A stretch of DNA of 63,412 nt from assembly GCA_028874365.1 (NCBI GenBank), contig JAPPJZ010000070.1:1-63412 (forward strand). The letters are read 5' to 3'. Both the position numbers and the translations under genes were made by a program. This document shows positions 1-63,412 of the stretch, piece by piece; within the stretch, counting starts at the first letter, position 1; every line of letters starts with the position of its first letter. The notes under the pieces are model-generated. The model had not been told where the DNA came from. It worked only from the letters and a program-made list of their open reading frames with translations, and ran no database searches. This stretch comes from Chloroflexota bacterium. GTDB taxonomy: Bacteria; Chloroflexota; Dehalococcoidia; Bin125.

Positions 1-358
1 GGGCGAGTCCGAGATGCGCCAGGGCGGAGTCGCCGCGGCCGATGCCCATGTGGGCTCGGCCCTGGCTCTCCGCTTGAATCGTGGCGATGCAGGACGCCGT
101 GACGGCGGCATGGCGGGTGAACGAGTTCGTCACGCCGGTGCCGAGCTGAATCCGCGAGGTCGCGTGTGCGGCCAGCGCCATCGAGATGTAGCAGTCGGGC
201 GCAAGGTTCTGGCTGTCGACCCAGACGATGCCGTCATAGCCGAGCCGCTCGGCCTCGACGGCCATCTGCACGCCATCGAAGGAGGGCATGCCGGAGCTGG
301 CGCCCGGGGCGGATCTGGTCGGGACGCCGGCGCCCATCGTCCAAAACTCGACTGTCAT
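1..358 (-). CDS. LLM-class flavin-dependent oxidoreductase, N-terminal part
   Basis: Only the first 119 codons are inside the window; the rest runs off the left edge. The translation starts MTVEFWTMGAG and contains AERLGYDGIVWVDSQNLAP followed by a stretch on detecting an effect in all targets (TSRIQLGTGVTNSFTRH), the layout of the N-terminal half of luciferase-like monooxygenases (F420- or FMN-dependent TIM barrels). The ATG at 358 is preceded by a strong GGAGGT ribosome binding site at 364-369. The substrate cannot be inferred. It is one of five genes of this superfamily in the window. Confidence 0.8.
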   Translation of the reverse strand, partial: MTVEFWTMGAGVPTRSAPGASSGMPSFDGVQMAVEAERLGYDGIVWVDSQNLAPDCYISMALAAHATSRIQLGTGVTNSFTRHAAVTASCIATIQAESQGRAHMGIGRGDSALAHLGLA

Positions 359-510
359 CTGGTACCTCCATCATCTGGCGGTCTATCCGGGCTGGAGCGA
401 GGGTACCGCCTGCGCCCGAGTTTCAGGTCTTAGACGAACTTTTTTTTCCGCGCCAAGATTGTGGAGCAGCGGGGACGATCTCCAGTGTTTTGCAGGGAAT
501 CGTGAGTTCG

Positions 511-560
511 AAGGCATTCAGGTTCTTTCAGGTTCTTTCAGGTTTCTTCAGGGCGTTTCA
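511..560. repeat. 10-base tandem repeat array, unit like GGTTCTTTCA
   Basis: Consecutive decamers read aaggcattca, ggttctttca, ggttctttca, ggtttcttca, gggcgtttca. Two units are identical and all five end in TTCA or a variant. The period is exactly 10 bases. Confidence 0.85.
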
Positions 561-610
561 GGCCTGCTGGACGGGCGCGGGCCGGTCGAACGACGTTGAT
601 GGGGGCTGCG

Positions 611-650
611 GGAGCGTTCGGTGCTGTTCGGAAGTGTTCGGCTGTGTTCG
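611..650. repeat. 10-base tandem repeat array, units ending GTTCG
   Basis: Four successive decamers read ggagcgttcg, gtgctgttcg, gaagtgttcg, gctgtgttcg. All share the terminal GTTCG in exact 10-base register. The sequence differs from the array 50 bases upstream, but the period is the same. Confidence 0.8.
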
Positions 651-1010
651 GTATCGTGCGGGACGCGGTCGAAGCCTGGCCGCGGTGTGTTAGGAAATGC
701 GGGGCGTGTTCGAGTCGGCGTCGGTGGATCATCGGGAGTTGCTTCCGGTATCGGGCGGCTTGCTTTGCGCTGATGGTAGCAGAACACAAGTTCGACTGCA
801 GTTTGTCGTGTAGTGCTTGATACACGCCGCGGTCGGGGTCGATGATGACGTCGAGCGGTCGGCGGCGGAACTCGAACGGCGACACGAACGCTCCGTCGAG
901 CAGTGTTGCGGGGCGCTGCGAGCCGGCAGTCGAAGTGCGCGGGATTCGGACTATGGTGGTCTCGCCGGCGGTCGGCACGTCCGGCGAGCGTGGATGCGAG
1001 GGAACCGCCG

Positions 1011-2573
1011 ATGAGTTGGCAGGCCGAGTTGGACGAGATGGAGCGGCGCGCGCGGTTTGCTCGGCAGATGGGTGGGGCGGACAGCGTTGCCTTTCACCAT
1101 GGCCGGGGCAAGCTCACGGTGCGTGAGCGGATTGAGCTGCTGACCGACCCGGGCGAGTTCCAGGAGACCGGCGTGCTGGCCGGCAATCCGCAGTGGGACG
1201 GTGATGAGCTGACCGGCCTGATGCCCGCCAACTCAGTTGTGGGCGTGGCCAAAATCAACGGGCGCAAGGTGGCGGTGCAGGGTGACGACTTCACGATCCG
1301 CGGGGGCTCGGCCGACGGCATGATTGGGACCAAGGGCGGCTGGGCGCAGCGTCACGCGTACATGAACCGGATCCCGTACGTGAGGCTGCTGGACGCCACC
1401 GGCGGAAGCGTCAAGCACTTCGAGCAGCTTGGGCGCACATACGTGGTCGGGCCGGAGGTAGGCGGTGGTACCGGCGTCGACGACCTGCTCTGGTACATGC
1501 CGGTCGTCAACGTGGTGCTGGGGTCGGTCGCCGGGGCTCCGGCGGTTGTCGCGGCCGACGGACACTTCAACGTGATGGTCAAAGGGACGAGTCAGCTCTT
1601 CGTCGGTGGGCCGCCGGTGGTCAAGGCGAGTCGCGGACTCGATATCTCCAAGGAGGAACTGGGCGGCGAGGACGTTCACGTCTACGGCAACGGTGTCGTG
1701 CAAAACCTGGCCGAGACCGAAGCGGACGCCATGCAGCAGGCGCGCCGGTTCCTGAGCTATCTCCCGCAGAACGTGTGGGAGATGCCGCCGCGGATCGAGC
1801 CGAGCGACGATCCGGAGCGTCGCGAGGAGAGGCTGGTGTCAATCATCCCGCGCAACATCCGGCGGATCTACGACGCGCGGAAGATCCTCGACTGGGTGCT
1901 GGACGAGGATTCGTTCTTCGAGATTCAGCCGCACTGGGGTAAGTCACGGATCACCGGGTTGGCTCGGGTCGACGGCTATCCGGTTGGCGTGATGATCAAC
2001 AATCCGCGGGAGAACGGCGGCTCTCCGAACAAGGCGACGTCGGAGAAGATCATGCGCATGATCTCGCTCTGCGACACCTTCCACCTGCCGCTGATCTACT
2101 TCTGCGATGAGCCGGGGTTTTCGGTCGGTCCGGCCGACGAGCAATCGGGCATTATCCGGACCGGGGCGAGGTTGATGCTGACCAGCCGGCTGTCGCAGAT
2201 GCCGTACCTGGTCTTCATTGTGCGTCAGGCGTATGGCGTGGCGGGCGGACTGCAGTATCGACGGGGCAACGCGCTGTACCGGCGCTATGCCTGGCCGTCG
2301 GCGCACTGGGGGTCGATGCACATCGAAGGCGGCGTTACGGCGGCTTATCGCCGGGAGATCCGCGAGGCCGACGACCCTGAGGCGAAGCGCCTAGAGATTG
2401 AGGCGCGGCTCAACGAGATTCGGTCGCCGCTGCGAACGGCGCACGCCTTCGGGATCGAGGACATGATCGACCCGCGCGATACGCGTCCACTGATGGTCGA
2501 GTTCGTGCGGGACGCGCAGTCGTACATCGCGCAGAATCTGGGTCCGACGGCGCGGATTCCCTACCTGCCGTGA
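1011..2573 (+). CDS. Acyl-CoA carboxylase, carboxyltransferase (beta) subunit
   Basis: A 520-residue protein of the biotin-dependent carboxyltransferase family (propionyl-, methylcrotonyl- or acetyl-CoA carboxylase beta type, usually 510-540 residues). It would move the carboxyl group from carboxybiotin to an acyl-CoA in the cytoplasm. The N-terminal half carries the family opening (GRGKLTVRERIELLTDPGEF). The C-terminal half carries LIYFCDEPGFSVGP and VRQAYGVAGG, which are typical of the second crotonase-like domain. The start at 1011 (MSWQAELDEMERRARFARQM) was chosen because family similarity begins there; the upstream in-frame extension to 903 has no similarity. No alpha (biotin carboxylase/carrier) subunit lies in the window, so the acyl-CoA substrate is not determined. 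Confidence 0.9.
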   Translation: MSWQAELDEMERRARFARQMGGADSVAFHHGRGKLTVRERIELLTDPGEFQETGVLAGNPQWDGDELTGLMPANSVVGVAKINGRKVAVQGDDFTIRGGSADGMIGTKGGWAQRHAYMNRIPYVRLLDATGGSVKHFEQLGRTYVVGPEVGGGTGVDDLLWYMPVVNVVLGSVAGAPAVVAADGHFNVMVKGTSQLFVGGPPVVKASRGLDISKEELGGEDVHVYGNGVVQNLAETEADAMQQARRFLSYLPQNVWEMPPRIEPSDDPERREERLVSIIPRNIRRIYDARKILDWVLDEDSFFEIQPHWGKSRITGLARVDGYPVGVMINNPRENGGSPNKATSEKIMRMISLCDTFHLPLIYFCDEPGFSVGPADEQSGIIRTGARLMLTSRLSQMPYLVFIVRQAYGVAGGLQYRRGNALYRRYAWPSAHWGSMHIEGGVTAAYRREIREADDPEAKRLEIEARLNEIRSPLRTAHAFGIEDMIDPRDTRPLMVEFVRDAQSYIAQNLGPTARIPYLP

Positions 2574-2610
2574 TTCGCGCCCCCTGAACTGTCGCTACAG
2601 TGAATCGACG

Positions 2611-2637
2611 ATGTACGTACATTGTGCGTACAATGTA
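2611..2637. promoter_or_regulatory. Two overlapping palindromes between convergent genes
   Basis: ATGTACGTACAT (2611-2622) is a perfect 12-base palindrome. It overlaps a second perfect inverted repeat, TACATTGT-GCGT-ACAATGTA (2618-2637, 8-base arms, 4-base loop). The site lies between the convergent carboxylase and CoA-transferase genes. It is AT-richer than its surroundings and has no following T run. It could be an operator-like site, a weak bidirectional transcription end or a mobile-element scar. Confidence 0.5.
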
Positions 2638-2720
2638 GGAACGGCGCCGGGGCGCATAGTGGCCAAACTAGGGGAACCCCGACGCCGCCCACACCACTCT
2701 ACCCAGTCATCGGTCCCGCC

Positions 2721-3956
2721 CTAAAATGGCGGCGCCTTGTGTGACTCCACCTCGGCGATCGCGGGAGCGTCGTAGCCGAACTCCTTCATCAGTTCGGCTG
2801 TGTGCTCGCCGAGGTCGGAGAACATGTTCTTCGCAGTGCCGGGGGTTCGGCTGAGGCGGGTTGGGATGCCGGCGACTCGGCGGCGGCCGACGTGGGGGAT
2901 GTCCTTGTCGACGATGTAGCCGTTGACGAGCGCCTGTTCGTCGTCCAAGACTTCTTCGTAGTTGAGGACTCGCTGGGCCATGGCGCCGTCGGGGTGGATG
3001 TCGAAGAAGTCCTGCCATTCCTCGCTGGTGCGGGTCTTCATCATCTCGGCCACGAACGGGCGCACGTCTTCGACTTGGTCCATCGCGGTCTGATCGCGGA
3101 ACGGATCGCGACCTTCGCGGTGATTCCAGCGCGGATCGTCGGCGAGGTCGGGATTGCCGCCGAACTCGCAGAACTCCCGCCACGTCTCGTCCTCGCGGAT
3201 GCCCAGGCAGAAGGCGACGCCGTCGGAGGCTTCGTAGATGCCGCTGAGTGCGCAAACGATGGGGTGGAATGCGCCGTCGCGCGTGGGCAGGTTTCCGGTC
3301 GCCGAGGTGTGGTTGATCTCCCAGGCCTGCATCCAGATCATCGCGCCGTAGGAGGATGTCTGGACCTTTTGGCCCAGGCCGTCGCGCTGACGCGCGACCA
3401 GAGCCGTGAGGATGCCCATCGCCAATGCCATCGCCCCGCCGGTATCGGCGATGATCGCTCCGGGAATCAGTTGCGGATCGTCGGGCGTGCCGGTTATGCC
3501 TGAGATGCCGCTGCGGGCCTGCGAGTATTGATCGCTCATCCGGTTCTCGCGGGCGGGCCCGTCGGGTCCGAAGCCGTTGGCCGTGGCGTAGACCAGGCCG
3601 GGATTGCGCGCTGAGAGCCGCTCGTAACCCATTCCGATGCGCTCGAGCGCCGGTTCGCGATAGTTGCTGAGGAAGACGTCTGCGCTGTCGACCAGCTTGT
3701 CGACCAGTTCCAGGCCGATTTCGGTGTGGATGTCGACGCAGACGGATCGCTTGCCGTGCGAGGCTCCGATGAACTGGGTACCGACCGACTCCAGCGGCAG
3801 CTCATTGTGGTTGCCCCGGTACCAGCGATTGGCGTCGCCCATCGGGGGCTCGACCTTGATCACGTCTGCGCCCATATCGGAGAGGTAGCCGCCGGCGGCG
3901 GGGCCCTGCACCGCAATCGACAACTCGACGACCCGGATTCCCTCGAGTGCTTCCAT
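2721..3956 (-). CDS. CaiB/BaiF family (type III) CoA-transferase
   Basis: A 411-residue single-domain type III CoA-transferase, which moves CoA between carboxylic acids in the cytoplasm. Family signatures are MEALEGIRVVELSIAVQGPA at the N-terminus, DMGADVIKVEPP, NYREPALERIGMGYERLSA and an ANGFGPDGP segment. ATG 3956 was chosen because GGAAGGAG sits 6 bases upstream and the CaiB start motif follows at once; the longer frame to 4430 overlaps the divergent gene. At the position where I align the catalytic Asp of formyl-CoA transferase, the sequence reads SSYGAM, with no Asp. Divergent from the double CoA-transferase, with an 87-base gap. Confidence 0.9.
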   Translation of the reverse strand: MEALEGIRVVELSIAVQGPAAGGYLSDMGADVIKVEPPMGDANRWYRGNHNELPLESVGTQFIGASHGKRSVCVDIHTEIGLELVDKLVDSADVFLSNYREPALERIGMGYERLSARNPGLVYATANGFGPDGPARENRMSDQYSQARSGISGITGTPDDPQLIPGAIIADTGGAMALAMGILTALVARQRDGLGQKVQTSSYGAMIWMQAWEINHTSATGNLPTRDGAFHPIVCALSGIYEASDGVAFCLGIREDETWREFCEFGGNPDLADDPRWNHREGRDPFRDQTAMDQVEDVRPFVAEMMKTRTSEEWQDFFDIHPDGAMAQRVLNYEEVLDDEQALVNGYIVDKDIPHVGRRRVAGIPTRLSRTPGTAKNMFSDLGEHTAELMKEFGYDAPAIAEVESHKAPPF

Positions 3957-4043
3957 GGCGATCTCCTTCCGCGAACCGACCTGAGCAATCGCTAGTATGG
4001 CAAAGCCCGCCGGAGCGGTCGGGTAGCTGCAGCGGCCAGACGG

Positions 4044-6449
4044 GTGACGCAGATGACGCTTCCACTCGACGGTGTGCAAGTTCTCGACCTCTCCGATCAT
4101 CGAGCGGCGCTGGGCAGCCGGACGCTGGCCGACCTGGGCGCCGAGGTGACGATGGTCGAGCCGCCCGGCGGGAGTTCGATTCGGCATCTGGCGCCATTCG
4201 TCGACGACGCGCCGTCTGCCGACGGGAGCTATCAGCACCTCTACTTCAACGTCAACAAGTGCTCCATCGTGCTCGACTGGCGAGTCGAAGAGGGCATGCA
4301 GCGGTTGCTGCAACTGGTTGGGTCGGCCGACATCCTGATCGAGTCGAATCAGCCGGGTGAGTTCCCGGTTGAGGAGGTTCGCTCGGCGAATCCGCATCTG
4401 ATCGTCGTCTCGGTGACGCCGTATGGACAACGAGGGCCCAGGTCGGGCTGGCGCGCTACCGATCTGACCGCGACGGCGGCAGGTGGACTACTGCAGATCA
4501 GCGGCGAACGCACCGACCCGCCGGTCCATGGAGCGGCGTTTCCCGCGCATACGATGACGGGCCTGACCGTCGCATCCTCGGCGATGACGGCGCTGCACGG
4601 ACGCGACCGCACGCCCGGGCAGCCTGGTTGCCAGATTGACATCTCGATGCAGGAGGCGACATCGTTCCAGACCGTGCAGACGTCGAATCCGAACATCTGG
4701 CGCTGGCGGGGCGAGGCGCCGTATCGGCCGGCGTTGTCGCAGGTGATCCGCTGCGCCGACGATCGTTGGATGGCGTGCAACATCTCGCCGAACAAGCTGC
4801 CCGAGTTCATCGCCATGTTGGACGAGGCCGGAATCGAGCATGACCTCGATCCGGACAATTGGGTGGTCCTGTTCCGGGGCGACCGAGCGGCCTGGCAGTA
4901 CCTGGAGAATCCTCTACAGGAGATGGCGATCAAGCTGGCCGCGGTCTGGCCGCGTCAGAAGCTGCTCGATCGCCTCTGGGCCTGCGGGACGCCGGCCATG
5001 CCGACCCTGCGCTTCAGCGAATTCGCCGAGAACGAGCACTACCAGACGGCCGGGCAGTTCAGCGAGGTCGACACCCCGGCGATAGGCAGGTCGCTGAGCT
5101 ACTCGCGCAGCGCGCTCGATCCGGTTCAGTCGCCGCTGCCGATGCGTCCGGCGCCGAGACTGGGAGAGCATTCCGACTCTGCTTCCTCCGCGAATGCGAA
5201 CGGAACGGTTGCCGCTGCAGGGCCCTCGGAAGCGTTCCCCGACATGCCACTGGCGGGCATCCGCGTGCTCGATCTGACCTGGGTCGCGGCGGGACCGCTG
5301 ACGACTCGACTGATGGCCAACTTCGGGGCTGAAGTGATCAAGGTCGAGTCCAGCGGCGAGCGGATGGATCCGCTGCGTGTCCAGCCGATCAAGGGCGAGT
5401 TTCACTTCGACCTGCCCGACCTGTACAACGAGGTCAACACGGGTAAGAAATCTGTGACGATCGATCTGGCCGACGAGCGCGGCAAGGATCTGTTGCGCGA
5501 GCTCGTCGCCCATTGCGATGTGCTGACCAACAACTACTCCGGCGGCTCGCTGGCGCGCATGGGCTTCCCCTGGGAGCAGCTCAGAGCCATCAACCCGAGG
5601 TTGATCAGTGTTCATCTGCCCGGCGTCGGCGGCGACAGCCCGTGGCGACCGCTGCGCACGCTGGGCAACCTGCTCAAGGCCGCGTCGGGAATGAATTTTC
5701 AGATGGGCTATCCCGATCAACCGCCACGCGGCATGGGTGTTGCCTATCCCGACTTCACCACGCCGCACCTTGGGGTGACGGCGATTCTCTCGGCGCTGCG
5801 GGCCCGCGAAGAGACAGGAGAGGGCCGCGAGATCGAGCTGAGCCAGCTCAGCGCGACGGTCGCGTTGCTTGGAGCTCAGTGGATGCAGTTCGATCAGGTC
5901 GGTGAGGACCTGCCGCGTCCGGGCAATCGTGACCCCAACATGTGCCCTCACGGAGTGTTTCCGTCTACGGGAGACGACCAGTGGGTCGCGATCGCGCTGG
6001 AGTCGGACGAGCAATGGCCGGCCTTCGCGCATGCGATTGAACGGCCGGATTGGGCGGAGCGTTCCGACTTGCGAACGCTGGTCGGCCGCAAGGCGTGCGA
6101 GGACGAGATCGAATCGGCGATCGGCGATTGGACGAGTGGCCTGAGCAAGTGGCATGCCGCCGAGCAGCTCCAGGCCGCTGGGATCGCCGCCAATGCGGTC
6201 GAGGATCTGCGCGACATGATGGACATCGACGAGCACTTCCGCGATCACTACCAGCACGTCGAACAGCCCTCCCATCCGGGCGTCGATATCTGGATCGACG
6301 GTGCGCCCTGGGAGTTCGCGCATCTCGAGCCGCGTGTGATCGAGCGTGCGCCGATGCTGGGCGAGCACAATGAGGAAGTGCTCAGCGGCTTGCCGGGCAA
6401 GAGTTCGGACGAGATCGCCGAGTTGATCGCCGCCGGGGTCGTCGGCTGA
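4044..6449 (+). CDS. Double-length CaiB/BaiF CoA-transferase (two fused domains)
   Basis: An 801-residue protein made of two complete type III CoA-transferase domains: roughly residues 5-375 (LDGVQVLDLSDHRAALGSRT) and 402-801 (PLAGIRVLDLTWVAAGPL). They are joined by an Ala/Asn/Pro-rich linker near 376-400. Type III enzymes work as interlocked dimers, so the fusion probably makes a pseudo-heterodimer in one chain. The first domain has Glu (DISMQEA) and the second Ser (ELSQLSA) where I align the usual catalytic Asp, so one or both sites may be altered. The start is GTG 4044 or ATG 4053; neither has a strong ribosome binding site. A hydroxyacid dehydrogenase gene follows after 29 bases. Confidence 0.9.
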   Translation: MTQMTLPLDGVQVLDLSDHRAALGSRTLADLGAEVTMVEPPGGSSIRHLAPFVDDAPSADGSYQHLYFNVNKCSIVLDWRVEEGMQRLLQLVGSADILIESNQPGEFPVEEVRSANPHLIVVSVTPYGQRGPRSGWRATDLTATAAGGLLQISGERTDPPVHGAAFPAHTMTGLTVASSAMTALHGRDRTPGQPGCQIDISMQEATSFQTVQTSNPNIWRWRGEAPYRPALSQVIRCADDRWMACNISPNKLPEFIAMLDEAGIEHDLDPDNWVVLFRGDRAAWQYLENPLQEMAIKLAAVWPRQKLLDRLWACGTPAMPTLRFSEFAENEHYQTAGQFSEVDTPAIGRSLSYSRSALDPVQSPLPMRPAPRLGEHSDSASSANANGTVAAAGPSEAFPDMPLAGIRVLDLTWVAAGPLTTRLMANFGAEVIKVESSGERMDPLRVQPIKGEFHFDLPDLYNEVNTGKKSVTIDLADERGKDLLRELVAHCDVLTNNYSGGSLARMGFPWEQLRAINPRLISVHLPGVGGDSPWRPLRTLGNLLKAASGMNFQMGYPDQPPRGMGVAYPDFTTPHLGVTAILSALRAREETGEGREIELSQLSATVALLGAQWMQFDQVGEDLPRPGNRDPNMCPHGVFPSTGDDQWVAIALESDEQWPAFAHAIERPDWAERSDLRTLVGRKACEDEIESAIGDWTSGLSKWHAAEQLQAAGIAANAVEDLRDMMDIDEHFRDHYQHVEQPSHPGVDIWIDGAPWEFAHLEPRVIERAPMLGEHNEEVLSGLPGKSSDEIAELIAAGVVG

Positions 6450-6478
6450 ATCAGCACGAGAAGGGATGAAGAGCGGAT

Positions 6479-7441
6479 ATGCCGAAGTACGTCATGTTGC
6501 CGCCGATCGACGATGACATCCGCGATTGGGCGCAGCGCATACAGGAAGAGATTCCCGGCCTGGACGTGGTCATCGTTGAGGACGAAGCCAACGCGCCGCA
6601 GGAGTTGATCGATGCCGACGGGGCCTACGGCTGGGTTTCGCCTGAGGTGCTGCCGAACGTGGAGCGTCTGCGGCTGCTGCAGAATCCGATGGCGGGACCG
6701 CCGGTCGGTTGGTACTACCCGGAGCTGGCCGAGCACTCGGTTGTAGTCAGTAACCCGCGCGGGATTTACTCCGACCACATCGCGCAGCACATCATGATGT
6801 ACATGCTCGCGCTGGCGCGGGGTTTGCCGTACTACTCGGCGGCGCAAGCGGAGGGTCGCTGGGACACCGGCGCGCGGCGTCGCGGCTACGTGGAGTTGAG
6901 CGAAGCGACCGTGTTGATCAATGGCATCGGCGGGATCGGCGCTGAAGCGGCGCGCCTGTGTACCGCGTTCGGTTGCCGCGTGATTGGCGTCGATCCGAGT
7001 CCGTATGGCGACTTCGACGGCGATCTCGTGGCGCCATCGCAGTTGGATGCGCGTCTGCCGGAGGCAGACTTCATCGTCACGACGGTGCCGCACACGCCTG
7101 AGACCGAGTTCATGTGGAACGCCGAGCGGTTCGGATTGATGAAGAGTTCGGCTTACTTCATCAACATTGGTCGCGGGATGACGTGCCGGCTGGACGACCT
7201 CGTCGCGGCGCTTGACAGCGGTGCGATCGCCGGCGCGGGTCTCGATGTGTACGAGATCGAGCCGTTGCCCGAGGGCCACCCGCTGTGGCAGGCCGAGAAT
7301 GTCATCCTTACGCCTCACATCGCGGTCGCCGACGCGGAGAACATCCCCGAGCGGCGGTTCGAGCTGATCCTGGAGAATGCGCGTCGCCTGGTCGAGGGCG
7401 GCGACTTCGTCAACGTCGTTGACAAGGACAAGTGGTACTGA
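6479..7441 (+). CDS. D-2-hydroxyacid dehydrogenase family protein
   Basis: A 320-residue NAD(P)-dependent oxidoreductase of the D-isomer 2-hydroxyacid dehydrogenase family, interconverting 2-hydroxy and 2-keto acids. The Rossmann loop is GIGGIGAEAA in the middle of the chain. The family Arg lies in INIGRGMTCRLDDLVAAL, the Glu region in LDVYEIEPLPEGHPLW and the catalytic His in LTPHIAVAD. The N-terminal substrate domain is divergent. It follows the double CoA-transferase in the same direction and precedes an alcohol dehydrogenase, so the three may form one catabolic operon. The exact substrate is unknown. Confidence 0.85.
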   Translation: MPKYVMLPPIDDDIRDWAQRIQEEIPGLDVVIVEDEANAPQELIDADGAYGWVSPEVLPNVERLRLLQNPMAGPPVGWYYPELAEHSVVVSNPRGIYSDHIAQHIMMYMLALARGLPYYSAAQAEGRWDTGARRRGYVELSEATVLINGIGGIGAEAARLCTAFGCRVIGVDPSPYGDFDGDLVAPSQLDARLPEADFIVTTVPHTPETEFMWNAERFGLMKSSAYFINIGRGMTCRLDDLVAALDSGAIAGAGLDVYEIEPLPEGHPLWQAENVILTPHIAVADAENIPERRFELILENARRLVEGGDFVNVVDKDKWY

Positions 7442-7478
7442 CGCCCCTAGTTGGAGTTGGTTGGATTCGAGGACCGTC

Positions 7479-8531
7479 ATGAAGATCGTGGAGATGTACG
7501 GCGATTCGCGCGTCGACGTGATTGAGGTGCCTGAACCTGAGCCGCGCGACAACTGGGTCATCGTCAAGGTGATCGCCAGCACGATCTGCGGCACGGAGCT
7601 TCGCAGCTACCGGCATGGCGAGCGAGACTTCAACTCGCACTCCTACAACTCAGGACACGAGGCGGCCGGCGTGGTCGTGAAGACCGGCCCGGCGGCGAAG
7701 ATTGAGGAGGGGACGCGCGTCGCGGTGATTGCCCACATGGGCGAGCAGTGCGGTCAGTGCTGGTACTGCCACCAGGGTCTCTGGCTGCTCTGCACGGATC
7801 TTACGGAGGGCGGCGAGGAGTACCTGGGCACGCATACGCAGTACATTTCGCGTCCCGACACACACTGCATTCCGATGCCCGACGACGTTCCCTTCGAGAT
7901 CGGCTCGATTCTGGTCGACGCGGTAGGGACGCCGTATCGAGCGATTCGCCGGTTAGGCGTGAACGGATTCGACACGGTGTTGATCACCGGACTGGGTCCG
8001 CTCGGCGCTTCCGCGGCCATCATCTGCGAGCGGCTCGGGGCGCGGGTGATCGCCACGGAACCGGCCGAGTTCCGGCGCAGCATGGCTCGCGATTACGGCG
8101 TCGATGTGGCGATCGATCCCGTCTCAGAGGATGCGCTCGCGCGGATCATGGAACTTACTGGTGGGCGCGGGCCGGATGTGGCGCTCGACTTCACCGGTTA
8201 CACCGAGCCGCAGATGCTGTGCGTCGACGCAGTGAAGGTCGGAGGTCGGGTTGGATTCATCGGGCTCAAGTTCGACGAGACGCCGGACGGGCCGGTGCCT
8301 CGGCCGACGCCGATCACGGTTGCCGGTCACCTGCTGCCGAAGGAACTCACACTGATCGGCAGCTGGAGCGTCGCGCCGCACGAGATGTTGGAGCTGTTTG
8401 AGCTGGTCCAGCAGGGCCTACCGGTCGAACGGCTGATCACGCACCGCTTCGGGATCGACGAGGCGCAGGAGGCCTACGAGACGGCGTTCAATCAACGCGG
8501 CTGCAAGGTGATCATCGATCCCTGGGGCTAG
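7479..8531 (+). CDS. Zinc-dependent alcohol dehydrogenase family protein
   Basis: A 350-residue medium-chain dehydrogenase/reductase. The catalytic zinc region (TICGTELRSYR then SGHEAAGVVV) and the structural zinc loop (CGQCWYCHQGLWLLC) are both present, followed by the NAD-binding GLGPLGASAA. It oxidises or reduces an alcohol/carbonyl substrate with NAD(P). ATG 7479 gives the usual N-terminus (MKIVEMYGDSRVDVIEVPEP); the upstream in-frame extension overlaps the preceding gene and has no similarity. Its stop codon shares the CTAG at 8528-8531 with the convergent CoA-transferase. Confidence 0.9.
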   Translation: MKIVEMYGDSRVDVIEVPEPEPRDNWVIVKVIASTICGTELRSYRHGERDFNSHSYNSGHEAAGVVVKTGPAAKIEEGTRVAVIAHMGEQCGQCWYCHQGLWLLCTDLTEGGEEYLGTHTQYISRPDTHCIPMPDDVPFEIGSILVDAVGTPYRAIRRLGVNGFDTVLITGLGPLGASAAIICERLGARVIATEPAEFRRSMARDYGVDVAIDPVSEDALARIMELTGGRGPDVALDFTGYTEPQMLCVDAVKVGGRVGFIGLKFDETPDGPVPRPTPITVAGHLLPKELTLIGSWSVAPHEMLELFELVQQGLPVERLITHRFGIDEAQEAYETAFNQRGCKVIIDPWG

Positions 8532-11053
8532 CGAATTACTTCGTCGACCAGGAGCTGGGTGAACTCTTTTTCGCTGATACCCATCTCGTTTCGGTAGACC
8601 TGTTCGTTGTGCTCTCCGAAAAAGGGGGCTCGGCGGATTGGCAGGCGTTGGCCGTTCCAGAGGAAGGGCTGATTCTGGGCCATGAACCTGATCCCGACCG
8701 GGTGGTCGAACTCGTGGAAGAAGCCCTCCATTGACGGATCGGTTTCGACCAGGTCCTCGATGTCCTCGTTTGGTCCAGCGGGGACGCCGGCGGCTTCGAA
8801 CGTGGCGGTTGCCTTCCAGACGTCCTGAGCGCGGGTCCAGTCGCTGATGGCTGCCTCGATCTCATCCTCGGCGGCGTGGCGGCCGGGGAGGGTTCGTAGA
8901 TCCTCGCGGGCGGCGAGGTCGGCGCGACCGATGACGCGGCAGATTTCCAGCCAGTCGACGGTGTCCCGAGCGCTGAGGGCCAGCCAGCGATCGTCGCCGG
9001 CGCAGCGGAAGAGTCCGTGCGGCGCCATTTCGGGTGAGCGGTTGCCTCGCCGCTCCGACAGCTTGCCGTTGGCGAGCTGGTCGATCAGTTCCGTGTCGAG
9101 CAGGTGGATGCCGGCCTCGTACTGAGGGATCTCGATCTCCTGGCCGACGCCGGTGCGGTCGCGTTGGATCAACGCGGAGAGGATGGCTGTCGCGGCCAGC
9201 GGTCCCAGGGTGAAGTCGGTGTGGAGCAGGACGCCGGTCGGCTTGCGATCGGCCGCGCCAGTGTGAGCGGCCAGTCCACAGAGCGCGACAACGCTGTTGC
9301 CGATCCCCTTCCACGATGCCTTGGGTCCCCAGGTACCCATCACGGGCAGGCTGCAGACGACGATGCGCGGGTTGATCTTCTTGAGATCGTCGAAGCCGAG
9401 TCCGAGCCGCTTCATCACGCCGCCGGTGAAGTTGTCGGTGACCACGTCGGCCTCGCGGATCAGGTCGTAGGCAACGCGGAGTCCGTCGGGCGCGCCAAGG
9501 TTGAGGTTGATGCTGCGCTTGTCGGTGTTGCAGTCCTGGAAGAAGGCGCCGGTCTCGATGGTGGGTGGGTCGTATGCGGGCAGCGCGACGCGCAGGGTGT
9601 CGATTCGGGCGTCGGACTCGATCTTGATCACGTCGGCGCCGAGATTGGCCATTAACTCCGTGGTGAGCGGTCCGGCGGCCTGCCAGCAGAAGTCGACGAC
9701 TCGGATGCCCTTGAGGGGGAGATCGCTTCTGGAGATGACGTTAGAGGACACGTGGGATGGCTCCGACTGCCCCTCTCTGCCTGCGGCATCTCGCCCCGCT
9801 CCGCGGGGGGAGAATGGAATGCTCGATTCGGAACGGTGATTTGGTCCGGAAACCAATCCGTTGGCGACCATCCGATCGTATGCGGGCGGGTCAACATCAA
9901 GCAGGTCCGCCAGCACATCCGCCGAGTCGGCACCGAGGGTGGGAGCGGCGCGAGGGACCGGCTCGTAGCCGGTTGAATGGATCGGCAGCCGGGGCAAGTC
10001 AATCTCTCGGTCGAACTGGGGATGGTCAACGGTGAGGAACGCACCCCGTTCGTGGAGGTGGGGGTCTTGGGCGATGTCCATTGCAGAGTTGACGGGCACG
10101 GCGAGGAAGCCACGGGACTGGCCCTCGTAGCACAGTTCTTCGCGGTCGAGGCTGGCGCAGGCCCTCTGGAAGGCGCGATGGCCCTCGCTTCCCCATTCCT
10201 GGATGTAGATGTCGCCGGGATACTCCGCACCAATGAGACCGTCGTAGCCGGAGCGCTCGTAGAGCCACTGTCCGAAGGCGGCCCAACGCTCGTGGGTGTT
10301 GGGCGTGATGCCGAAGGTCAGCCATTTTCCGTCTTTGGCCTGAACGAGGGAGGAGATGTTGCCGCCGGGGCGAGACGCCTTTTCGCCCAACTGGCGCCAC
10401 ATGTTCTCGTTGGCGAAGTGGATCGTGGTCGAGAGGATCGCTTCCTGCAGTGAGATATAAGCGTGGCTCGCACGTTTCCCGTTGCGGCGGTCGTAGAGCA
10501 TCGCGGCGGCGGTCGCGGCGGCGACCTGGCTGGCCTGCTTGTAGGCCAGTTTGCCGGCTGGGTAGTCGGGCGCGACGTCGGGGAAACCCAGGCCCTGCAT
10601 CAGTCCGCCGGCGGCGACGCCGACGATGTCGGAGGCAGGCAGAGCTTCGCCTCCGCGCCGGGTGACGACATCAATGACGCCCAAGTGCGGATGCACTCGT
10701 TCGAGACGTTCGCGGTTGAAGAATCGGCGGGCGTCGATCGACTTGTCCAGCGGGGCCAGCACGATGTCGGCTCGGGCGAGCAGGCGATCGATCAGGTCCC
10801 AGGCGCCGGGCGCGTCGAAGTTGAGTGCCAGGCTGCGCTTGCCGGCGTTGTAGAGCAGATGCCGCAAGCCGCTCTCGAGGTCTGATCTGTCGTCCACATG
10901 CGGCCCATTGATTCGCAGGGCATCGCCGGATGCGGACTCGACCCTAATCGTGTCGGCGCCGAAGTCGGAGAGCCAGCGCGCGCCCAGGCAGAGGCACTCG
11001 TCGCTCAGGTCGATGACGACCGAGCCGGCGAGCGGGAGGTCGGAGAAGGCCAT
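8528..11053 (-). CDS. Double-length CaiB/BaiF CoA-transferase with a repeat-derived linker
   Basis: An 841-residue fusion of two type III CoA-transferase domains: residues about 5-395 (DLPLAGSVVIDLSDECLCLG) and 440-841 (DLPLKGIRVVDFCWQAAGPL). Where I align the usual catalytic Asp, both domains show Glu (SLQEA; PQYEA). The linker (about residues 412-429, with FSPRGAGRDAAG) is encoded by a copy of the GC-rich palindromic repeat that is otherwise intergenic in this window (see 9768-9820). The gene starts right behind the crotonase gene (stop/start overlap at 11053), so the two are translationally coupled. It probably activates a carboxylic acid as CoA ester for the neighbouring hydratase. Confidence 0.9.
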   Translation of the reverse strand: MAFSDLPLAGSVVIDLSDECLCLGARWLSDFGADTIRVESASGDALRINGPHVDDRSDLESGLRHLLYNAGKRSLALNFDAPGAWDLIDRLLARADIVLAPLDKSIDARRFFNRERLERVHPHLGVIDVVTRRGGEALPASDIVGVAAGGLMQGLGFPDVAPDYPAGKLAYKQASQVAAATAAAMLYDRRNGKRASHAYISLQEAILSTTIHFANENMWRQLGEKASRPGGNISSLVQAKDGKWLTFGITPNTHERWAAFGQWLYERSGYDGLIGAEYPGDIYIQEWGSEGHRAFQRACASLDREELCYEGQSRGFLAVPVNSAMDIAQDPHLHERGAFLTVDHPQFDREIDLPRLPIHSTGYEPVPRAAPTLGADSADVLADLLDVDPPAYDRMVANGLVSGPNHRSESSIPFSPRGAGRDAAGREGQSEPSHVSSNVISRSDLPLKGIRVVDFCWQAAGPLTTELMANLGADVIKIESDARIDTLRVALPAYDPPTIETGAFFQDCNTDKRSINLNLGAPDGLRVAYDLIREADVVTDNFTGGVMKRLGLGFDDLKKINPRIVVCSLPVMGTWGPKASWKGIGNSVVALCGLAAHTGAADRKPTGVLLHTDFTLGPLAATAILSALIQRDRTGVGQEIEIPQYEAGIHLLDTELIDQLANGKLSERRGNRSPEMAPHGLFRCAGDDRWLALSARDTVDWLEICRVIGRADLAAREDLRTLPGRHAAEDEIEAAISDWTRAQDVWKATATFEAAGVPAGPNEDIEDLVETDPSMEGFFHEFDHPVGIRFMAQNQPFLWNGQRLPIRRAPFFGEHNEQVYRNEMGISEKEFTQLLVDEVIR
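9768..9820 (+). repeat. Dispersed GC-rich palindromic repeat, copy inside a CoA-transferase gene
   Basis: The plus strand reads CCCTCTCTGCCTGCGGCATC, then TCGCCCCGCTCCGCGGGGGGAGA within two bases. This closely matches the intergenic copies at 61553 and 62996, including the CTGCCTTCGGCATC half and the CCGCTCCGCGGGGGGAGA hairpin half. It lies in frame in the interdomain linker of the 8528-11053 gene. Confidence 0.85.
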
Positions 11054-11826
11054 CAGCCCAGATTAGGCTCGTAGGGGTGTTGGCGATACAGGTCGCTCAT
11101 GCGGTGCGAGATGAGCTGCATGCGCAGATCGTCGTCGAGATGCGGCCAGAGCGAGCGGTTGATCGATTCCTTGACGACGCCGAGGTATCCGTGCCGCTCG
11201 CGGCCCATGGCGGCCAGCCGGTTGGCGAGCTCGTCGACTTCCTCGCGCAGCTTGCCCGGCTCGGCCACTTTCGTGACCAGGCCAAGCTCAGCCGCTTCCG
11301 CGGCGGAGATGAACTGGTCGTCGAGGATCAGTCGGGTCGCCTGTTTGAGGCCGACGTACTTGGGCAGGAAGGCGGTCGCGGGTATAACGAAGCGGAGCTT
11401 GGCGTCGGGATCGGCGATGGCGTAGTCGGAGGCGAGCATCAGGTCGAAGCCGGAGCCCATGCAGTAGCCCTGCACCTGGGCGATCACCATCTGGGGAATC
11501 CGCCGAAGCAGCGATTGCAGCCGGAAGTACGGGTGGCGTTCGAGATTGAAGGCGGCGATGTGCGGCGCGTGGTAGGGGTTCTTCCACGGGTAGTCGGGAA
11601 TGCTGCCGTCGCCGCCTTCGCTGACGTCGTCGCCGGAGCAGAAGGAGCGGCCCTCGCCGGCCAGGACCAGGACCTGGACCGAGGGGTCGCGTCCGACGCG
11701 GTTGACGATGTCGACCATGGCGTCGCCGACTTCGGTGTTGATGGCGTTGTGTCGTTCGGGACGGTTGATGGTCAGCCGCGTGACTGGTCCGTCGTCGACG
11801 ATGAGTTCGCTGTGTTGCGTGGGCAT
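11053..11826 (-). CDS. Enoyl-CoA hydratase/isomerase family (crotonase) protein
   Basis: A 257-residue crotonase-fold protein. The oxyanion-hole segments are LAGEGRSFCSGDDV and VQGYCMGSGFDLMLASDYAI; the second has Asp where many hydratases carry a catalytic Glu, so the reaction may be isomerisation or hydrolysis rather than hydration. The N-terminus LTINRPERHNAINTEV is typical. Its stop overlaps the start of the downstream double CoA-transferase by one base, a clear two-gene operon. Starts at ATG 11826 (MPTQHSELIVDDGPVTRL). Confidence 0.9.
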   Translation of the reverse strand: MPTQHSELIVDDGPVTRLTINRPERHNAINTEVGDAMVDIVNRVGRDPSVQVLVLAGEGRSFCSGDDVSEGGDGSIPDYPWKNPYHAPHIAAFNLERHPYFRLQSLLRRIPQMVIAQVQGYCMGSGFDLMLASDYAIADPDAKLRFVIPATAFLPKYVGLKQATRLILDDQFISAAEAAELGLVTKVAEPGKLREEVDELANRLAAMGRERHGYLGVVKESINRSLWPHLDDDLRMQLISHRMSDLYRQHPYEPNLG

Positions 11827-11930
11827 GTGTGGACTCCAATGTCTGGCTCGCAGGCTAGATCACGAGGATCGAGGTCGCTGGTACCTTCGTGCCAGTCGAT
11901 TGCCACGTAATCCGGATCCGAGGTGACAGC

Positions 11931-12785
11931 ATGGCCGCGCGACTGAACAATGTGATTGAGCTGATCGAGTCGGGCAAACCCGCCTTCGGGCCGTTCTTGC
12001 CCGCCGGTTCGATCCCGGATGCCACGTGGATTAGTTCGTCCAGCTACGACTTCGTCGTCTACGAGCTCGAGCACAACGCGTTCAACCTCAGCGACCTGAG
12101 CCTGTCGCTGCAGTACATGCTGAATCGACGTCAGATCCTCGAATCGGGCTCGCTCGCGCCTGCCGTGACGCCGATGGTCCGGATCCCGGTCAATGGGCGA
12201 GAGCAGAGCCAGTGGATCGTCAAGCAGGTGCTCGATATCGGGGTGTACGGGATCGTCTTCCCGATGATTAACACGCCTGAGGACGCGATCGCCGCGCTCC
12301 AGGCGGCGCGCTACATCCAGGCGGAGGACGCGCCGGACCAGGAGCCGATCGGGCGGCGCGGCCACGCGCCCGGTAATGCGTTGCGTTACTGGGGACTGGA
12401 CCAGCCCGAGTACTTCGACCGCGCCGATGTGTGGCCACTCGATCCCGACGGAGAGGTTCTGCCGATCCTCCAGTGCGAGACGATCGAGGGCGTCAACAAC
12501 CTGCCGGCGATCCTCGACGCCGTGCCGAGCCCGGGCCTGATCCTGATTAGCGAGAGCGATCTCTCGGTGTCGCTGGGTCAAAAGGGCGCACCGGGCCCGC
12601 TGGTCGACGACGCCGTCCGACGAGCCCGCGAAGTCTGCCAGGAACGCGGCGTGCCTTACGGATCGCCGCAGGTCGACATGTCGAACGTTGAGCAACGGAT
12701 CAGCGAGGGCTTCTCGTTCCTGATGCCGGGTGCGGCGAGGGTGTCGGAGGCGCTGAATCGCGGTCGGGAGCTGGCTGGTCGCTAA
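11931..12785 (+). CDS. HpcH/HpaI aldolase family protein
   Basis: A 284-residue class II pyruvate-type aldolase or citrate-lyase-like TIM barrel. Recognisable parts are VIELIESGKPAFGPFLP at the N-terminus, the FVVYELEHNAFNL segment with its acidic residue, LQCETIEGVNNL, and SESDLSVSLGQKGAPG, the equivalent of the family GPxDLSxSxG metal and phosphate loop. It would cleave or form a C-C bond next to a 2-keto acid. ATG 11931 has GAGGTGAC just upstream; the in-frame GTG 11889 lacks one. It is divergent from the crotonase gene. Confidence 0.85.
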   Translation: MAARLNNVIELIESGKPAFGPFLPAGSIPDATWISSSSYDFVVYELEHNAFNLSDLSLSLQYMLNRRQILESGSLAPAVTPMVRIPVNGREQSQWIVKQVLDIGVYGIVFPMINTPEDAIAALQAARYIQAEDAPDQEPIGRRGHAPGNALRYWGLDQPEYFDRADVWPLDPDGEVLPILQCETIEGVNNLPAILDAVPSPGLILISESDLSVSLGQKGAPGPLVDDAVRRAREVCQERGVPYGSPQVDMSNVEQRISEGFSFLMPGAARVSEALNRGRELAGR

Positions 12786-12799
12786 AGAACGCACCTAAC

Positions 12800-12840
12800 G
12801 GCGACCACCAGGGTCGCCCCTACGGACTCCGACGTAGGGG
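12800..12840. repeat. Small palindromic element, two overlapping hairpins
   Basis: GGCGACC-ACCAG-GGTCGCC (12800-12818) overlaps CCCCTAC(10 nt)GTAGGGG (12817-12840). Elements of the form GTAGGGGCGACC are familiar dispersed repeats in many bacterial genomes. No T run follows, so it may serve as a transcription end or be an inert repeat. The rest of the 190-base gap up to the DUF1800 gene shows nothing else clear. Confidence 0.6.
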
Positions 12841-12975
12841 TAGCCGTTGTCGCTGCCCGTCCTCTAGCCTCCCGCGCCATGCCCGCTGCGACAGCAGGAC
12901 AAATTGTGTAGCTTGTGATACGGAGCGCCACGCGGTGAGTGGGGCTTCGTTCTGGTAGGAAATCTGAGGCAACAC

Positions 12976-14385
12976 ATGTCGGAAACGCAAGAGATCGCCC
13001 AGATGGCGCACCTGATGCGCCGGGCAGGGTTCGGCGCGTCGCGCGACGAGTTGGAGCGACTCGTGGCGCAGGGCTACGAGGAGACGGTCGAGCAGTTGGT
13101 CGATCCGCCGGCGGACATACCGCGCGCGGATTTGCACCTGCTGTTCCGCTACATGCCGTCGCTCGAGACCGGTGGTCCGGTGACCGTTCCCGGCGCCGCC
13201 AACTGGTTGTACCACCTGGTCAACACGCAGCGGCCGTTGGAAGAGAAGATGGCGCTGTTCTGGCACGGCATCTTTGCGGTGGGCAACTCGAAGGTCGATA
13301 ACGACAATCACCTGATCGCAATGGTGGACATGTTCCGCGATTTTGGCACGGGCAACTATCGCGATCTGCTGATCATGCTGGCCCAGAGCCCCGCGATGAT
13401 TTACTGGCTGGACAACCACGAGAACCACAAGCGCTCGCCCAACGAGAACTGGGGCCGCGAGCTGCTGGAGCTGTTCTCGATGGGGGTCGGCAACTACACG
13501 GAGAAGGACGTCTTCGAATGCGCGCGCGCCTTCACCGGCTGGACGCTGGGCCCGAAGATCCCGCGCGTGCCCAACCACCGCTTCTTCTTCCAGTTCGAGT
13601 TCCGACCCGAAGAGCATGACTACGGCGAGAAGGAGTTCCTCGGTCGGACGGGCAACTTCGACGGGCTCGACATCATCGACATCATCCTCGAAGAGGAAGC
13701 CTGTCCGCGGTTCATCGCGCGCCACCTGTACACCTTCTTCGTGGCCGACGAGCCGCAGGTGCCGGCGTGGGACATCGAGCCGCCCAAGGATCCGGAGGCG
13801 ATTGACTACCTGGCCGGCGTGTTCAAGGACTCGAACTACGAGATCAAGCCGGTGCTGCGCGCGCTGTTCAACTCCGATTTCTTCAAGGAGGCGACTTTCC
13901 AGAAGGTCAAGAGCCCGGTCGAGACCGTGGTCTCGACGCTGCGCCTGACCGAGGACATGTACGGTCCGAAGCCCGAGCTGATCGCACTCGGCCAGGAATC
14001 GGCGCACATGGGCCAGAGCCTGCACAACCCGCCATCGGTCGAGGGCTGGTCAACTGGTCCTAACTGGATCAACTCCGGCGCGGTCGTCGGACGGATCAAC
14101 TTCGTCGCCGACCGAGTGAGCAACACCGATTTGCCGGGCGTGCAGAAGATCTGCCAGCGCGTCGCCGCATCCAACGGCACGAACATGCGGCCGGACGAGA
14201 TGGTCGACCAGTGCCTTGACCTGTTCGGGCCGCTGGACGTGGGCGAGGCCACGCGGCTGGAGCTAATCGAGCATGCGTCAGAGGGCGGCGACCTCTCGTG
14301 GAGCGAGGACTATGAGGGCTCCTCGGAGCGGGTCGGCGAGATGCTGGCGCTGATCGCGGCGACGACCGAGTACCAGTTCGGCTAA
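12976..14385 (+). CDS. DUF1800 domain-containing protein
   Basis: A 469-residue DUF1800 protein. Family hallmarks are MAHLMRRAGFGASRDELERL at the N-terminus, ELFSMGVGNYTEKDVFECAR, ARAFTGWTLG and NPPSVEGWSTG in the C-terminal part. The biochemical role of the family is not established. It is nearly always encoded next to a DUF1501 protein, as here (46-base gap), and the pair is often linked to secreted or cell-surface functions, but no signal peptide is visible in this member. The start ATG 12976 is supported by the start of family similarity. Confidence 0.92.
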   Translation: MSETQEIAQMAHLMRRAGFGASRDELERLVAQGYEETVEQLVDPPADIPRADLHLLFRYMPSLETGGPVTVPGAANWLYHLVNTQRPLEEKMALFWHGIFAVGNSKVDNDNHLIAMVDMFRDFGTGNYRDLLIMLAQSPAMIYWLDNHENHKRSPNENWGRELLELFSMGVGNYTEKDVFECARAFTGWTLGPKIPRVPNHRFFFQFEFRPEEHDYGEKEFLGRTGNFDGLDIIDIILEEEACPRFIARHLYTFFVADEPQVPAWDIEPPKDPEAIDYLAGVFKDSNYEIKPVLRALFNSDFFKEATFQKVKSPVETVVSTLRLTEDMYGPKPELIALGQESAHMGQSLHNPPSVEGWSTGPNWINSGAVVGRINFVADRVSNTDLPGVQKICQRVAASNGTNMRPDEMVDQCLDLFGPLDVGEATRLELIEHASEGGDLSWSEDYEGSSERVGEMLALIAATTEYQFG

Positions 14386-14431
14386 GTAACGACCTACCAA
14401 CGCACAGGAGCAGGACAGAGAGACCCCAGCC

Positions 14432-15589
14432 ATGACCACCGCGACCAAGAGCAAAGACCCGGTTGTCGTCATCATCCAGTTGACGGGCGGCAACGACTAC
14501 ATGAACAGCGTGGTGCCCTACGCCGATGGGTACTACAACGACGCCCGCAACGGCGACCTGTGTATCGGCGAGGATCAGGTTCTGAAGATCGACGACCATT
14601 TCGGACTGCATCCGACGATGGCGCCGCTGAAGGAGCTGTACGACGATGGCGAGATGGCGCTGATTCACGGCGTGGGCTATCCCAACTCGCCGCGCTCGCA
14701 CTTCCGCTCGATGGACATCTGGCACACCTGTGAGCCGAACAAGGTTGGCACCGAGGGCTGGGTGGGCCGCGCGATCCGTGACCTCGACCCAACCGGCGAG
14801 AACCCCGTCACGGGCGTCCACATCGGGCAGGGCCTGCCCCGCGCGCTGGTAGTGCCGGGCGTGACCGTCGCGTCGGTGGCCGACCTCTCGACGTACGGTC
14901 TGCTGACCGGGATCGAGCAGCAGCGGCAGCGCGAGAAGATGCTCGAGCGCTTCGTCAACATGTACGGCCGCGCGATCGGCACCGGCTACGTCCAGGAATA
15001 CCTGGGCCGGACCGGCCTGGACGCGCTCAAGGGCGCCGACATCCTCAAGGAAGGCCTGGGCCGCTACGAGACCGAGGTCGAGTGGGGCACCGAGCAGATC
15101 TCGCGCAGCCTCAAGGACATGGCGACGATCCATTGCGCGGACCTCGGCACGCGGGTCTTCTACACGCAGCTGATTGGCTTCGACACGCACGCGAACCAGA
15201 AGCCGGTCTTCGAGAAACTCTGGACCGACCTCTCGCGAGCGATTTCCGACTTCTGGGACGATGTCAAGGCGCACGACCGCGCGGACAACGTAATCATGTT
15301 CCTGTTCACCGAGTTCGGCCGGCGGGTGCGGGACAACGGCTCCGGCTCCGACCACGGCGCCGGCGGCGGCTGTTTCGTGATCGGTCCGAATGCGGTGGGC
15401 GGCATGCACGGGGAGTTCCCAAGCATCAAGCCCAGTGACCTCGAGCAGGGCGACCTGGTTCCCAACCACGACTTCCGCGGGGTCTACTCGACCCTGCTCG
15501 AAGACTGGATGCGCCTGGACGCCAAGCCGATCGTTGACGGTGAGTTCGAGAAGTTGAGCTTCATCGAGCCTTTGATGGCGACTGCGTAG
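14432..15589 (+). CDS. DUF1501 domain-containing protein
   Basis: A 385-residue DUF1501 protein, a sulfatase/alkaline-phosphatase-like fold. Seen are VVIIQLTGGNDYMNSVVPY near the start, DHFGLHPTMAPLKELYDDGE, YPNSPRSHFRSMDIW, FDTHANQKPVF and TEFGRRVRDNGSGSDHGAGG, all characteristic. Many relatives carry a Tat signal; this one begins directly with the domain (MTTATKSKDPVVVII), so it may be cytoplasmic. It works with the upstream DUF1800 protein by constant gene association; the activity is unknown. Confidence 0.92.
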   Translation: MTTATKSKDPVVVIIQLTGGNDYMNSVVPYADGYYNDARNGDLCIGEDQVLKIDDHFGLHPTMAPLKELYDDGEMALIHGVGYPNSPRSHFRSMDIWHTCEPNKVGTEGWVGRAIRDLDPTGENPVTGVHIGQGLPRALVVPGVTVASVADLSTYGLLTGIEQQRQREKMLERFVNMYGRAIGTGYVQEYLGRTGLDALKGADILKEGLGRYETEVEWGTEQISRSLKDMATIHCADLGTRVFYTQLIGFDTHANQKPVFEKLWTDLSRAISDFWDDVKAHDRADNVIMFLFTEFGRRVRDNGSGSDHGAGGGCFVIGPNAVGGMHGEFPSIKPSDLEQGDLVPNHDFRGVYSTLLEDWMRLDAKPIVDGEFEKLSFIEPLMATA

Positions 15590-15599
15590 GACCGGGAGG

Positions 15600-15657
15600 G
15601 CCCTCACCCCCCCTTCGCGGGGGCAGGCTCTAGCCCTCTGCCTTGGGGAGAGGGAAC
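15600..15657. repeat. GC-rich palindromic repeat, divergent member
   Basis: CCCTCACCCCCCCTTCGCGG, then a spacer and CCCTCTGCCTTGGGGAGAGGG. It resembles the CCCTCTGCC...GGGGAGAGG repeats at 61553 and 62996 but with a different arrangement. It lies between the DUF1501 and NHL-repeat genes. Confidence 0.5.
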
Positions 15658-15724
15658 ACCGGACGGCTGCCACGCACTCGCCGGAGGATGAGGACCAACC
15701 ATACGGAAGCGATGAGGAACCGCC

Positions 15725-16741
15725 ATGCTGACCACGACTGTTGCCGGGCGTACCTGGCATTTTGACCACTCGATCGGGCACTTTGTCGGCCCGCAGGGGT
15801 ACACGTATCCGACTCCGATTGCGATGACGCCGACCGGGACGATGTATGTGGCAGATATCGGCCTGGCCGAGTATTCGGGCGCGGGAGGGCTTGGCTCGAA
15901 GATTTACAAGCACCGGATCGAGGACGAGTTCCTCGGCGAGATGGGCGCAGGCGACCTGAGGTGGCCCGAGGGCCTGGCCCTGGCCGCGGACGGCTCCGTC
16001 TGGTGCGCCGACGCGTTCCACCACCGCATCTTCGGCTACGACGCGGAAGGCTCTCCGATCGGCGACTGGGGTGAATTCGGCGATGGTAACGGGCAGTTCA
16101 ACCGACCGTCGGGGATCGCGTTCGACGCCGACGACAACCTGCATGTTGTGGATAGCCTCAATCACCGCGTGCAGAAGTTCACCAAGGGCGGCGAGTTTCT
16201 CGGCTCTTGGGGTACGCAGGGCTCAGACGAGGGCCAGCTCAACCATCCCTGGGGCATCTCGTTCGACAACGAGGGCTCGCTGTACCTCGCCGACTGGGGC
16301 AACGACCGGGTGCAGAAGTTCGCGCCCGACGGCGAGTTCCTGGTGCGCTTCGGCTCGCAGTACGACGAATTCGACGACGGCGGCAGCCTGAAGCGCCCCG
16401 CCGACGTTGCGGTTGACAGCGTGGGCGATGTCTACGTCTGCGACTGGGGCAACCGGCGGGTGCAGATCTACTACCCGGACGGCGACATCATCTGCAGCCT
16501 GCAGGGCGACGCGCACGAGTTCTCGAAGGCAGCGCAGCAGGTGATGGAAGTCAATATGGAGTACGCGCAGGCGTTCCGGCGCGTGAATCCGGTGGAGTTG
16601 ATCAAGTTCGGCATCTTCGACCGTCCCCGCGGGATCGCGATCGACGGCCAGGACCGGATCGCCATTAGCGATGGTGGGCGCGGCCGGGTGCAGGTGTACC
16701 ACAAGGATCACGACTACCTGGTCCCGCAGTTCAACGCGTAG
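15725..16741 (+). CDS. NHL-repeat beta-propeller protein
   Basis: A 338-residue protein with about six NHL blades. Examples are RPSGIAFDADDNLHVVDS, HPWGISFDNEGSLYLADW, RPADVAVDSVGDVYVCDW and RPRGIAIDGQDRIAISDG, each followed by an RVQ strand. Such propellers act as binding platforms or, rarely, as lyases; no catalytic residues are evident. No signal peptide is visible. It is encoded in line with the DUF1800/DUF1501 pair and an oxidoreductase that begins 11 bases after its stop, suggesting a common operon. Confidence 0.88.
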   Translation: MLTTTVAGRTWHFDHSIGHFVGPQGYTYPTPIAMTPTGTMYVADIGLAEYSGAGGLGSKIYKHRIEDEFLGEMGAGDLRWPEGLALAADGSVWCADAFHHRIFGYDAEGSPIGDWGEFGDGNGQFNRPSGIAFDADDNLHVVDSLNHRVQKFTKGGEFLGSWGTQGSDEGQLNHPWGISFDNEGSLYLADWGNDRVQKFAPDGEFLVRFGSQYDEFDDGGSLKRPADVAVDSVGDVYVCDWGNRRVQIYYPDGDIICSLQGDAHEFSKAAQQVMEVNMEYAQAFRRVNPVELIKFGIFDRPRGIAIDGQDRIAISDGGRGRVQVYHKDHDYLVPQFNA

Positions 16742-16752
16742 CTGTTGAACAG

Positions 16753-17742
16753 GTGTCGCTGCGCTTCGGTCTTCTGGGAGCCGCCAAGATTGCGCCTCGG
16801 GCATTGATCAAGCCCGTTCAGCTGTTCGACCACGTCGAAATCGTCTCGATGGCCGCGCGTGATCGCGCGCGGGCCGAGGTCTTTGCCTCCCGAGCCGGGA
16901 TTGCGACCGTTCACGACACCTACGAAGACGTGGTGACGGACGCGAACGTTGACGCGATCTACAACCCGCTCGCGATCAGCGGCCATCGCGAGTGGACGAT
17001 CAGGGCGCTGAATGCGGGCAAGCACGTGCTCTGTGAGAAGCCGTTCGCGATGAACGAGTCCGAGGCGCGGGAGATGGCGGACTGCGCTCGTGAGAACGGA
17101 CTTGTCTGCGCGGAGGCGTTTCACTACTACTATCACCCGGTGTCGGCGCGGATGCGCGAGATCGTGCAGAGCGGGATCCTGGGTGCGATTCGCTTTGCGG
17201 ACGCTCACTTCCAGAACATCGTCGAGGAGACACCCGACGAGATCCGCTACCGGATTGAGCTGGGCGGCGGCTCGACGATGGATCTCGGCTGTTATCCGTT
17301 GCACTTCCTCCGTCACACGTTCAGCGCTGAGCCCGACGTCGTGTCGGCGAGGGCCGGCAGGGTGCATGAGCACATCGACATTGAGATGGAGGCCGAGCTG
17401 CTCTTCCCCGGCGGCGTCCCTGCTCGGATCTGGTCGCGGATGAACCCGGCGGCGGGATGGTCATCCGTTGTCAATGTGTACGGCGACCGCGGGCGGCTGA
17501 AGGTGATCAATCCGCTCGTGCCGCACCGCGAACCGCACGTGATCGAACTGGTGACGTCGTGGGGGACGCGTCGAGAGACGTTGACCAAGCGTCACACGTT
17601 CGAGTTCCAGCTCCAGGCCTTCATTGACGCGATTGAAGGCGTCAGGCCTATGCCGACCGACACCGAGGACGGCGTGATCAGCATGCGCGTGATCGACAAC
17701 GTCTACCGAGCCGCCGGAATGAAGCCGCGCGGGCAAGTTTAG
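16753..17742 (+). CDS. Gfo/Idh/MocA family oxidoreductase
   Basis: A 329-residue NAD(P)-dependent dehydrogenase of the Gfo/Idh/MocA family, which usually act on sugars, inositols or related diols. The N-terminal Rossmann motif is GLLGAAKIAPRAL. The family EKP motif is in HVLCEKPFAMNESEAREM. The C-terminal alpha/beta domain follows, with GGGSTMDLGCYPLHFLR. The start is GTG 16753; no better start exists because the preceding stop is 11 bases away. Its substrate is unknown. Confidence 0.9.
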   Translation: MSLRFGLLGAAKIAPRALIKPVQLFDHVEIVSMAARDRARAEVFASRAGIATVHDTYEDVVTDANVDAIYNPLAISGHREWTIRALNAGKHVLCEKPFAMNESEAREMADCARENGLVCAEAFHYYYHPVSARMREIVQSGILGAIRFADAHFQNIVEETPDEIRYRIELGGGSTMDLGCYPLHFLRHTFSAEPDVVSARAGRVHEHIDIEMEAELLFPGGVPARIWSRMNPAAGWSSVVNVYGDRGRLKVINPLVPHREPHVIELVTSWGTRRETLTKRHTFEFQLQAFIDAIEGVRPMPTDTEDGVISMRVIDNVYRAAGMKPRGQV

Positions 17743-17789
17743 AGTCCGCGCACCGAGACCGGACACATCGGCGCCATCCAACGGCGATC

Positions 17790-18461
17790 CTACTCCGGCC
17801 AGTGGGCGGTCATGACCTGGACCCAGGTGTGACGGGTGAGGGCGTGGCGTTCTCGGATGCTGTCCTGGAACAGCTTGAGGAGTTCCTGGGAGACGCCGGA
17901 GTCGGGGGCCTGTGGCGTCCGGGTTTCGTGCCAGTTTCCGACGCTGTGGTAGCCGGCGAGGTTGGTGACTTCCATGTCGTCGCTGAGTACGGCGTCGTAG
18001 AAATTGCCGAGGACGCGGTGGCCCATGGCGTCCATGGCGGGCCAGACTCCGAACTCGGTGAGGTGGGCGAAGCGCTCCCAGGTGTCGGGGTCGATGGTCC
18101 AGCGGCGCAGGCCGTAGACGGCGCGGCGATCGGAAACGGGGGTTTCGGCCAACGGGCGGCCCGAGTATGGGATCTTGGGTCTGGCGGTCTCGTTGACGAT
18201 CATGTCTCGGCGGGCGGTGCGGTAGGCGTCGTTGCCGATGCCGACGAGGATTTCCTGGCCTCGGCGCCATTCGTCCCAACTGGGAGACCCAATGAAGGTG
18301 TGGACTTCCTCGGGCGTGCCGCCGATGGTCGGGTTGAGCAGGCAGAGCGGGCGGAAGCCCGCCTCGGTGAGGCGCGGCCAGGTCTCTTGCAGGAAGAGGT
18401 CGCGGTACTCGGGGAAGCGCTTCGGCTCGACCATCGTTGTTCGGTGTTCGTACAGTTCCAT
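17790..18461 (-). CDS. NIPSNAP-like ferredoxin-fold protein
   Basis: A 223-residue protein beginning MELYEHRTTMVEPKRFPEY, the common opening of NIPSNAP domains (EhrT-then-helix pattern). A second similar half starts near YGLRRWTIDPDTWERFAHL, suggesting two tandem dimeric alpha/beta barrel domains. NIPSNAP proteins in bacteria often accompany degradation genes, but no specific reaction is established. ATG 18461 is divergent from the flavoprotein at 18529. Confidence 0.7.
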   Translation of the reverse strand: MELYEHRTTMVEPKRFPEYRDLFLQETWPRLTEAGFRPLCLLNPTIGGTPEEVHTFIGSPSWDEWRRGQEILVGIGNDAYRTARRDMIVNETARPKIPYSGRPLAETPVSDRRAVYGLRRWTIDPDTWERFAHLTEFGVWPAMDAMGHRVLGNFYDAVLSDDMEVTNLAGYHSVGNWHETRTPQAPDSGVSQELLKLFQDSIRERHALTRHTWVQVMTAHWPE

Positions 18462-18528
18462 GTCCTGGCCTCCCCGGTTGGCTGACGGTGATTTTGGTGC
18501 AGGGTAGGCTCAGCGACAGGGAGCGGGC

Positions 18529-20220
18529 ATGGCGGAGTCGTGCGACATCGTGGTGATCGGCGGCGGGCCGGGCGGGTCGGCGTGCGCGACGCTGTTGGCG
18601 GACCAGGGCTACCGCGTGGTGCTGCTGGAGCGGGCCCGGTTTCCGCGGGAGCACGTCGGAGAGTCGCTGTTGCCGGCGAGTATTCCGGTGTTGGAGCAAA
18701 TTGGCGTGATGCCTGCGATTGAGTCGGCGGGATTCGTCGTCAAGCGCGGGGCGACGCTGGTCTGGGGCAAGGATCCGGAGCCGTGGAGCTGGTACTTCGC
18801 CGACGATCCCGGTCAGCGTCCGACATCGTTCCAGGTGGTGCGCTCGGAGTTCGATCACATCCTGCTCAAGAATGCAGCGGAGCACGGCGTTGATGTACGC
18901 GAAGAGCACCAGGTGCTCGACATTGAACTCGACGGCGAACGCGGCACCGGCGTCAAGTACATGACCGATGGCAACGCAGGCCAGATCGACTGCCGATTCA
19001 TCGTCGACGCCAGTGGTCAGGCCGCGCTGCTCAGCCGCAAGCTGAACCTGCATCAGTGGGACGAGTACTTCAAGAACCTCGCCGTCTACGGCTACTACGA
19101 GAACGCCGCGCACCTCGATCCGCCCAACAACGGCAACATCTTCATCGAGTCCTACGAACACGGCTGGCTCTGGAAAATCCCGCTGCACACCGGCGTGACC
19201 AGCGTCGGCGCGGTGGTCGACAAGGGGATCGGACAGCAGGGCCTGCGTGAGCTCGGGCCCAGAGGATTCCTTGAGGCTCAGGTCGCGTTGGCTCCCCATA
19301 CCAAAGAACTGCTCCGCGAAGCGACACTCGTCGACGATCCCGGCGTCGAACGCGACTGGTCGTACACGTCGAAGCAGTTCGCGGGCGACGGCTATGTGTT
19401 GGTTGGCGATGCGGCCTGCTTTGTCGATCCGCTGTTCTCGTCGGGGGTGCATCTGGCGCTAGGCAGCGCGACGCTGGCGGCGAACTACGTGAAGTCGGCG
19501 CTCGAGGAGCCGCAGACTCGCGACGAGGCGGCGCAACTCTATGAGTCGCTGTATCGCAAGCAGTACGACTATTTCCATTTGACGGCCCAGCTCTTCTACG
19601 GGACCAACCGCAGCGCCGACTCTTACTTCTGGGAGGCGCGGCGGATCCTCGGCGACGACGAGACGGGCCCGCGCGAGGCGTTTGTGCGTGTGGTCAGCGG
19701 TCAGCCGCCGCAGGGCTACGAGCGGGCCGTGATCGAGCACGGCGAGCTTCCTGCCGAGATCGAGGCGGAGGTGCGTCGGCGTGATGAGCGGGCCGAACGG
19801 CGACGCCGCGCAACCGAGGCGATTACGTCGGAACCGGGCGCATTGTTCGGGGCGGTGCCATCGCTGCCCGGTCACGTCCGGCTGGAACAGCGGCGGTCAT
19901 TGGCCGGGGCCAACTTCCAGCAGGCGTTTCAACTCGTGGTCGATGCGGGTGATAGGCAGTCGGAACCGTATCCGATCACTGCCGTGATGGCGGCCTGCAT
20001 TGGGCAGATGAATGGTCGAACGGCGCTGGGCACGATCGTGTCGACCGTGAATCGGCAGCACAATCTGCGCGGCGAGCAGGGGTTGCGGCAGATTCTGGAG
20101 CGCGATTTGCCGCCGTTGATCAACGCGGGTCTGATTGATGTGACGACGCGCGCCGTGGGACGAAACGAGCCGTGTCCGTGCGGATCAGGCAAGAAGTACA
20201 AGCGCTGCCACGGCCGCTGA
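18529..20220 (+). CDS. Halogenase-like FAD-dependent oxidoreductase with C-terminal SEC-C zinc motif
   Basis: A 563-residue protein. The FAD-binding N-terminus reads [20 protein letters not shown], with [17 protein letters not shown] nearby. The GWLWKIPL segment matches the GWxWxIP motif of flavin-dependent halogenases, and [20 protein letters not shown] is the second FAD signature. After the catalytic part (about residue 450 on) a separate tail ends in [18 protein letters not shown], a SEC-C zinc-binding motif as in SecA. It may halogenate, or more generally reduce or hydroxylate, an aromatic or lipid substrate. The tail may recruit a protein partner. The fusion is unusual. Confidence 0.8.
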
Positions 20221-20350
20221 TGCCGGCTCCCGGGCGCAGCTTCATGACACATTTCTGATTGCCCGTATCGGCAGATCGCGGGTACTCTCGGATCCATGCG
20301 CGAGCCCCCGGTCGATCGGGGACGCGTAGAGCGAGAACAGAAGGAGACGC

Positions 20351-22249
20351 ATGGAACGCAACTATTGGTCACGGATGAAGCGGTCGCGGATGAGCCGTCG
20401 ATCGCTGCTGCGGGCGAGCGCCCGCGCCGGTGTCGGCGCGGCCGGTTTGGCGCTGGTCGGCTGTGGCGACGATGACGACGACGATCAGCCGGCGGCGGCC
20501 CAGGCCCAGCAGCAACAGCAGCAGGCGATGGAGCAGCAGGCCGAACAGCAGGCCATGCAGCAGGAGCAGCAGGAAGAGCCCGCCGCTCAGCAGCAACAGC
20601 AACAGCAGGCGGCCGTCGCCCAGGCGCAGGACCAGGCGATGGTCGACAGCCAGGGCAATGCGATCCAGACCGGCGGCGTCTTCAAGCGAGCGGCTGCGTC
20701 GCAGCTCACGCTGATCCGCTTCCCCTGGAACTCGGCCGGCAACAATGGCACGATCGACCCGACCGGGTACATGTACAACTGCCTGACGCAGTACGGCGGC
20801 GTCCAGCTTGACGAGACCGCCAATCGGTTCTGGGAATACGCCAACCCGGACTGGGAAATCAAGCCCGACGTAGCGGCCGGCTGGGAGACTCCCGACAACC
20901 TGACGTGGATCTTCGACATCAAGCCGAACGTGGTCTTCCACGACGGTCGCGCCTTCACGGCCGACGACGCGGCGCACAGCTATGAGGCGATCCGCGACCA
21001 GGGCGTCTCCGGCGGTGGTTCGCCGGCCTACAACCTGGGGAAGGTGATCGCCGGCACCGAGGCGATCGACGCTTCGACGATGAAGCTCAACCTGGGCGAG
21101 CCGCGCGGTTTCACCGGCGCGCTGACCGCCTACGTGCGCATGGGTCACCCGGAGACCGCCGGTTCGGAAACCGCACCGGCGCTCGACATGGCCCGCAACG
21201 AAGAGGCCGTGCTGATCGGCACCGGTCCCTGGCGCTTCGACACCGACAGCTACGACCCCAACACCGGCTGGCGCCTCGTCCCCTTCCCCGAGAGCCACAT
21301 GGGCGCGCCCAACATGGAGGAGATCACCTACACGATCTTCTCCGACGCCGATGCCATCGGTATTGCCCTCGAGGCCGGCGACATCGACTCGCACAACGGC
21401 ATCCCGTTCAACAATCCGGAGACGATCGACCGACTGATCGCCAGCGACGATCACTGGGGTTGGGCAGGGACCAGCCTGGGCGGCCAGATCTTCCGTTTCG
21501 CGATTGACGTCGAGCCGACGACCGACCCGCGCGCCCGTCACGGCGTGTGGCGGATGGTCGACCAGGAGCGCGTGGTGCGCGACTACTTCGGTCCGTACGA
21601 CGACGCGGGCCGCCTGTTCTTCCAGCGCGGATCGCAGGGTTACATCGAGGACCTCGACCGTCCCAACTACGACCCGGCCGAGGGCGCGAAGCTGCTCGAC
21701 GCGGCGGGCGTGGGCGAGGGCAGCGTGCTGACCGCCAGCACCCTGCCGATTCGCCCGTATGCGCCGGCGCTGGCGCAGTTGCTGCAGGCCGAACTCTCGA
21801 CGCTCGACATCGAACTCGAACTCGACCCAACCGAGTACAACGTGATGATCGAGAAGCAGCAGGCCGGCGACTTCGGTAACTTCCTGATCGGTTTCGGCAA
21901 CTGGATCCGCCCCGAGTCGGCGGCGCTGGCCATGGTCATGCAGGATGCCCTGCACGGCGAAGGCAACGCCAAGCGCGGCGGCGACGCCAGCAACCCGATT
22001 CCCGTGCGTGAACGCCCGTACATGGACAACTACTTCCACTGGCTGGACATGATCATTGACGTTCAGACCGGAAACCATGACGACACCGAGGAATACTGGC
22101 GCTCGTTCAACGAGACCTTCCACGAGGTGATGTTCGCCCAGGCGATCGCGCGTCAACGTGGGGCCGAGTTCTATACGAACCGGGTCCACGTGCCGGATCC
22201 GGGTCCGACGACGCCGAACCCGCAAACGATCTGGCTGGAACAGACGTAA
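20351..22249 (+). CDS. Family 5 (oligopeptide-type) ABC transporter substrate-binding lipoprotein
   Basis: A 632-residue extracytoplasmic solute-binding protein. The N-terminus has a twin-arginine-like segment (SRRSLLRAS), a hydrophobic stretch and a lipobox ending at Cys38 (LALVGC). Six Asp residues and a Gln-rich linker (about residues 48-97) come next. The SBP_bac_5 fold starts near residue 105, with VAAGWETPDNLTWIFDIKPN and VVFHDGRAFTADDAAHSYEA being diagnostic. It captures peptides or other small molecules for the two permeases encoded downstream. The linker probably acts as a flexible spacer from the membrane anchor. Confidence 0.92.
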   Translation: MERNYWSRMKRSRMSRRSLLRASARAGVGAAGLALVGCGDDDDDDQPAAAQAQQQQQQAMEQQAEQQAMQQEQQEEPAAQQQQQQQAAVAQAQDQAMVDSQGNAIQTGGVFKRAAASQLTLIRFPWNSAGNNGTIDPTGYMYNCLTQYGGVQLDETANRFWEYANPDWEIKPDVAAGWETPDNLTWIFDIKPNVVFHDGRAFTADDAAHSYEAIRDQGVSGGGSPAYNLGKVIAGTEAIDASTMKLNLGEPRGFTGALTAYVRMGHPETAGSETAPALDMARNEEAVLIGTGPWRFDTDSYDPNTGWRLVPFPESHMGAPNMEEITYTIFSDADAIGIALEAGDIDSHNGIPFNNPETIDRLIASDDHWGWAGTSLGGQIFRFAIDVEPTTDPRARHGVWRMVDQERVVRDYFGPYDDAGRLFFQRGSQGYIEDLDRPNYDPAEGAKLLDAAGVGEGSVLTASTLPIRPYAPALAQLLQAELSTLDIELELDPTEYNVMIEKQQAGDFGNFLIGFGNWIRPESAALAMVMQDALHGEGNAKRGGDASNPIPVRERPYMDNYFHWLDMIIDVQTGNHDDTEEYWRSFNETFHEVMFAQAIARQRGAEFYTNRVHVPDPGPTTPNPQTIWLEQT

Positions 22250-22264
22250 GGCTCGATTTGAGAC

Positions 22265-22318
22265 CTTCGCTCTCCCCCCGCTGCGGGGGGAGAGGCCGAA
22301 GGCATTGGGGGGGTGTCC
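22265..22318 (-). repeat. GC-rich palindromic repeat, inverted copy between SBP and permease genes
   Basis: It contains the hairpin CTCTCCCCCCGC-T-GCGGGGGGAGAG (22270-22294, up to 12 pairs), then GCCGAAGGCATTGGGGGGG. This is the reverse complement of the CTGCCTTCGGCATCTCCCC copies elsewhere. Lying in the intercistronic space, it may stabilise the upstream mRNA so that more binding protein than permease is made. Confidence 0.8.
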
Positions 22319-22383
22319 CCCCTTCAGTTGCTACACAACAGCTTCCTCCGCTGGGGGCAGCGAGTTGTGGCCGTAGGGGACCG

Positions 22384-23349
22384 ATGACCTACGTACTCCG
22401 TCGGCTCATCACGCAGATGATTCCGGTCCTCTTCCTGGCGTCGATCCTGATCTTCGCCTCCGTTCGCCTGATCCCCGGCGACCCGGTCGCCGGGGCGATC
22501 GGCGATGCGATGGGCAACACCGATCCCGAGGTCTACGAACAGCTCAAGGAAGAACTCGGCCTGAACAAGCCGATGTACGAGCAGTACTGGATCTGGCTGG
22601 GGCGGATCTTCACCGGTGATCTGGGGCAATCGCTGACTGGCCTGCCGGTCACGGAGATCCTCTGGAACGCGATTCCAGCCTCGGTTGAACTGGCCGGCCT
22701 GGCGATCATCATCGGCTTCACGCTGGGACTGCTGTTGGGCGTGCTCGCCGCGATCAACCGGGGCGGGTTTTTCGACTGGTTCGCCGCGCTCTGGACCGGC
22801 TGGAACATCGGGGTGCCGTCATTTGTGGCGGGACTCGTCTATCTGATCGTGTTCTCGGTCTGGTTTGACTTGACTCCGGTTTCGGGACGGGTGCCACTGA
22901 CGGAGGATCCAATCAAGGCGCTGGAGCATCTCGCGTTGCCATCGCTGGCGCTGGGAGGCATCGTGGCGGCCAACATCAGCCGGTTCACGCGGCAGTCGCT
23001 GCTCGACACCATGACCGAGGACTACATCCGCACGGCCAGATCGAAGGGCCTCACTAACCGGGTTGTGATCATCCGCCACGCGCTGCGACCCAGCCTGATC
23101 CCCGTCGTCACGATTATGGGCCTGGAGCTCGCTTCAATTCTGAGCGGCACGCTGGTGATCGAGACCGTCTTCACCTGGCCAGGACTTGGGCGTGCATTGA
23201 TCAACGCGGTCAACAACCGCGACTACACCGTGATCCAGGCAACCACGATCCTGTTGGTGTTCGTCTTCGTGGTGGTCAACCTGATCGTCGATCTCGTGTA
23301 CGTCGGACTCGATCCGCGTATCCGCATCGGTCAAAGCGCAGAGGCGTAG
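22384..23349 (+). CDS. ABC transporter permease, DppB/OppB type
   Basis: A 321-residue inner-membrane permease, six predicted membrane spans. It starts MTYVLRRLITQMIPVLFLAS, then the conserved RLIPGDPV and the loop ELGLNKPMYEQYWIWLGR. The EAA-type cytoplasmic loop is TARSKGLTNRVVIIRHALRP. ATG 22384 was chosen because the canonical N-terminus starts there; the in-frame extension covers the palindromic repeat. It forms the pore with the next gene product; the substrate comes from the upstream lipoprotein. Confidence 0.93.
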   Translation: MTYVLRRLITQMIPVLFLASILIFASVRLIPGDPVAGAIGDAMGNTDPEVYEQLKEELGLNKPMYEQYWIWLGRIFTGDLGQSLTGLPVTEILWNAIPASVELAGLAIIIGFTLGLLLGVLAAINRGGFFDWFAALWTGWNIGVPSFVAGLVYLIVFSVWFDLTPVSGRVPLTEDPIKALEHLALPSLALGGIVAANISRFTRQSLLDTMTEDYIRTARSKGLTNRVVIIRHALRPSLIPVVTIMGLELASILSGTLVIETVFTWPGLGRALINAVNNRDYTVIQATTILLVFVFVVVNLIVDLVYVGLDPRIRIGQSAEA

Positions 23350-23351
23350 CG

Positions 23352-24254
23352 ATGTCGGGCAGATCGGCGGAGATCCCGTTCGAGGAAGAGAGCGATCGCT
23401 TCCATTTCCTGCGCAGCCTGGGCACCGAGTTGCGCGCCGTCGTGCGGGAGCCGCGCGGGGCGCTCGCGATCACTGTGCTCGTCGTGCTGCTGTTCTTCGC
23501 CTTCATCTTCCCGGTGCTTGACCCGACGGATCCGAATAAACCCGGCGACACCCCCAAGAACGGCGGCATTACCTGGGACGCGCCGATGGGTACCGACCAC
23601 ATCTCGCGGGATCTGCTGGCCCGCAACTCGATTGGTCTGGGTCGGACGATCAAACACGGTTTCATCGCGGTGTTCGTCGGCTGGCTGGTCGGCATCACGA
23701 TCGGCTACACGGCCGGTTGGCGAGGAGGACGCACCGACACCCTGATCATGAGAGGAGTGGACGTCCTATTGGCGTTCCCGGGGATCGTGTTTGCGATCCT
23801 GCTGATCACGATCATCGGCTCGGGCATCTTCAGCGTGGCCGTTGCGATCGCGTTCTTCAACATTCCAGGCTCTGCCCGTCTGGCTCGCGCGGGTGTGTTG
23901 AGGGAGCGTGAACGCGACTATGTGCTGGCCGGGCGCTGCCTTGGCTTGTCGGGACGGAGGATCCTGTTCCGCCACGTCGCGCCGAACACGTTCGGGGCGT
24001 TCACGGTGCAGGTCCCCCTCGCGATTGTTGCGTCGGTCCTGATCATGGCCGCGCTCAACTTCCTCGGTCTCGGGGCAGAACTGCCCGACCCCACCCTCGG
24101 CGCGATCATGCAGGAGGGCCGTCCGTTCATGCGCGATGCTCCGCACTTCGTTCTGGGGCCGGTGCTGATCCTGGCGCTGATGTTGACGGCGCTGAACTTC
24201 CTCAGCGACGTGCTGACCGAACGCCTGGATCCGGTACGTCGCCGCCGCGTCTGA
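23352..24254 (+). CDS. ABC transporter permease, DppC/OppC type
   Basis: A 300-residue permease that starts two bases after the stop of its partner. The N-terminal span (ALAITVLVVLLFFAFIFPVL) precedes GTDHISRDLLARNSIGLGRT, the conserved DppC segment. The EAA loop reads LAGRCLGLSGRRILFRHVAP. With the upstream permease it forms the membrane channel of an oligopeptide or nickel type importer. No ATP-binding subunits follow; the next gene is an aldolase, so ATPases must be encoded elsewhere. Confidence 0.93.
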   Translation: MSGRSAEIPFEEESDRFHFLRSLGTELRAVVREPRGALAITVLVVLLFFAFIFPVLDPTDPNKPGDTPKNGGITWDAPMGTDHISRDLLARNSIGLGRTIKHGFIAVFVGWLVGITIGYTAGWRGGRTDTLIMRGVDVLLAFPGIVFAILLITIIGSGIFSVAVAIAFFNIPGSARLARAGVLRERERDYVLAGRCLGLSGRRILFRHVAPNTFGAFTVQVPLAIVASVLIMAALNFLGLGAELPDPTLGAIMQEGRPFMRDAPHFVLGPVLILALMLTALNFLSDVLTERLDPVRRRRV

Positions 24255-24310
24255 CGCACCTTTACCCTGTTTGCCGTACGTGCACTAGATCCCCACCGAG
24301 GAGAGAACTT

Positions 24311-25117
24311 ATGGCTGTGCTCGCCAACACCTTTCGCGAGAAGCTGGATGCCGGCGAATCGACGATCGGCACGCATTTCCTGTTCAACGATCCGGACATC
24401 GCCGAGCTGATCGGCGACACCGGGCAGTTCGACTACGCGGAGTACGTGGCTGAGTATTCGACATTCGACATGAAGCAGCTGTACCACATCGCGCGGGCAG
24501 CGCAATGCGGGAATCTGCCATTGATGATCAAGCTCGACCAGGCCAACCAGATGTTCTGGGCCCAGGCTGCGCTGGGGGCTGGGTTCAAGGCGATGTTGTA
24601 CACCGACATTCGCACGCCGGAGGATGTCGACCTTGCGATGCAGGCGATCCGTCCCGACCGGCCCGGAACGGCGGGTGAGCTGGGCGGCGTGATGGGCGTC
24701 AAGACGCGGCGTCCCGGGCTCGCCGGCTACGACGCCGACAACTACGGCACCGATCTCGACGGAATCGTCACGGTGATCATGATCGAGAAGCGGGTGGCGC
24801 TAGACGACATCGACGCGATCCTCGAGCGAGCGGCCGAGCTTGGCGTCGATATGACCCAATGGGGTCCGGCCGACTATGCCTTCTCCTTTGATCAGCGCCC
24901 CAATCCCGAGGAGATTCGGGAGGCTGAAGAGAAGACGATCGCGAAGTCGCTCGAGTATGGCGTCGCTCCGCGCATCGAGATCGGCTCGGTCGCGCAGGCA
25001 CAGCGTTACCTCGACCTCGGGGTGCGGCACTTCTGCATCGGCTGGGATCGCTTCCTGCTCAATCAGGGTTTCACCGAGCTCGGCAGCGGACTGCGCGAGC
25101 TCCTGGACGAGTCGTAG
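24311..25117 (+). CDS. HpcH/HpaI aldolase family protein
   Basis: A 268-residue TIM-barrel aldolase distantly related to the gene at 11931. Seen are FREKLDAGESTIGTHF at the start, TVIMIEKRVALDDIDAIL (family E..A..N segment) and QWGPADYAFSFDQRPNP, which matches the GPADLxxS phosphate/metal loop. It could act in retro-aldol cleavage of a 2-keto-acid adduct. ATG 24311 is preceded by GAGGAGAG. An amidohydrolase gene starts 9 bases after its stop, pointing to a shared pathway. Confidence 0.85.
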   Translation: MAVLANTFREKLDAGESTIGTHFLFNDPDIAELIGDTGQFDYAEYVAEYSTFDMKQLYHIARAAQCGNLPLMIKLDQANQMFWAQAALGAGFKAMLYTDIRTPEDVDLAMQAIRPDRPGTAGELGGVMGVKTRRPGLAGYDADNYGTDLDGIVTVIMIEKRVALDDIDAILERAAELGVDMTQWGPADYAFSFDQRPNPEEIREAEEKTIAKSLEYGVAPRIEIGSVAQAQRYLDLGVRHFCIGWDRFLLNQGFTELGSGLRELLDES

Positions 25118-25126
25118 GAGTGCCGC

Positions 25127-26146
25127 GTGGTTACCGACAACTTTGACTGGCTGGCGACGAACCAGGAGCCGGCGTTCGACCCGGATCAGAAGATCATTGA
25201 TCCGCACCACCACCTGTGGGATGGTCGCGAGGACGGCCGGCTTCTGCGCTACTTCCTCGATGAACTGCTGGAGGACACGGCTGATCTGAACGTGCGCCAG
25301 ACCGTGTTCATCGAGTGCGGTGCGATGTACCGCGCCGAAGGCGATGAGGCCATGCGCCCCGTGGGAGAGACCGAGTATGTGGCGGGAGTCTCGGCCCAGA
25401 GCGCGAGCGGTATGTACGGCGAGATGCGGGCCTGCACCGGGATCGTTTCGCACGCCGACCTGCTGCTCGGATCGGCGGTCGGCGAGGTACTCGACGCGCA
25501 CATGGAGATGAGCTCACGCTTCCGCGGCATCCGCCATCACGCGAGCTGGGATCCGTCGCCGGACGTGCCGAACTCGCGGATCGTGGATCAGCCGCACCTG
25601 TATCTGAACGAGACGTACCGCGCGGGCTTTGCGGAGTTGGGCAAGCGCGGCCTCAGCTTCGAGGGCTGGCTCTATCATCCGCAGATCCCCGAGCTAACCG
25701 ATCTCGCCCGCGCCTTCCCCGACACGACGATCATTCTCAATCACCTGGGCGGCCCGCTGGGCATCGGCCCTTACGCCGGACGCCACGACGAGATCTTCCC
25801 CGGTTGGCGGGATTCGATCACCGAGCTCGCAACGTGCGAGAACGTCGTGGCCAAGGTCGGCGGGATTCAGATGGTGCTCAACGGCTTCGGCTGGCACGAG
25901 CGGGAGCGCGCCCCATCGTCGGACGAGATGCTCGCAGTCAATCGGCCCTGGTACGAGCACACGATCCAGTGCTTCGGTCCCGAGCGTTGCATGTTCGAGA
26001 GCAACTTCCCGGTCGACAAGGCGTCGTGCAGTTACACGAACATGTACAACCAGTTCTTCAAGCTGGTCGCCGACTATCCGCAAGACGAGAAGGATCAGAT
26101 GTTCCACGACACTGCGATGCGGGTGTATCGGTTGGAGGCACACTAG
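25127..26146 (+). CDS. Amidohydrolase family (Amidohydro_2) protein
   Basis: A 339-residue metal-dependent hydrolase with TIM-barrel fold. The metal motif is IDPHHHLWDG near residue 24, the mid-chain His lies in TIILNHLGGPLG, and the C-terminal Asp in FESNFPVDKASCSY. This pattern belongs to the 2-pyrone-4,6-dicarboxylate lactonase, L-rhamnono-lactonase and decarboxylase group, so lactone hydrolysis or decarboxylation is likely. It starts at GTG 25127 behind AGGAG and follows the aldolase gene after 9 bases. Confidence 0.88.
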   Translation: MVTDNFDWLATNQEPAFDPDQKIIDPHHHLWDGREDGRLLRYFLDELLEDTADLNVRQTVFIECGAMYRAEGDEAMRPVGETEYVAGVSAQSASGMYGEMRACTGIVSHADLLLGSAVGEVLDAHMEMSSRFRGIRHHASWDPSPDVPNSRIVDQPHLYLNETYRAGFAELGKRGLSFEGWLYHPQIPELTDLARAFPDTTIILNHLGGPLGIGPYAGRHDEIFPGWRDSITELATCENVVAKVGGIQMVLNGFGWHERERAPSSDEMLAVNRPWYEHTIQCFGPERCMFESNFPVDKASCSYTNMYNQFFKLVADYPQDEKDQMFHDTAMRVYRLEAH

Positions 26147-26204
26147 GGGGCTCTCGGCGCCGTCCTACCATTCACCCAGCAGTTGACAAGCGAAGGACCC
26201 GACC

Positions 26205-27164
26205 ATGCCGACGATTGTTCAGGCCGTACCGATTGAAGACGAATTGCACGACATGCTGGCTGAGGCCGGCGATGTGCGTGTCGTTGATGGACGCGACCGG
26301 GGGGCGTTTCTCGAGGCGGTCAAAGACGCCGATGGCGTGCTGGGCAACCCGCTGATTGTCATCGACCAGCAAGTGGTCGACCTGGCGCCCAACCTGAAGG
26401 TCATGGCCACGACCTCGGTCGGCTTCGACGCGTTCGATGTGCCGTTCCTGACCAGTAACGGGATCGCGCTGTGCAATACACCGGGCGTGTTGAGCGCTGC
26501 CGTGGCCGACCTGACGATGGCGTTCCTGCTGATGCTGTCGCGTCACCTGATGGAGTTCGAGGCCTACAACCGCTCGGGCGGCTGGGGTCGGCGCGAGCCG
26601 TATCCGGGTCTGGCGAACGATCCGCTAGGTAAGACCATCGGGATCGTCGGGTTCGGCCGGATCGGCCAGGAGGTTGCGCGGCGGGCGAACTTCGCGGGGA
26701 TGAAGGTGCTGTGGTACGACATCTACGACACGCCGCCCGCCGACGCTCCGGCGGCGGAGAAGCGGACGCTCGACGAGCTGCTGGCTGAGTCGGACTTCGT
26801 CAGCGTACACACGGATCTCAACCAGTCGTCGAGACACATGATCGGCGCGCGGGAGATCGGGCTGATGAAGCCGACTGCATACCTGATCAACACTTCGCGG
26901 GGCCCTGCAGTCGACCAGAAGGCGCTGCATGACGCCCTCGTCGCCAATCAGATCGCCGGCGCGGGGCTGGACGTGCTCGAGGACGAGCCGCCCGACCCGG
27001 ATGAGCCGATCGTGAAGCTGCCCAACGTGATCACGTTCCCGCATATCGGGACCGCGACCGAGGAAACCCGCTATGCCATGAGGGCATTGGCGACGCGGAA
27101 CGTGGTCAATGTGGTGAGCGGGAAGACGCCGGAGGCGATTGTCAATCCCGAGGTGCTGGGCTGA
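26205..27164 (+). CDS. D-2-hydroxyacid dehydrogenase (glyoxylate/hydroxypyruvate reductase type)
   Basis: A 319-residue NAD(P)-dependent enzyme of the D-isomer 2-hydroxyacid dehydrogenase family. The Rossmann motif is GIVGFGRIGQEVARRA. The catalytic region shows INTSRGPAVDQKAL (Arg), LDVLEDEPPDPDEP (Glu) and FPHIGTATEETR (His). It most resembles glyoxylate reductases. It is closer to the canonical family than the gene at 6479. It follows the aldolase and amidohydrolase and may reduce the keto acid they release. Confidence 0.9.
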   Translation: MPTIVQAVPIEDELHDMLAEAGDVRVVDGRDRGAFLEAVKDADGVLGNPLIVIDQQVVDLAPNLKVMATTSVGFDAFDVPFLTSNGIALCNTPGVLSAAVADLTMAFLLMLSRHLMEFEAYNRSGGWGRREPYPGLANDPLGKTIGIVGFGRIGQEVARRANFAGMKVLWYDIYDTPPADAPAAEKRTLDELLAESDFVSVHTDLNQSSRHMIGAREIGLMKPTAYLINTSRGPAVDQKALHDALVANQIAGAGLDVLEDEPPDPDEPIVKLPNVITFPHIGTATEETRYAMRALATRNVVNVVSGKTPEAIVNPEVLG

Positions 27165-27172
27165 GGGCGAAC

Positions 27173-27197
27173 AGAGCTTGCCCGCTGCGGGCGCTCT
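27173..27197 (+). terminator. Strong hairpin after hydroxyacid dehydrogenase gene
   Basis: AGAGC-TT-GCCCGC-T-GCGGGC-GCTCT forms an 11-pair stem with a two-base bulge, starting 9 bases after the stop codon. There is no T run, so intrinsic termination is not certain. Confidence 0.4.
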
Positions 27198-27269
27198 GGT
27201 TCGGCTGCCATTCCACCCCGCTATCCTCAGACTTGGACGAACCTGTACCGATAGAACGGACGACGCACC

Positions 27270-28523
27270 ATGTCCTGGCGACCGAAGCGCATGAAGTTTG
27301 GCCTGTTCCTGGCTCCATTCCACCGGGTGGGCGAGCATCCCACGCTCGCGCTGCAACGCGACCTTGAGTTGATCGAGACCCTTGACGATCTTGGCTACGA
27401 CGAGGTCTGGGTTGGCGAGCACCATTCATTCGGCCGCGAATTGATCTCGAACCCGATGATCTTCCTGGCCGCGGCCGCCGAGCGGACCAAGCACATCAAG
27501 CTCGGCACCGGCGTCGTCTCGCTGCCGTACCACAACCCGCTGATGGTCGCCGACGACCTGCTGCAGCTCGACCACATGACTCGCGGTCGGGTCGCGCTGG
27601 GCGTTGGACCGGGGGCGCTGACCTCGGACGCCGTGCAGATGGGCATCCCGCCCGAGACCCAACGTCGCCGCATGGCCGAGTCGCTCGACGCGATCATGCA
27701 GATGGCGCGCAATGAGGAGCCGGTCACGATGGAGACCGACTGGTTCTCGCTGACCGAGGCCCGCCTGCAGATGGCCTGGTACTCGGACCCGCACCCTGAG
27801 GTCGCGGTCGCCGTGATCCTGACGCCGGCCGGTCCGCAACTCGCGGGGAAGCACGGCGTCAGCATGCTCTCGCTGGGCGGCGCCGACTCGGACGGGATGA
27901 AGAACGTCTGGGATTGGTACGAAGAAGCTGCTCACGAGAATGGTCACGAGGTCTCGCGCAAGAACTGGCGTGTCGTCACGGCGATCCACGTCGCCGAGAC
28001 GCGCGCGCAGGCGATTGAAGATGTGCGCGCCGGTTATCTACGCCGCGTCTACGTCGGCGACGTTCGCGACCAAGGGCGTAAGGGCGGGATCGTCCTGTTC
28101 AGCGCCGACACCATCGAGGAAGCGATTGACGCCAACCAGGTGATCGTCGGCTCGCCGGACGATGTGATCGAGCAGATTGAAGGCATCCACGATCGCTCCG
28201 GCGGTGTCGGCGGGGTGCTCGGCATGCACCACGAGTGGGCGTCGAGCGATGCGACGAAGCGCAGCTACGAGTTGTTCATGCGCTACGTCGCGCCGCGCTA
28301 CCAAGGTCAGCTCGACCGAATCGTCGCCTCGCGCGACTTCGTCGAGGACCGTCAGCTCGACATCTTCGGCGCGGGCAACAAAGCGATGGCCAAGGCATTC
28401 GCCGACGCTGGCAAGGAGATGCCGGAAGCCTTCCGGCAAGGTCTGGAGTCGGCCGAAGGGTCCAGCAATGGGGCGGAGGCTCCGGCGGAAGCCGAGGCCA
28501 AGGCTGAGCCCGTCGCCGACTAA
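27270..28523 (+). CDS. LLM-class flavin-dependent oxidoreductase (luciferase-like)
   Basis: A 417-residue luciferase-like monooxygenase. The N-terminal part MKFGLFLAPFHRVGEHPTLA, then DDLGYDEVWVGEHHSFG and IKLGTGVVSLPYHNP, matches bacterial luciferase and related long-chain monooxygenases, including the conserved EHH. The last 25 residues are Glu/Ala/Pro-rich and probably unstructured. Start ATG 27270; ATG 27291 (MKFGLF) is an alternative that fits the family better but removes only 7 residues. The oxidised substrate is unknown. Confidence 0.9.
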   Translation: MSWRPKRMKFGLFLAPFHRVGEHPTLALQRDLELIETLDDLGYDEVWVGEHHSFGRELISNPMIFLAAAAERTKHIKLGTGVVSLPYHNPLMVADDLLQLDHMTRGRVALGVGPGALTSDAVQMGIPPETQRRRMAESLDAIMQMARNEEPVTMETDWFSLTEARLQMAWYSDPHPEVAVAVILTPAGPQLAGKHGVSMLSLGGADSDGMKNVWDWYEEAAHENGHEVSRKNWRVVTAIHVAETRAQAIEDVRAGYLRRVYVGDVRDQGRKGGIVLFSADTIEEAIDANQVIVGSPDDVIEQIEGIHDRSGGVGGVLGMHHEWASSDATKRSYELFMRYVAPRYQGQLDRIVASRDFVEDRQLDIFGAGNKAMAKAFADAGKEMPEAFRQGLESAEGSSNGAEAPAEAEAKAEPVAD

Positions 28524-28615
28524 GTCAGCCCTCCCCGTAGCCCTCTCCCGTGGGGAGTGGGGATCGGAACAGAGTCGCGTTCGGGTCTCCTCACGGAGAT
28601 GGAGTGCGCTCAGGC

Positions 28616-28657
28616 GCCCTCGTCCCGCTCGCCCTGGGAGCGGGTTAGGGTGAGGGC
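28616..28657 (+). promoter_or_regulatory. Palindrome covering the ribosome binding site of the thiamine pyrophosphokinase gene
   Basis: Nested inverted repeats: outer GCCCTC (28616-28621) with GAGGGC (28652-28657), inner CCCGCTC (28624-28630) with GAGCGGG (28638-28644). The outer right arm contains the GAGGG Shine-Dalgarno sequence and touches ATG 28658. In mRNA the hairpin would mask the ribosome binding site. It shows no TPP-riboswitch core. Confidence 0.55.
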
Positions 28658-29323
28658 ATGCAGGCTGTCGTTGCCCTGGCGGGCGAGATCCACGATTCTG
28701 CCCTGGTTCGCAGCGCGCTTGATGGCGCTGGACTGATCGTGGCTGCCGACAGTGGCGCCAATCGGCTGCGCGCACTGGGCATCCTTCCCCACGTTGTGAT
28801 TGGCGATCTCGATTCGCTTCAGGGCGACGATCTGTTCAACCTGAAGGCGGTCGGGGTCGAGTTTGAGCCGCATCCCGATCCGGAGCAGCGCACCGACGGC
28901 GATGTCGCGATCGGATATGCGCTGAAGCGGGGCGCGTCGCAGATCATCGTTGTTGGACTGTTCGGTGGCCCGCGCTACGACCACGAGGTTGCCAACCTGT
29001 ATCTGTTGACGCATCCCAGCCTGCGCCAGATTCCAACCTGGGCCGTTGACGGCTGGACCGCGCTGACCGTTCTGAACGGAAACGGAGTCAGTCAGGCTCA
29101 TTTCCACGGCGCGATCGGCGATTACGTGACGATCACTGCGGTGAGTGAGACGGTCGAGGGGATTGTCACGGTCGGCCTCAAGTGGCCGCTGTCGAACGCG
29201 ACGTTCACTCGTGGGCTGAACGAGGGAACGTCGAACGAGCTGATCAACGATCGTGCGATGGTCCAGATAGCGAAGGGAACGGCGTTCGCGTCGCACCATT
29301 TCCAGTCGGGGTGCTTGCCGTAG
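28658..29323 (+). CDS. thiN: Thiamine pyrophosphokinase
   Basis: A 221-residue protein that transfers pyrophosphate from ATP to thiamine to make thiamine diphosphate. It shows AADSGANRLRALGI, PHVVIGDLDSL, RTDGDVAIGYAL and GLFGGPRYDHEVANLYLL, which match the catalytic site of the TPK family in order; the C-terminal part is the thiamine-binding beta domain (LKWPLSNATFTRGLNEGTSN). It is alone in its orientation block. Its start codon abuts a palindrome that could control translation. Confidence 0.92.
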   Translation: MQAVVALAGEIHDSALVRSALDGAGLIVAADSGANRLRALGILPHVVIGDLDSLQGDDLFNLKAVGVEFEPHPDPEQRTDGDVAIGYALKRGASQIIVVGLFGGPRYDHEVANLYLLTHPSLRQIPTWAVDGWTALTVLNGNGVSQAHFHGAIGDYVTITAVSETVEGIVTVGLKWPLSNATFTRGLNEGTSNELINDRAMVQIAKGTAFASHHFQSGCLP

Positions 29324-29328
29324 TTGCG

Positions 29329-30636
29329 CTACGGGTTGAACATGTCTCGCTTGCCGTGGCGGCTTGAGGAGGCGGCGAAGGTGAAGATGCCTCTGGCCAT
29401 TGAGGAGTCCTGTTCGGCGGCTCTGGCGTCGTAGATCGCGGCGCGCAGTTCGTGGACTTCGGGGCTGTTCGGGGCCGCGAGCGCGGCGCCCTCGATCAGG
29501 TGAGAGGCCATCTGGAGGTTGCCGTTTCGCATTTGGGCGCGGGCACGATCGAGAACCGGTTCCAATCCGCCGGCCAGGGTGACCCACTCGGCCGCCTCTG
29601 CGGACCTGGGGGCGGGTAGCAGGCGATCGGGCTCGCCCTCGTACCAGCCGCCGAAGTAGCGCCAGACGCTGTGGATGATGAACTCGGGGTGATCGTAGGC
29701 GGACGTCAACCACGGTTTGTCGAGCAGGCGCTGCGGCATCTCGACGGAGTGCAGAATGCGGTCGAGCGTGTAACCGAGATTCATCATCGCGAGGGTCTGG
29801 TTCTCGATGTCGTCGAGCAGGTCGGCTGTGTCGTTGAGCGCCTCGGCGACCCTTTCGGCGCCGAAGATGGGGAAGCCGTGGCCGGGGCTCATGACTTCCG
29901 CGCCCTTGCCGGCCATCTGCCGGAGACCGGCCGCCCACTCGCCGGCCCAGCGTTGGACCTTTTGCGGGTTGCCGGCATTGGGCACGGCCCAGATGAACAG
30001 GTCGCCGGGGAAGAGCCACTTGCGTTCGGGTACCCAGGTCCAGGCGGCGTCCTCGGTCTCGCCGCGGGTGTGCGTGACCTCGAAGGTGAGGTCGCCGACC
30101 GAGAACCGGACGGCGTCGTCGAAGGTCACATCGGGATAGCGAAACTCGTCGGGCCACGGCAGACGGACCTGTTCGGCGTCCATGCCGGGACGGATGAACT
30201 GGCGCGAATTGATGGCCGTGTTGTATCCGACCGTGCGCTTGTAGCGATCGAAGTGCGACGGGATATGGCGCTGTCCGTAGACGACCGGGCGGGCGCGACC
30301 ATTGCGCTCGGCCTCGTCATCGAAGCGGCCGACGCCGAAGATGTGGTCGACGTGGTGGTGCGAGAACACGGCGGCGCGCAGGGGCGTGCCGGGCCGCCAC
30401 GCGCGGACGCCGTTGTACAGGCCCTCGGCGTCACGGGCCGTCCCGGTGTCCAGCATGACGAGGCCATCGCCGGTGTCGAGCGTGTTCATCGAGGCAGCCG
30501 ACTTGATGTAGAGGAAGCCGTCGTCCAGTTCTTCGGGCTCGCGGTTGTTCCAGGTAGAGGTCACCGGGTGCGCCTCGTGAATGATGTCGATTTCGCCGCG
30601 CCAGAGGCGATCGCAGAACTCTCGAAGGTCAGGCAT
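29329..30636 (-). CDS. MBL-fold metallo-hydrolase with alkyl-sulfatase-like C-terminal region
   Basis: A 435-residue metallo-beta-lactamase fold hydrolase. The HxHxDH motif is AAVFSHHHVDHIFGVG near residue 92, with WLFPGDLFIWAVPNAG and MSPGHGFPIFG downstream as further metal ligands. The C-terminal part (DHPEFIIHSVWRYFGGWYEG) matches the dimerisation domain of SdsA1-type alkyl sulfatases. It probably cleaves alkyl sulfates or a related ester. ATG 30636 was chosen because AAGGAG precedes it and the longer frame overlaps the FmdB gene on the other strand. Confidence 0.85.
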   Translation of the reverse strand: MPDLREFCDRLWRGEIDIIHEAHPVTSTWNNREPEELDDGFLYIKSAASMNTLDTGDGLVMLDTGTARDAEGLYNGVRAWRPGTPLRAAVFSHHHVDHIFGVGRFDDEAERNGRARPVVYGQRHIPSHFDRYKRTVGYNTAINSRQFIRPGMDAEQVRLPWPDEFRYPDVTFDDAVRFSVGDLTFEVTHTRGETEDAAWTWVPERKWLFPGDLFIWAVPNAGNPQKVQRWAGEWAAGLRQMAGKGAEVMSPGHGFPIFGAERVAEALNDTADLLDDIENQTLAMMNLGYTLDRILHSVEMPQRLLDKPWLTSAYDHPEFIIHSVWRYFGGWYEGEPDRLLPAPRSAEAAEWVTLAGGLEPVLDRARAQMRNGNLQMASHLIEGAALAAPNSPEVHELRAAIYDARAAEQDSSMARGIFTFAASSSRHGKRDMFNP

Positions 30637-30756
30637 CGCTTCGCTCCTTACCCGGATTCCCCGGTACGGGCCGTTGCGCAGGGAACGCAGGCCACGGTCG
30701 TAAGATATGACTGAACACACCGAATCCGTTTTGTCCCTCCCGAGAGGAGTCATGCC

Positions 30757-31053
30757 ATGCCGATGTACGAGTACAAGTGCCCAGCCTGCACCCAGGTCTT
30801 TGACGTGCTCGCCAAGATGGGTCAAGCGCCGGAATCGCCAGACTGCCCGGCCTGCGATGACGGCGTCGGCGCACGGGTCTTCGGAGCCGGCGTGGCGATC
30901 CACACTGGCGCGTCCGGCTCGTCCTTCGACGACTTCGACATGGGCGACATGGGGATGCCCGACATGGGCATGGGCGGTCACGGGCACGACCACGGTCACA
31001 GCCACGGTCACGACGACTTCGGCATGGGCGATTTCGGGATGGACGACTTCTAG
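30757..31053 (+). CDS. FmdB-type zinc-ribbon protein with Met/His/Asp-rich tail
   Basis: A 98-residue protein. The first 45 residues form the FmdB regulatory-protein zinc ribbon (MPMYEYKCPACTQVF, then CPAC as the second knuckle). The last 45 are a low-complexity tail of Asp, Met, Gly and His (DMGMGGHGHDHGHSHGHDD), which could bind Cu, Ni or Zn. FmdB family proteins are small and of unknown function; the tail is longer and more His-rich than usual. The next gene starts 14 bases after its stop. Confidence 0.88.
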   Translation: MPMYEYKCPACTQVFDVLAKMGQAPESPDCPACDDGVGARVFGAGVAIHTGASGSSFDDFDMGDMGMPDMGMGGHGHDHGHSHGHDDFGMGDFGMDDF

Positions 31054-31067
31054 GGCGCTCGCCGCAG

Positions 31068-31367
31068 GTGATCTACTTCCTCCGCGTCCAGGGCGACTCG
31101 ATGGCGCCAACCCTGCGGGACGGCGACGCGCTCGTGGCCCTCTCGACGCGCTGGCTGCCGGTCAAGCCCGGGCGAATCGTCGCCTTTCGTCGCGGTGAGG
31201 CGCTGTACATCAAGCGCGCGCTGAACCGCGAGGGGGAGGGCTGGTACGTCGTGGGCGACAACCCGTCGCGCAGCAGCGACAGCCGGCGCTTTGGTGCGGT
31301 ACCAGAGAACACAGTCCGCGCGACGGCGGTTGCGGGCCTGATTCCACCCCGCTGGCTACTGTCCTGA
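31068..31367 (+). CDS. Small S26-family peptidase (nickel-SOD maturation/signal-peptidase-like)
   Basis: A 99-residue serine protease of family S26. It keeps the catalytic Ser in VQGDSMAPTLRDGD (Ser11), the Lys in LYIKRAL, and the GDNPSRSSDSRRFG box of signal peptidases. It has no membrane anchor and is about the size of SodX-like nickel superoxide dismutase maturation proteases, but no SodN gene is in this window. The start is GTG 31068; an alternative target is unknown. It is probably co-transcribed with the FmdB gene. Confidence 0.82.
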   Translation: MIYFLRVQGDSMAPTLRDGDALVALSTRWLPVKPGRIVAFRRGEALYIKRALNREGEGWYVVGDNPSRSSDSRRFGAVPENTVRATAVAGLIPPRWLLS

Positions 31368-31451
31368 CGGCCGCATCGGGCGAGAGCTGTATCCAATTTG
31401 ACAGCCCGATTTCGTGGCGCGGAGCGCAGGAAACGATAACGGAGCGGACGC

Positions 31452-31480
31452 TTGCGCTGTGCCAAGATTTTCGACACAAT
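31452..31480 (+). promoter_or_regulatory. Candidate sigma-70 promoter of groEL
   Basis: TTGCGC (31452-31457) and CACAAT (31475-31480) are separated by 17 bases and lie directly upstream of the CIRCE element, the usual arrangement for HrcA-controlled chaperonin promoters. The -35 match is weak (3 of 6). Confidence 0.5.
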
Positions 31481-31487
31481 ACACGCG

Positions 31488-31514
31488 TTGGCACTCTCAG
31501 GCTCTGAGTGCTAG
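31488..31514 (+). promoter_or_regulatory. CIRCE operator (HrcA binding site)
   Basis: TTGGCACTC-9 bases-GAGTGCTAG, matching the consensus TTAGCACTC-N9-GAGTGCTAA at 16 of 18 arm positions, with the exact spacing. It starts 75 bases before groEL. It predicts repression by HrcA and induction by heat or unfolded protein. Confidence 0.95.
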
Positions 31515-33173
<1,659 letters not shown>

Positions 33174-33198
33174 AGCCGGCTCCACGGCAACGAGCAGC

Positions 33199-33228
33199 GG
33201 GCCGCCCACCGGGCGGCCCGTTTCGTTA
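33199..33228 (+). terminator. Intrinsic terminator of groEL
   Basis: GGGCCGCCC-ACC-GGGCGGCCC (9-pair stem) is followed by GTTTCGTT. It sits 25 bases after the groEL stop and before the pyruvate kinase gene. Confidence 0.85.
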
Positions 33229-33263
33229 ACGTCCGCCGGTGCTCGGGCCAATACGCTTGAGCC

Positions 33264-34712
33264 ATGTCCAACCGTCGCCGAGCCAAGATTGTTGCGACGC
33301 TGGGTCCGGCGTCCAGCGATCCCGAGACAGTTCTTGCGCTCGTCGAGGCGGGGCTCGATGTGGCCCGAATCAACTTCTCGCACGGTGACGAGGAATCGTG
33401 GTTGCAGGCCGTCGACTCTGTGCGTCGCGCACAAGCCATTGCCGGCAAGCCTGTCGCGATTCTCGGGGACCTACAGGGTCCAAAGATTCGAATTGGCGGG
33501 GTGCCCGACGGCACCGAGATCGCGCGCGGGGAACGAGTCGACATCGTCGTCGGCAGCGACGCGGACGCTTTGTACGACGACGGCTGCCTGATCTTGAGTT
33601 GCAACTACCCCGCGCTGGTCGAGGAGGTCGAGGTCGGCGGACGCGTGTATCTACGCGACGGCGAACTCGACCTGCTGGTGGAGGAAATCGACGACGATCG
33701 GATTTTCACCACGGTGCGCGGTGGCGGACTGCTGACCGCCAGGGCCGGCTTGCACGCGCCCGGCGCGGGCCAGCGCCTGCCGGCCGTGACCGCCCAGGAT
33801 CGCGAGCATGTCGGGTTTGCTGTTCGACACGGCTTCGACTTCCTCGCCCTTTCATTCGTGCGCAGTGGGCTCGATCTGGCGGAAGCCAGCGCCGCCGTTC
33901 ATGCGGCAGGTGGGGAGATTCCGTTCATCGCCAAGATCGAGACGCTCTCAGCGATTGACGACCTACAGGAGATCATCGCGGTCTCTGACGGCGTGATGGT
34001 CGCTCGCGGCGACCTCGGCGTCGAAGTCGGTGCGGCTGAAGTGCCTGTGCTGCAGCGGCGCATCATCGAGGCCGCTGGACGCGCGTTGCTGCCGGTGATC
34101 ATCGCTACGCAGATGCTGGAATCGATGGTCCAGCGCCAGCGTCCGACGCGGGCCGAAGCCTCGGACGTCGCGAATGCGGTCTGGGACGGCGCCGACGCGC
34201 TCATGCTCTCGGCCGAGACTGCGGTCGGCCGCCATCCGGTCGAAGTGGTCGCGATGATGGACGACATCATTCGCCGGGCCGAAACGGGCGACGCCGGACG
34301 CGCGGCGGTGGCCCGGCCGATCGAGCTCAAGGCCGACACCGCTCGGACCGTTGCAGCGGCCGTCGCGGCAGCCGTCGAACAACATCCGCAGGTGCGAGCC
34401 GTGATCGTCTTCACGATCAGCGGACGCTCAGGACGCCTGATCTCACATGTCCGTCTGCCGGTGCCGGTACTCGTGCTCGCCCCGAACGACACGATCTTGC
34501 AGCGTCTCGCCCTAATGTGGGGTGTTCAACCAAGGCAGTGCGCGCCACCGACCGACATCGATCGGATGCTGAGGGAGGTCGAACGCGCGGCCGAGGACGC
34601 GTTCCAGCTCGAGCCCGGCGATCAGATCGTGCTCACGGGTGGATTCCCGCTTGGCCAGGGTGAACCGACCAACTTCCTCAAGCTGCACCAGATCCCGCCC
34701 TCGATATCCTGA
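33264..34712 (+). CDS. pyk: Pyruvate kinase
   Basis: A 482-residue enzyme that converts phosphoenolpyruvate and ADP to pyruvate and ATP in glycolysis. It starts RRAKIVATLGPASSDPETVL. It has INFSHGDEESW, the Lys/Glu active site in IPFIAKIETLSAIDDL, MVARGDLGVEVG and ATQMLESMVQRQRPTRAEAS with the second catalytic residues. The C-terminal allosteric domain follows. The start ATG 33264 lies 35 bases after the groEL terminator, so the gene has its own promoter in that short gap. Confidence 0.97.
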   Translation: MSNRRRAKIVATLGPASSDPETVLALVEAGLDVARINFSHGDEESWLQAVDSVRRAQAIAGKPVAILGDLQGPKIRIGGVPDGTEIARGERVDIVVGSDADALYDDGCLILSCNYPALVEEVEVGGRVYLRDGELDLLVEEIDDDRIFTTVRGGGLLTARAGLHAPGAGQRLPAVTAQDREHVGFAVRHGFDFLALSFVRSGLDLAEASAAVHAAGGEIPFIAKIETLSAIDDLQEIIAVSDGVMVARGDLGVEVGAAEVPVLQRRIIEAAGRALLPVIIATQMLESMVQRQRPTRAEASDVANAVWDGADALMLSAETAVGRHPVEVVAMMDDIIRRAETGDAGRAAVARPIELKADTARTVAAAVAAAVEQHPQVRAVIVFTISGRSGRLISHVRLPVPVLVLAPNDTILQRLALMWGVQPRQCAPPTDIDRMLREVERAAEDAFQLEPGDQIVLTGGFPLGQGEPTNFLKLHQIPPSIS

Positions 34713-34735
34713 ACGGGAAACGCGAGGGGGACCAG

Positions 34736-35122
34736 ATGACCGATGACGCGCCAGAGATTGAAGTGCAGATCGGGGACGCTTGCGAAATCGATCCCGCTGC
34801 GGGACCGATTGAGGCGACCGACAAGATCGGGGAGTCGGACCGGGACATCCTGCTGTACGTCAACGCGTGGTGTGGGGACTGCCGCCGCGCGATCCGCTTC
34901 CTCGACGAGTATGAGATTCCGTACCGGACCATCGATCTCGACGATCAGCCCGAAGCGGCCGAGATTGTTCAAGCGCTCAATCGGGGCAGCCGGTCGGTGC
35001 CGACGATCGTGGTTGACGGCGTGCACGTGGCGACCGAGCCCAGCCGGGCCGAGCTGGCGGACATCTTCGGAATCACGGAAGAGGTATCGGGCGGCGTCCT
35101 GGGCCGACTCCGACGCAGCTAG
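34736..35122 (+). CDS. Glutaredoxin-like protein with CGDC active site
   Basis: A 128-residue protein. After about 35 divergent residues comes a glutaredoxin fold: ILLYVNAWCGDCRRAIRFLD (CxxC redox site) then RSVPTIVVDGVHVATEPSRA (cis-Pro and glutathione-type loop). It is a likely thiol-disulfide exchanger. The acidic N-terminal extension is unusual. It starts 23 bases after pyk and its stop shares the CTAG at 35119-35122 with the convergent tupC-like gene. Confidence 0.85.
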   Translation: MTDDAPEIEVQIGDACEIDPAAGPIEATDKIGESDRDILLYVNAWCGDCRRAIRFLDEYEIPYRTIDLDDQPEAAEIVQALNRGSRSVPTIVVDGVHVATEPSRAELADIFGITEEVSGGVLGRLRRS

Positions 35123-36195
35123 TCGGATACTTCGATCACATGCAGGTCTGCGGGCGCGATCCGAGCGATGGCTTCGTCGCCGATCGTGAGGCCGAGGTCG
35201 TGCCAGACGGTGACCGGGACATCGGCGGTCAACTCCAATCGGCTGCTGGTCAGTTCGGCGCGCACGACCGGACCCCGAGGCCGGATCGCGCGTACCACCG
35301 CTCGAAACTCATTGCCGGCCGAATCGGTCGTATGCGTCAAGGTGATCCGTTCGGGCCGCACGCAGAGTAGCGCCGGCGCCCCCAGGGCGATCGACCTGGC
35401 CGTTGAGGCCAGCCGGACGCCACCCGCTCGATAGACGCCGGACTCGGAGCGCCGCCCCTCCCAGACATTCTCCATCCCGACGAACTCCGCTACTGCCCGA
35501 TCGGCCGGACGCTCGAAAATGTCGGCCGGGGCTGCCGTCTGCCGCACGCGGCCACCGATCAACAACACGGCATAGTCGCCGAGGCGGAGCGCCTCGTCAC
35601 GATCGTGGGTGACCAGCACAGTGGTGGGTCTGGCCTCGGAGACGATCTCGGCGAAGTCCTCGATCAATCCCTCGCGTGTCGGCGCATCGACGCCGGCGAA
35701 GGGTTCGTCCAGGAGCAGCACCTCGGGCTGTGAGGCAAACGCGCGGGCCAGGCTGACGCGCTGAGCCTCGCCGCCTGAGAGCTGTCGGGCGTGCCGCCTA
35801 GCGAGCTCGGTGATGCCGAAGCGCTCGAGCCAGTGCTCGGCCGACTCGCGGCGGGCCTGCCGATCCACCCCGCGTAGGCGAAGCGGCAACTCGACGTTGG
35901 CCTGTACCGACATGCTGAGCAGCAGCGGCTCCTGGAATGCGGCCGACATCCGGCGCCTGGTCTTGACCGGATCGGCATCCATCGGTTGGCCGTCGAGCGT
36001 CAGGGTTCCTCGGGACGGATGCAACACCAGTTGCAGCGCTGCGAGCAGTGTTGATTTGCCCGAGCCGTTCGGCCCGATTATCACGGTCACGAGGCCGCGT
36101 GGCAGATCGAGCGCGTCGATCTTGAGGACGTTGACACCGCCGCGCTGGATGATGAGGTCTCGCACCTGCAGGTGGGTGTCGGAAGGGGAATTCAT
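35119..36195 (-). CDS. tupC: Tungstate-type ABC transporter ATP-binding protein
   Basis: A 358-residue ABC ATPase. Walker A is GPNGSGKST, the signature is QLSGGEAQRVSLARAFA, Walker B is EVLLLDEPFAG, and the switch His lies in VLVTHDRDEALRL. The C-terminal 110 residues resemble an oxyanion-sensing TOBE/MOP domain. It would power uptake by the TupA and TupB proteins whose genes lie just upstream. Its start overlaps the tupB stop by 4 bases. Substrate by neighbour assignment; molybdate or sulfate cannot be excluded. Confidence 0.88.
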   Translation of the reverse strand: MNSPSDTHLQVRDLIIQRGGVNVLKIDALDLPRGLVTVIIGPNGSGKSTLLAALQLVLHPSRGTLTLDGQPMDADPVKTRRRMSAAFQEPLLLSMSVQANVELPLRLRGVDRQARRESAEHWLERFGITELARRHARQLSGGEAQRVSLARAFASQPEVLLLDEPFAGVDAPTREGLIEDFAEIVSEARPTTVLVTHDRDEALRLGDYAVLLIGGRVRQTAAPADIFERPADRAVAEFVGMENVWEGRRSESGVYRAGGVRLASTARSIALGAPALLCVRPERITLTHTTDSAGNEFRAVVRAIRPRGPVVRAELTSSRLELTADVPVTVWHDLGLTIGDEAIARIAPADLHVIEVSD

Positions 36196-36890
36196 GAAAC
36201 GAAGCGGCGTTGCTGTACGCCGGTGAGGACGAGATTGACGAGGAAGGCCAACACGACCAGCACCAGGGAGAGCGCAATCGCGACCTCGAAGTTCCCGCGT
36301 CCGGTCTCAAGCACCGTCGCCGTCGTCAGGACGCGCGTCTCGCCGGCGAGGTTGCCACCGACTTGCATCGAGGCCCCGACCTCTGAGATTGCCGCTCCGA
36401 ATCCGGCCATGACGGCCGCCAGTAGGCCGAGTCGCGTTTCGCGGATCAGTAGCCAGAGCACCTGCAAGCGGTTGGCGCCCATGGCCCACATCTGGCCGAT
36501 CAGTCGCGGGTTCACCGACTGGATCGAGGCGAGCGAGAATCCAACCACGAGCGGCAGACTGAGCAGCAGTTGCGCGACGACCATCGCGGTCGGCGTATAG
36601 ATCAGGTTGAGGTCGCCCAGCGGACCGGTACGCCAGAGGATCAAGGCGACGATCAGCCCGACCACGACCGGGGGCATGCCCATGCCGGTGTTGACTGCGG
36701 CGACGATTAGGCCGCGTCCCCAGAATCGGCGCAGAGCGAGCACGGCGCCGAGGGGAATGCCGATGAGTAAGGCGATAGCGGTGGCCGCCGACGAGATGGC
36801 TAGCGTGCGCAGGGTGATCTCGATGATCTCGGCGTCGCCGGCCCACCAGAGTCTGGCGGCCTCGCGGATCCCGTCCCAGATCAGTTCCAT
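36192..36890 (-). CDS. tupB: Tungstate-type ABC transporter permease
   Basis: A 232-residue membrane protein with about five or six spans. It starts MELIWDGIREAARLWWAGDA and contains GMGMPPVVVGLIVALILWRTGPLG, a TupB hallmark, and the EAA-like AMGANRLQVLWLLIRETRLG. The last 40 residues include a terminal span. It forms the channel for the TupA ligand. It lies 41 bases after tupA in the same operon. Confidence 0.88.
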   Translation of the reverse strand: MELIWDGIREAARLWWAGDAEIIEITLRTLAISSAATAIALLIGIPLGAVLALRRFWGRGLIVAAVNTGMGMPPVVVGLIVALILWRTGPLGDLNLIYTPTAMVVAQLLLSLPLVVGFSLASIQSVNPRLIGQMWAMGANRLQVLWLLIRETRLGLLAAVMAGFGAAISEVGASMQVGGNLAGETRVLTTATVLETGRGNFEVAIALSLVLVVLAFLVNLVLTGVQQRRFVS

Positions 36891-36931
36891 GCCGCCACTT
36901 TAACCGCGCGTTGAACTGGTGAGTATCGACC

Positions 36932-37831
36932 TCAGTCAGCCGCGCCGCCGCGGGCGGAGATCGCCTTCTCGGAGTCACCCGCGGCGGGAATGAACAGCGG
37001 CCGACCGTACTCGGAGCGCAGATACTCACCGATCATCGCCTGGATGTCTTCGCGGGCAAGGAAGTCGGCTAATGACCTGGATGCTCTCGTGTTGATTCGG
37101 CCCTTGTCGCCGTTGACCTCCATGACGCTGTAGAAGTTCAGCAGTCGTGAATCGCCTTCGACTAACACGACCAGTTCGGGGATGTCTTCCAGGAGGGCGA
37201 GATAGGTGCCGCGATCGGTCAACGTGTAGGCGCCGCGCTGGTTGGCGACGGTGAGCGTGGCGGACATGCCCTGTCCGACCTCGAGATACCAGTCGCGGCC
37301 CTCGTTCTGCGGGTCGATGTCGACGTCGGCCCAGAGGGACAGTTCCTTCTTGTGGGTGCCGCTGTCGTCTCCGCGCGAGGCGAACTCGCAGGGGCCGCCG
37401 ACGCAGAGCGCGGAAATGTTTGCCAGCGCGATCGCCGCATCGCGCATCCCGGCGATGACTGCCGGATCGTGCACGGGGCCGACGATCACGAAGTCGTTGT
37501 ACGCGACCAGGGTGCGGCGCGTGACGTCGCCAGCGTTGACAAGTTCCAGTTCGGATGCGGGCGCGTGGGTGAGGAGCACGTCGGCATTGCCGTCAACGCC
37601 CATGCGCAGCGCTGCGCCGGTGCCGACGGCGATGATCTTGACGCGGACGTCGTGTTCCGCTTCGAAGATAGGCACCAGCTCGTCGAGCAAGCCCGAGTCG
37701 TTGAGCGAGGTCGTGGTCGCGAGGATGAGTTCTTCTTCGTTGTAACCGGGATCCCCATTGCACGCGGCGATCGACGCCGAGACCGCAAGCACCGCCAGGA
37801 TTAGCCAGCCCAGCATGCGAGCTCGCCGCAC
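36932..37831 (-). CDS. tupA: Tungstate-binding ABC transporter lipoprotein
   Basis: A 299-residue extracytoplasmic binding lipoprotein. A signal peptide ends in a lipobox at SIAACNG (Cys24). The mature N-terminus has LATTTSLNDSGLLDELVPIF, matching the TupA oxyanion-binding segment TTTS. Further family motifs are ADVLLTHAP, FVIVGPVHDPA and SRGDDSGTHKKELSLW. TupA binds tungstate with high selectivity in characterised members. The start is GTG 37831 behind GGAAG; ATG 37816 is an alternative. It follows cysN by 18 bases, so it probably shares its transcript. Confidence 0.9.
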   Translation of the reverse strand: MRRARMLGWLILAVLAVSASIAACNGDPGYNEEELILATTTSLNDSGLLDELVPIFEAEHDVRVKIIAVGTGAALRMGVDGNADVLLTHAPASELELVNAGDVTRRTLVAYNDFVIVGPVHDPAVIAGMRDAAIALANISALCVGGPCEFASRGDDSGTHKKELSLWADVDIDPQNEGRDWYLEVGQGMSATLTVANQRGAYTLTDRGTYLALLEDIPELVVLVEGDSRLLNFYSVMEVNGDKGRINTRASRSLADFLAREDIQAMIGEYLRSEYGRPLFIPAAGDSEKAISARGGAAD

Positions 37832-37849
37832 TGTCGCTTCCTTGATCAG

Positions 37850-39154
37850 TTACCCGCCGGAGGTGATCATCCCGGCGCCGACGGTCGCGGAGGTCGCTTC
37901 ATCGATCAGGATGAACGCTCCCGTTTCACGCGACTCATCGTATGGGTCGACCGCTACAGGCGCCATCAGTCGCAGGCGCACGCGGCCGATCTCGTTCAAG
38001 GAGAGCTGCGAGGCGGTCAGGTCGTAGTCGAGGGTGTTGACGTCGAGCCGGGCGCCGATTTCCTGCACGAGGGCGCGAGTGCTCTGCGTGGTGTGCTTGA
38101 CGACCAACCGATCCCGTTCGCGCAGCGGAACGCGCTCGCTCATCCAGCAGATGTGGGCATCGATCGATGTCGCCGCGATCGGTGGATGCTCGGCGGACAC
38201 GATCATTGAGCCTCTGCGTACGTCGAGTTGGTCCGCGAGACGGACGGTGACGGCCATCGGCGGCGTCGCTTCGACGATCGGCTGGTCGAAGGCATCGATT
38301 CCGACCACGGTCGTCTCGGCGCCGGCAGGCATGACTTTGACTCGATCGCCGACCCGCAGCACGCCGGAGGCCATCGTACCCGCGTACCCGCGGTAGTCGT
38401 GGTACTCGTCTCGCAGCGGGCGAATGATGTACTGCACCGGCAGCCGCGAGGCGTGGTGCTGCGGCGGTTCTGACGCCTCCAGCGTTTCGAGCAGCTCGAG
38501 CAGCGGTGGTCCGGGGTACCACGGCATGCGCTCGGACGCCTCGACGACCCAATCGCCATGCTTGGCGGAGATGGGGATTGCGCGCACGTCGTACACGCCC
38601 ATGCGTCCGGCAAACCGAGTCAGCTCCTCGGTGATGCTGTCGAAGATCGAGCGGTCCCAGCCGACCAGATCCATCTTGTTGACGCAGAGCACGAAGTGGC
38701 GGATTCCGAGCAGGTTCGAGAGATAGGCGTGGCGTCGTGTTTGCTCAAGCACGCCGCGCCGCGCGTCGACCAGGAGCAATGCGGCGTCGGCGGTCGATGC
38801 GCCGGTGACCATGTTGCGGGTGTACTGCACGTGGCCGGGCGTGTCGGCCAGGATGAACTTGCGCCGCGGCGTGGAGAAGTAGCGATAGGCGACGTCGATT
38901 GTGATGCCCTGGTCGCGTTCGGAGCGCAGGCCGTCGGTCAGATAGGCGAGATTGACATCGTCTTCCCCGCGAGTGCGGGAGGTGCGCTCGATGGCTTCCA
39001 TCTGGTCGATGAAGGTCTGCTTGGAGTCGAACAGCAGTCGACCGATGAGGGTCGACTTGCCGTCGTCGACCGATCCGGCCGTGGCCAGACGCAGGAGCGT
39101 CCGCTCGTCGGGTCCCAGGGGGTCGAGCGGGTCGGCCAGTGCTGCCGCGACCAC
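37850..39154 (-). CDS. cysN: Sulfate adenylyltransferase large subunit (GTPase)
   Basis: A 434-residue GTPase that drives ATP sulfurylase: sulfate plus ATP gives adenosine 5'-phosphosulfate. The G1 motif is GSVDDGKSTLIGRLLFDS, G3 is DTPGHVQY and G4 NKMD, followed by EF-Tu-like beta barrels. It starts with GTG, its first base overlapping the cysD stop. No APS kinase domain is fused. Its presence with cysD indicates assimilation of sulfate or activation for sulfonation. Confidence 0.95.
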   Translation of the reverse strand: MVAAALADPLDPLGPDERTLLRLATAGSVDDGKSTLIGRLLFDSKQTFIDQMEAIERTSRTRGEDDVNLAYLTDGLRSERDQGITIDVAYRYFSTPRRKFILADTPGHVQYTRNMVTGASTADAALLLVDARRGVLEQTRRHAYLSNLLGIRHFVLCVNKMDLVGWDRSIFDSITEELTRFAGRMGVYDVRAIPISAKHGDWVVEASERMPWYPGPPLLELLETLEASEPPQHHASRLPVQYIIRPLRDEYHDYRGYAGTMASGVLRVGDRVKVMPAGAETTVVGIDAFDQPIVEATPPMAVTVRLADQLDVRRGSMIVSAEHPPIAATSIDAHICWMSERVPLRERDRLVVKHTTQSTRALVQEIGARLDVNTLDYDLTASQLSLNEIGRVRLRLMAPVAVDPYDESRETGAFILIDEATSATVGAGMITSGG

Positions 39155-40077
39155 TAGAAGTACCCCTCGCGCTTGCGATCTTCCATCGCGGCTTCAGAGA
39201 AGCGGTCGTCGGCTCGCGTCTCGCCGCGTTCGGTGATGCGCGTGGCAGCGATCTCGGCGACCACCGAGTCGAGCGTGTCCGCCTCGGAGAGCACGCCGGC
39301 CGTGCAGGTCATGTCGCCGACCGTGCGGAAGCGCACGCGGGCGTCGAACGGGTCCTCGCCGGGCAGACGCGGGACGAAGTTGGAGACGGGGAAGAGCATG
39401 CCGTCGCGCCTGAACATTTCGCGTTGGTGGGCGAAGTAGATCGAGGGAATCTCCAGCCGCTCGCGCTTGATGTACTGCCAGACGTCGAGCTCGGTCCAGT
39501 TGGAGAGCGGGAAAGCGCGGATGTGTTCGCCGCGGGTCAGTCGGCCGTTGTAGAGGTTCCAGAGCTCGGGTCGCTGATTCGACGGATCCCACTGACCGAA
39601 GGCGTCGCGGAAGGAGAAGATGCGCTCCTTGGCGCGCGCTTTTTCCTCGTCACGGCGAGCGCCGCCGAAGAGCGCGTCGAAGTTGTGCTCCGTGATCGCG
39701 TCGAGCAGGGTCACGGTCTGGAGGCGGTTACGCGAGGCTCGCGGTCCGACTTCCTCGACCACGCGTCCCCGGTCGATCGACTCCTGTACAGAGGCGACGA
39801 GCAGTTCCACTTCGAGTTCAGCCGCACGACGGTCGCGGAAATCGATTGCCTCAGGGAAGTTGTGTCCTGTGTCGACGTGCATGACGGCGAAGGGAATCCG
39901 CGCGGGCCAGAACGCCTTCTCGGCCAAGCGCAGCATCACGATTGAGTCCTTGCCCCCAGAGAAGAGGAGGCAGGGACGCTCGAGTTCGGCCGCGACCTCG
40001 CGAATGATGTGGATGCCTTCGGCCTCCAGCCAGGAGAGGGTGTCGAGGGAGGCCGGACGCGTCGCGGTTGTGGTCAT
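39154..40077 (-). CDS. cysD: Sulfate adenylyltransferase small subunit
   Basis: A 307-residue PP-loop ATPase subunit of ATP sulfurylase. The ATP-binding loop is CLLFSGGKDSIVMLRLAEKA and the family terminus is DRKREGYF. LWNLYNGRLTRGEHIRAFPL and NWTELDVWQYIKRE are typical. ATG 40077 was chosen over TTG 40104 because GAGGAAG lies at the right distance. It is the first gene of a minus-strand run cysD-cysN-tupA-tupB-tupC. Confidence 0.96.
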   Translation of the reverse strand: MTTTATRPASLDTLSWLEAEGIHIIREVAAELERPCLLFSGGKDSIVMLRLAEKAFWPARIPFAVMHVDTGHNFPEAIDFRDRRAAELEVELLVASVQESIDRGRVVEEVGPRASRNRLQTVTLLDAITEHNFDALFGGARRDEEKARAKERIFSFRDAFGQWDPSNQRPELWNLYNGRLTRGEHIRAFPLSNWTELDVWQYIKRERLEIPSIYFAHQREMFRRDGMLFPVSNFVPRLPGEDPFDARVRFRTVGDMTCTAGVLSEADTLDSVVAEIAATRITERGETRADDRFSEAAMEDRKREGYF

Positions 40078-40127
40078 CGCTTCCTCGGTGAGCTTCGGGC
40101 TCAATCATGACAAACATTACTAGATCA

Positions 40128-40139
40128 CTCATGTATGAG
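40128..40139. promoter_or_regulatory. Short palindrome in the cysD/MOSC divergent promoter region
   Basis: CTCAT-GT-ATGAG, a perfect 5-base-arm inverted repeat about 50 bases upstream of cysD. It could be an operator. Confidence 0.3.
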
Positions 40140-40183
40140 GGCATTGGTACCCTGCCCGCCAGTGCAAGAGAACACACAGGTAA

Positions 40184-40199
40184 CAGATCCTGTGATCTG
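40184..40199 (+). promoter_or_regulatory. Inverted repeat just upstream of the MOSC gene
   Basis: CAGATC-CTGT-GATCTG, perfect 6-base arms with a 4-base loop, ending 13 bases before ATG 40213. It could be an operator or a leader hairpin. Confidence 0.4.
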
Positions 40200-40212
40200 A
40201 GAGGGCGCGGCG

Positions 40213-41088
40213 ATGTCAGACGGCAACGTAGTAGGAAAAGTCAGCCAGCTCTGGCGCTATCCAGTCAAGTCGATGGGCGGCGAGCAGATCGAATCAGCGG
40301 CTATCGATCAGAACGGGGTAGCCGGTGACCGCGGATGGGTGATTCGTGAAGGTGGGGAGAATCGAACCGCCAGGCAGGTCCCGCGTTTGCTGCAATGCGC
40401 GGCGCGCTACGTTGAAGCGCCGTCGCCGGAACGCCGATCGCCGCAGTTTGAGGTCACGCTGCCCGACGACGAGACCCTAGCCAGTAGCGCCGACAACTTT
40501 GAGCAGCGTCTGTCTCAGGTGCTTGGCCGGGAGATTGCCGCGCTCCCGCTTCATCCGGCGGAAGATCTGGACCATTATCGCCGCCCTCCAGCCGACCCGA
40601 CCGTCGATCCCATGGCGTTGATGCGGGAGGTCTTCGGACTTGAGGAAGGCGATCCGTTCCCCGACCTGGGCGATATCCCTATGGATGTCCTCGCCCAGTT
40701 TCAGAGTCCGCCGGGGACCTATTTCGACGCCTTTCCGATACACATCATGACCACGGCTTCGCTGAACACGCTGGCCGCCGTCGGCGCCGGTGACGACGCC
40801 GACGTGCGTCGCTTCCGGCCCAACGTGCTAATCGACACCGGGGACGCCGAAGGTCTGCTGGAAGTCGACTGGAACGGCGGCAGGCTGCGGATGGGCGAGG
40901 TCGTGATCGAGCTGAAGACCACTACCGTCCGCTGCTCGATTCCGGCACATGCGCAGCGGGACTTCGGTTCCAGCCGTGCCGTTGGCCGCGCACTGATCGA
41001 GCAGACCAAGCAGCACCTCGGTAGCTACTGCTACGTGGTGGAGCCCGGCACGGTCAATGTTGGCGACTCGGTCGAGCTGCTTGACTAG
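40213..41088 (+). CDS. MOSC domain protein with N-terminal beta-barrel
   Basis: A 291-residue protein. The N-terminal MOSC_N-like domain shows GKVSQLWRYPVKSMGGEQIE, the usual opening of YcbX/mARC-like proteins. The C-terminal MOSC domain includes ADVRRFRPNVLID and the conserved Cys in VRCSIPAHAQRDF. Such proteins carry molybdenum cofactor or move sulfur for it. With tungstate uptake genes nearby, a Moco/Wco-related role is plausible. Its stop shares the CTAG at 41085-41088 with the next, convergent gene. Confidence 0.9.
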   Translation: MSDGNVVGKVSQLWRYPVKSMGGEQIESAAIDQNGVAGDRGWVIREGGENRTARQVPRLLQCAARYVEAPSPERRSPQFEVTLPDDETLASSADNFEQRLSQVLGREIAALPLHPAEDLDHYRRPPADPTVDPMALMREVFGLEEGDPFPDLGDIPMDVLAQFQSPPGTYFDAFPIHIMTTASLNTLAAVGAGDDADVRRFRPNVLIDTGDAEGLLEVDWNGGRLRMGEVVIELKTTTVRCSIPAHAQRDFGSSRAVGRALIEQTKQHLGSYCYVVEPGTVNVGDSVELLD

Positions 41089-42644
41089 CCGTCGGAGTCG
41101 ACCGTCATCACCATCGACACGACCTCGGTGTCGGGATGGAACGCCTGCCAGGCGAACCAGAAGTGGTCGGAGTGAATGACGCGGGTGAGCTGCGATCCGG
41201 CCAGTTCGCCGTCGACCGCACGGCCGAAGATGTCCCAGACGGAGCCAGTCTGTTCGTCGATGAAGGTCTGACCCTCGTCGGCGGGATTGGGTGCGAAGCT
41301 CAGCGTCCGACCGCCGAGTGACACCTCGAAGACGGCGGTGGTGCCCACATCTCGCGCCATCGCCGCATGCCCGGTGTCTAGGATCGAAAGCACGCCTGGA
41401 GTCCAGAAGACGACCAGATCGACGCCGTCGAACGTGTCGTGAACGACGCGTGCGTCGGCGACGGCCGACCAGGCGTAGGCGATGGCCGCCCCGGTCGGCC
41501 CTTCGATGCTGACGACCCGCTCTGCCGGCGGCAGCCGCTCATCGATCGTGTCGCGGTCGAAGAAGAAGGGGTACGGACCGCCGCGTGCCGGGTCGTCGTA
41601 ACCGCGATACGGGTTCTGGCCGTACTCGCGGAACCAGCCGGTGTCGCGCGACATGACGATCGCGTCGGGATAGGCGCCGCGCAGTTGTCCGAGGGAGACG
41701 ACCGGGGCGGGCACGTAGGTCAGCCGCGCGCCGACCATCGCGCCGACGATCGCGCGTCCCGATGACTGCTGCCAGAGCGACTCGGTGTTGCGGTCGTACA
41801 TGACGAGGTCCGAGTTGCGCAGCAGCCCAGACACGCCAAACTTGAAGACCTCTTCGCCGATCTGTGACTCGAAGGCAATGGCCGTGTTGCAGAGCGGGCA
41901 GTAGGTGACGGTGATGGGCATGCCGCCGATGGTGTCGTTGACGATCTCGTGCCACGTCAGGATTTCGAGCGGGAAGCCGCGCACGTCGCCGTCGATGTTG
42001 ACCTGGACCAGCGGCACGTTGTCTGTGTAGTAGGCCGATGCCTCCTCAAGGGTCACGTAGAGCGGACCGGAGATCGCGGGGATCGCATCGCGGGCGGCTC
42101 CCTGGGAAAAGTCGTCGAGGTCGACCAGACGGATGCTCCAGGCGGTGCCCCAATCGAGACCGAAATAGCGGGGCCGCTGATTGTCGCGGATGATCGGGAT
42201 ACCCTCAGCGGTCTCGGTGGCGTCGAGCGGCAAGAAGGTCACGGTGCCGATCGGAAGAGAAATCTCCTGCTGTTCCGGTTGGTCCTGTTGGCTCTGCTGG
42301 TCCGTTTGCTGCTCGGTAGGCGGTGCTGCCACTTGCGATTGTTGGTCCTGTTCGGCCTGGGATGACGGCGACGGCCCGGTCTGAGCGGCGGCTCCATCCG
42401 GCTGCTGTTGCTCGTCGCTGGCTGGATCAGGCTGAGACTGTCGTTGTTCGGCTTGCTGCTGCCCCGGTTGACTCTCCACCGTCTCGGGTTCTGCTTGCTG
42501 CGTTGCCGCAGCGCGCTGTTCTTGCTGTTGTGGCGCGGGTTCGTCGCCGCATGCGGCAAGCAATAGCGCGAGCGCGCCGATCAGCACTCCGAAGGAGCCG
42601 AGCGTTCGCGCTATGTTTCGTATGATTCTCATGATCCTGAGCAT
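41085..42644 (-). CDS. DUF3179 domain lipoprotein with Gln-rich linker
   Basis: A 519-residue predicted lipoprotein. The signal peptide ends in LLLAACGDE (lipobox). A low-complexity Gln/Pro/Ala segment spans about residues 36-128. The DUF3179 domain follows, with FPLEILTWHEIVNDTIGG, ITVTYCPLCNTAIAFE, FGVSGLLRNSDLVMYDR and SLWQQSSGRAIVG, all diagnostic. DUF3179 proteins are secreted or membrane-anchored and of unknown function; two conserved Cys (CPLC) suggest a metal or redox site. The start is ATG 42644 or 42632. Confidence 0.9.
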   Translation of the reverse strand: MLRIMRIIRNIARTLGSFGVLIGALALLLAACGDEPAPQQQEQRAAATQQAEPETVESQPGQQQAEQRQSQPDPASDEQQQPDGAAAQTGPSPSSQAEQDQQSQVAAPPTEQQTDQQSQQDQPEQQEISLPIGTVTFLPLDATETAEGIPIIRDNQRPRYFGLDWGTAWSIRLVDLDDFSQGAARDAIPAISGPLYVTLEEASAYYTDNVPLVQVNIDGDVRGFPLEILTWHEIVNDTIGGMPITVTYCPLCNTAIAFESQIGEEVFKFGVSGLLRNSDLVMYDRNTESLWQQSSGRAIVGAMVGARLTYVPAPVVSLGQLRGAYPDAIVMSRDTGWFREYGQNPYRGYDDPARGGPYPFFFDRDTIDERLPPAERVVSIEGPTGAAIAYAWSAVADARVVHDTFDGVDLVVFWTPGVLSILDTGHAAMARDVGTTAVFEVSLGGRTLSFAPNPADEGQTFIDEQTGSVWDIFGRAVDGELAGSQLTRVIHSDHFWFAWQAFHPDTEVVSMVMTVDSDG

Positions 42645-42677
42645 ACGCGGGAGTGGGCCTGGACTCGGAGCTCAACC

Positions 42678-43115
42678 ATGGCGGACGGCGGCGGATCCAG
42701 CTCCGCTCCGAGCGACGATCGACGTGACGTACTTGAGGCGAACCGCGCCTTCTACGAGGCGTTCAACGCTTGCGACATCGAGGCGATGGCAGACCTCTGG
42801 CAACGCAGCGACGATGTCACCTGTATTCATCCGCATCGCAACGTAACCACCGGCCATGCCGAGGTTCAACGCACGTGGCGGGCGATCCTGACCAACCCGG
42901 ACCAACCGAAGATCGTCTTCGCCGCTGAAGAAGCGCGAGTGGTTGGCGACATTGGCATCGTCGCCGGTCGGGAGGTGGTGGCCGGCGTGCCGATCGTGGC
43001 GACGAACGTCTACCAGCGATCGCGGAACGCGGATCTCACGGACAACGCGGACACCCCGTCGAACACCTGGCTGTTGATCCACCATCACGGAAGCCCTGTG
43101 TTGCACAGGGAATAG
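42678..43115 (+). CDS. SnoaL/NTF2-like domain protein
   Basis: A 145-residue protein of the NTF2-like superfamily. It shows VLEANRAFYEAFNACDIEAM then LWQRSDDVTCIHPHRNVTTG, WRAILTNPDQPKIVF and a final WLLIHHHGSPVL strand, the layout of DUF4440/SnoaL_3 proteins. These are small binding or enzymatic cone folds; no catalytic assignment is possible. It lies 21 bases upstream of the bcp gene, in the same direction. Confidence 0.85.
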   Translation: MADGGGSSSAPSDDRRDVLEANRAFYEAFNACDIEAMADLWQRSDDVTCIHPHRNVTTGHAEVQRTWRAILTNPDQPKIVFAAEEARVVGDIGIVAGREVVAGVPIVATNVYQRSRNADLTDNADTPSNTWLLIHHHGSPVLHRE

Positions 43116-43136
43116 CTCGAACGAAAGCGATACACC

Positions 43137-43607
43137 ATGCCCGTCACGCTCGGCAAAGGCGATCAGGCTCCGGACTTCGAACTTGCGGATCACAACGGCA
43201 AGGTTCACAAGCTGGCCGATTATGCCGGCCAGACGGTCGTGCTGTACTTCCATCCGCGCGACGACACGCCGGGTTGTACCAAGCAGGCCTGCTCGTTCCG
43301 TGACGATATGGACGAAATCAGTGCCGAAGGGGCTGTCGTGCTCGGCGTCTCGACGGATACGGCGGAATCGCACCAGAAGTTCATCGGCAAGTACCAGCTC
43401 AACTTCCCGCTGCTGGTCGACACCGATGCAGAGGTCGCGACGCGTTACGGCGCCTGGGGTGAGAAGACGTTGTACGGGCGCAAGAGTATAGGCATGACCC
43501 GTGCAACGTTCGTGATCGGGCCGGACGGAGTACTGACTAAAGTCTGGAAGCGTGCCAAGGCCGCTGAGCACGCCAAAGCGGTCCTCAAGGCCTTGAGGAC
43601 CGCTTGA
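43137..43607 (+). CDS. bcp: Thioredoxin-dependent thiol peroxidase (Bcp/PrxQ)
   Basis: A 156-residue peroxiredoxin that reduces hydrogen peroxide and organic peroxides with electrons from thioredoxin. The peroxidatic and resolving cysteines are in DDTPGCTKQACSFRD (the Bcp CxxxxC arrangement). KGDQAPDFELADHNGKVHKL precedes and LGVSTDTAESHQKF follows. It may cooperate with the thiol-redox genes in the window (glutaredoxin-like, FTR-like). Confidence 0.96.
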   Translation: MPVTLGKGDQAPDFELADHNGKVHKLADYAGQTVVLYFHPRDDTPGCTKQACSFRDDMDEISAEGAVVLGVSTDTAESHQKFIGKYQLNFPLLVDTDAEVATRYGAWGEKTLYGRKSIGMTRATFVIGPDGVLTKVWKRAKAAEHAKAVLKALRTA

Positions 43608-43629
43608 CAAATCCCGAGCATTCGCGACG

Positions 43630-43818
43630 TTAGTCGGCGGCGTGGCAGTCGCAGTCGCTGCTGACGCAGTTGGAGTCCTCGCAGCAGCAGCAATGCTCAC
43701 CGTGATCACAGCTACAGGCGTGGTCGGTCTGGCAGTGGTCGTGCTCGGCTACCTCAGTGGCACTGTGCGCGTGGTGCGCGGTGTGCTCGTATCGGTGGGT
43801 GTGAGTCTCTGTCGTCAT
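43630..43818 (-). CDS. Small Cys/His-rich metal-binding (metallothionein-like) protein
   Basis: A 62-residue protein with 10 Cys and 12 His. The N-terminal half is His-rich (THTHRYEHTAHHAHSA) and the C-terminal half Cys-rich (CSCDHGEHCCCCEDSNC). ATG 43818 is preceded by AAGGAGGA. I cannot assign it to a named metallothionein family. The composition and its place next to a CDF exporter gene indicate zinc or other soft-metal binding. Confidence 0.8.
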   Translation of the reverse strand: MTTETHTHRYEHTAHHAHSATEVAEHDHCQTDHACSCDHGEHCCCCEDSNCVSSDCDCHAAD

Positions 43819-43888
43819 GGCTCCTCCTTCGAATCGGTCCGGTATCCGATTTGAACGCTGTGTGGATTCCCGTCTGCCTGTCCCCGGC

Positions 43889-45148
43889 TTAGCCGCGCGC
43901 AGTTGCCTCGAGATGCCCCACGTGGTGGTCCTCGGTGCAGCCTCCGAGCGAGGTCTCAACCTGGAACGTGATGTGGCTGAGGTGGTACTTCTCCCTGGCG
44001 ATCTCCTTCGCTTGATCCAGCAAGGCCTGGTGGTCTGGATGCTCGTCGTCGATCAGGATGTGGGCGGAGATCGAGTCGTAGCCGGAGGTAATCGTCCACG
44101 CGTGGACGTCATGTACCACGGTGACGCCGTCCAGCGACTCGATGTCATGACAGAGTGCGTAGAGGTCGATATGGGCGGGCACGCCTTCGATCAGGATGTG
44201 AAAGATTTGCATGGCGGGTCGGTAGGAGAGCGCGAGGATGAAGATCCCGATCAGGACGCTGACGATCGGGTCGGCCAGGTGCCAGCCGAAGGCGAGGACG
44301 AATATGCCGGAAACGATCACAGCGACCGATCCCAGCAGATCGCCAAGGACATGTAGAAACGCGCCTTGCACGTTCAGGCTGTGTTCCGACGATCCGTGCA
44401 GGATGTAGGCGACAAAGATATTGACGACGAGGCCGACCACGCCCACGGCAGTCATCAGCACGCCTTCGACATGAGGATCGCCGCCGATCCGGTGCACCGC
44501 TTCCCAAATCACCCAGCCGGAGATCAACCACAGGGTGAGGATGTTGAGGAACGCCGCCAGGATCTCCGTTCGGGCGAACCCGAAGGTGCGGTCAACCGAC
44601 GACGGACGATCGGCAACCCACATCGCCACAAGCGCCAATGCGATGGCTCCGGCGTCGGTCGCCATGTGACCGGCGTCGGCCAGCAGCGCCAACGAACCGG
44701 AGAGGATGCCGCCGACGATCTCGACGACCATGAAGAAGAGGATGATGCCTAGTGAGACGACCAGCGTCCGTCGGCTCTGACCCCTCAGGTCGTGGGAGTG
44801 GTCGTGGTGGCCATGATGATCATGGCCATCGTGATCGCCGTGATCGTGACCGGCGTGATCATCGTGGTCGTGATGATCATGACCAGAGTGATCGTCATGG
44901 TCATGGTGATCGTGGTCGTCGTGATCATGGTAGTCATGTCCGGCGTGCTCACCGGGCATGTGTTCATCGTGATCATGACCGTCGTGATCGTGGTGATCAG
45001 GTGAATTCTCGCGGGAAGGAGTAGACGGCCGCTGGCCCACGCGCCACCCGCTTTCGCAAGAATTCTCGGTTCTAGGACCCCGGCAGCGGGGTCGGTATCG
45101 AACTATCTTCGCGCAGTGTATAGTATCGGGCATACCCGCGGATCGCAT
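43889..45148 (-). CDS. Cation diffusion facilitator (zinc-type efflux) with His/Asp-rich N-terminus
   Basis: A 419-residue membrane transporter. Residues 51-120 contain 30 His and many Asp (such as HDHHDHDDHAGHDHGDHDG). Six membrane spans follow from about residue 127, with the metal-site motifs ADAGHMATDAGAIALAL (span 2) and LHVLGDLLGSVAV (span 5), then a cytoplasmic dimer domain with VHDVHAWTITSGYDS. It exports Zn2+ or similar ions against protons. The start is uncertain: ATG 45148 has GGAGG only 3 bases upstream; a GTG further in is possible. Confidence 0.92.
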   Translation of the reverse strand: MRSAGMPDTIHCAKIVRYRPRCRGPRTENSCESGWRVGQRPSTPSRENSPDHHDHDGHDHDEHMPGEHAGHDYHDHDDHDHHDHDDHSGHDHHDHDDHAGHDHGDHDGHDHHGHHDHSHDLRGQSRRTLVVSLGIILFFMVVEIVGGILSGSLALLADAGHMATDAGAIALALVAMWVADRPSSVDRTFGFARTEILAAFLNILTLWLISGWVIWEAVHRIGGDPHVEGVLMTAVGVVGLVVNIFVAYILHGSSEHSLNVQGAFLHVLGDLLGSVAVIVSGIFVLAFGWHLADPIVSVLIGIFILALSYRPAMQIFHILIEGVPAHIDLYALCHDIESLDGVTVVHDVHAWTITSGYDSISAHILIDDEHPDHQALLDQAKEIAREKYHLSHITFQVETSLGGCTEDHHVGHLEATARG

Positions 45149-45210
45149 CTACCTCCAGGGCGATCCGCTCATGCGGCAATCAGCCGCCTAGACTGTCGAA
45201 GCTCTTTTCT

Positions 45211-46284
45211 ATGCCCCGTCTTCGAGCGTTGGCGCTCAGCGTCGCGCTGCTCGCGTCTGCGGGCATCGCGATCCTCGGTTCCTTAGCCTGTGGCAGCGAC
45301 GATGCCGATAGTGAGCGGCTCCAGATAGTCGTCTCCACCCAGGTGATCGCCGATTGGGCCCGCCAGGTCGGTGGCGACCTGGTAGAGGTTCGAGCGCTGG
45401 TGCCCGCCGGTGCCGACGCGCACACGTTCGAGGTGACGGTGGACGACATCCGTGCGGTCGCCGACGCCGATCTGGTCGTGATCAACGGTGCCGGACTGGA
45501 GTCGGGCTATGAGGAGGCGGTCGAGGAGAACGCGACCAATCTGCTTGAACTGGCCAACGCGGTTGAGGCGCTGGGACACGTGCTGCATCCGTTCGAAGGG
45601 TTGCTCGGTTCCGACGAGGAGCATCACCAGGGGCAAGGGGAACAAGAACAGCAACAGCAACAGCAGCAAGAACATCATCAGGGGCAGCAGGAGCAGGCGC
45701 AGCAGCAGGAACACCACCAACAGCAACAGCAAGAGGACCAACACGGGCAACAAGAGGAAGAGCACGAACACGACCACACCGGCGAAGACCCACACTTCTG
45801 GTTCGACGCGGACATCGCCATGGCTGCGGTGGCCGCGATTGCGGCCGAACTGATCGCGCTCGCGCCCGATGCTGAAGATGACATCATCGAACGCCGCGAC
45901 AGCTACCTCAAGGAGATTGAGGAGGCCGACGATGAGGTCCGCGAGTTGCTCGCCGATATACCCGCCAACCAGCGTCTGCTGTTCACCTTCCATGACGCCT
46001 TCGGCTACTTCGCCCGCCGCTACGATCTGACCGTGGCAGGCTTCCTCGTCGAGGGGCCGGAACAGGGCGTCAGCGCCGAAACGATCATCGAGTTGGTCGA
46101 ACTGATCGAGCACGAAGGCATCCGGACCATCTTCCACGAGCCGCAGTTCGACTCCGGCATCCTCGATGCGATCTCAGAGGAAACCGGTGCCGCACAGGGC
46201 ATCATTTGGTCGCAGCCGACCGATGAGAAGCCGACCTACATCGACATCCTGGTCGGCAACGCGGAGGCCATCGCCAACCAGTAG
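45211..46284 (+). CDS. znuA: ZnuA-like metal-binding ABC transporter lipoprotein
   Basis: A 357-residue cluster A-I binding protein. The signal peptide ends at a lipobox Cys27 (GSLACGS). Metal ligands are His71 (GADAHTFEV), His195 (EDPHFWFD) and a His in FTFHDAFGYFARRY, with a Glu/Asp site in IFHEPQFDSGIL. Between ligands 1 and 2 lies a Gln/His/Glu-rich loop (about residues 135-190, such as QEHHQQQQQEDQHGQQ), longer and more Gln-rich than the usual ZnuA loop. It delivers Zn2+ to the ZnuB permease encoded nearby. Confidence 0.92.
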   Translation: MPRLRALALSVALLASAGIAILGSLACGSDDADSERLQIVVSTQVIADWARQVGGDLVEVRALVPAGADAHTFEVTVDDIRAVADADLVVINGAGLESGYEEAVEENATNLLELANAVEALGHVLHPFEGLLGSDEEHHQGQGEQEQQQQQQQEHHQGQQEQAQQQEHHQQQQQEDQHGQQEEEHEHDHTGEDPHFWFDADIAMAAVAAIAAELIALAPDAEDDIIERRDSYLKEIEEADDEVRELLADIPANQRLLFTFHDAFGYFARRYDLTVAGFLVEGPEQGVSAETIIELVELIEHEGIRTIFHEPQFDSGILDAISEETGAAQGIIWSQPTDEKPTYIDILVGNAEAIANQ

Positions 46285-46315
46285 CGGGCAGAGCGCGGCG
46301 CTACGCTGAGACGCG

Positions 46316-46891
46316 ATGTCCGACGATAGCGCCAATCGCACAGCGAAGCCGTCCAGCGGGAACATGGTCTGGATCGACCTTGAGATGACGGGGCTCGATC
46401 CTGGCCGCGACGTGATCATCGAGGCGGCCGTGCTGATCACCGACTCGGAACTCGAGATCATCGCCAATGGGCCGGACATCGCGATTCGGCGCAGCGAGGA
46501 CGAACTGAGCGTGATGAATGCCTGGAATCGGCGCACGCATCATCAATCTGGCCTGGTCAAGCGGGTGAGGGCGTCGGACGTGACGATTGACGCGGCCGAG
46601 GAGCAGATTCTCGAGTTCGTCCGAGAGTGGACGATTGAGGGCATGGCTCCACTGTGCGGCAACTCCGTGCACCAGGACCGGCGTTTCTTGTACGGCGAGA
46701 TGCCCAAGCTGATTGACTGGGTCAGCTACCGGATCATTGATGTCTCCACCGTCAAAGAACTGGCGACGCGCTGGTATCCGGAGATGGAACCGTTCGTCAA
46801 GCAGGAGCGTCATCGTGCCCTGGACGACATCCGTGAGTCGATCGACGAGCTGCGCTGGTATCGGCAGCAGATCTTCAAGCCATCTTGCTAG
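46316..46891 (+). CDS. orn: Oligoribonuclease
   Basis: A 191-residue DEDDh exonuclease that degrades 2-5 nt RNAs and pGpG to mononucleotides. It shows MVWIDLEMTGLDPGRDVIIE (Asp and Glu), CGNSVHQDRRFLYGEMP (Asp) and QERHRALDDIRESIDELRWY (His and Asp). The N-terminal 14 residues are extra. Orn is common in Proteobacteria and Actinobacteria and less so elsewhere. It lies between znuA and the convergent znuB. Confidence 0.95.
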   Translation: MSDDSANRTAKPSSGNMVWIDLEMTGLDPGRDVIIEAAVLITDSELEIIANGPDIAIRRSEDELSVMNAWNRRTHHQSGLVKRVRASDVTIDAAEEQILEFVREWTIEGMAPLCGNSVHQDRRFLYGEMPKLIDWVSYRIIDVSTVKELATRWYPEMEPFVKQERHRALDDIRESIDELRWYRQQIFKPSC

Positions 46892-46902
46892 CTGAACTGG
46901 GT

Positions 46903-47889
46903 CTAGCTCCGCGACAGCAGCCGGGCGCCGACGCGGCAACATGCGCCCCAGCACACGCCACCTACCAGACAGCACACACCCCAACAGGCGCGCGCAGTTC
47001 CCCGCCAACCGGTCGGTGATTCCTGTGCTCTGTCCTCGGCGAAAAATCTGAAGGTTGGTAGCGCCTCTCGCAGCCCGCGAGGGCTGAGGACGAAGCCGAC
47101 GCCCATCAACAGCACGGCGGTCAGGACGATTGACGGCCCGGCGGCCAGGTCGAGGTGGAACGAGGCGTACAGTCCAATGACGGTTGAGATGATCCCTATG
47201 CACGCGGCAAGCAACATCATGGTTGTTAGCCGCTGCGAGAAGAGCAAGGCGGCGGCGGCCGGTGTGACCAACATCGCCATGGCGAGAATCACGCCGACGA
47301 GTCGGAACGCGACGACTGTGGCCAGCGCGATGAGGACCAGCAACCCGATCTGCATCGTCGTGACAGGCACGCCGGAGACAGAGGCCACTTCAGGGTCGTA
47401 GGCGACGAAACGCAGTTCCGGCAGGAACGCGAGTACCGCGACCAGAACCACGGCGGTGAGGATCGCCATCACGATCAGGTCCGTCCAGGACGCGCCGAGG
47501 ATGTGTCCGACCAGCAGGGAGCCTAGATCCACGGCAAACGTGCGCTGACGCGAGATCAGCAGGACACCGAGGGCGAAGAAGCCGGCGAACATGATCCCAA
47601 TCGCGGTGTCCTCGCGCAGGCGTCCGCGGATCGTGAGCAGCGCGACGCCGAGCGCGGTGAGGACGGCTGCGACACCGGCGCCCAGCGTGATCAGTACGGC
47701 TCCGCCGCCAACCACCAACGCTACGGCTGCGCCCGCGAGCTGCGTGTGCGCGACCGCGTCGCCGAGGAATGCCAGACCACGCAGGACGACGAAGACGCCG
47801 ACCATGCCGGCCGCGATCGACACGACGATGCCCGCCAATAGAGCGCGCTGCATTAACTCAAACGACCAGGGGTCGGTGAGCCAGTCCAC
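46903..47889 (-). CDS. znuB: ZnuB-like metal ABC transporter permease with Cys-rich C-terminal tail
   Basis: A 328-residue membrane protein of the ABC-3 family with about eight or nine spans. It starts near WSFELMQRALLAGIVVS. It contains MVGVFVVLRGLAFLGDAVAH, the ABC-3 loop SGVPVTTMQIGLLV and LVTPAAAALLFSQRL. It passes Zn2+ through the membrane from ZnuA. After LSPRGLREALPTFRFF, where family members usually end, there is a tail of about 45 residues with six Cys (ACWGVCCLVGGVCWGACC). The start GTG 47889 gives the family N-terminus; no ZnuC ATPase gene is adjacent. Confidence 0.88.
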   Translation of the reverse strand: MDWLTDPWSFELMQRALLAGIVVSIAAGMVGVFVVLRGLAFLGDAVAHTQLAGAAVALVVGGGAVLITLGAGVAAVLTALGVALLTIRGRLREDTAIGIMFAGFFALGVLLISRQRTFAVDLGSLLVGHILGASWTDLIVMAILTAVVLVAVLAFLPELRFVAYDPEVASVSGVPVTTMQIGLLVLIALATVVAFRLVGVILAMAMLVTPAAAALLFSQRLTTMMLLAACIGIISTVIGLYASFHLDLAAGPSIVLTAVLLMGVGFVLSPRGLREALPTFRFFAEDRAQESPTGWRGTARACWGVCCLVGGVCWGACCRVGARLLSRS

Positions 47890-47959
47890 CCATGCTCTTG
47901 CTAGGCCTTCGCCACTACCATCTGCCCAAACAGACGATCTACTCGACGGAGGCACTCCT

Positions 47960-48856
47960 ATGGTACTTGAGCGACAGGTCACACTGATCACGGGCGCCTC
48001 GCGGGGCTTCGGTCTGGCTGCTGCCGAAGAGCTGGCCGTGCGAGGGCATCCGGTGATCGCGACGATGCGCAATCCAGACCGCGACGGCCCAAATCTCGCT
48101 GCTCTGGATGCCGACCTGGTTGAAATCGCGGCCTGCGATGTCACCGATCGAGACTCGATAGAGTCCGCCGTTGAGGCCGGACTCAAGCGGTTCGGACGCA
48201 TCGACGCGTTGTTCAACAACGCGGGGTACGGACTCTACGGGCCCGTTGAGGACATGTCGGACGCGGAAGTCACGCGGCAGATGGACACGAACTTCCTCGG
48301 GCAGATCAGGATGGCGCAGGCGGTGTTGCCGTCGATGCGCGAGCAGCGCCACGGGAAGGTGATCAATGTGTCCTCGTTGGCGGGTCGGATCGTCGCACCG
48401 CTGATGGGTCTGTATGCGGCCTCCAAGTGGGCCGTTGAGGCGATGTCGGAGGCACTGCGCTACGAGGTGTCGCGCTGGAACATCGACGTCACCATCCTCG
48501 AGCCCGGCATGTACGCCTCCGACTGGCAGACCACGAACCTGGATGTCGCCGCCGCTGTCCGTGAAGGTCGCTCCCCGTACCAGGAATCAGCCGATCACGC
48601 GCTGAAGGCGTTCCGCACGCGCGCCGCGACGAGGCCGGGCTCGCGTTCCGTCGCAACGGCCGTCGCCGACATCGTCGAACTGCAACAGCGTCTGCCGATG
48701 CGCTGGCCGATCGGCGAGGACACGATCCAGACGATCCGTCTGCGTGAAGCGATGACAGACCAGGAGTGGGAAGAGCGGGTCAGAGGCGATACGAAGATCT
48801 ATCGAGGCGCGTTCTTCCGGGGCGTCGATAACCCGTTGGAGGACAAGCCGCGCTAG
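47960..48856 (+). CDS. Short-chain dehydrogenase/reductase
   Basis: A 298-residue SDR protein. The cofactor motif is TLITGASRGFGLAAAEELA, LFNNAGYGLYG is the NNAG motif, and the catalytic Ser/Tyr/Lys occur in VSSLAGRIVAPLMGLYAASK. It oxidises or reduces a hydroxyl/keto group with NAD(P). ATG 47960 has GGAGG 7 bases upstream and starts the family pattern; the long in-frame extension overlaps znuB. The substrate is unknown. Confidence 0.9.
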   Translation: MVLERQVTLITGASRGFGLAAAEELAVRGHPVIATMRNPDRDGPNLAALDADLVEIAACDVTDRDSIESAVEAGLKRFGRIDALFNNAGYGLYGPVEDMSDAEVTRQMDTNFLGQIRMAQAVLPSMREQRHGKVINVSSLAGRIVAPLMGLYAASKWAVEAMSEALRYEVSRWNIDVTILEPGMYASDWQTTNLDVAAAVREGRSPYQESADHALKAFRTRAATRPGSRSVATAVADIVELQQRLPMRWPIGEDTIQTIRLREAMTDQEWEERVRGDTKIYRGAFFRGVDNPLEDKPR

Positions 48857-48868
48857 CGGGATGCTGAC

Positions 48869-49459
48869 CTAGCCGTGCTTGCCGACCGTCCAGCCCGATT
48901 GGGCCAGGTGCGCGTCAGAGAACTCGACGGCGTCGGGCTCGAGTTCGTTAGCCAGGGTGTCGTTGAAGCGGTTGAGGAAGCCGAACATCGAGATCACGCT
49001 GACGATCTCGACTATCTCGGACTCCGACCAGTGCCTCGCGAGTTCCTGGAACTGCTCGTCGGTCGCTGCGTTCGGCACGACGCCGGAGTCACGCGCGACT
49101 CGCAAGGCGGCGCGTTCTGCGTCGTTGAACAATTCCGATGTCTCGAAGGCCCAGACGGCTTCGACTCGTTCGTAGGTTTCGCCGGCCAGCGTGTGCGCAA
49201 AATGGCCGGTGTGGGCCTGGCAGTAGAGGCAACCTGCCGAGCGAGAGACCACGTGGGCGATCAGTTGCTTCAGCCCAGGCGGCACGCCGCCTTCGCGCAT
49301 GATTGCACCGAAGAACGGCTGGAATGCTTCGAGGATTTTCGGACGTCGGCCCAAGACATGGAACGAGGTCGGCAGCGTCACACCCGCGTCTCGCAGTTGC
49401 GCGAGGTAGGGAGCCGCATCGATGAGTTCTTCCGTCGTGAGCGGTGTGACTCGGTTCAT
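48869..49459 (-). CDS. AhpD/carboxymuconolactone decarboxylase-like peroxidase-related protein
   Basis: A 196-residue AhpD-like protein. The redox motif CxxC-xx-H is present in SRSAGCLYCQAHTGHFAH. It may act as an alkylhydroperoxide reductant or decarboxylase-like enzyme. ATG 49459 was chosen because GGAGG lies 5 bases upstream; TTG 49471 is unlikely. Its start overlaps the stop of the upstream methyltransferase gene by 4 bases (ATGA). Confidence 0.88.
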   Translation of the reverse strand: MNRVTPLTTEELIDAAPYLAQLRDAGVTLPTSFHVLGRRPKILEAFQPFFGAIMREGGVPPGLKQLIAHVVSRSAGCLYCQAHTGHFAHTLAGETYERVEAVWAFETSELFNDAERAALRVARDSGVVPNAATDEQFQELARHWSESEIVEIVSVISMFGFLNRFNDTLANELEPDAVEFSDAHLAQSGWTVGKHG

Positions 49460-50322
49460 CGTGTCCTCCAACGAATGAGCATCTCAGTGGGTTGATCGGG
49501 CAAGCACCAGCCGCCGTCCTGCTCGATCAGCAATTGCTCCACGGCCCGCCGTAGAGCCGGCAGTTTGGCCGAGTTCTCAGACAACCATAGCCGTCTGCGC
49601 GCCCAGTCCATCGCGTCCGCCGGCGCGGCAAATGCGAAGCGCTGGCGGTCACCGCCGCGCTCCACCTCGTTCGCTTCGACCAAGGATCCGCGAGCCTCGA
49701 GCAGTTCGATGAACTCTCTGGCGCCCGGCAGACGAGCGTGCTCTTCACCGTGGATTCTCGGCCAGACCTGCCAGAACAACGACCCGGGCGCGCGGTCAAA
49801 CAGCAGAGCGACGCACTCGCGCGTCGCCGCGCGGTCCATCGTGTCGAGGAACGCGCCGATCGGCTCGATGTCGTAACCGACGTGCGAGATCAAGGCGACA
49901 TCGGCGATGCCGCTGATCGCCGGATCCTCGGAGGGCCAGCGCTGATCACGGACGTCGATGTTCGTGATCCCGTGTTCGATCTGCAGGTTGGCCAGCTCCG
50001 ATCTCATCGCCGGCGAAGGCTCGATCGCGATGACCTGCTGCACGTGCAACGCGAGCGGCAACGCGAAACGACCAGCGCCCGCGCCGATGTCGAGCCAGGT
50101 GTCGTCGTGCAGCGCGATGTCCCTCAGGGTTTCCAGGGCAGAGTCTCCAGTCCGGTACGGATCGGCACGGAATGCCGATGCCAACGGTCGATAGTGGTCA
50201 CCCCCGTCAGACTCCTCGCGCAGTCGCTCGGCCTGTTCCCGATTGGCGGCCACACGAGCAGCCCAGGCTTGAGTCAATCGCTGTGCCGTTGCGGCACCTC
50301 CGCTGGAGTAAACTTCGTCCAT
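49456..50322 (-). CDS. SAM-dependent methyltransferase
   Basis: A 288-residue class I methyltransferase. The SAM loop is DTWLDIGAGAGRFALPLALH with VIAIEPSPAMRSEL as strand 2, and VALISHVGYDIEPI as the substrate-side acidic segment. The substrate is unknown. ATG 50322 with GAGGTGGTC upstream was chosen; it overlaps the divergent PAC2 start codon within the CATG at 50320-50323. It is translationally coupled to the AhpD-like gene. Confidence 0.88.
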   Translation of the reverse strand: MDEVYSSGGAATAQRLTQAWAARVAANREQAERLREESDGGDHYRPLASAFRADPYRTGDSALETLRDIALHDDTWLDIGAGAGRFALPLALHVQQVIAIEPSPAMRSELANLQIEHGITNIDVRDQRWPSEDPAISGIADVALISHVGYDIEPIGAFLDTMDRAATRECVALLFDRAPGSLFWQVWPRIHGEEHARLPGAREFIELLEARGSLVEANEVERGGDRQRFAFAAPADAMDWARRRLWLSENSAKLPALRRAVEQLLIEQDGGWCLPDQPTEMLIRWRTR

Positions 50323-51205
50323 GACCACCTCACCTGACCTCAGTATCGAAGAACTCCCCGACCTCACCGATCCCGTTTTGATCGTTGCCTGGGAAGGCTG
50401 GAACGACGCCGGAGAATCGGCCTCCACCGCCGCCCAGTACCTGATTCAACAGCTGGGCGCGCAGCCGTTCGCGACTATCGACCCCGAGGAATTCTACGAC
50501 TTCACCGAGGCTCGGCCGATGGCCCGGTACCGCGAAGGCGAGCGGTTCATCTCCTGGCCGGCAACCGAGTTCGTCCACCTGCGACCTTCGTCCAGCGGCC
50601 GCGACATCGTGGTCGGCATTGGGATCGAGCCCCACTATCGCTGGAAGCGGTACATGGCTGCGCTCTCGGAGTTGGTCGACGAGATCGGCGCGAAGCTGAT
50701 CCTCTCGCTGGGCTCAGTTGCGGCCGGTACGCCGCACACGCAGCCGGTCCACGTTCGTGGATCGGCGAACAACTCCGCGCTCGCGCAGCGATACAACATG
50801 CATCCCTCACGCTTCGAAGGACCGTCGGGCATCGTCGGCGTGTTCCACGACCACTGCCGACGCCGCGGCGTCGGAGGGGTTTCCCTCTGGGCATCGGTGC
50901 CGCACTACCTGCCGGGGATCACCAATCCGGTCGGGGCGCAGGCCTTGCTGCGAGTCGTTAGCGAAATGACCGGTCTCAACTTCGACCTTGATCCGCTCGA
51001 GCGCGGCATCGATCGCTTTCACACACAACTCGAGGAAGCGTTGCGCGACAACAACGAACTTCGCGACTACGTGGCCCGGCTCGAAGCGGCCAGTCCGGCG
51101 CCGCAGCGGGAGGCGCAGCCGGAGGGCGAATTGCCCAGCGCGGACGCGCTGATCGCCGATCTGGAGGACTTCTTCCGACAAGGCGGCGACAACGCCAACA
51201 ACTAG
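50321..51205 (+). CDS. PAC2 family protein
   Basis: A 294-residue PAC2 (proteasome assembly chaperone 2-like) protein. Family features are LTDPVLIVAWEGWNDAGESA near the N-terminus, LILSLGSVAAGTPHTQPVHV, SRFEGPSGIVGVFHDHCRRR and SVPHYLPGITNPVGAQALL. The C-terminus is a coiled helix rich in Glu (EEALRDNNELRDYVARLEAA). PAC2 relatives may act on peptide or protein quality control; function unknown in bacteria. ATG 50321 shares a base pair run with the divergent methyltransferase start. Confidence 0.9.
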   Translation: MTTSPDLSIEELPDLTDPVLIVAWEGWNDAGESASTAAQYLIQQLGAQPFATIDPEEFYDFTEARPMARYREGERFISWPATEFVHLRPSSSGRDIVVGIGIEPHYRWKRYMAALSELVDEIGAKLILSLGSVAAGTPHTQPVHVRGSANNSALAQRYNMHPSRFEGPSGIVGVFHDHCRRRGVGGVSLWASVPHYLPGITNPVGAQALLRVVSEMTGLNFDLDPLERGIDRFHTQLEEALRDNNELRDYVARLEAASPAPQREAQPEGELPSADALIADLEDFFRQGGDNANN

Positions 51206-51283
51206 CCCCCTTCAGCGGGGCCGACGAGCACCTACAGTGGATCCAGCGACCAATCCGACGCACAGCTAGACGGGCAGCGACCA

Positions 51284-51745
51284 ATGGCGGATGTTGACCA
51301 GGTCAGTGACGACGATCGTCAGCAGGCGTCCGAGAAGAACCTGAACAAGATGTGGAAGTTCGCCCGCAACTTCGCGGAGAAGAGCGGGTCGTATCTTCAT
51401 CCCCAGGAGGAGATCACCGAGTTCCTGGTGATCGGCCTGGCCAAGCACATCGACGACTATGGCCGGCCGCTCTGTCCCTGCAACTTCTACGAAGACAAGG
51501 CGGAAGAGGTCAAGGACTCAACCTGGATTTGTCCGTGCGAGGAGATGCAGCGCTGGAAGTACTGCCATTGACTGCTGTTCTGCGATGAGGAAGGTCTTCC
51601 CATCACCGAGTACTTGCCGAACGACCACGAAGGAATCACGATCTACGGCGAGCGTAAGGATCCGCATCCAGACAAAGGCCGAGCGCTCGGCCGCCTGGAA
51701 GAGCAGAGCGGACGCAAGATCGACAAGCGCAAGCGACGAGACTAG
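51284..51745 (+). CDS. Candidate selenoprotein: ferredoxin:thioredoxin reductase-like catalytic subunit (Sec at TGA codon 96)
   Basis: A 153-codon frame with an in-frame TGA at 51569-51571 (codon 96). Cys positions are 64, 66 (PLCPCN), 83, 85 (WICPCE), 94 and TGA 96 (KYCH-TGA-LLFCDEEG). This spacing is identical to that of the FTR catalytic subunit (Cys55, 57, 74, 76, 85, 87 in the well-known numbering), where the last position is one of the two redox-active cysteines beside the 4Fe-4S cluster. The 57 residues after TGA are family-like (GLPITEYLPNDHEGITIYG, DPHPDKGR). Standard translation would stop at residue 95. A SECIS-like hairpin follows. TGA is a normal stop elsewhere in the window. Sequencing error (TGC to TGA) is the main alternative. 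The role would be reduction of a thioredoxin-type disulfide with ferredoxin electrons. Confidence 0.85.
51584..51604 (+). promoter_or_regulatory. Candidate bacterial SECIS element
   Basis: Directly after the TGA the sequence folds as GATG-(A bulge)-GGAA-[GGTC]-TTCC-CATC: eight pairs with one bulged A and a 4-base apical loop. The loop begins 21 bases after the TGA and has G at its first two positions. The known rules for bacterial SECIS (loop 16-37 bases downstream, G in the first two loop positions, short upper stem) are all met, and the GGU loop resembles the E. coli fdhF element. Confidence 0.75.
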
Positions 51746-51809
51746 CCCGAACCCTCGGACTGCCACTAGGCTCATAGAGACGACCTGAAGACCGCACACA
51801 GGACAACGC

Positions 51810-52112
51810 ATGGCCCGAACCTCGAATGTTCACCGTGACCTGAAGCGCCGCAAGATGCACGCCAAGTATCAGAATCGGCGCGCGGCGCTCAAGCAGCAGC
51901 TCAAAGAATCCAACAATCCTCGTGAGAAGCAGAACATCCAGTTCCAGCTTCAGGCGCTGCCCCGCAACAGCTCGCCGACGCGAATCAAGAACCGCTGCGC
52001 CGTGACCGGTCGCCCGCGAGCCTACATGCGCAAGTTCGGTCTCAGCCGAATCACCTTCCGCGAGATGGCCTCGCTCGGGTTGCTGCCTGGCGTCCGCAAG
52101 AGCTCCTGGTAG
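51810..52112 (+). CDS. rpsN: 30S ribosomal protein S14, zinc-free type
   Basis: A 100-residue S14 protein. It has the C-terminal signature [20 protein letters not shown] and [19 protein letters not shown]. It belongs to the long form lacking the CxxC...CxxC zinc knuckles of the short form. It assembles into the 30S head. It lies alone, outside any ribosomal operon. Such zinc-free S14 copies are often induced by zinc starvation, which fits the nearby zinc transport genes; whether the genome has a second copy cannot be seen here. Confidence 0.95.
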
Positions 52113-52231
52113 CGCCCAAACCGCTGATGCGTTGAGCTCGTCGAAGGAAGTTGCATCGACTGCAACCGAGCCGAGTCATCAGCTGGTCCGAGTGATCTCT
52201 AGCGGCCACGAGCCACAGAGCGAGGTATCTG

Positions 52232-53275
52232 TTGCCCATGGCTAAGATCCGCGTGGGACGCTGTTGGGCCATCGCGCTTGCGTTGTTCGGCATGCTGGCA
52301 ATTGCCGCCATTGCGTGCTCAGAAGAGCCCGAGCAACCCTCCTCTCCACAACACAACGAGTTGACAATCTACTCGGGCCGAGGTGAGTCGCTCGTCGGTC
52401 CGTTAATCGAGCGATTCGAAGAGGTCACTGGCATCGCCGTCAGAGTTCGCTACGCGGGCACTGCCGAGCTCGCCTCCGCCATCCTCGAAGAGGGAGATCG
52501 ATCCCGCGCTGACGTGTTCTACTCGCAAGACGCTGGAGCGCTGACCGCGCTGGCCGAGAGCGGGGTTCTGAATCAACTTCCCGACGATGTCGTGACGGGC
52601 GTGCCTGAAGAGTTGGCGGACGCCTCAGGCCGCTGGGTGGCCACATCGGGTCGTGCGCGGGTTCTGGTTGTGTCGACCGAACGTGTGCCTGACCCGCCGG
52701 ACAGCATCTTCGACCTCGTCGACGAGGAGTGGCGTGGCCGCATTGGCTGGGCGCCGACCAACGCGAGCTTCCAGGCCTTCATCACAGCGATGCGTCAGAT
52801 CCATGGCGAAGATGCAACTGAGAATTGGCTGCGAGGCATGCTGGCCAACGACGTCGTGGAGTACCCGAAGAACTCCCCAATCGTTCAAGCCGTTGGCGAT
52901 GGCGAGATCGACATCGGACTGGTCAATCACTACTACCTTCACCGTTTCATTGCCGACGATCCGGACTTTCCTGCGTTCAATCACTTCACCGACGCCGGTG
53001 CGGCCGGTGGACTGGTCAACATAGCCGGAGTGGCAGTGCTGAAGGCGTCGCGGAATTCCGAGAATGCGCTGAGGTTCGTGCGCTTCCTCCTGAGCGAAGA
53101 AGGCCAGACCTATTTCAGCGATCAAACCAGCGAATATCCGCTGACCTCCGAGGTGGATGTGCCCGCCAATCTGGTGCCCCTGGCCGATCTTGATCCCCCG
53201 TCCCTGGCGCTGACATCATTGTCCGACCTCGAGGGCACTCTGGAGTTGCTGCGAGATGTTGGTGCGCTGCCGTAG
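52232..53275 (+). CDS. Fe(III)-type ABC transporter substrate-binding lipoprotein
   Basis: A 347-residue binding protein of the ferric iron family (FbpA/FutA/AfuA type). A signal peptide ends in a lipobox (AAIACSE). LTIYSGRGESLVGPLIERFE is the typical first strand, and VNHYYLHRF carries the Tyr pair that binds Fe(III). The start is TTG 52232, which has GAGG at a good 6-base distance, or ATG 52238. It serves the permease and ATPase encoded next. Confidence 0.9.
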   Translation: MPMAKIRVGRCWAIALALFGMLAIAAIACSEEPEQPSSPQHNELTIYSGRGESLVGPLIERFEEVTGIAVRVRYAGTAELASAILEEGDRSRADVFYSQDAGALTALAESGVLNQLPDDVVTGVPEELADASGRWVATSGRARVLVVSTERVPDPPDSIFDLVDEEWRGRIGWAPTNASFQAFITAMRQIHGEDATENWLRGMLANDVVEYPKNSPIVQAVGDGEIDIGLVNHYYLHRFIADDPDFPAFNHFTDAGAAGGLVNIAGVAVLKASRNSENALRFVRFLLSEEGQTYFSDQTSEYPLTSEVDVPANLVPLADLDPPSLALTSLSDLEGTLELLRDVGALP

Positions 53276-53292
53276 TCGCGGCCGAGATTGTT

Positions 53293-53313
53293 GAGTTTCA
53301 TGGTGAAAAACTC
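53293..53313 (+). promoter_or_regulatory. Inverted repeat between iron binding-protein and permease genes
   Basis: GAGTTT-9 bases-AAACTC in the 53-base gap. It does not match a Fur or DtxR box that I can recognise; it may be an intercistronic hairpin. Confidence 0.3.
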
Positions 53314-53328
53314 CGATAACCTCCTGCT

Positions 53329-54936
53329 ATGACTCTCCTCCCTGGCGTGGTCGCGTCGCACGCCCGCTTCCGCGTCAACATCCCGGCGATCTGGATCCTC
53401 GCGATCGCCGGAGCCGCGGCGGCCTGCATTCCACTCGTCTATCTGCTCGTGCGGGCGGCGGAGGCCGATGCTGAGGCGTGGTCGAAAGCGTTGACGGACG
53501 GCACCGCCCGGCTCCTGCTGAACACCGCTGGCCTGACCCTCGCCGTGACGGGCGCCTCAGCCGCTCTGGCCTTGCCCATCGCGTACCTGACGGAGCGCAC
53601 CGACCTGCCATTTGCGCGCTGGTGGCGATCAATCGCGATCATGCCACTCGCCGTGCCCTCGTACGTCGGCGCATTCGCCTTCATCATTGCGCTCGGACCG
53701 AACGGTTCACTGCAGGACCTGCTGGCGCCGCTGGGAGTCGAGAGCATCCCCGAGATTTACGGGTTCTTTGGCGCCTGGCTGACGTTGACGCTGTTCACGT
53801 TTCCCTACCTGCTGATTGTGATTCGGGCCGGCCTGCGCGATCTCGACCCGGGGGTCGAGGAGGCCGCGCGCACCCTCGGACAGTCCGCCTGGAGCGCGTT
53901 CTGGCGAGTGACTGTTCCGCAGCTGCGGATCCCGCTGGCCACCGGCAGTCTGCTGGTTGCGCTGTACGTGATCTCCGACTTCGGCGCCGTCTCGATGATG
54001 CGCTTCGACACCTTCACGCGAGCGATCTATGTTCGCCTCGGCACCTCGTTCGACCGCTCCAGCATCGCGGTGCTCTGCCTGATTCTCGTGGCACTGGTCG
54101 CCGTCGTGTTGCTCATTGATTGGTCGCAGCGACGCAACGCGCGCTATCACCGGCTGGGCAGCGGAGCAGCGAGGATGCCGCGCTTGGTCAGGTTGCGACG
54201 CTACCGTTGGCCTGCTCTGGTCGGCCTCAGCCTGGTCTGCGGAGTGGCATTGCTGGTGCCGGTGGGCGTGCTGTTTCACTGGCTCTCGATCGGGCTCCAG
54301 GGCGGGGAGAACTTTCCCGGGATCTGGGGCGCGGCCCTGAACTCGGTCTACGCGTCGGCGCTGGCTGGTGCGGCAACCGTCGCCGTCTCGATACCGATTG
54401 CCATCGTCGTCGTTCGGCGTCCGGGCTTCGTGTCGCGACTGGTCGATCGCGCGTCATATGTGGGATACGCGTTGCCTGGCGTCGTCGTTGCCTTCGCCCT
54501 GATTTTTTTCACGCTCCGCATAACGCCGGGCATCTACCAGACAATCATCACGCTCGTCTTCGCCTATGCCGTGTTGTTTCTGCCTCAGGCCATCTCCGGT
54601 CTGCGGACATCGCTGGTTCGGGTTCAGCCAGGACTGGAAGAAGCATCGCGATCGCTCAACCGAACTCCCTGGCAGACATTTTGCAGCGTCACGCTTCCAC
54701 TAATTGCGCCCGGAGTGATGGCCGGTTTCGCGCTGGTCTTCCTGACCACGATGAAGGAACTCCCGGCCACACTCCTGCTGGCGCCCATCGAATTCGACAC
54801 CCTGGCGACCAGCCTCTGGGGCCACCAGGAAGATGTATTCTTCGCCCGCGCGGCGGCCAACGCCCTGTTACTGCTTGGGTGTGCTGCCTTGCCGATGATC
54901 ATCCTGTTTGGGAACGACCGTGGCCTCCGGAACTGA
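53329..54936 (+). CDS. Fe(III)-type ABC transporter permease
   Basis: A 535-residue double-module permease of the FbpB/SfuB type, with about 12 spans in two homologous halves. Each half has an EAA loop: VEEAARTLGQSAWSAFWRVT and LEEASRSLNRTPWQTFCSVT. It begins ARFRVNIPAIWILAIAGAAA. It moves iron across the membrane from the upstream lipoprotein. The ATPase gene overlaps its end. Confidence 0.93.
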   Translation: MTLLPGVVASHARFRVNIPAIWILAIAGAAAACIPLVYLLVRAAEADAEAWSKALTDGTARLLLNTAGLTLAVTGASAALALPIAYLTERTDLPFARWWRSIAIMPLAVPSYVGAFAFIIALGPNGSLQDLLAPLGVESIPEIYGFFGAWLTLTLFTFPYLLIVIRAGLRDLDPGVEEAARTLGQSAWSAFWRVTVPQLRIPLATGSLLVALYVISDFGAVSMMRFDTFTRAIYVRLGTSFDRSSIAVLCLILVALVAVVLLIDWSQRRNARYHRLGSGAARMPRLVRLRRYRWPALVGLSLVCGVALLVPVGVLFHWLSIGLQGGENFPGIWGAALNSVYASALAGAATVAVSIPIAIVVVRRPGFVSRLVDRASYVGYALPGVVVAFALIFFTLRITPGIYQTIITLVFAYAVLFLPQAISGLRTSLVRVQPGLEEASRSLNRTPWQTFCSVTLPLIAPGVMAGFALVFLTTMKELPATLLLAPIEFDTLATSLWGHQEDVFFARAAANALLLLGCAALPMIILFGNDRGLRN

Positions 54937-56038
54937 ACGCCCAAGCGAACCCCCGGCGCTGACCGTTGAGCGGGTCACCAAGACCTTCGGCGAGACCGTC
55001 GCGGTTCGCGAAGCGTCGTTTGAGGTTGAGCGTGGTGAGATTCTCGCCTTGCTCGGGCCCAGCGGATGCGGAAAGACCACCACCCTCAGACTCCTGGCGG
55101 GCTTTGAACGTCCCAACGATGGCGAGGTGCGGATCAATGGCGAGACCGTTGTCGACGCGGACGTTTGGCAACCTCCCGAACGGCGGCGGATCGGAATGGT
55201 GCCGCAGGATTTCGCCCTGTTCCCGCACCTCAGCGTCGGCGACAACATTGGCTTTGGCCTCCCGAACGGGCATCGGGCCTGGTGGACGAAACCTACGCGC
55301 CGATTGCGGCGCGCGGCAGCGCCTCAGCGGGTCCAGGAGATGCTGGAACTGGTCGGATTGGTCGGGTTCGCCGATCGCTTCCCGCATGAACTCTCCGGCG
55401 GAGAGGCGCAACGTGTCGCGCTTGCCCGCGCCCTGGCGCCGCAACCGGCCGCGGTGTTGCTCGACGAGCCGTTCAGCAACCTCGACCAAAATCTGCGTGC
55501 CAGCTTGCGTCTCGCGATGCGCAACATCCTCAAGGCGGCTGACACGGCGGCGGTCTTCGTTTCGCACCACCGCGAGGAGGCGCTCTCGCTGGCCGACCGC
55601 GTCGCGGTCATGCGAGACGGACAGATTGAGCAGATCGGCGCGCCCGACGACATCTACTACCGTCCTGAGACCCGCTTCATCGGCACATTTGTCGGCGACG
55701 CCAACATCCTGCCGGGCGAGACCGTCGGAGGCGGCGCGCAAACGGAACTTGGTTTCGTCGTGCTGAGCAACTCCGGGAGCGAGGCAAGCGGTCAGGCCAT
55801 TGACATTCTTCTCCGACCAGAACAGCTGGCGCTGAAGCCCTGCCAGGACGACGGGCCGGACTGCGCGAATGTGATCAGTAGCGAGTACTACGGACATGAC
55901 CAGGTCGTCCGAGTCCGCTTGCGATCTGGCATCGAAGTCGAAGCGAGACTGCGCACGGAAGTGGTGTGGCATCCTGATGATCCCGTCGATGTGATCGTGC
56001 TCGACGACGGCATCGGACTGGCTCGGGAGAATCAGTAG
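54920..56038 (+). CDS. Fe(III)-type ABC transporter ATP-binding protein
   Basis: A 372-residue ABC ATPase. Walker A is GPSGCGKTTT, the signature is ELSGGEAQRVALARALA, Walker B is AVLLDEPFSNLD, and the switch His is in VFVSHHREEALSLADR. A C-terminal TOBE-like regulatory domain follows (LRPEQLALKPCQDDGPDC). It powers the upstream permease. The start is GTG 54920 or TTG 54908; both overlap the permease gene. An insertion GHRAWWTKPTRRLRRAAAPQ lies between Walker A and the signature. Confidence 0.92.
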   Translation: MASGTERPSEPPALTVERVTKTFGETVAVREASFEVERGEILALLGPSGCGKTTTLRLLAGFERPNDGEVRINGETVVDADVWQPPERRRIGMVPQDFALFPHLSVGDNIGFGLPNGHRAWWTKPTRRLRRAAAPQRVQEMLELVGLVGFADRFPHELSGGEAQRVALARALAPQPAAVLLDEPFSNLDQNLRASLRLAMRNILKAADTAAVFVSHHREEALSLADRVAVMRDGQIEQIGAPDDIYYRPETRFIGTFVGDANILPGETVGGGAQTELGFVVLSNSGSEASGQAIDILLRPEQLALKPCQDDGPDCANVISSEYYGHDQVVRVRLRSGIEVEARLRTEVVWHPDDPVDVIVLDDGIGLARENQ

Positions 56039-56117
56039 GCGGCCCGCCGCCGCTGGCCTGGATGGCCCTTACCATGCCTGCACGGGCTGCCGGACCGGCA
56101 ATGCACAAGGAGCGCCG

Positions 56118-57095
56118 ATGCGGATCGCATTGATGGTCGAGGGACAGAACGGTCTGACCTGGGAACGTTGGCGGCACATCCTTCAGCTCGCCGAGCGGCT
56201 CGAGTTCCCCTCACTCTTTCGCAGCGATCACTACTTCACCGGCCCGATCGACAGTAGTCAGCAGGACAGCCTGGAGTGCTTCCTGAGCTTCGTGATGGCC
56301 GCCGAGGAGACCTCCAGGCTGCGCTTCGGTCCGATGGTCACCCCGGTCACCTTCCGCCGGCCTGTGGATGTCGGCCGTATGGCCGCGCAGATCGACCAAC
56401 TCTCCGGCGGGCGATTCGTGATGGGACTCGGGGCTGGCTGGAATCAGCTCGAGCACGACACCCACGGTCTCGACTTTCCCGCCACCCGCGAGCGTTTCGA
56501 CCGGCTCGAGGATGCGATCAAGATGATGCGGGCGCTATGGAGCGCCGGGCCGTCGACATATCGGGGGCAGTACTACCAACTCGACCGGGCAGAGTGTCTG
56601 CCGAACCCGGAAGCTGGGCGGCCGCCGATCCTGATCGGTGGCGGCGGTGAGAAGCGCACGATTCCGCTGGCGGCGAAGTACGCCTCGGAGTGGAACAGCG
56701 TCTCGCTCACGCCGGAGGCGTATGGCCATAAGCGGGATGTGATGGCTCGCGCCTGCGAGGCCGTTGACCGCGACCCGGACGAGATCGAACACTCGATGAT
56801 GATGTTCCACGCGGTCGGGACACCGGAGTTGGTTGAGGCTGGCGGGCGGTTCGTCCAGCGCATGTTCGGCGGGCAGGGGCGATCGCTGGACGATTTCCTG
56901 GCCGAGTTCAAGGCGATGGGGCGGCTCGTCGGCGGCGCTGACGAAACGGTTGACGCACTCGGCCGCCTGGCCGAGGCGGGCGTCGCTGAGGTGCAGTTTC
57001 AGCACTTCATGTTCGACCGCGACGATGTCCCCGAGTTCCTGGCCCGCGATGTCGCGCCGCAAGTCGCCGGCATCGCCATCGGCAGCCACAGCTAA
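56118..57095 (+). CDS. LLM-class flavin-dependent oxidoreductase (F420-type)
   Basis: A 325-residue luciferase-like oxidoreductase. It begins MRIALMVEGQNGLTWERWRH and contains LRFGPMVTPVTFRRPVDVGR, AQIDQLSGGRFVMGLGAGWN and the Gly-rich PPILIGGGGEKRTIPLAA, all typical of F420- or FMN-dependent members. It is followed 12 bases later by a metallo-hydrolase gene, so the pair may act in sequence. The substrate is unknown. Confidence 0.92.
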   Translation: MRIALMVEGQNGLTWERWRHILQLAERLEFPSLFRSDHYFTGPIDSSQQDSLECFLSFVMAAEETSRLRFGPMVTPVTFRRPVDVGRMAAQIDQLSGGRFVMGLGAGWNQLEHDTHGLDFPATRERFDRLEDAIKMMRALWSAGPSTYRGQYYQLDRAECLPNPEAGRPPILIGGGGEKRTIPLAAKYASEWNSVSLTPEAYGHKRDVMARACEAVDRDPDEIEHSMMMFHAVGTPELVEAGGRFVQRMFGGQGRSLDDFLAEFKAMGRLVGGADETVDALGRLAEAGVAEVQFQHFMFDRDDVPEFLARDVAPQVAGIAIGSHS

Positions 57096-57107
57096 GGAGG
57101 CCGCGAC

Positions 57108-58106
57108 ATGAAGATCAGCGACAACGTGCGAATGGTGCCGGTGCCCGAAGACCAGCCGATGCGGCCGACCTCGACCAACATCTATATCATCGGCCAGCGG
57201 GGCGGTCAGACGTTGACGATTGATTCGGGCGAGGCGATTGACAAGTTCCGCTGGATGCTGCGCGGCTACCTGGCGGCGATCGACCACTCCGAAATAGGCG
57301 TCGCCGCGATCACGCATCACCATTTCGACCACTCGGGCAATCTCAAGCATGTCAACGAACATCTCAAGGCCGAAGTCGCTGTGCCGGAGAACGGCGTGCG
57401 CCTGTTGCGCGGGCGACTGCCCAAGGACGGCGTCAAAACGTACTCGGATGGCGACGAGATCAACCTCGACGGCGGGATTCGCGTTCAGGTGATGACCAGC
57501 CCCGGGCACTCAGTCGACTCGCTCTGCTACTACATCGAGGAGGAAGGCATCCTCTTCACCGGCGACACGATCCTGGGCAATACGACCTCGGTCGTGGGCG
57601 ACGTGAACTCGTACATGGCCTCGCTGCGGCGGCTGCTCGAGTTACCGAACGTAAAGGTGCTGTGCCCGGGTCATGGCCCGCTGATCACCGACACCGAAGA
57701 CGCTAAGGCGCGCGACCGGCTGGAGATGTACGTCGCTCACCGGCAGATGCGCGAGGACCAGATCCTGGAACAGCTGCGAGACGGCGAGCCGAGGACGTCG
57801 TGGCAGATCATGGAGTCGATCTACGGAGACTCGATCGACAAGCGTCTGCGCCGCGCCGCCGATGGCAACGTCCAGGCTCATCTGAAGAGCCTGCAGAGGT
57901 CGGGCGTGGTTCGGGCGTCGCGGGGCGAGAAGAAGCGGCCTAATCCTGCCACGGTCGCCAAGAACAAGGCCAAGGAGAAGGCCAACCGCAAGATCATCCA
58001 GCAAGGCAAGCGGCTGGACAAAGCGCAACGAGCCAGGATCCTCGCCCAGCAGGAGAATCCGCCGACGGATCTCTGGAAGAAACCACCGACGTATCAGTTG
58101 CGCTAG
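57108..58106 (+). CDS. MBL-fold metallo-hydrolase with winged-helix tail (LACTB2-like)
   Basis: A 332-residue metallo-beta-lactamase fold protein. The HxHxDH motif is AITHHHFDHSGNLKH; the other ligands are in TSPGHSVDSLCYYIEEEG, FTGDTILG and LCPGHGPLI. The C-terminal part after about residue 210 (ILEQLRDGEPRTSWQIMES) looks like the winged-helix domain of LACTB2-type enzymes, and the very C-terminus is Lys/Arg-rich. It may hydrolyse thioesters or nucleic acids. Confidence 0.9.
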   Translation: MKISDNVRMVPVPEDQPMRPTSTNIYIIGQRGGQTLTIDSGEAIDKFRWMLRGYLAAIDHSEIGVAAITHHHFDHSGNLKHVNEHLKAEVAVPENGVRLLRGRLPKDGVKTYSDGDEINLDGGIRVQVMTSPGHSVDSLCYYIEEEGILFTGDTILGNTTSVVGDVNSYMASLRRLLELPNVKVLCPGHGPLITDTEDAKARDRLEMYVAHRQMREDQILEQLRDGEPRTSWQIMESIYGDSIDKRLRRAADGNVQAHLKSLQRSGVVRASRGEKKRPNPATVAKNKAKEKANRKIIQQGKRLDKAQRARILAQQENPPTDLWKKPPTYQLR

Positions 58107-58136
58107 GTCCGACATCATCGGAATCAGGAGACACAC

Positions 58137-59222
58137 ATGCACTACGGCATTGGGATACCGAGTTGGATTAACGCGTACCAGGAGGTTCAGCGAGCGGAGG
58201 CGGCCGGATTTACCCATGCCTGGTTCTATGACTCGCAGCTGATCTATTCCGACGTCTATGCGGCGATGGCGTTGGCCGCGCATCACACGTCGACGATCGA
58301 GCTGGGCACGCTGGTGGCGATCCCGTCGAACCGGATTGCGCCCGTGACGGCGTCGGCGGTGGCGTCGCTGAACAAGCTGGCGCCGGGCCGGATCATCCTG
58401 GGTATCGGCACGGGGTACACGGGTCGCAACACGATGGGCCTGCCCGCCTACCCGATCGCCCGCTATCGCGAGTACGCGCAGCAGGTGCGCGGACTGCTCA
58501 ACGGCGAGGACGTGCTCTACACCGACGACGTCACTGGGCGGCAGCGTTGGATCCGGCTGATCCACGGGCAACACTCCGAGTTCCTTAACCTCGACGATTT
58601 CATCCCGATCTACGTGGCCGCCAACGGCCCGCGCGCGATGGAAGTCGTGGTACTGGGGGGCTAGGTTTGGGTCACCACGGGATTGGGGCTAAACGCTCAC
58701 CAGTGCTCCCGGGGGGGCGGGCCCCCCGCGGGGGGGGGGGGCCGCTCGACCGAGAAGCCGTACACGGTCGGTCTGACGACCGGACTGGTTCTGCAGGACG
58801 GCGAAGGGTTTGATTCGGGGCGGGTGACGCGAATCCTGGGACCCGGTATGGTCCCGGGCGTTCACGCGATGTGGGAAGCGGCATACGGTCCTGGCGCGAA
58901 CCTGGGCATGGATAACCCCGACCTCGCCGGCGAGTATCACAGCTACATCCGCGGGTACTCGGCCGCCAAGGGCACGCCGGAGGACCGGCTCTACCTCGAC
59001 GTCCACGAGGGGCACATGGTCTATCTCAAGCCGGGCGAGGAGCGGTTTGTCTTCCCGCAGGTATTGGAGCGCAGCCTGGTTGGCACGGGTCCTGAGATCA
59101 TCGAGAAGATTGAACACCTGGAGTCGATCGGCGTCGACAACATCGCGCTGACGGCCAACGACCCCGCCGGCGCGCGGGAGATCATTGACGACTTCTCGCG
59201 CGAAGTCATCCAGAAGCGCTGA
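58137..59222 (+). pseudogene. LLM-class flavin oxidoreductase interrupted by a garbled stretch with an amber stop
   Basis: The reading frame of a luciferase-like oxidoreductase, about 361 codons, closely similar to the intact neighbour at 59232. It is interrupted at 58662-58664 by TAG, and bases 58641-58742 do not resemble the corresponding 102 bases of the neighbour except in part (GTCACCACGG against GTGACCGCGG). The reading frame is the same on both sides and the length is preserved, and the stretch ends in long G and C runs. This suggests an assembly or consensus error rather than a true mutation; if real, the gene is broken. Confidence 0.8.
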
Positions 59223-59231
59223 CAGGAGCCA

Positions 59232-60326
59232 GTGATGGAGTACGGACTGCTCGTTCCCACGTACATCGACATGTGGAAGGAAGTCGTACGCGCCGAGGAG
59301 GCGGGCTTCACTCACGCCTGGTTCCCCGATTCGCAGCTGATCTGGTCCGACTGCTATGCGGCGATGGCGCTGGCTGCCGAGCGGACCTCGACGATCAAGC
59401 TGGGCACCTTGGTCTCGATTCCCTCGAACCGAATTGCGCCAGTGACCGCATCGGCCATCGCGACGATCAACAAGCTCGCGCCGGGCCGCACGATCCTGGC
59501 GCTGGGCACGGGCTACACCGGTCGCAACACGATGGGTCTGCCGTCGTATCCGGTCAAGAAGTTCCGCGAGTACGCGCAGCAGGTGCGCGATCTGCTCGAC
59601 GGCAGGGACATCCTTCATACCGACGACGTCACCGGTCGTGAGACGTGGATTCGGCTGATCCACCCCGAGCATCCGGACTTCTACAACATCAAGGATCACA
59701 TTCCGATCTATCTCGCCGCCAACGGTCCGAGAGCGACGGCGGTGGTTGGCGAGATCGGCGACGGGTTCGTGACCGCGGGGACGGGGCCGTGGCTCGATTC
59801 GGCGTTCCCGATCATCGAGGACGCGGCGCGCTCGGCGGGTCGCTCGACCGAGAAGCCCTACACGGTTGGCCTGGTCGGCGCGTGCGTGCTTGAGGACGGC
59901 GAGGACATCATGTCGGAGCGCGTCGTCCATCGTGCCGGTGCGGTCGCGGCGGTTGCCAACCATACGCTGTGGGAGTCGGAGTACGGAGGCTGGGGCGGCA
60001 ACCTGAAGGGCGCGAATCCTGATCTTGCGGCTGAGTACAACCAGTACATCACGGAGTACGCCGAGGAGCGCGGGCGGCCGCTGGATCGGCTGTATCTCGA
60101 CGTTCATGAGGGGCACTACAGCTACCTCAAAGAGGGCGAGGCGCGCTTCGTCACTCGAGACCGGCTGGAGGACATGATCATCGGGACGCCGGATCAGATC
60201 ATCGAGAAGTCGGAAGAGGCGGAGGCCAGAGGCGTCGACCATCTCGCGATGACGGCGCTCGACCCGGCTGCGGCGAACGATCTGATCGACGAGCTGGCGC
60301 CGATCATTGCGCGAACGGGCGGCTAG
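59232..60326 (+). CDS. LLM-class flavin-dependent oxidoreductase
   Basis: A 364-residue luciferase-like oxidoreductase, intact paralogue of the upstream interrupted gene. It has FTHAWFPDSQLIWSDCYAAM, LGTLVSIPSNRIAPVTASA, ALGTGYTGRNTMGLPSYPVK, and GRSTEKPYTVGLVGACVLED. These features resemble 5,10-methylenetetrahydromethanopterin reductase-like family members. The pair came from a tandem duplication. The start ATG 59232 is preceded by ACAGGAGCC. Confidence 0.92.
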   Translation: MMEYGLLVPTYIDMWKEVVRAEEAGFTHAWFPDSQLIWSDCYAAMALAAERTSTIKLGTLVSIPSNRIAPVTASAIATINKLAPGRTILALGTGYTGRNTMGLPSYPVKKFREYAQQVRDLLDGRDILHTDDVTGRETWIRLIHPEHPDFYNIKDHIPIYLAANGPRATAVVGEIGDGFVTAGTGPWLDSAFPIIEDAARSAGRSTEKPYTVGLVGACVLEDGEDIMSERVVHRAGAVAAVANHTLWESEYGGWGGNLKGANPDLAAEYNQYITEYAEERGRPLDRLYLDVHEGHYSYLKEGEARFVTRDRLEDMIIGTPDQIIEKSEEAEARGVDHLAMTALDPAAANDLIDELAPIIARTGG

Positions 60327-60335
60327 ACGTCGCAG

Positions 60336-60974
60336 ATGGAGACGCCGCTGGTCTGGAATCTGCCCGCTTCGCCGCCGGCTCCGACGCTCGTGCTGACGCA
60401 CGGCGCGGGCGCGTCGTCGACGCATCCCAACACGACGGCGCTGGCGGGACTGATTGCCGCACGAGGCATCCGCGTCGCGCGGTTCGATTTCCCGTACATG
60501 CGGCGGGCCATGGAGGCGGGACGCCGGCCGTGGCCGCCCGATCCGGAAGATGTGCTCGCCGGGGCCTGGGTGCAGGTGATCCAGCAGCTCACCGAGCAGG
60601 GGGTGCCGACATCGAAGCTGTTCTTCGGTGGCCGCAGCATGGGCGGACGGATTGCCAGCTACATCGCCGACGCGGTCGAGCCGGCGGGGATGGTCTGTAT
60701 CAGCTATCCGTTCCATGCGCCCAACAACCCGTCATCGGCGATCATCATTCATCTGCAGCAACTGGCCACGCCGACCCTGATTGTTCAGGGCGAGCGGGAC
60801 GAGTACGGGACGCGGGAAGAGGTTGACGGATACGAGCTCTCGCCCCACGTTCAACTCTGTTGGATTCCGGACGGCAACCACGGACTCGTTCCTCGGAAGC
60901 GGTCGGGGCATACGGAAGAGGGGAATCGGGAGTTGGCGGCGGATGCGATTGCGGAGTTCATTCTCGCCAGATGA
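60336..60974 (+). CDS. Alpha/beta hydrolase, Tex30/KANL3-like
   Basis: A 212-residue alpha/beta hydrolase. LVLTHGAGASSTHPNT at the start, the nucleophile Ser in FFGGRSMGGRIAS, Asp in LIVQGERDEYGTREE and His in DGNHGLVPRKRSG give a full triad. It resembles KANL3/Tex30 and dienelactone-hydrolase-like proteins. It may be an esterase. It begins 9 bases after the oxidoreductase. Its 3' end overlaps the convergent nitroreductase by 17 bases. Confidence 0.9.
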   Translation: METPLVWNLPASPPAPTLVLTHGAGASSTHPNTTALAGLIAARGIRVARFDFPYMRRAMEAGRRPWPPDPEDVLAGAWVQVIQQLTEQGVPTSKLFFGGRSMGGRIASYIADAVEPAGMVCISYPFHAPNNPSSAIIIHLQQLATPTLIVQGERDEYGTREEVDGYELSPHVQLCWIPDGNHGLVPRKRSGHTEEGNRELAADAIAEFILAR

Positions 60975-61491
60975 CTTCGGCGGGACGGCGTTCGGCGGGC
61001 ATCTCCCGCATTTCTTCGGGCGGGTGGCCGAGATAGAGGTAGGCGACGATGCGGTCCTGCTCGCCGATGCCCAGCCAGCGTTTGGCGGCGGGATTCTCGG
61101 CGAGCGCGCCGGTGCTCCACTTTGAGGCGAGGCCTCGGGCGGTTGCGGCCAGCATCATGTTCTGGACGGCGCAGCAGACGGCGGCGTAATCTTCCTGGTC
61201 GCGGACTGGGTCGTCCAGGACGGCCTGCTGGGTGACGGCGATGAACAGCGGGGAGCGCATCAGCTTGCCGCGCGGGTCCTTGGCGAATTCTCCCCCGCCG
61301 GCCAGGATGGCGTCGCACATTTCCTCGCGCGCCTTGCCGGAGACCACGTGGAATCGCCAGGGCTCGGTGTGCTTGTGGTTCGGCGCCCAGCGCGCCGCCT
61401 CAATCAGTTCCTCCACCGCGCCTTGAGTGATGGGACGGTCGGAGAAGACGCCGATGGTGCGGCGCTGTTTGATTGCAGTGTCGACGTCCAT
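60958..61491 (-). CDS. Nitroreductase family protein
   Basis: A 177-residue FMN-dependent reductase. MDVDTAIKQRRTIGVFSDRP and AARWAPNHKHTEPWRFHVV form the FMN site, and ALAENPAAKRWLGIGEQDRI is the C-terminal helix pair. It reduces nitro groups, quinones or enones with NAD(P)H. ATG 61491 is preceded by GGAGGAAG; the longer frame to 61683 has no similarity and runs over the palindromic repeat. Confidence 0.92.
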   Translation of the reverse strand: MDVDTAIKQRRTIGVFSDRPITQGAVEELIEAARWAPNHKHTEPWRFHVVSGKAREEMCDAILAGGGEFAKDPRGKLMRSPLFIAVTQQAVLDDPVRDQEDYAAVCCAVQNMMLAATARGLASKWSTGALAENPAAKRWLGIGEQDRIVAYLYLGHPPEEMREMPAERRPAEVIWRE

Positions 61492-61552
61492 AGCCACTTC
61501 CTCCCTCCCTGGCTTGATTGGGGACCCACTCCGAGGTTCGCTATCTACTCGG

Positions 61553-61611
61553 AGCCCCCCTCTGCCTTCGGCATCTCCCCCCGCTTGCGCGGGGGGAGAG
61601 GGGACCAAGGG
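61553..61611 (+). repeat. Dispersed GC-rich palindromic repeat, copy
   Basis: CCCCCCTCTGCCTTCGGCAT, then CTCCCCCCGC-TTG-CGCGGGGGGAGAG, then GGGACCAAGGGGGAG. It lies in the divergent gap between the nitroreductase and MFS transporter genes. It is one of the clearest copies of the family. Confidence 0.85.
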
Positions 61612-61666
61612 GGAGTGCTTGCGGCCCACGCGACCCAGACGCGCGTCCAGCATACGATCACGTGAC

Positions 61667-62968
61667 ATGATTCGCTCAGGCATCGGTCAGACGTTCGAGG
61701 CCTTTGGGGTCGGCCTCTTCCGGCTTCACTGGTTGCTCACGGTGATGGCCTTCATGTCGTTCTCGATGAACTTCACGGTTCTGCCGATTGTCGCGTTTGA
61801 CCTCGGCGGTACCAACTCGTCGGTTGCGCTGGCCATGGCGGGGAACGGGATCGCGTGGTTCTTCATCGGCCCGTTCGCGGGGGCGCTGACCGACCGGTTG
61901 TCCAAGCGCCGGCTGATCGTCCTGGCGCAGACAGCGATCGCGATCAACTACGCGTTGATCGGCTTCCTGATCCTGATCGGCCGGATCGAGGTGATCTGGC
62001 TGACGGTGAGCACGCTGTTTCTCGGGGCGTGTTTCGCCTTCACCGGTCCATCGCGGCGCGCGTACGTGGCCGACATCGTGCCTCCGCGGCTGGTCGGCAA
62101 CGGCGTTGCGCTGCTGCAGACCGGGCTCACGTTTCCGCAGTCGGTCGGTCCGGTGCTGGGCTCGCTGTTGCTCTTCGCCCCGTTCATCGGCGCGGACGGG
62201 GCGTACTTCATCATGGCCGGGATCCTGGTCGTGACGATCATTTCTCTCTACCTGATGCCGCCGGGCAGCCCGCGCAACGTGCCTCGCGGCTCGGTGACGC
62301 GCGAGTTGCTGCTGGGGCTGCGCTATGCCTGGCGACAGCCACGGCTGCGCGTGTTGCTGGCGACGCTGCTGCTTGTCTCTGCAACCGCCGGTCCGTATCA
62401 GAACGTGCTGCCGGGCCTGCTCGAGAACATCTTCGGGATCGAATCGAGGAATCTGGGGCTGGTGACCTGGCCGATGGGCGTGGGGTCGTTCATCGTCGGG
62501 CTGTCGGTGGCCGGCGTGGTCGGGACTCGATGGTCGGCGGGCGTGCTGCTGGTGATGAGCTGCGCGTTCGGTCTCGGCGTCGCGTTGCTTGGCGTGACGC
62601 CGAACGCGTTGGTCATGCTGCCGGTGATCTTCCTGGTCGGTTCCGGGTTCTCGGCCTTCCAGACGCTCAACACGGCCGAGGTGATTCGGCAGTCGGAGCG
62701 GGAGTATCACGGTCGGGTGACGGCGCTGACGTTCCTGCCGTTTGGCGTGCAGTCGTTCACCGGGCTGGGATTTGGATACGTCGCCGACATCATCGGCGAG
62801 CAGGACGTGTTCATTCTGATGGGGCTGTCGTCGATTGCGATCAGCCTGGTGCTGGGTCTGGTCTATCTGCGGATGAAGCCGCCGACGATCCAGGTTCAAG
62901 AAGCGGCTCAGCGGGTGATTCGTCGGACGCTTCGGCCGGTGGCTGCGGTGATGCGGCCTCAGAAGTAG
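61667..62968 (+). CDS. MFS transporter
   Basis: A 433-residue inner-membrane protein with 10-12 predicted spans. The span 1-2 region reads LLTVMAFMSFSMNFTVLPIV, and the motif-A-like loop is GALTDRLSKRRLIVLAQTA. GNGVALLQTGLTFPQSVGPV and YVADIVPPRLVG follow. It resembles MFS_3 (EntS-type) exporters. ATG 61667 fits the family start; the longer frame runs through the palindromic repeat. The substrate is unknown. Confidence 0.92.
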   Translation: MIRSGIGQTFEAFGVGLFRLHWLLTVMAFMSFSMNFTVLPIVAFDLGGTNSSVALAMAGNGIAWFFIGPFAGALTDRLSKRRLIVLAQTAIAINYALIGFLILIGRIEVIWLTVSTLFLGACFAFTGPSRRAYVADIVPPRLVGNGVALLQTGLTFPQSVGPVLGSLLLFAPFIGADGAYFIMAGILVVTIISLYLMPPGSPRNVPRGSVTRELLLGLRYAWRQPRLRVLLATLLLVSATAGPYQNVLPGLLENIFGIESRNLGLVTWPMGVGSFIVGLSVAGVVGTRWSAGVLLVMSCAFGLGVALLGVTPNALVMLPVIFLVGSGFSAFQTLNTAEVIRQSEREYHGRVTALTFLPFGVQSFTGLGFGYVADIIGEQDVFILMGLSSIAISLVLGLVYLRMKPPTIQVQEAAQRVIRRTLRPVAAVMRPQK

Positions 62969-62995
62969 TACTCCTTCGTCGTGTTGCGTAGGGGA

Positions 62996-63048
62996 AGCCC
63001 CCCTCTGCCTTCGGCATCTCCCCCCGCTCCGCGGGGGGAGAAAGGAAT
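62996..63048 (+). repeat. Dispersed GC-rich palindromic repeat, copy
   Basis: AAGCCCCCCTCTGCCTTCGG then CATCTCCCCCCGCTCCGCGG, then GGGGAGAAAGG. It is nearly identical to 9768-9820 and 61553-61611. It lies between the convergent MFS and hydrolase genes. Confidence 0.85.
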
Positions 63049-63094
63049 TGTTGGATCGCCATAGCGGCTTTCAATGGCAAGGTTCAGGATCGGC

Positions 63095-63412
63095 CTACAC
63101 GTAGCGCTTGAACCACTGGACCATGCGCTCGTAGTACTCCTTGACGAGGGCGGGATCTCCGACGCGGAACATGAGGTGGGAGCAGCCGGGGAAGCGGACC
63201 ATCTCGGCGATTTTGCCTCGGTAGCGGAGGCCGGCGAAGTATTCCTCTCCCTGGGAGATGGGGACTCGCCAGTCGTGCTCGCCGTGGAGGATGAGGACCG
63301 GACACTGGACGTTCTGGACGTAGGTGATCGGCGAGCGCTCGCGATACCAGTCGAAGTTGTCGTCGGGCACGTCGCCCCACTGGTAGGAGCCCCAGGACGG
63401 TCCGATGTCGGA
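63095..63412 (-). CDS. S9-type prolyl oligopeptidase/alpha-beta hydrolase, C-terminal part
   Basis: The last 105 residues of a serine peptidase or acyl-peptidase; the rest lies beyond the window. Seen are DIGPSWGSYQWGDVPDDNFD, VQCPVLILHGEHDWRVPISQ (catalytic Asp segment) and VRFPGCSHLMFRVGDPALVK (catalytic His), with EYYERMVQWFKRYV at the end. These match the family S9 catalytic domain. Confidence 0.88.
   Translation of the reverse strand, partial: SDIGPSWGSYQWGDVPDDNFDWYRERSPITYVQNVQCPVLILHGEHDWRVPISQGEEYFAGLRYRGKIAEMVRFPGCSHLMFRVGDPALVKEYYERMVQWFKRYV

Follow-up and report, generated by a model that had tools for sequence, protein, structure and literature searches.

At this locus, the two domains of a fused CoA-transferase are joined by codons that resemble a palindromic repeat lying between genes nearby. 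Is the linker a copy of that repeat, and did the repeat supply the junction of the fused enzyme or invade it? We searched the window (the whole stretch of DNA analyzed, 63,412 nucleotides) and 15 genomes of one genus; every genome used was a draft assembly, and those with a title on record were MAGs. Very probably, the linker holds a REP-like interspersed palindromic element of ~52 nt, which belongs to subfamily A within a small superfamily and was inserted into the flexible linker of an already fused gene.

Table 1. Genes and element copies of the window.
Feature	Position	Strand	Remarks
Fused family-III CoA-transferase, 841 aa, single ORF	8528..11053	-	Two CoA_transf_3 domains; element in linker
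Second fused CoA-transferase, for comparison	4044..6449	+	Linker without element
Palindromic element, subfamily A	9768..9820	+	GCCCCTCTC-hairpin 1 (TGCC TGC GGCA)-TCTCGCCCCGCTCCGCGGGGGGAGA-ATGGAAT; slightly decayed
Element, diverged copy	22262..22312	-	In gap directly after gene ending at 22249
Element copy	61553..61602	+	Apparently intergenic, within the 5'-extended part of an ORF that probably begins farther downstream
Element copy	62996..63046	+	Flanked by convergent genes; identity with the in-gene copy 92% (over 52 nt, from 9769 and 62997)

The host protein matched Pfam family PF02515 (CoA_transf_3) in two stretches (E 1.1e-134), the feature of family-III membership. The palindrome that an earlier note had placed in frame in its linker is indeed present, and encodes residues ~412–429, between the two domains. 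Positions 9769–9820 have the sequence GCCCCTCTCTGCCTGCGGCATCTCGCCCCGCTCCGCGGGGGGAGAATGGAAT; the antisense reading of the copy by the host gene is FSPRGAGRDAAGREG, and SPREAGGDAEGR is an example of the linker peptide derived from the element. In an AlphaFold2 model of the enzyme (pTM 0.89), both domains were confident and the pLDDT fell below 50 only at residues 1–3, 275–287, and 408–437, the last of these being the predicted disordered linker that the element codons make up. The N- and C-terminal halves matched subunits A and B, respectively, of the solved benzylsuccinate CoA-transferase (9fn0), and by this half-by-half match the enzyme looks like a fused heterodimer.

The earlier note also claimed sister copies at 22265, 61553, and 62996 and proposed a genome-wide search for the consensus. 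With up to three mismatches, the 19-mer consensus of that note matched the window four times, the in-gene copy included (9777, 22287, 61562, and 63005), when dinucleotide shuffles gave an expectation of 0.02. In the whole genome (G000, 3.1 Mb), the core TGCCTNCGGCATCTC was matched exactly 59 times and the reversed control not once. The sister copies are thus borne out, with a similarity far above chance. An Rfam scan of the window returned nothing at gathering scores. Elsewhere in the window, we noticed two adjoining genes. One (43889–45148, minus strand) encodes a cation-efflux-like protein whose N terminus carries a long His/Asp-rich repeat; the other (45211–46284, plus strand) encodes a metal-binding-like protein containing a stretch rich in Gln and His.

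Aligned copies defined a GC-rich unit of ~52 nt with two hairpins: GCCCCCCTC-T-hairpin 1 (GCC TTC GGC)-A-TCTCCCCCCGC-loop-GCGGGGGGAGA-RRGGRAA. A common design, x-G...C-A-p-CTCCC...GGGAG-q, ran through several subfamilies, which we named A, B, and C after their (x,p,q) of (T,T,A), (A,G,C), and (C,C,G). Hairpin-1 stems among the subfamilies were GCC/GGC, GTCAC/GTGAC, GTCCC/GGGAC, GTCGC/GCGAC, and GTCTC/GAGAC. Without any pairing filter, stem position 4 of hairpin 1 was Watson-Crick in 65/65 copies, with all four pairs seen, and the hairpin-2 base pair was T-A, G-C, C-G, or T-G in 207/207 rows, some of which repeat one copy. Since the stems covary, a folded strand, DNA or RNA, is probably under selection or takes part in the spread of the element. 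Folded as RNA, the one decayed copy did not outperform its shuffles, so the structural case rests on the covariation between copies. Most ORFs that read the element as a Cys/His-rich peptide (APLCLRHLPP, for example) seem to be antisense ORFs, and we did not count them as genes. MAFFT misaligned the 3' arm across subfamilies; we therefore scored loci by local alignment with controls and used no covariance model. With the first library, the maximum among 608 control segments was 15.5. The linker of the second fused enzyme, which the earlier note had called unrelated, scored 9.0 versus this maximum.

Subfamily A was present in 14/15 genomes of the genus (G005 being element-free), with 0 to 142 copies each, and in 0/279 other genomes of the class (class sample). 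Among the matches listed, the exact pattern was almost confined to Chloroflexota MAGs, with L173 and L181 as exceptions, and the titles of matching contigs were those of Dehalococcoidia/Chloroflexi MAGs. Several of the MAG sets with matching contigs look sponge-derived, and we take the genus to be mostly sponge-associated. L173 is a 3.4-kb contig labelled Gemmatimonadetes that carries the element, by mis-binning or transfer. L181 (2445) is an exact 23-mer in Methanothrix PolB that seems to encode a native DIEC..RGEMPKAE motif; this is probably a coincidence and was set aside. The wider two-hairpin design was rare in the phylum, with one match in each of 3 genomes outside the genus among 120 others sampled. 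The covarying design, with A- and B-type stems, was also found in 30 IMG/VR viral contigs (L226–L255); judging by these, the element superfamily is wider than the genus. Two further repeats were seen on the way. The element copies of L007 and L010 have similar flanks (tcgagtc.gggaactggggat ... GGGCCCCGCATCAAGT), suggesting a larger repeated unit. Another short palindrome, GGTCCCCGATNNNNTCGGGGAC, had 53 forward and 65 reverse matches in G006 with one mismatch allowed, many of them counted on both strands, and was rare in relatives.

What occupies the same linker in other species? The 841-aa gene, whose linker we call alpha, was found in 10 genomes of the genus, counting that of the window. In nine of them it reaches through the linker; the contig of the G002 orthologue breaks off where the second domain begins. 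Subfamily A occupies the alpha linker in the same (minus) orientation in G000, G010, G014, and G006, the last with an additional tandem array of 4 extra decayed units (L056). In G001, A lies in the plus (opposite) orientation, slightly displaced. G008 carries subfamily B, and the G013 linker resembles a decayed B, though its score of 16 lies close to the highest control (15.5). G007 has a mosaic palindrome and G003 a different palindrome. The G002 gene is fused and its linker had no element. Flanking domain sequences were conserved in all of these orthologues. A conserved linker peptide unrelated to the element was what the earlier note would have held against itself; the orthologous linkers share no conserved peptide.

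We also collected 76 fused CoA-transferase ORFs, 72 of which were not chosen for the element. With a library built without these loci, 25 of the 72 linkers scored at least 20; these copies are inherited among orthologues and do not stand for 25 independent events. The element density was 2.9/kb in these linkers, versus 0.40/kb in noncoding DNA and 0.013/kb in other coding DNA of 60 of the loci. The L210 linker (G012) was lengthened by partial units amplified in tandem, with SPRSA.GDA repeated. Three paralogous families (gamma, epsilon, and eta) retain short linkers without the element.

Housekeeping genes carried the element as well. The MurE loop was 6 aa long in six species and 25–38 aa long, with an A copy, in nine; these copies share one site, one orientation, and a constant frame (SPREAGGD...), and the hairpin-1 stem varies by species. 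In the ValS loop before LEDRWILSR, subfamily A was found in G000, G004, G006, G011, and G012 and C in G001, whereas G003, G008, and G014 (and G010, weaker and interrupted) have B, oriented the other way; nothing was detectable there in G002, G005, G009, and G013, and G007 was unscorable. The element loop aligns to a shorter loop of the T. thermophilus ValRS. In HemW, the insertion was seen in G004 only, the 13 other orthologues being element-free. Over these three genes, filled loops scored 21.5–45.5, empty loops ≤10.5, and codon-shuffled inserts ≤17.5. A second ValS site, in an N-terminal loop before PFTVIMPPPNVTG (L316/L317), holds a seemingly A-type peptide in G004 (SLSPFQGEMPQAEGVP) and a seemingly B-type peptide in G011 (PLSRSATAPPARG).

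Element states were then placed on a species tree of concatenated ValS and MurE, whose deep branches are weakly supported. Three sister pairs with 99–100% support differed in element state: G006/G008, G003/G013, and G009/G011. Parsimony required 9 changes for ValS, 7 for MurE, and 6, 7, and 5 for three linkers; in these counts the states were assigned by hand, some tentatively, and the deep nodes are weak. We tentatively raise the possibility that these loops and linkers are true hotspots, in which elements of several covarying subfamilies would come and go in either orientation at a pace above that of speciation, with no target-site duplication and no Y1 transposase. Alternatively, each site received one ancient insertion that later diversified by mutation or gene conversion, and empty orthologues are precise losses. 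The MurE copies would fit, as conversion could explain a single site and orientation with differences mainly in the hairpin-1 stem, and RPE-4/6/7 of Rickettsia have been read as ancient diversified insertions (PMC3767692). However, ValS has A and B in opposite orientations and the alpha linker has A both ways as well as B; this counts against gene conversion because conversion does not invert a unit. HemW, with one filled and 13 element-free orthologues, argues in the same direction, and we consider one insertion per site unlikely.

The linker copies might instead be kept for a function: a GC-rich hairpin in the mRNA or a longer disordered peptide would aid the fused enzyme, by a translation pause or by linker length. 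The density in linkers is ~7 times that of noncoding DNA, linkers were also lengthened by tandem partial copies (L056 and L210), and copies remain foldable. Yet the gamma, epsilon, and eta families do with short element-free linkers, the element state turns over between sister species, and the ValS and MurE loops are of another kind, not such domain linkers. A function of this sort is improbable as the reason for their presence.

Did the element create the fusion, bridging two adjacent genes when a palindrome between them was read through? That two genes once lay side by side is plausible given the match of the two halves to two subunits of a heterodimeric enzyme (9fn0 A and B), and elements are common between genes. 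But the G002 orthologue is fused without an element, fused enzymes from other genera of the family (best ~42% identity) have linkers that are element-free by inspection, and no genome of the class sample had the element outside the genus. We dropped the idea as very improbable, contradicted as it is by the element-free fused relatives. Since such relatives occur both in the genus and in other genera, the fusion, as read from these orthologues, predates the element, which invaded an existing junction. The earlier note had left open whether the element supplied or invaded the junction; it is the invasion that stands.

There is next to no chance that the similarity is a GC-rich coincidence or an assembly artefact: although the genomes are GC-rich drafts and the Methanothrix 23-mer looks native, the window copies far exceed expectation, reversed-pattern controls gave 0, and the same insertions recur across separately assembled genomes.

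How would a REP-like element inserted into existing linkers and loops spread and persist? It would spread in the genome by a mobile process acting on the folded strand, and most copies would survive between genes. Insertion would be quasi-random; selection would leave only those in-gene copies that landed in frame in tolerant loops, so that such loops would act as recurrent landing sites. The frame would be kept because the consensus has a stop codon in 0/6 frames and its hydrophilic, low-complexity peptide of Gly/Ser/Pro and charged residues would be harmless in a linker. Counting against this reading, Y1_Tnp (PF01797, covering RAYT and IS200/IS605 TnpA), the transposase family searched, was not found in 14/15 genomes of the genus, among them the genome of the window. 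The sole Y1_Tnp-like gene found in the genus, G001:C5:81494-81673 (L078), is a weak match. With G001 as the only genome of the 15 matched, the search gave no sign of mobilization by RAYT/IS200. The element ends, CCCCTC ... GAGGGG, may pair as terminal inverted repeats, short and partly degenerate ones. Also against the reading, no offset or length of target-site duplication showed a convincing excess over re-paired flanks among 261 copies. The net gain at ValS and HemW, another point against it, was about 5–8 aa versus an element peptide of ~15 aa, so target codons there would have been lost on insertion or trimmed away afterwards. Ordinary DDE transposition is made less likely by these lost codons together with the absence of a duplication.

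In Rickettsia and Wolbachia, palindromic elements (RPEs) lie in frame within conserved protein genes, and orthologues may have different groups at one site (PMC3767692, PMC2229807). Whether RPE-4/6/7 reflect an insertion hotspot or one diverged insertion was left undecided (PMC3767692). The present element likewise lies in frame in conserved genes (CoA-transferases, MurE, ValS, and HemW), and the earlier note's comparison with Rickettsia holds as an analogy. It does not hold as common family membership: size and lineage differ, and presumably the sequence as well. RPEs measure 100–150 bp and belong to Rickettsiales, whereas the present element is a ~52-bp, GC-rich, two-hairpin unit of Chloroflexota; unlike RPEs, it can lie either way round at one site, which may be empty in a sister species. 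GTAG/CGTC REPs are short high-copy palindromes, mostly intergenic and sometimes in genes, where they were suggested to be tolerated in linkers and loops; CGTC repeats occur without a dedicated transposase (PMC3733652). In contrast to the GTAG REP/RAYT system, our element has no GTAG at its ends (end profiles GGRWG...GGGAA) and 14/15 genomes of the genus gave no RAYT hit. CGTC REPs have a single 8–9-bp stem, a CGTC end, and a CCA-like tail, whereas our element has a hairpin-1 stem of 4–6 bp and a second long hairpin. ERIC, NEMIS, and RU-2, small MITEs with open frames, are non-coding mobile repeats able to fuse in frame to genes (PMC2229807); they are ~100–200 bp long and several have target-site duplications, unlike the present element, for which none was detected. 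The element works like intragenic REPs and RPEs but fails at least one tested defining feature of each named family.

Palindromes lying in frame within genes are familiar chiefly from Rickettsiales and from some bacteria rich in REPs. What is new here is the recurrence: across species, the same linker and loops are filled in either orientation, filled by other palindromes, or empty. Across 15 genomes of one genus, the same codon positions of CoA-transferases, MurE, and valyl-tRNA synthetase are variously empty, filled, filled in reverse, or filled by a replacement, so the question of hotspot versus diverged insertion becomes testable. The fused CoA-transferase offers a case of short mobile DNA setting the length and sequence of an interdomain linker. 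If the hotspot reading is true, protein loops would be remodelled by short mobile DNA.
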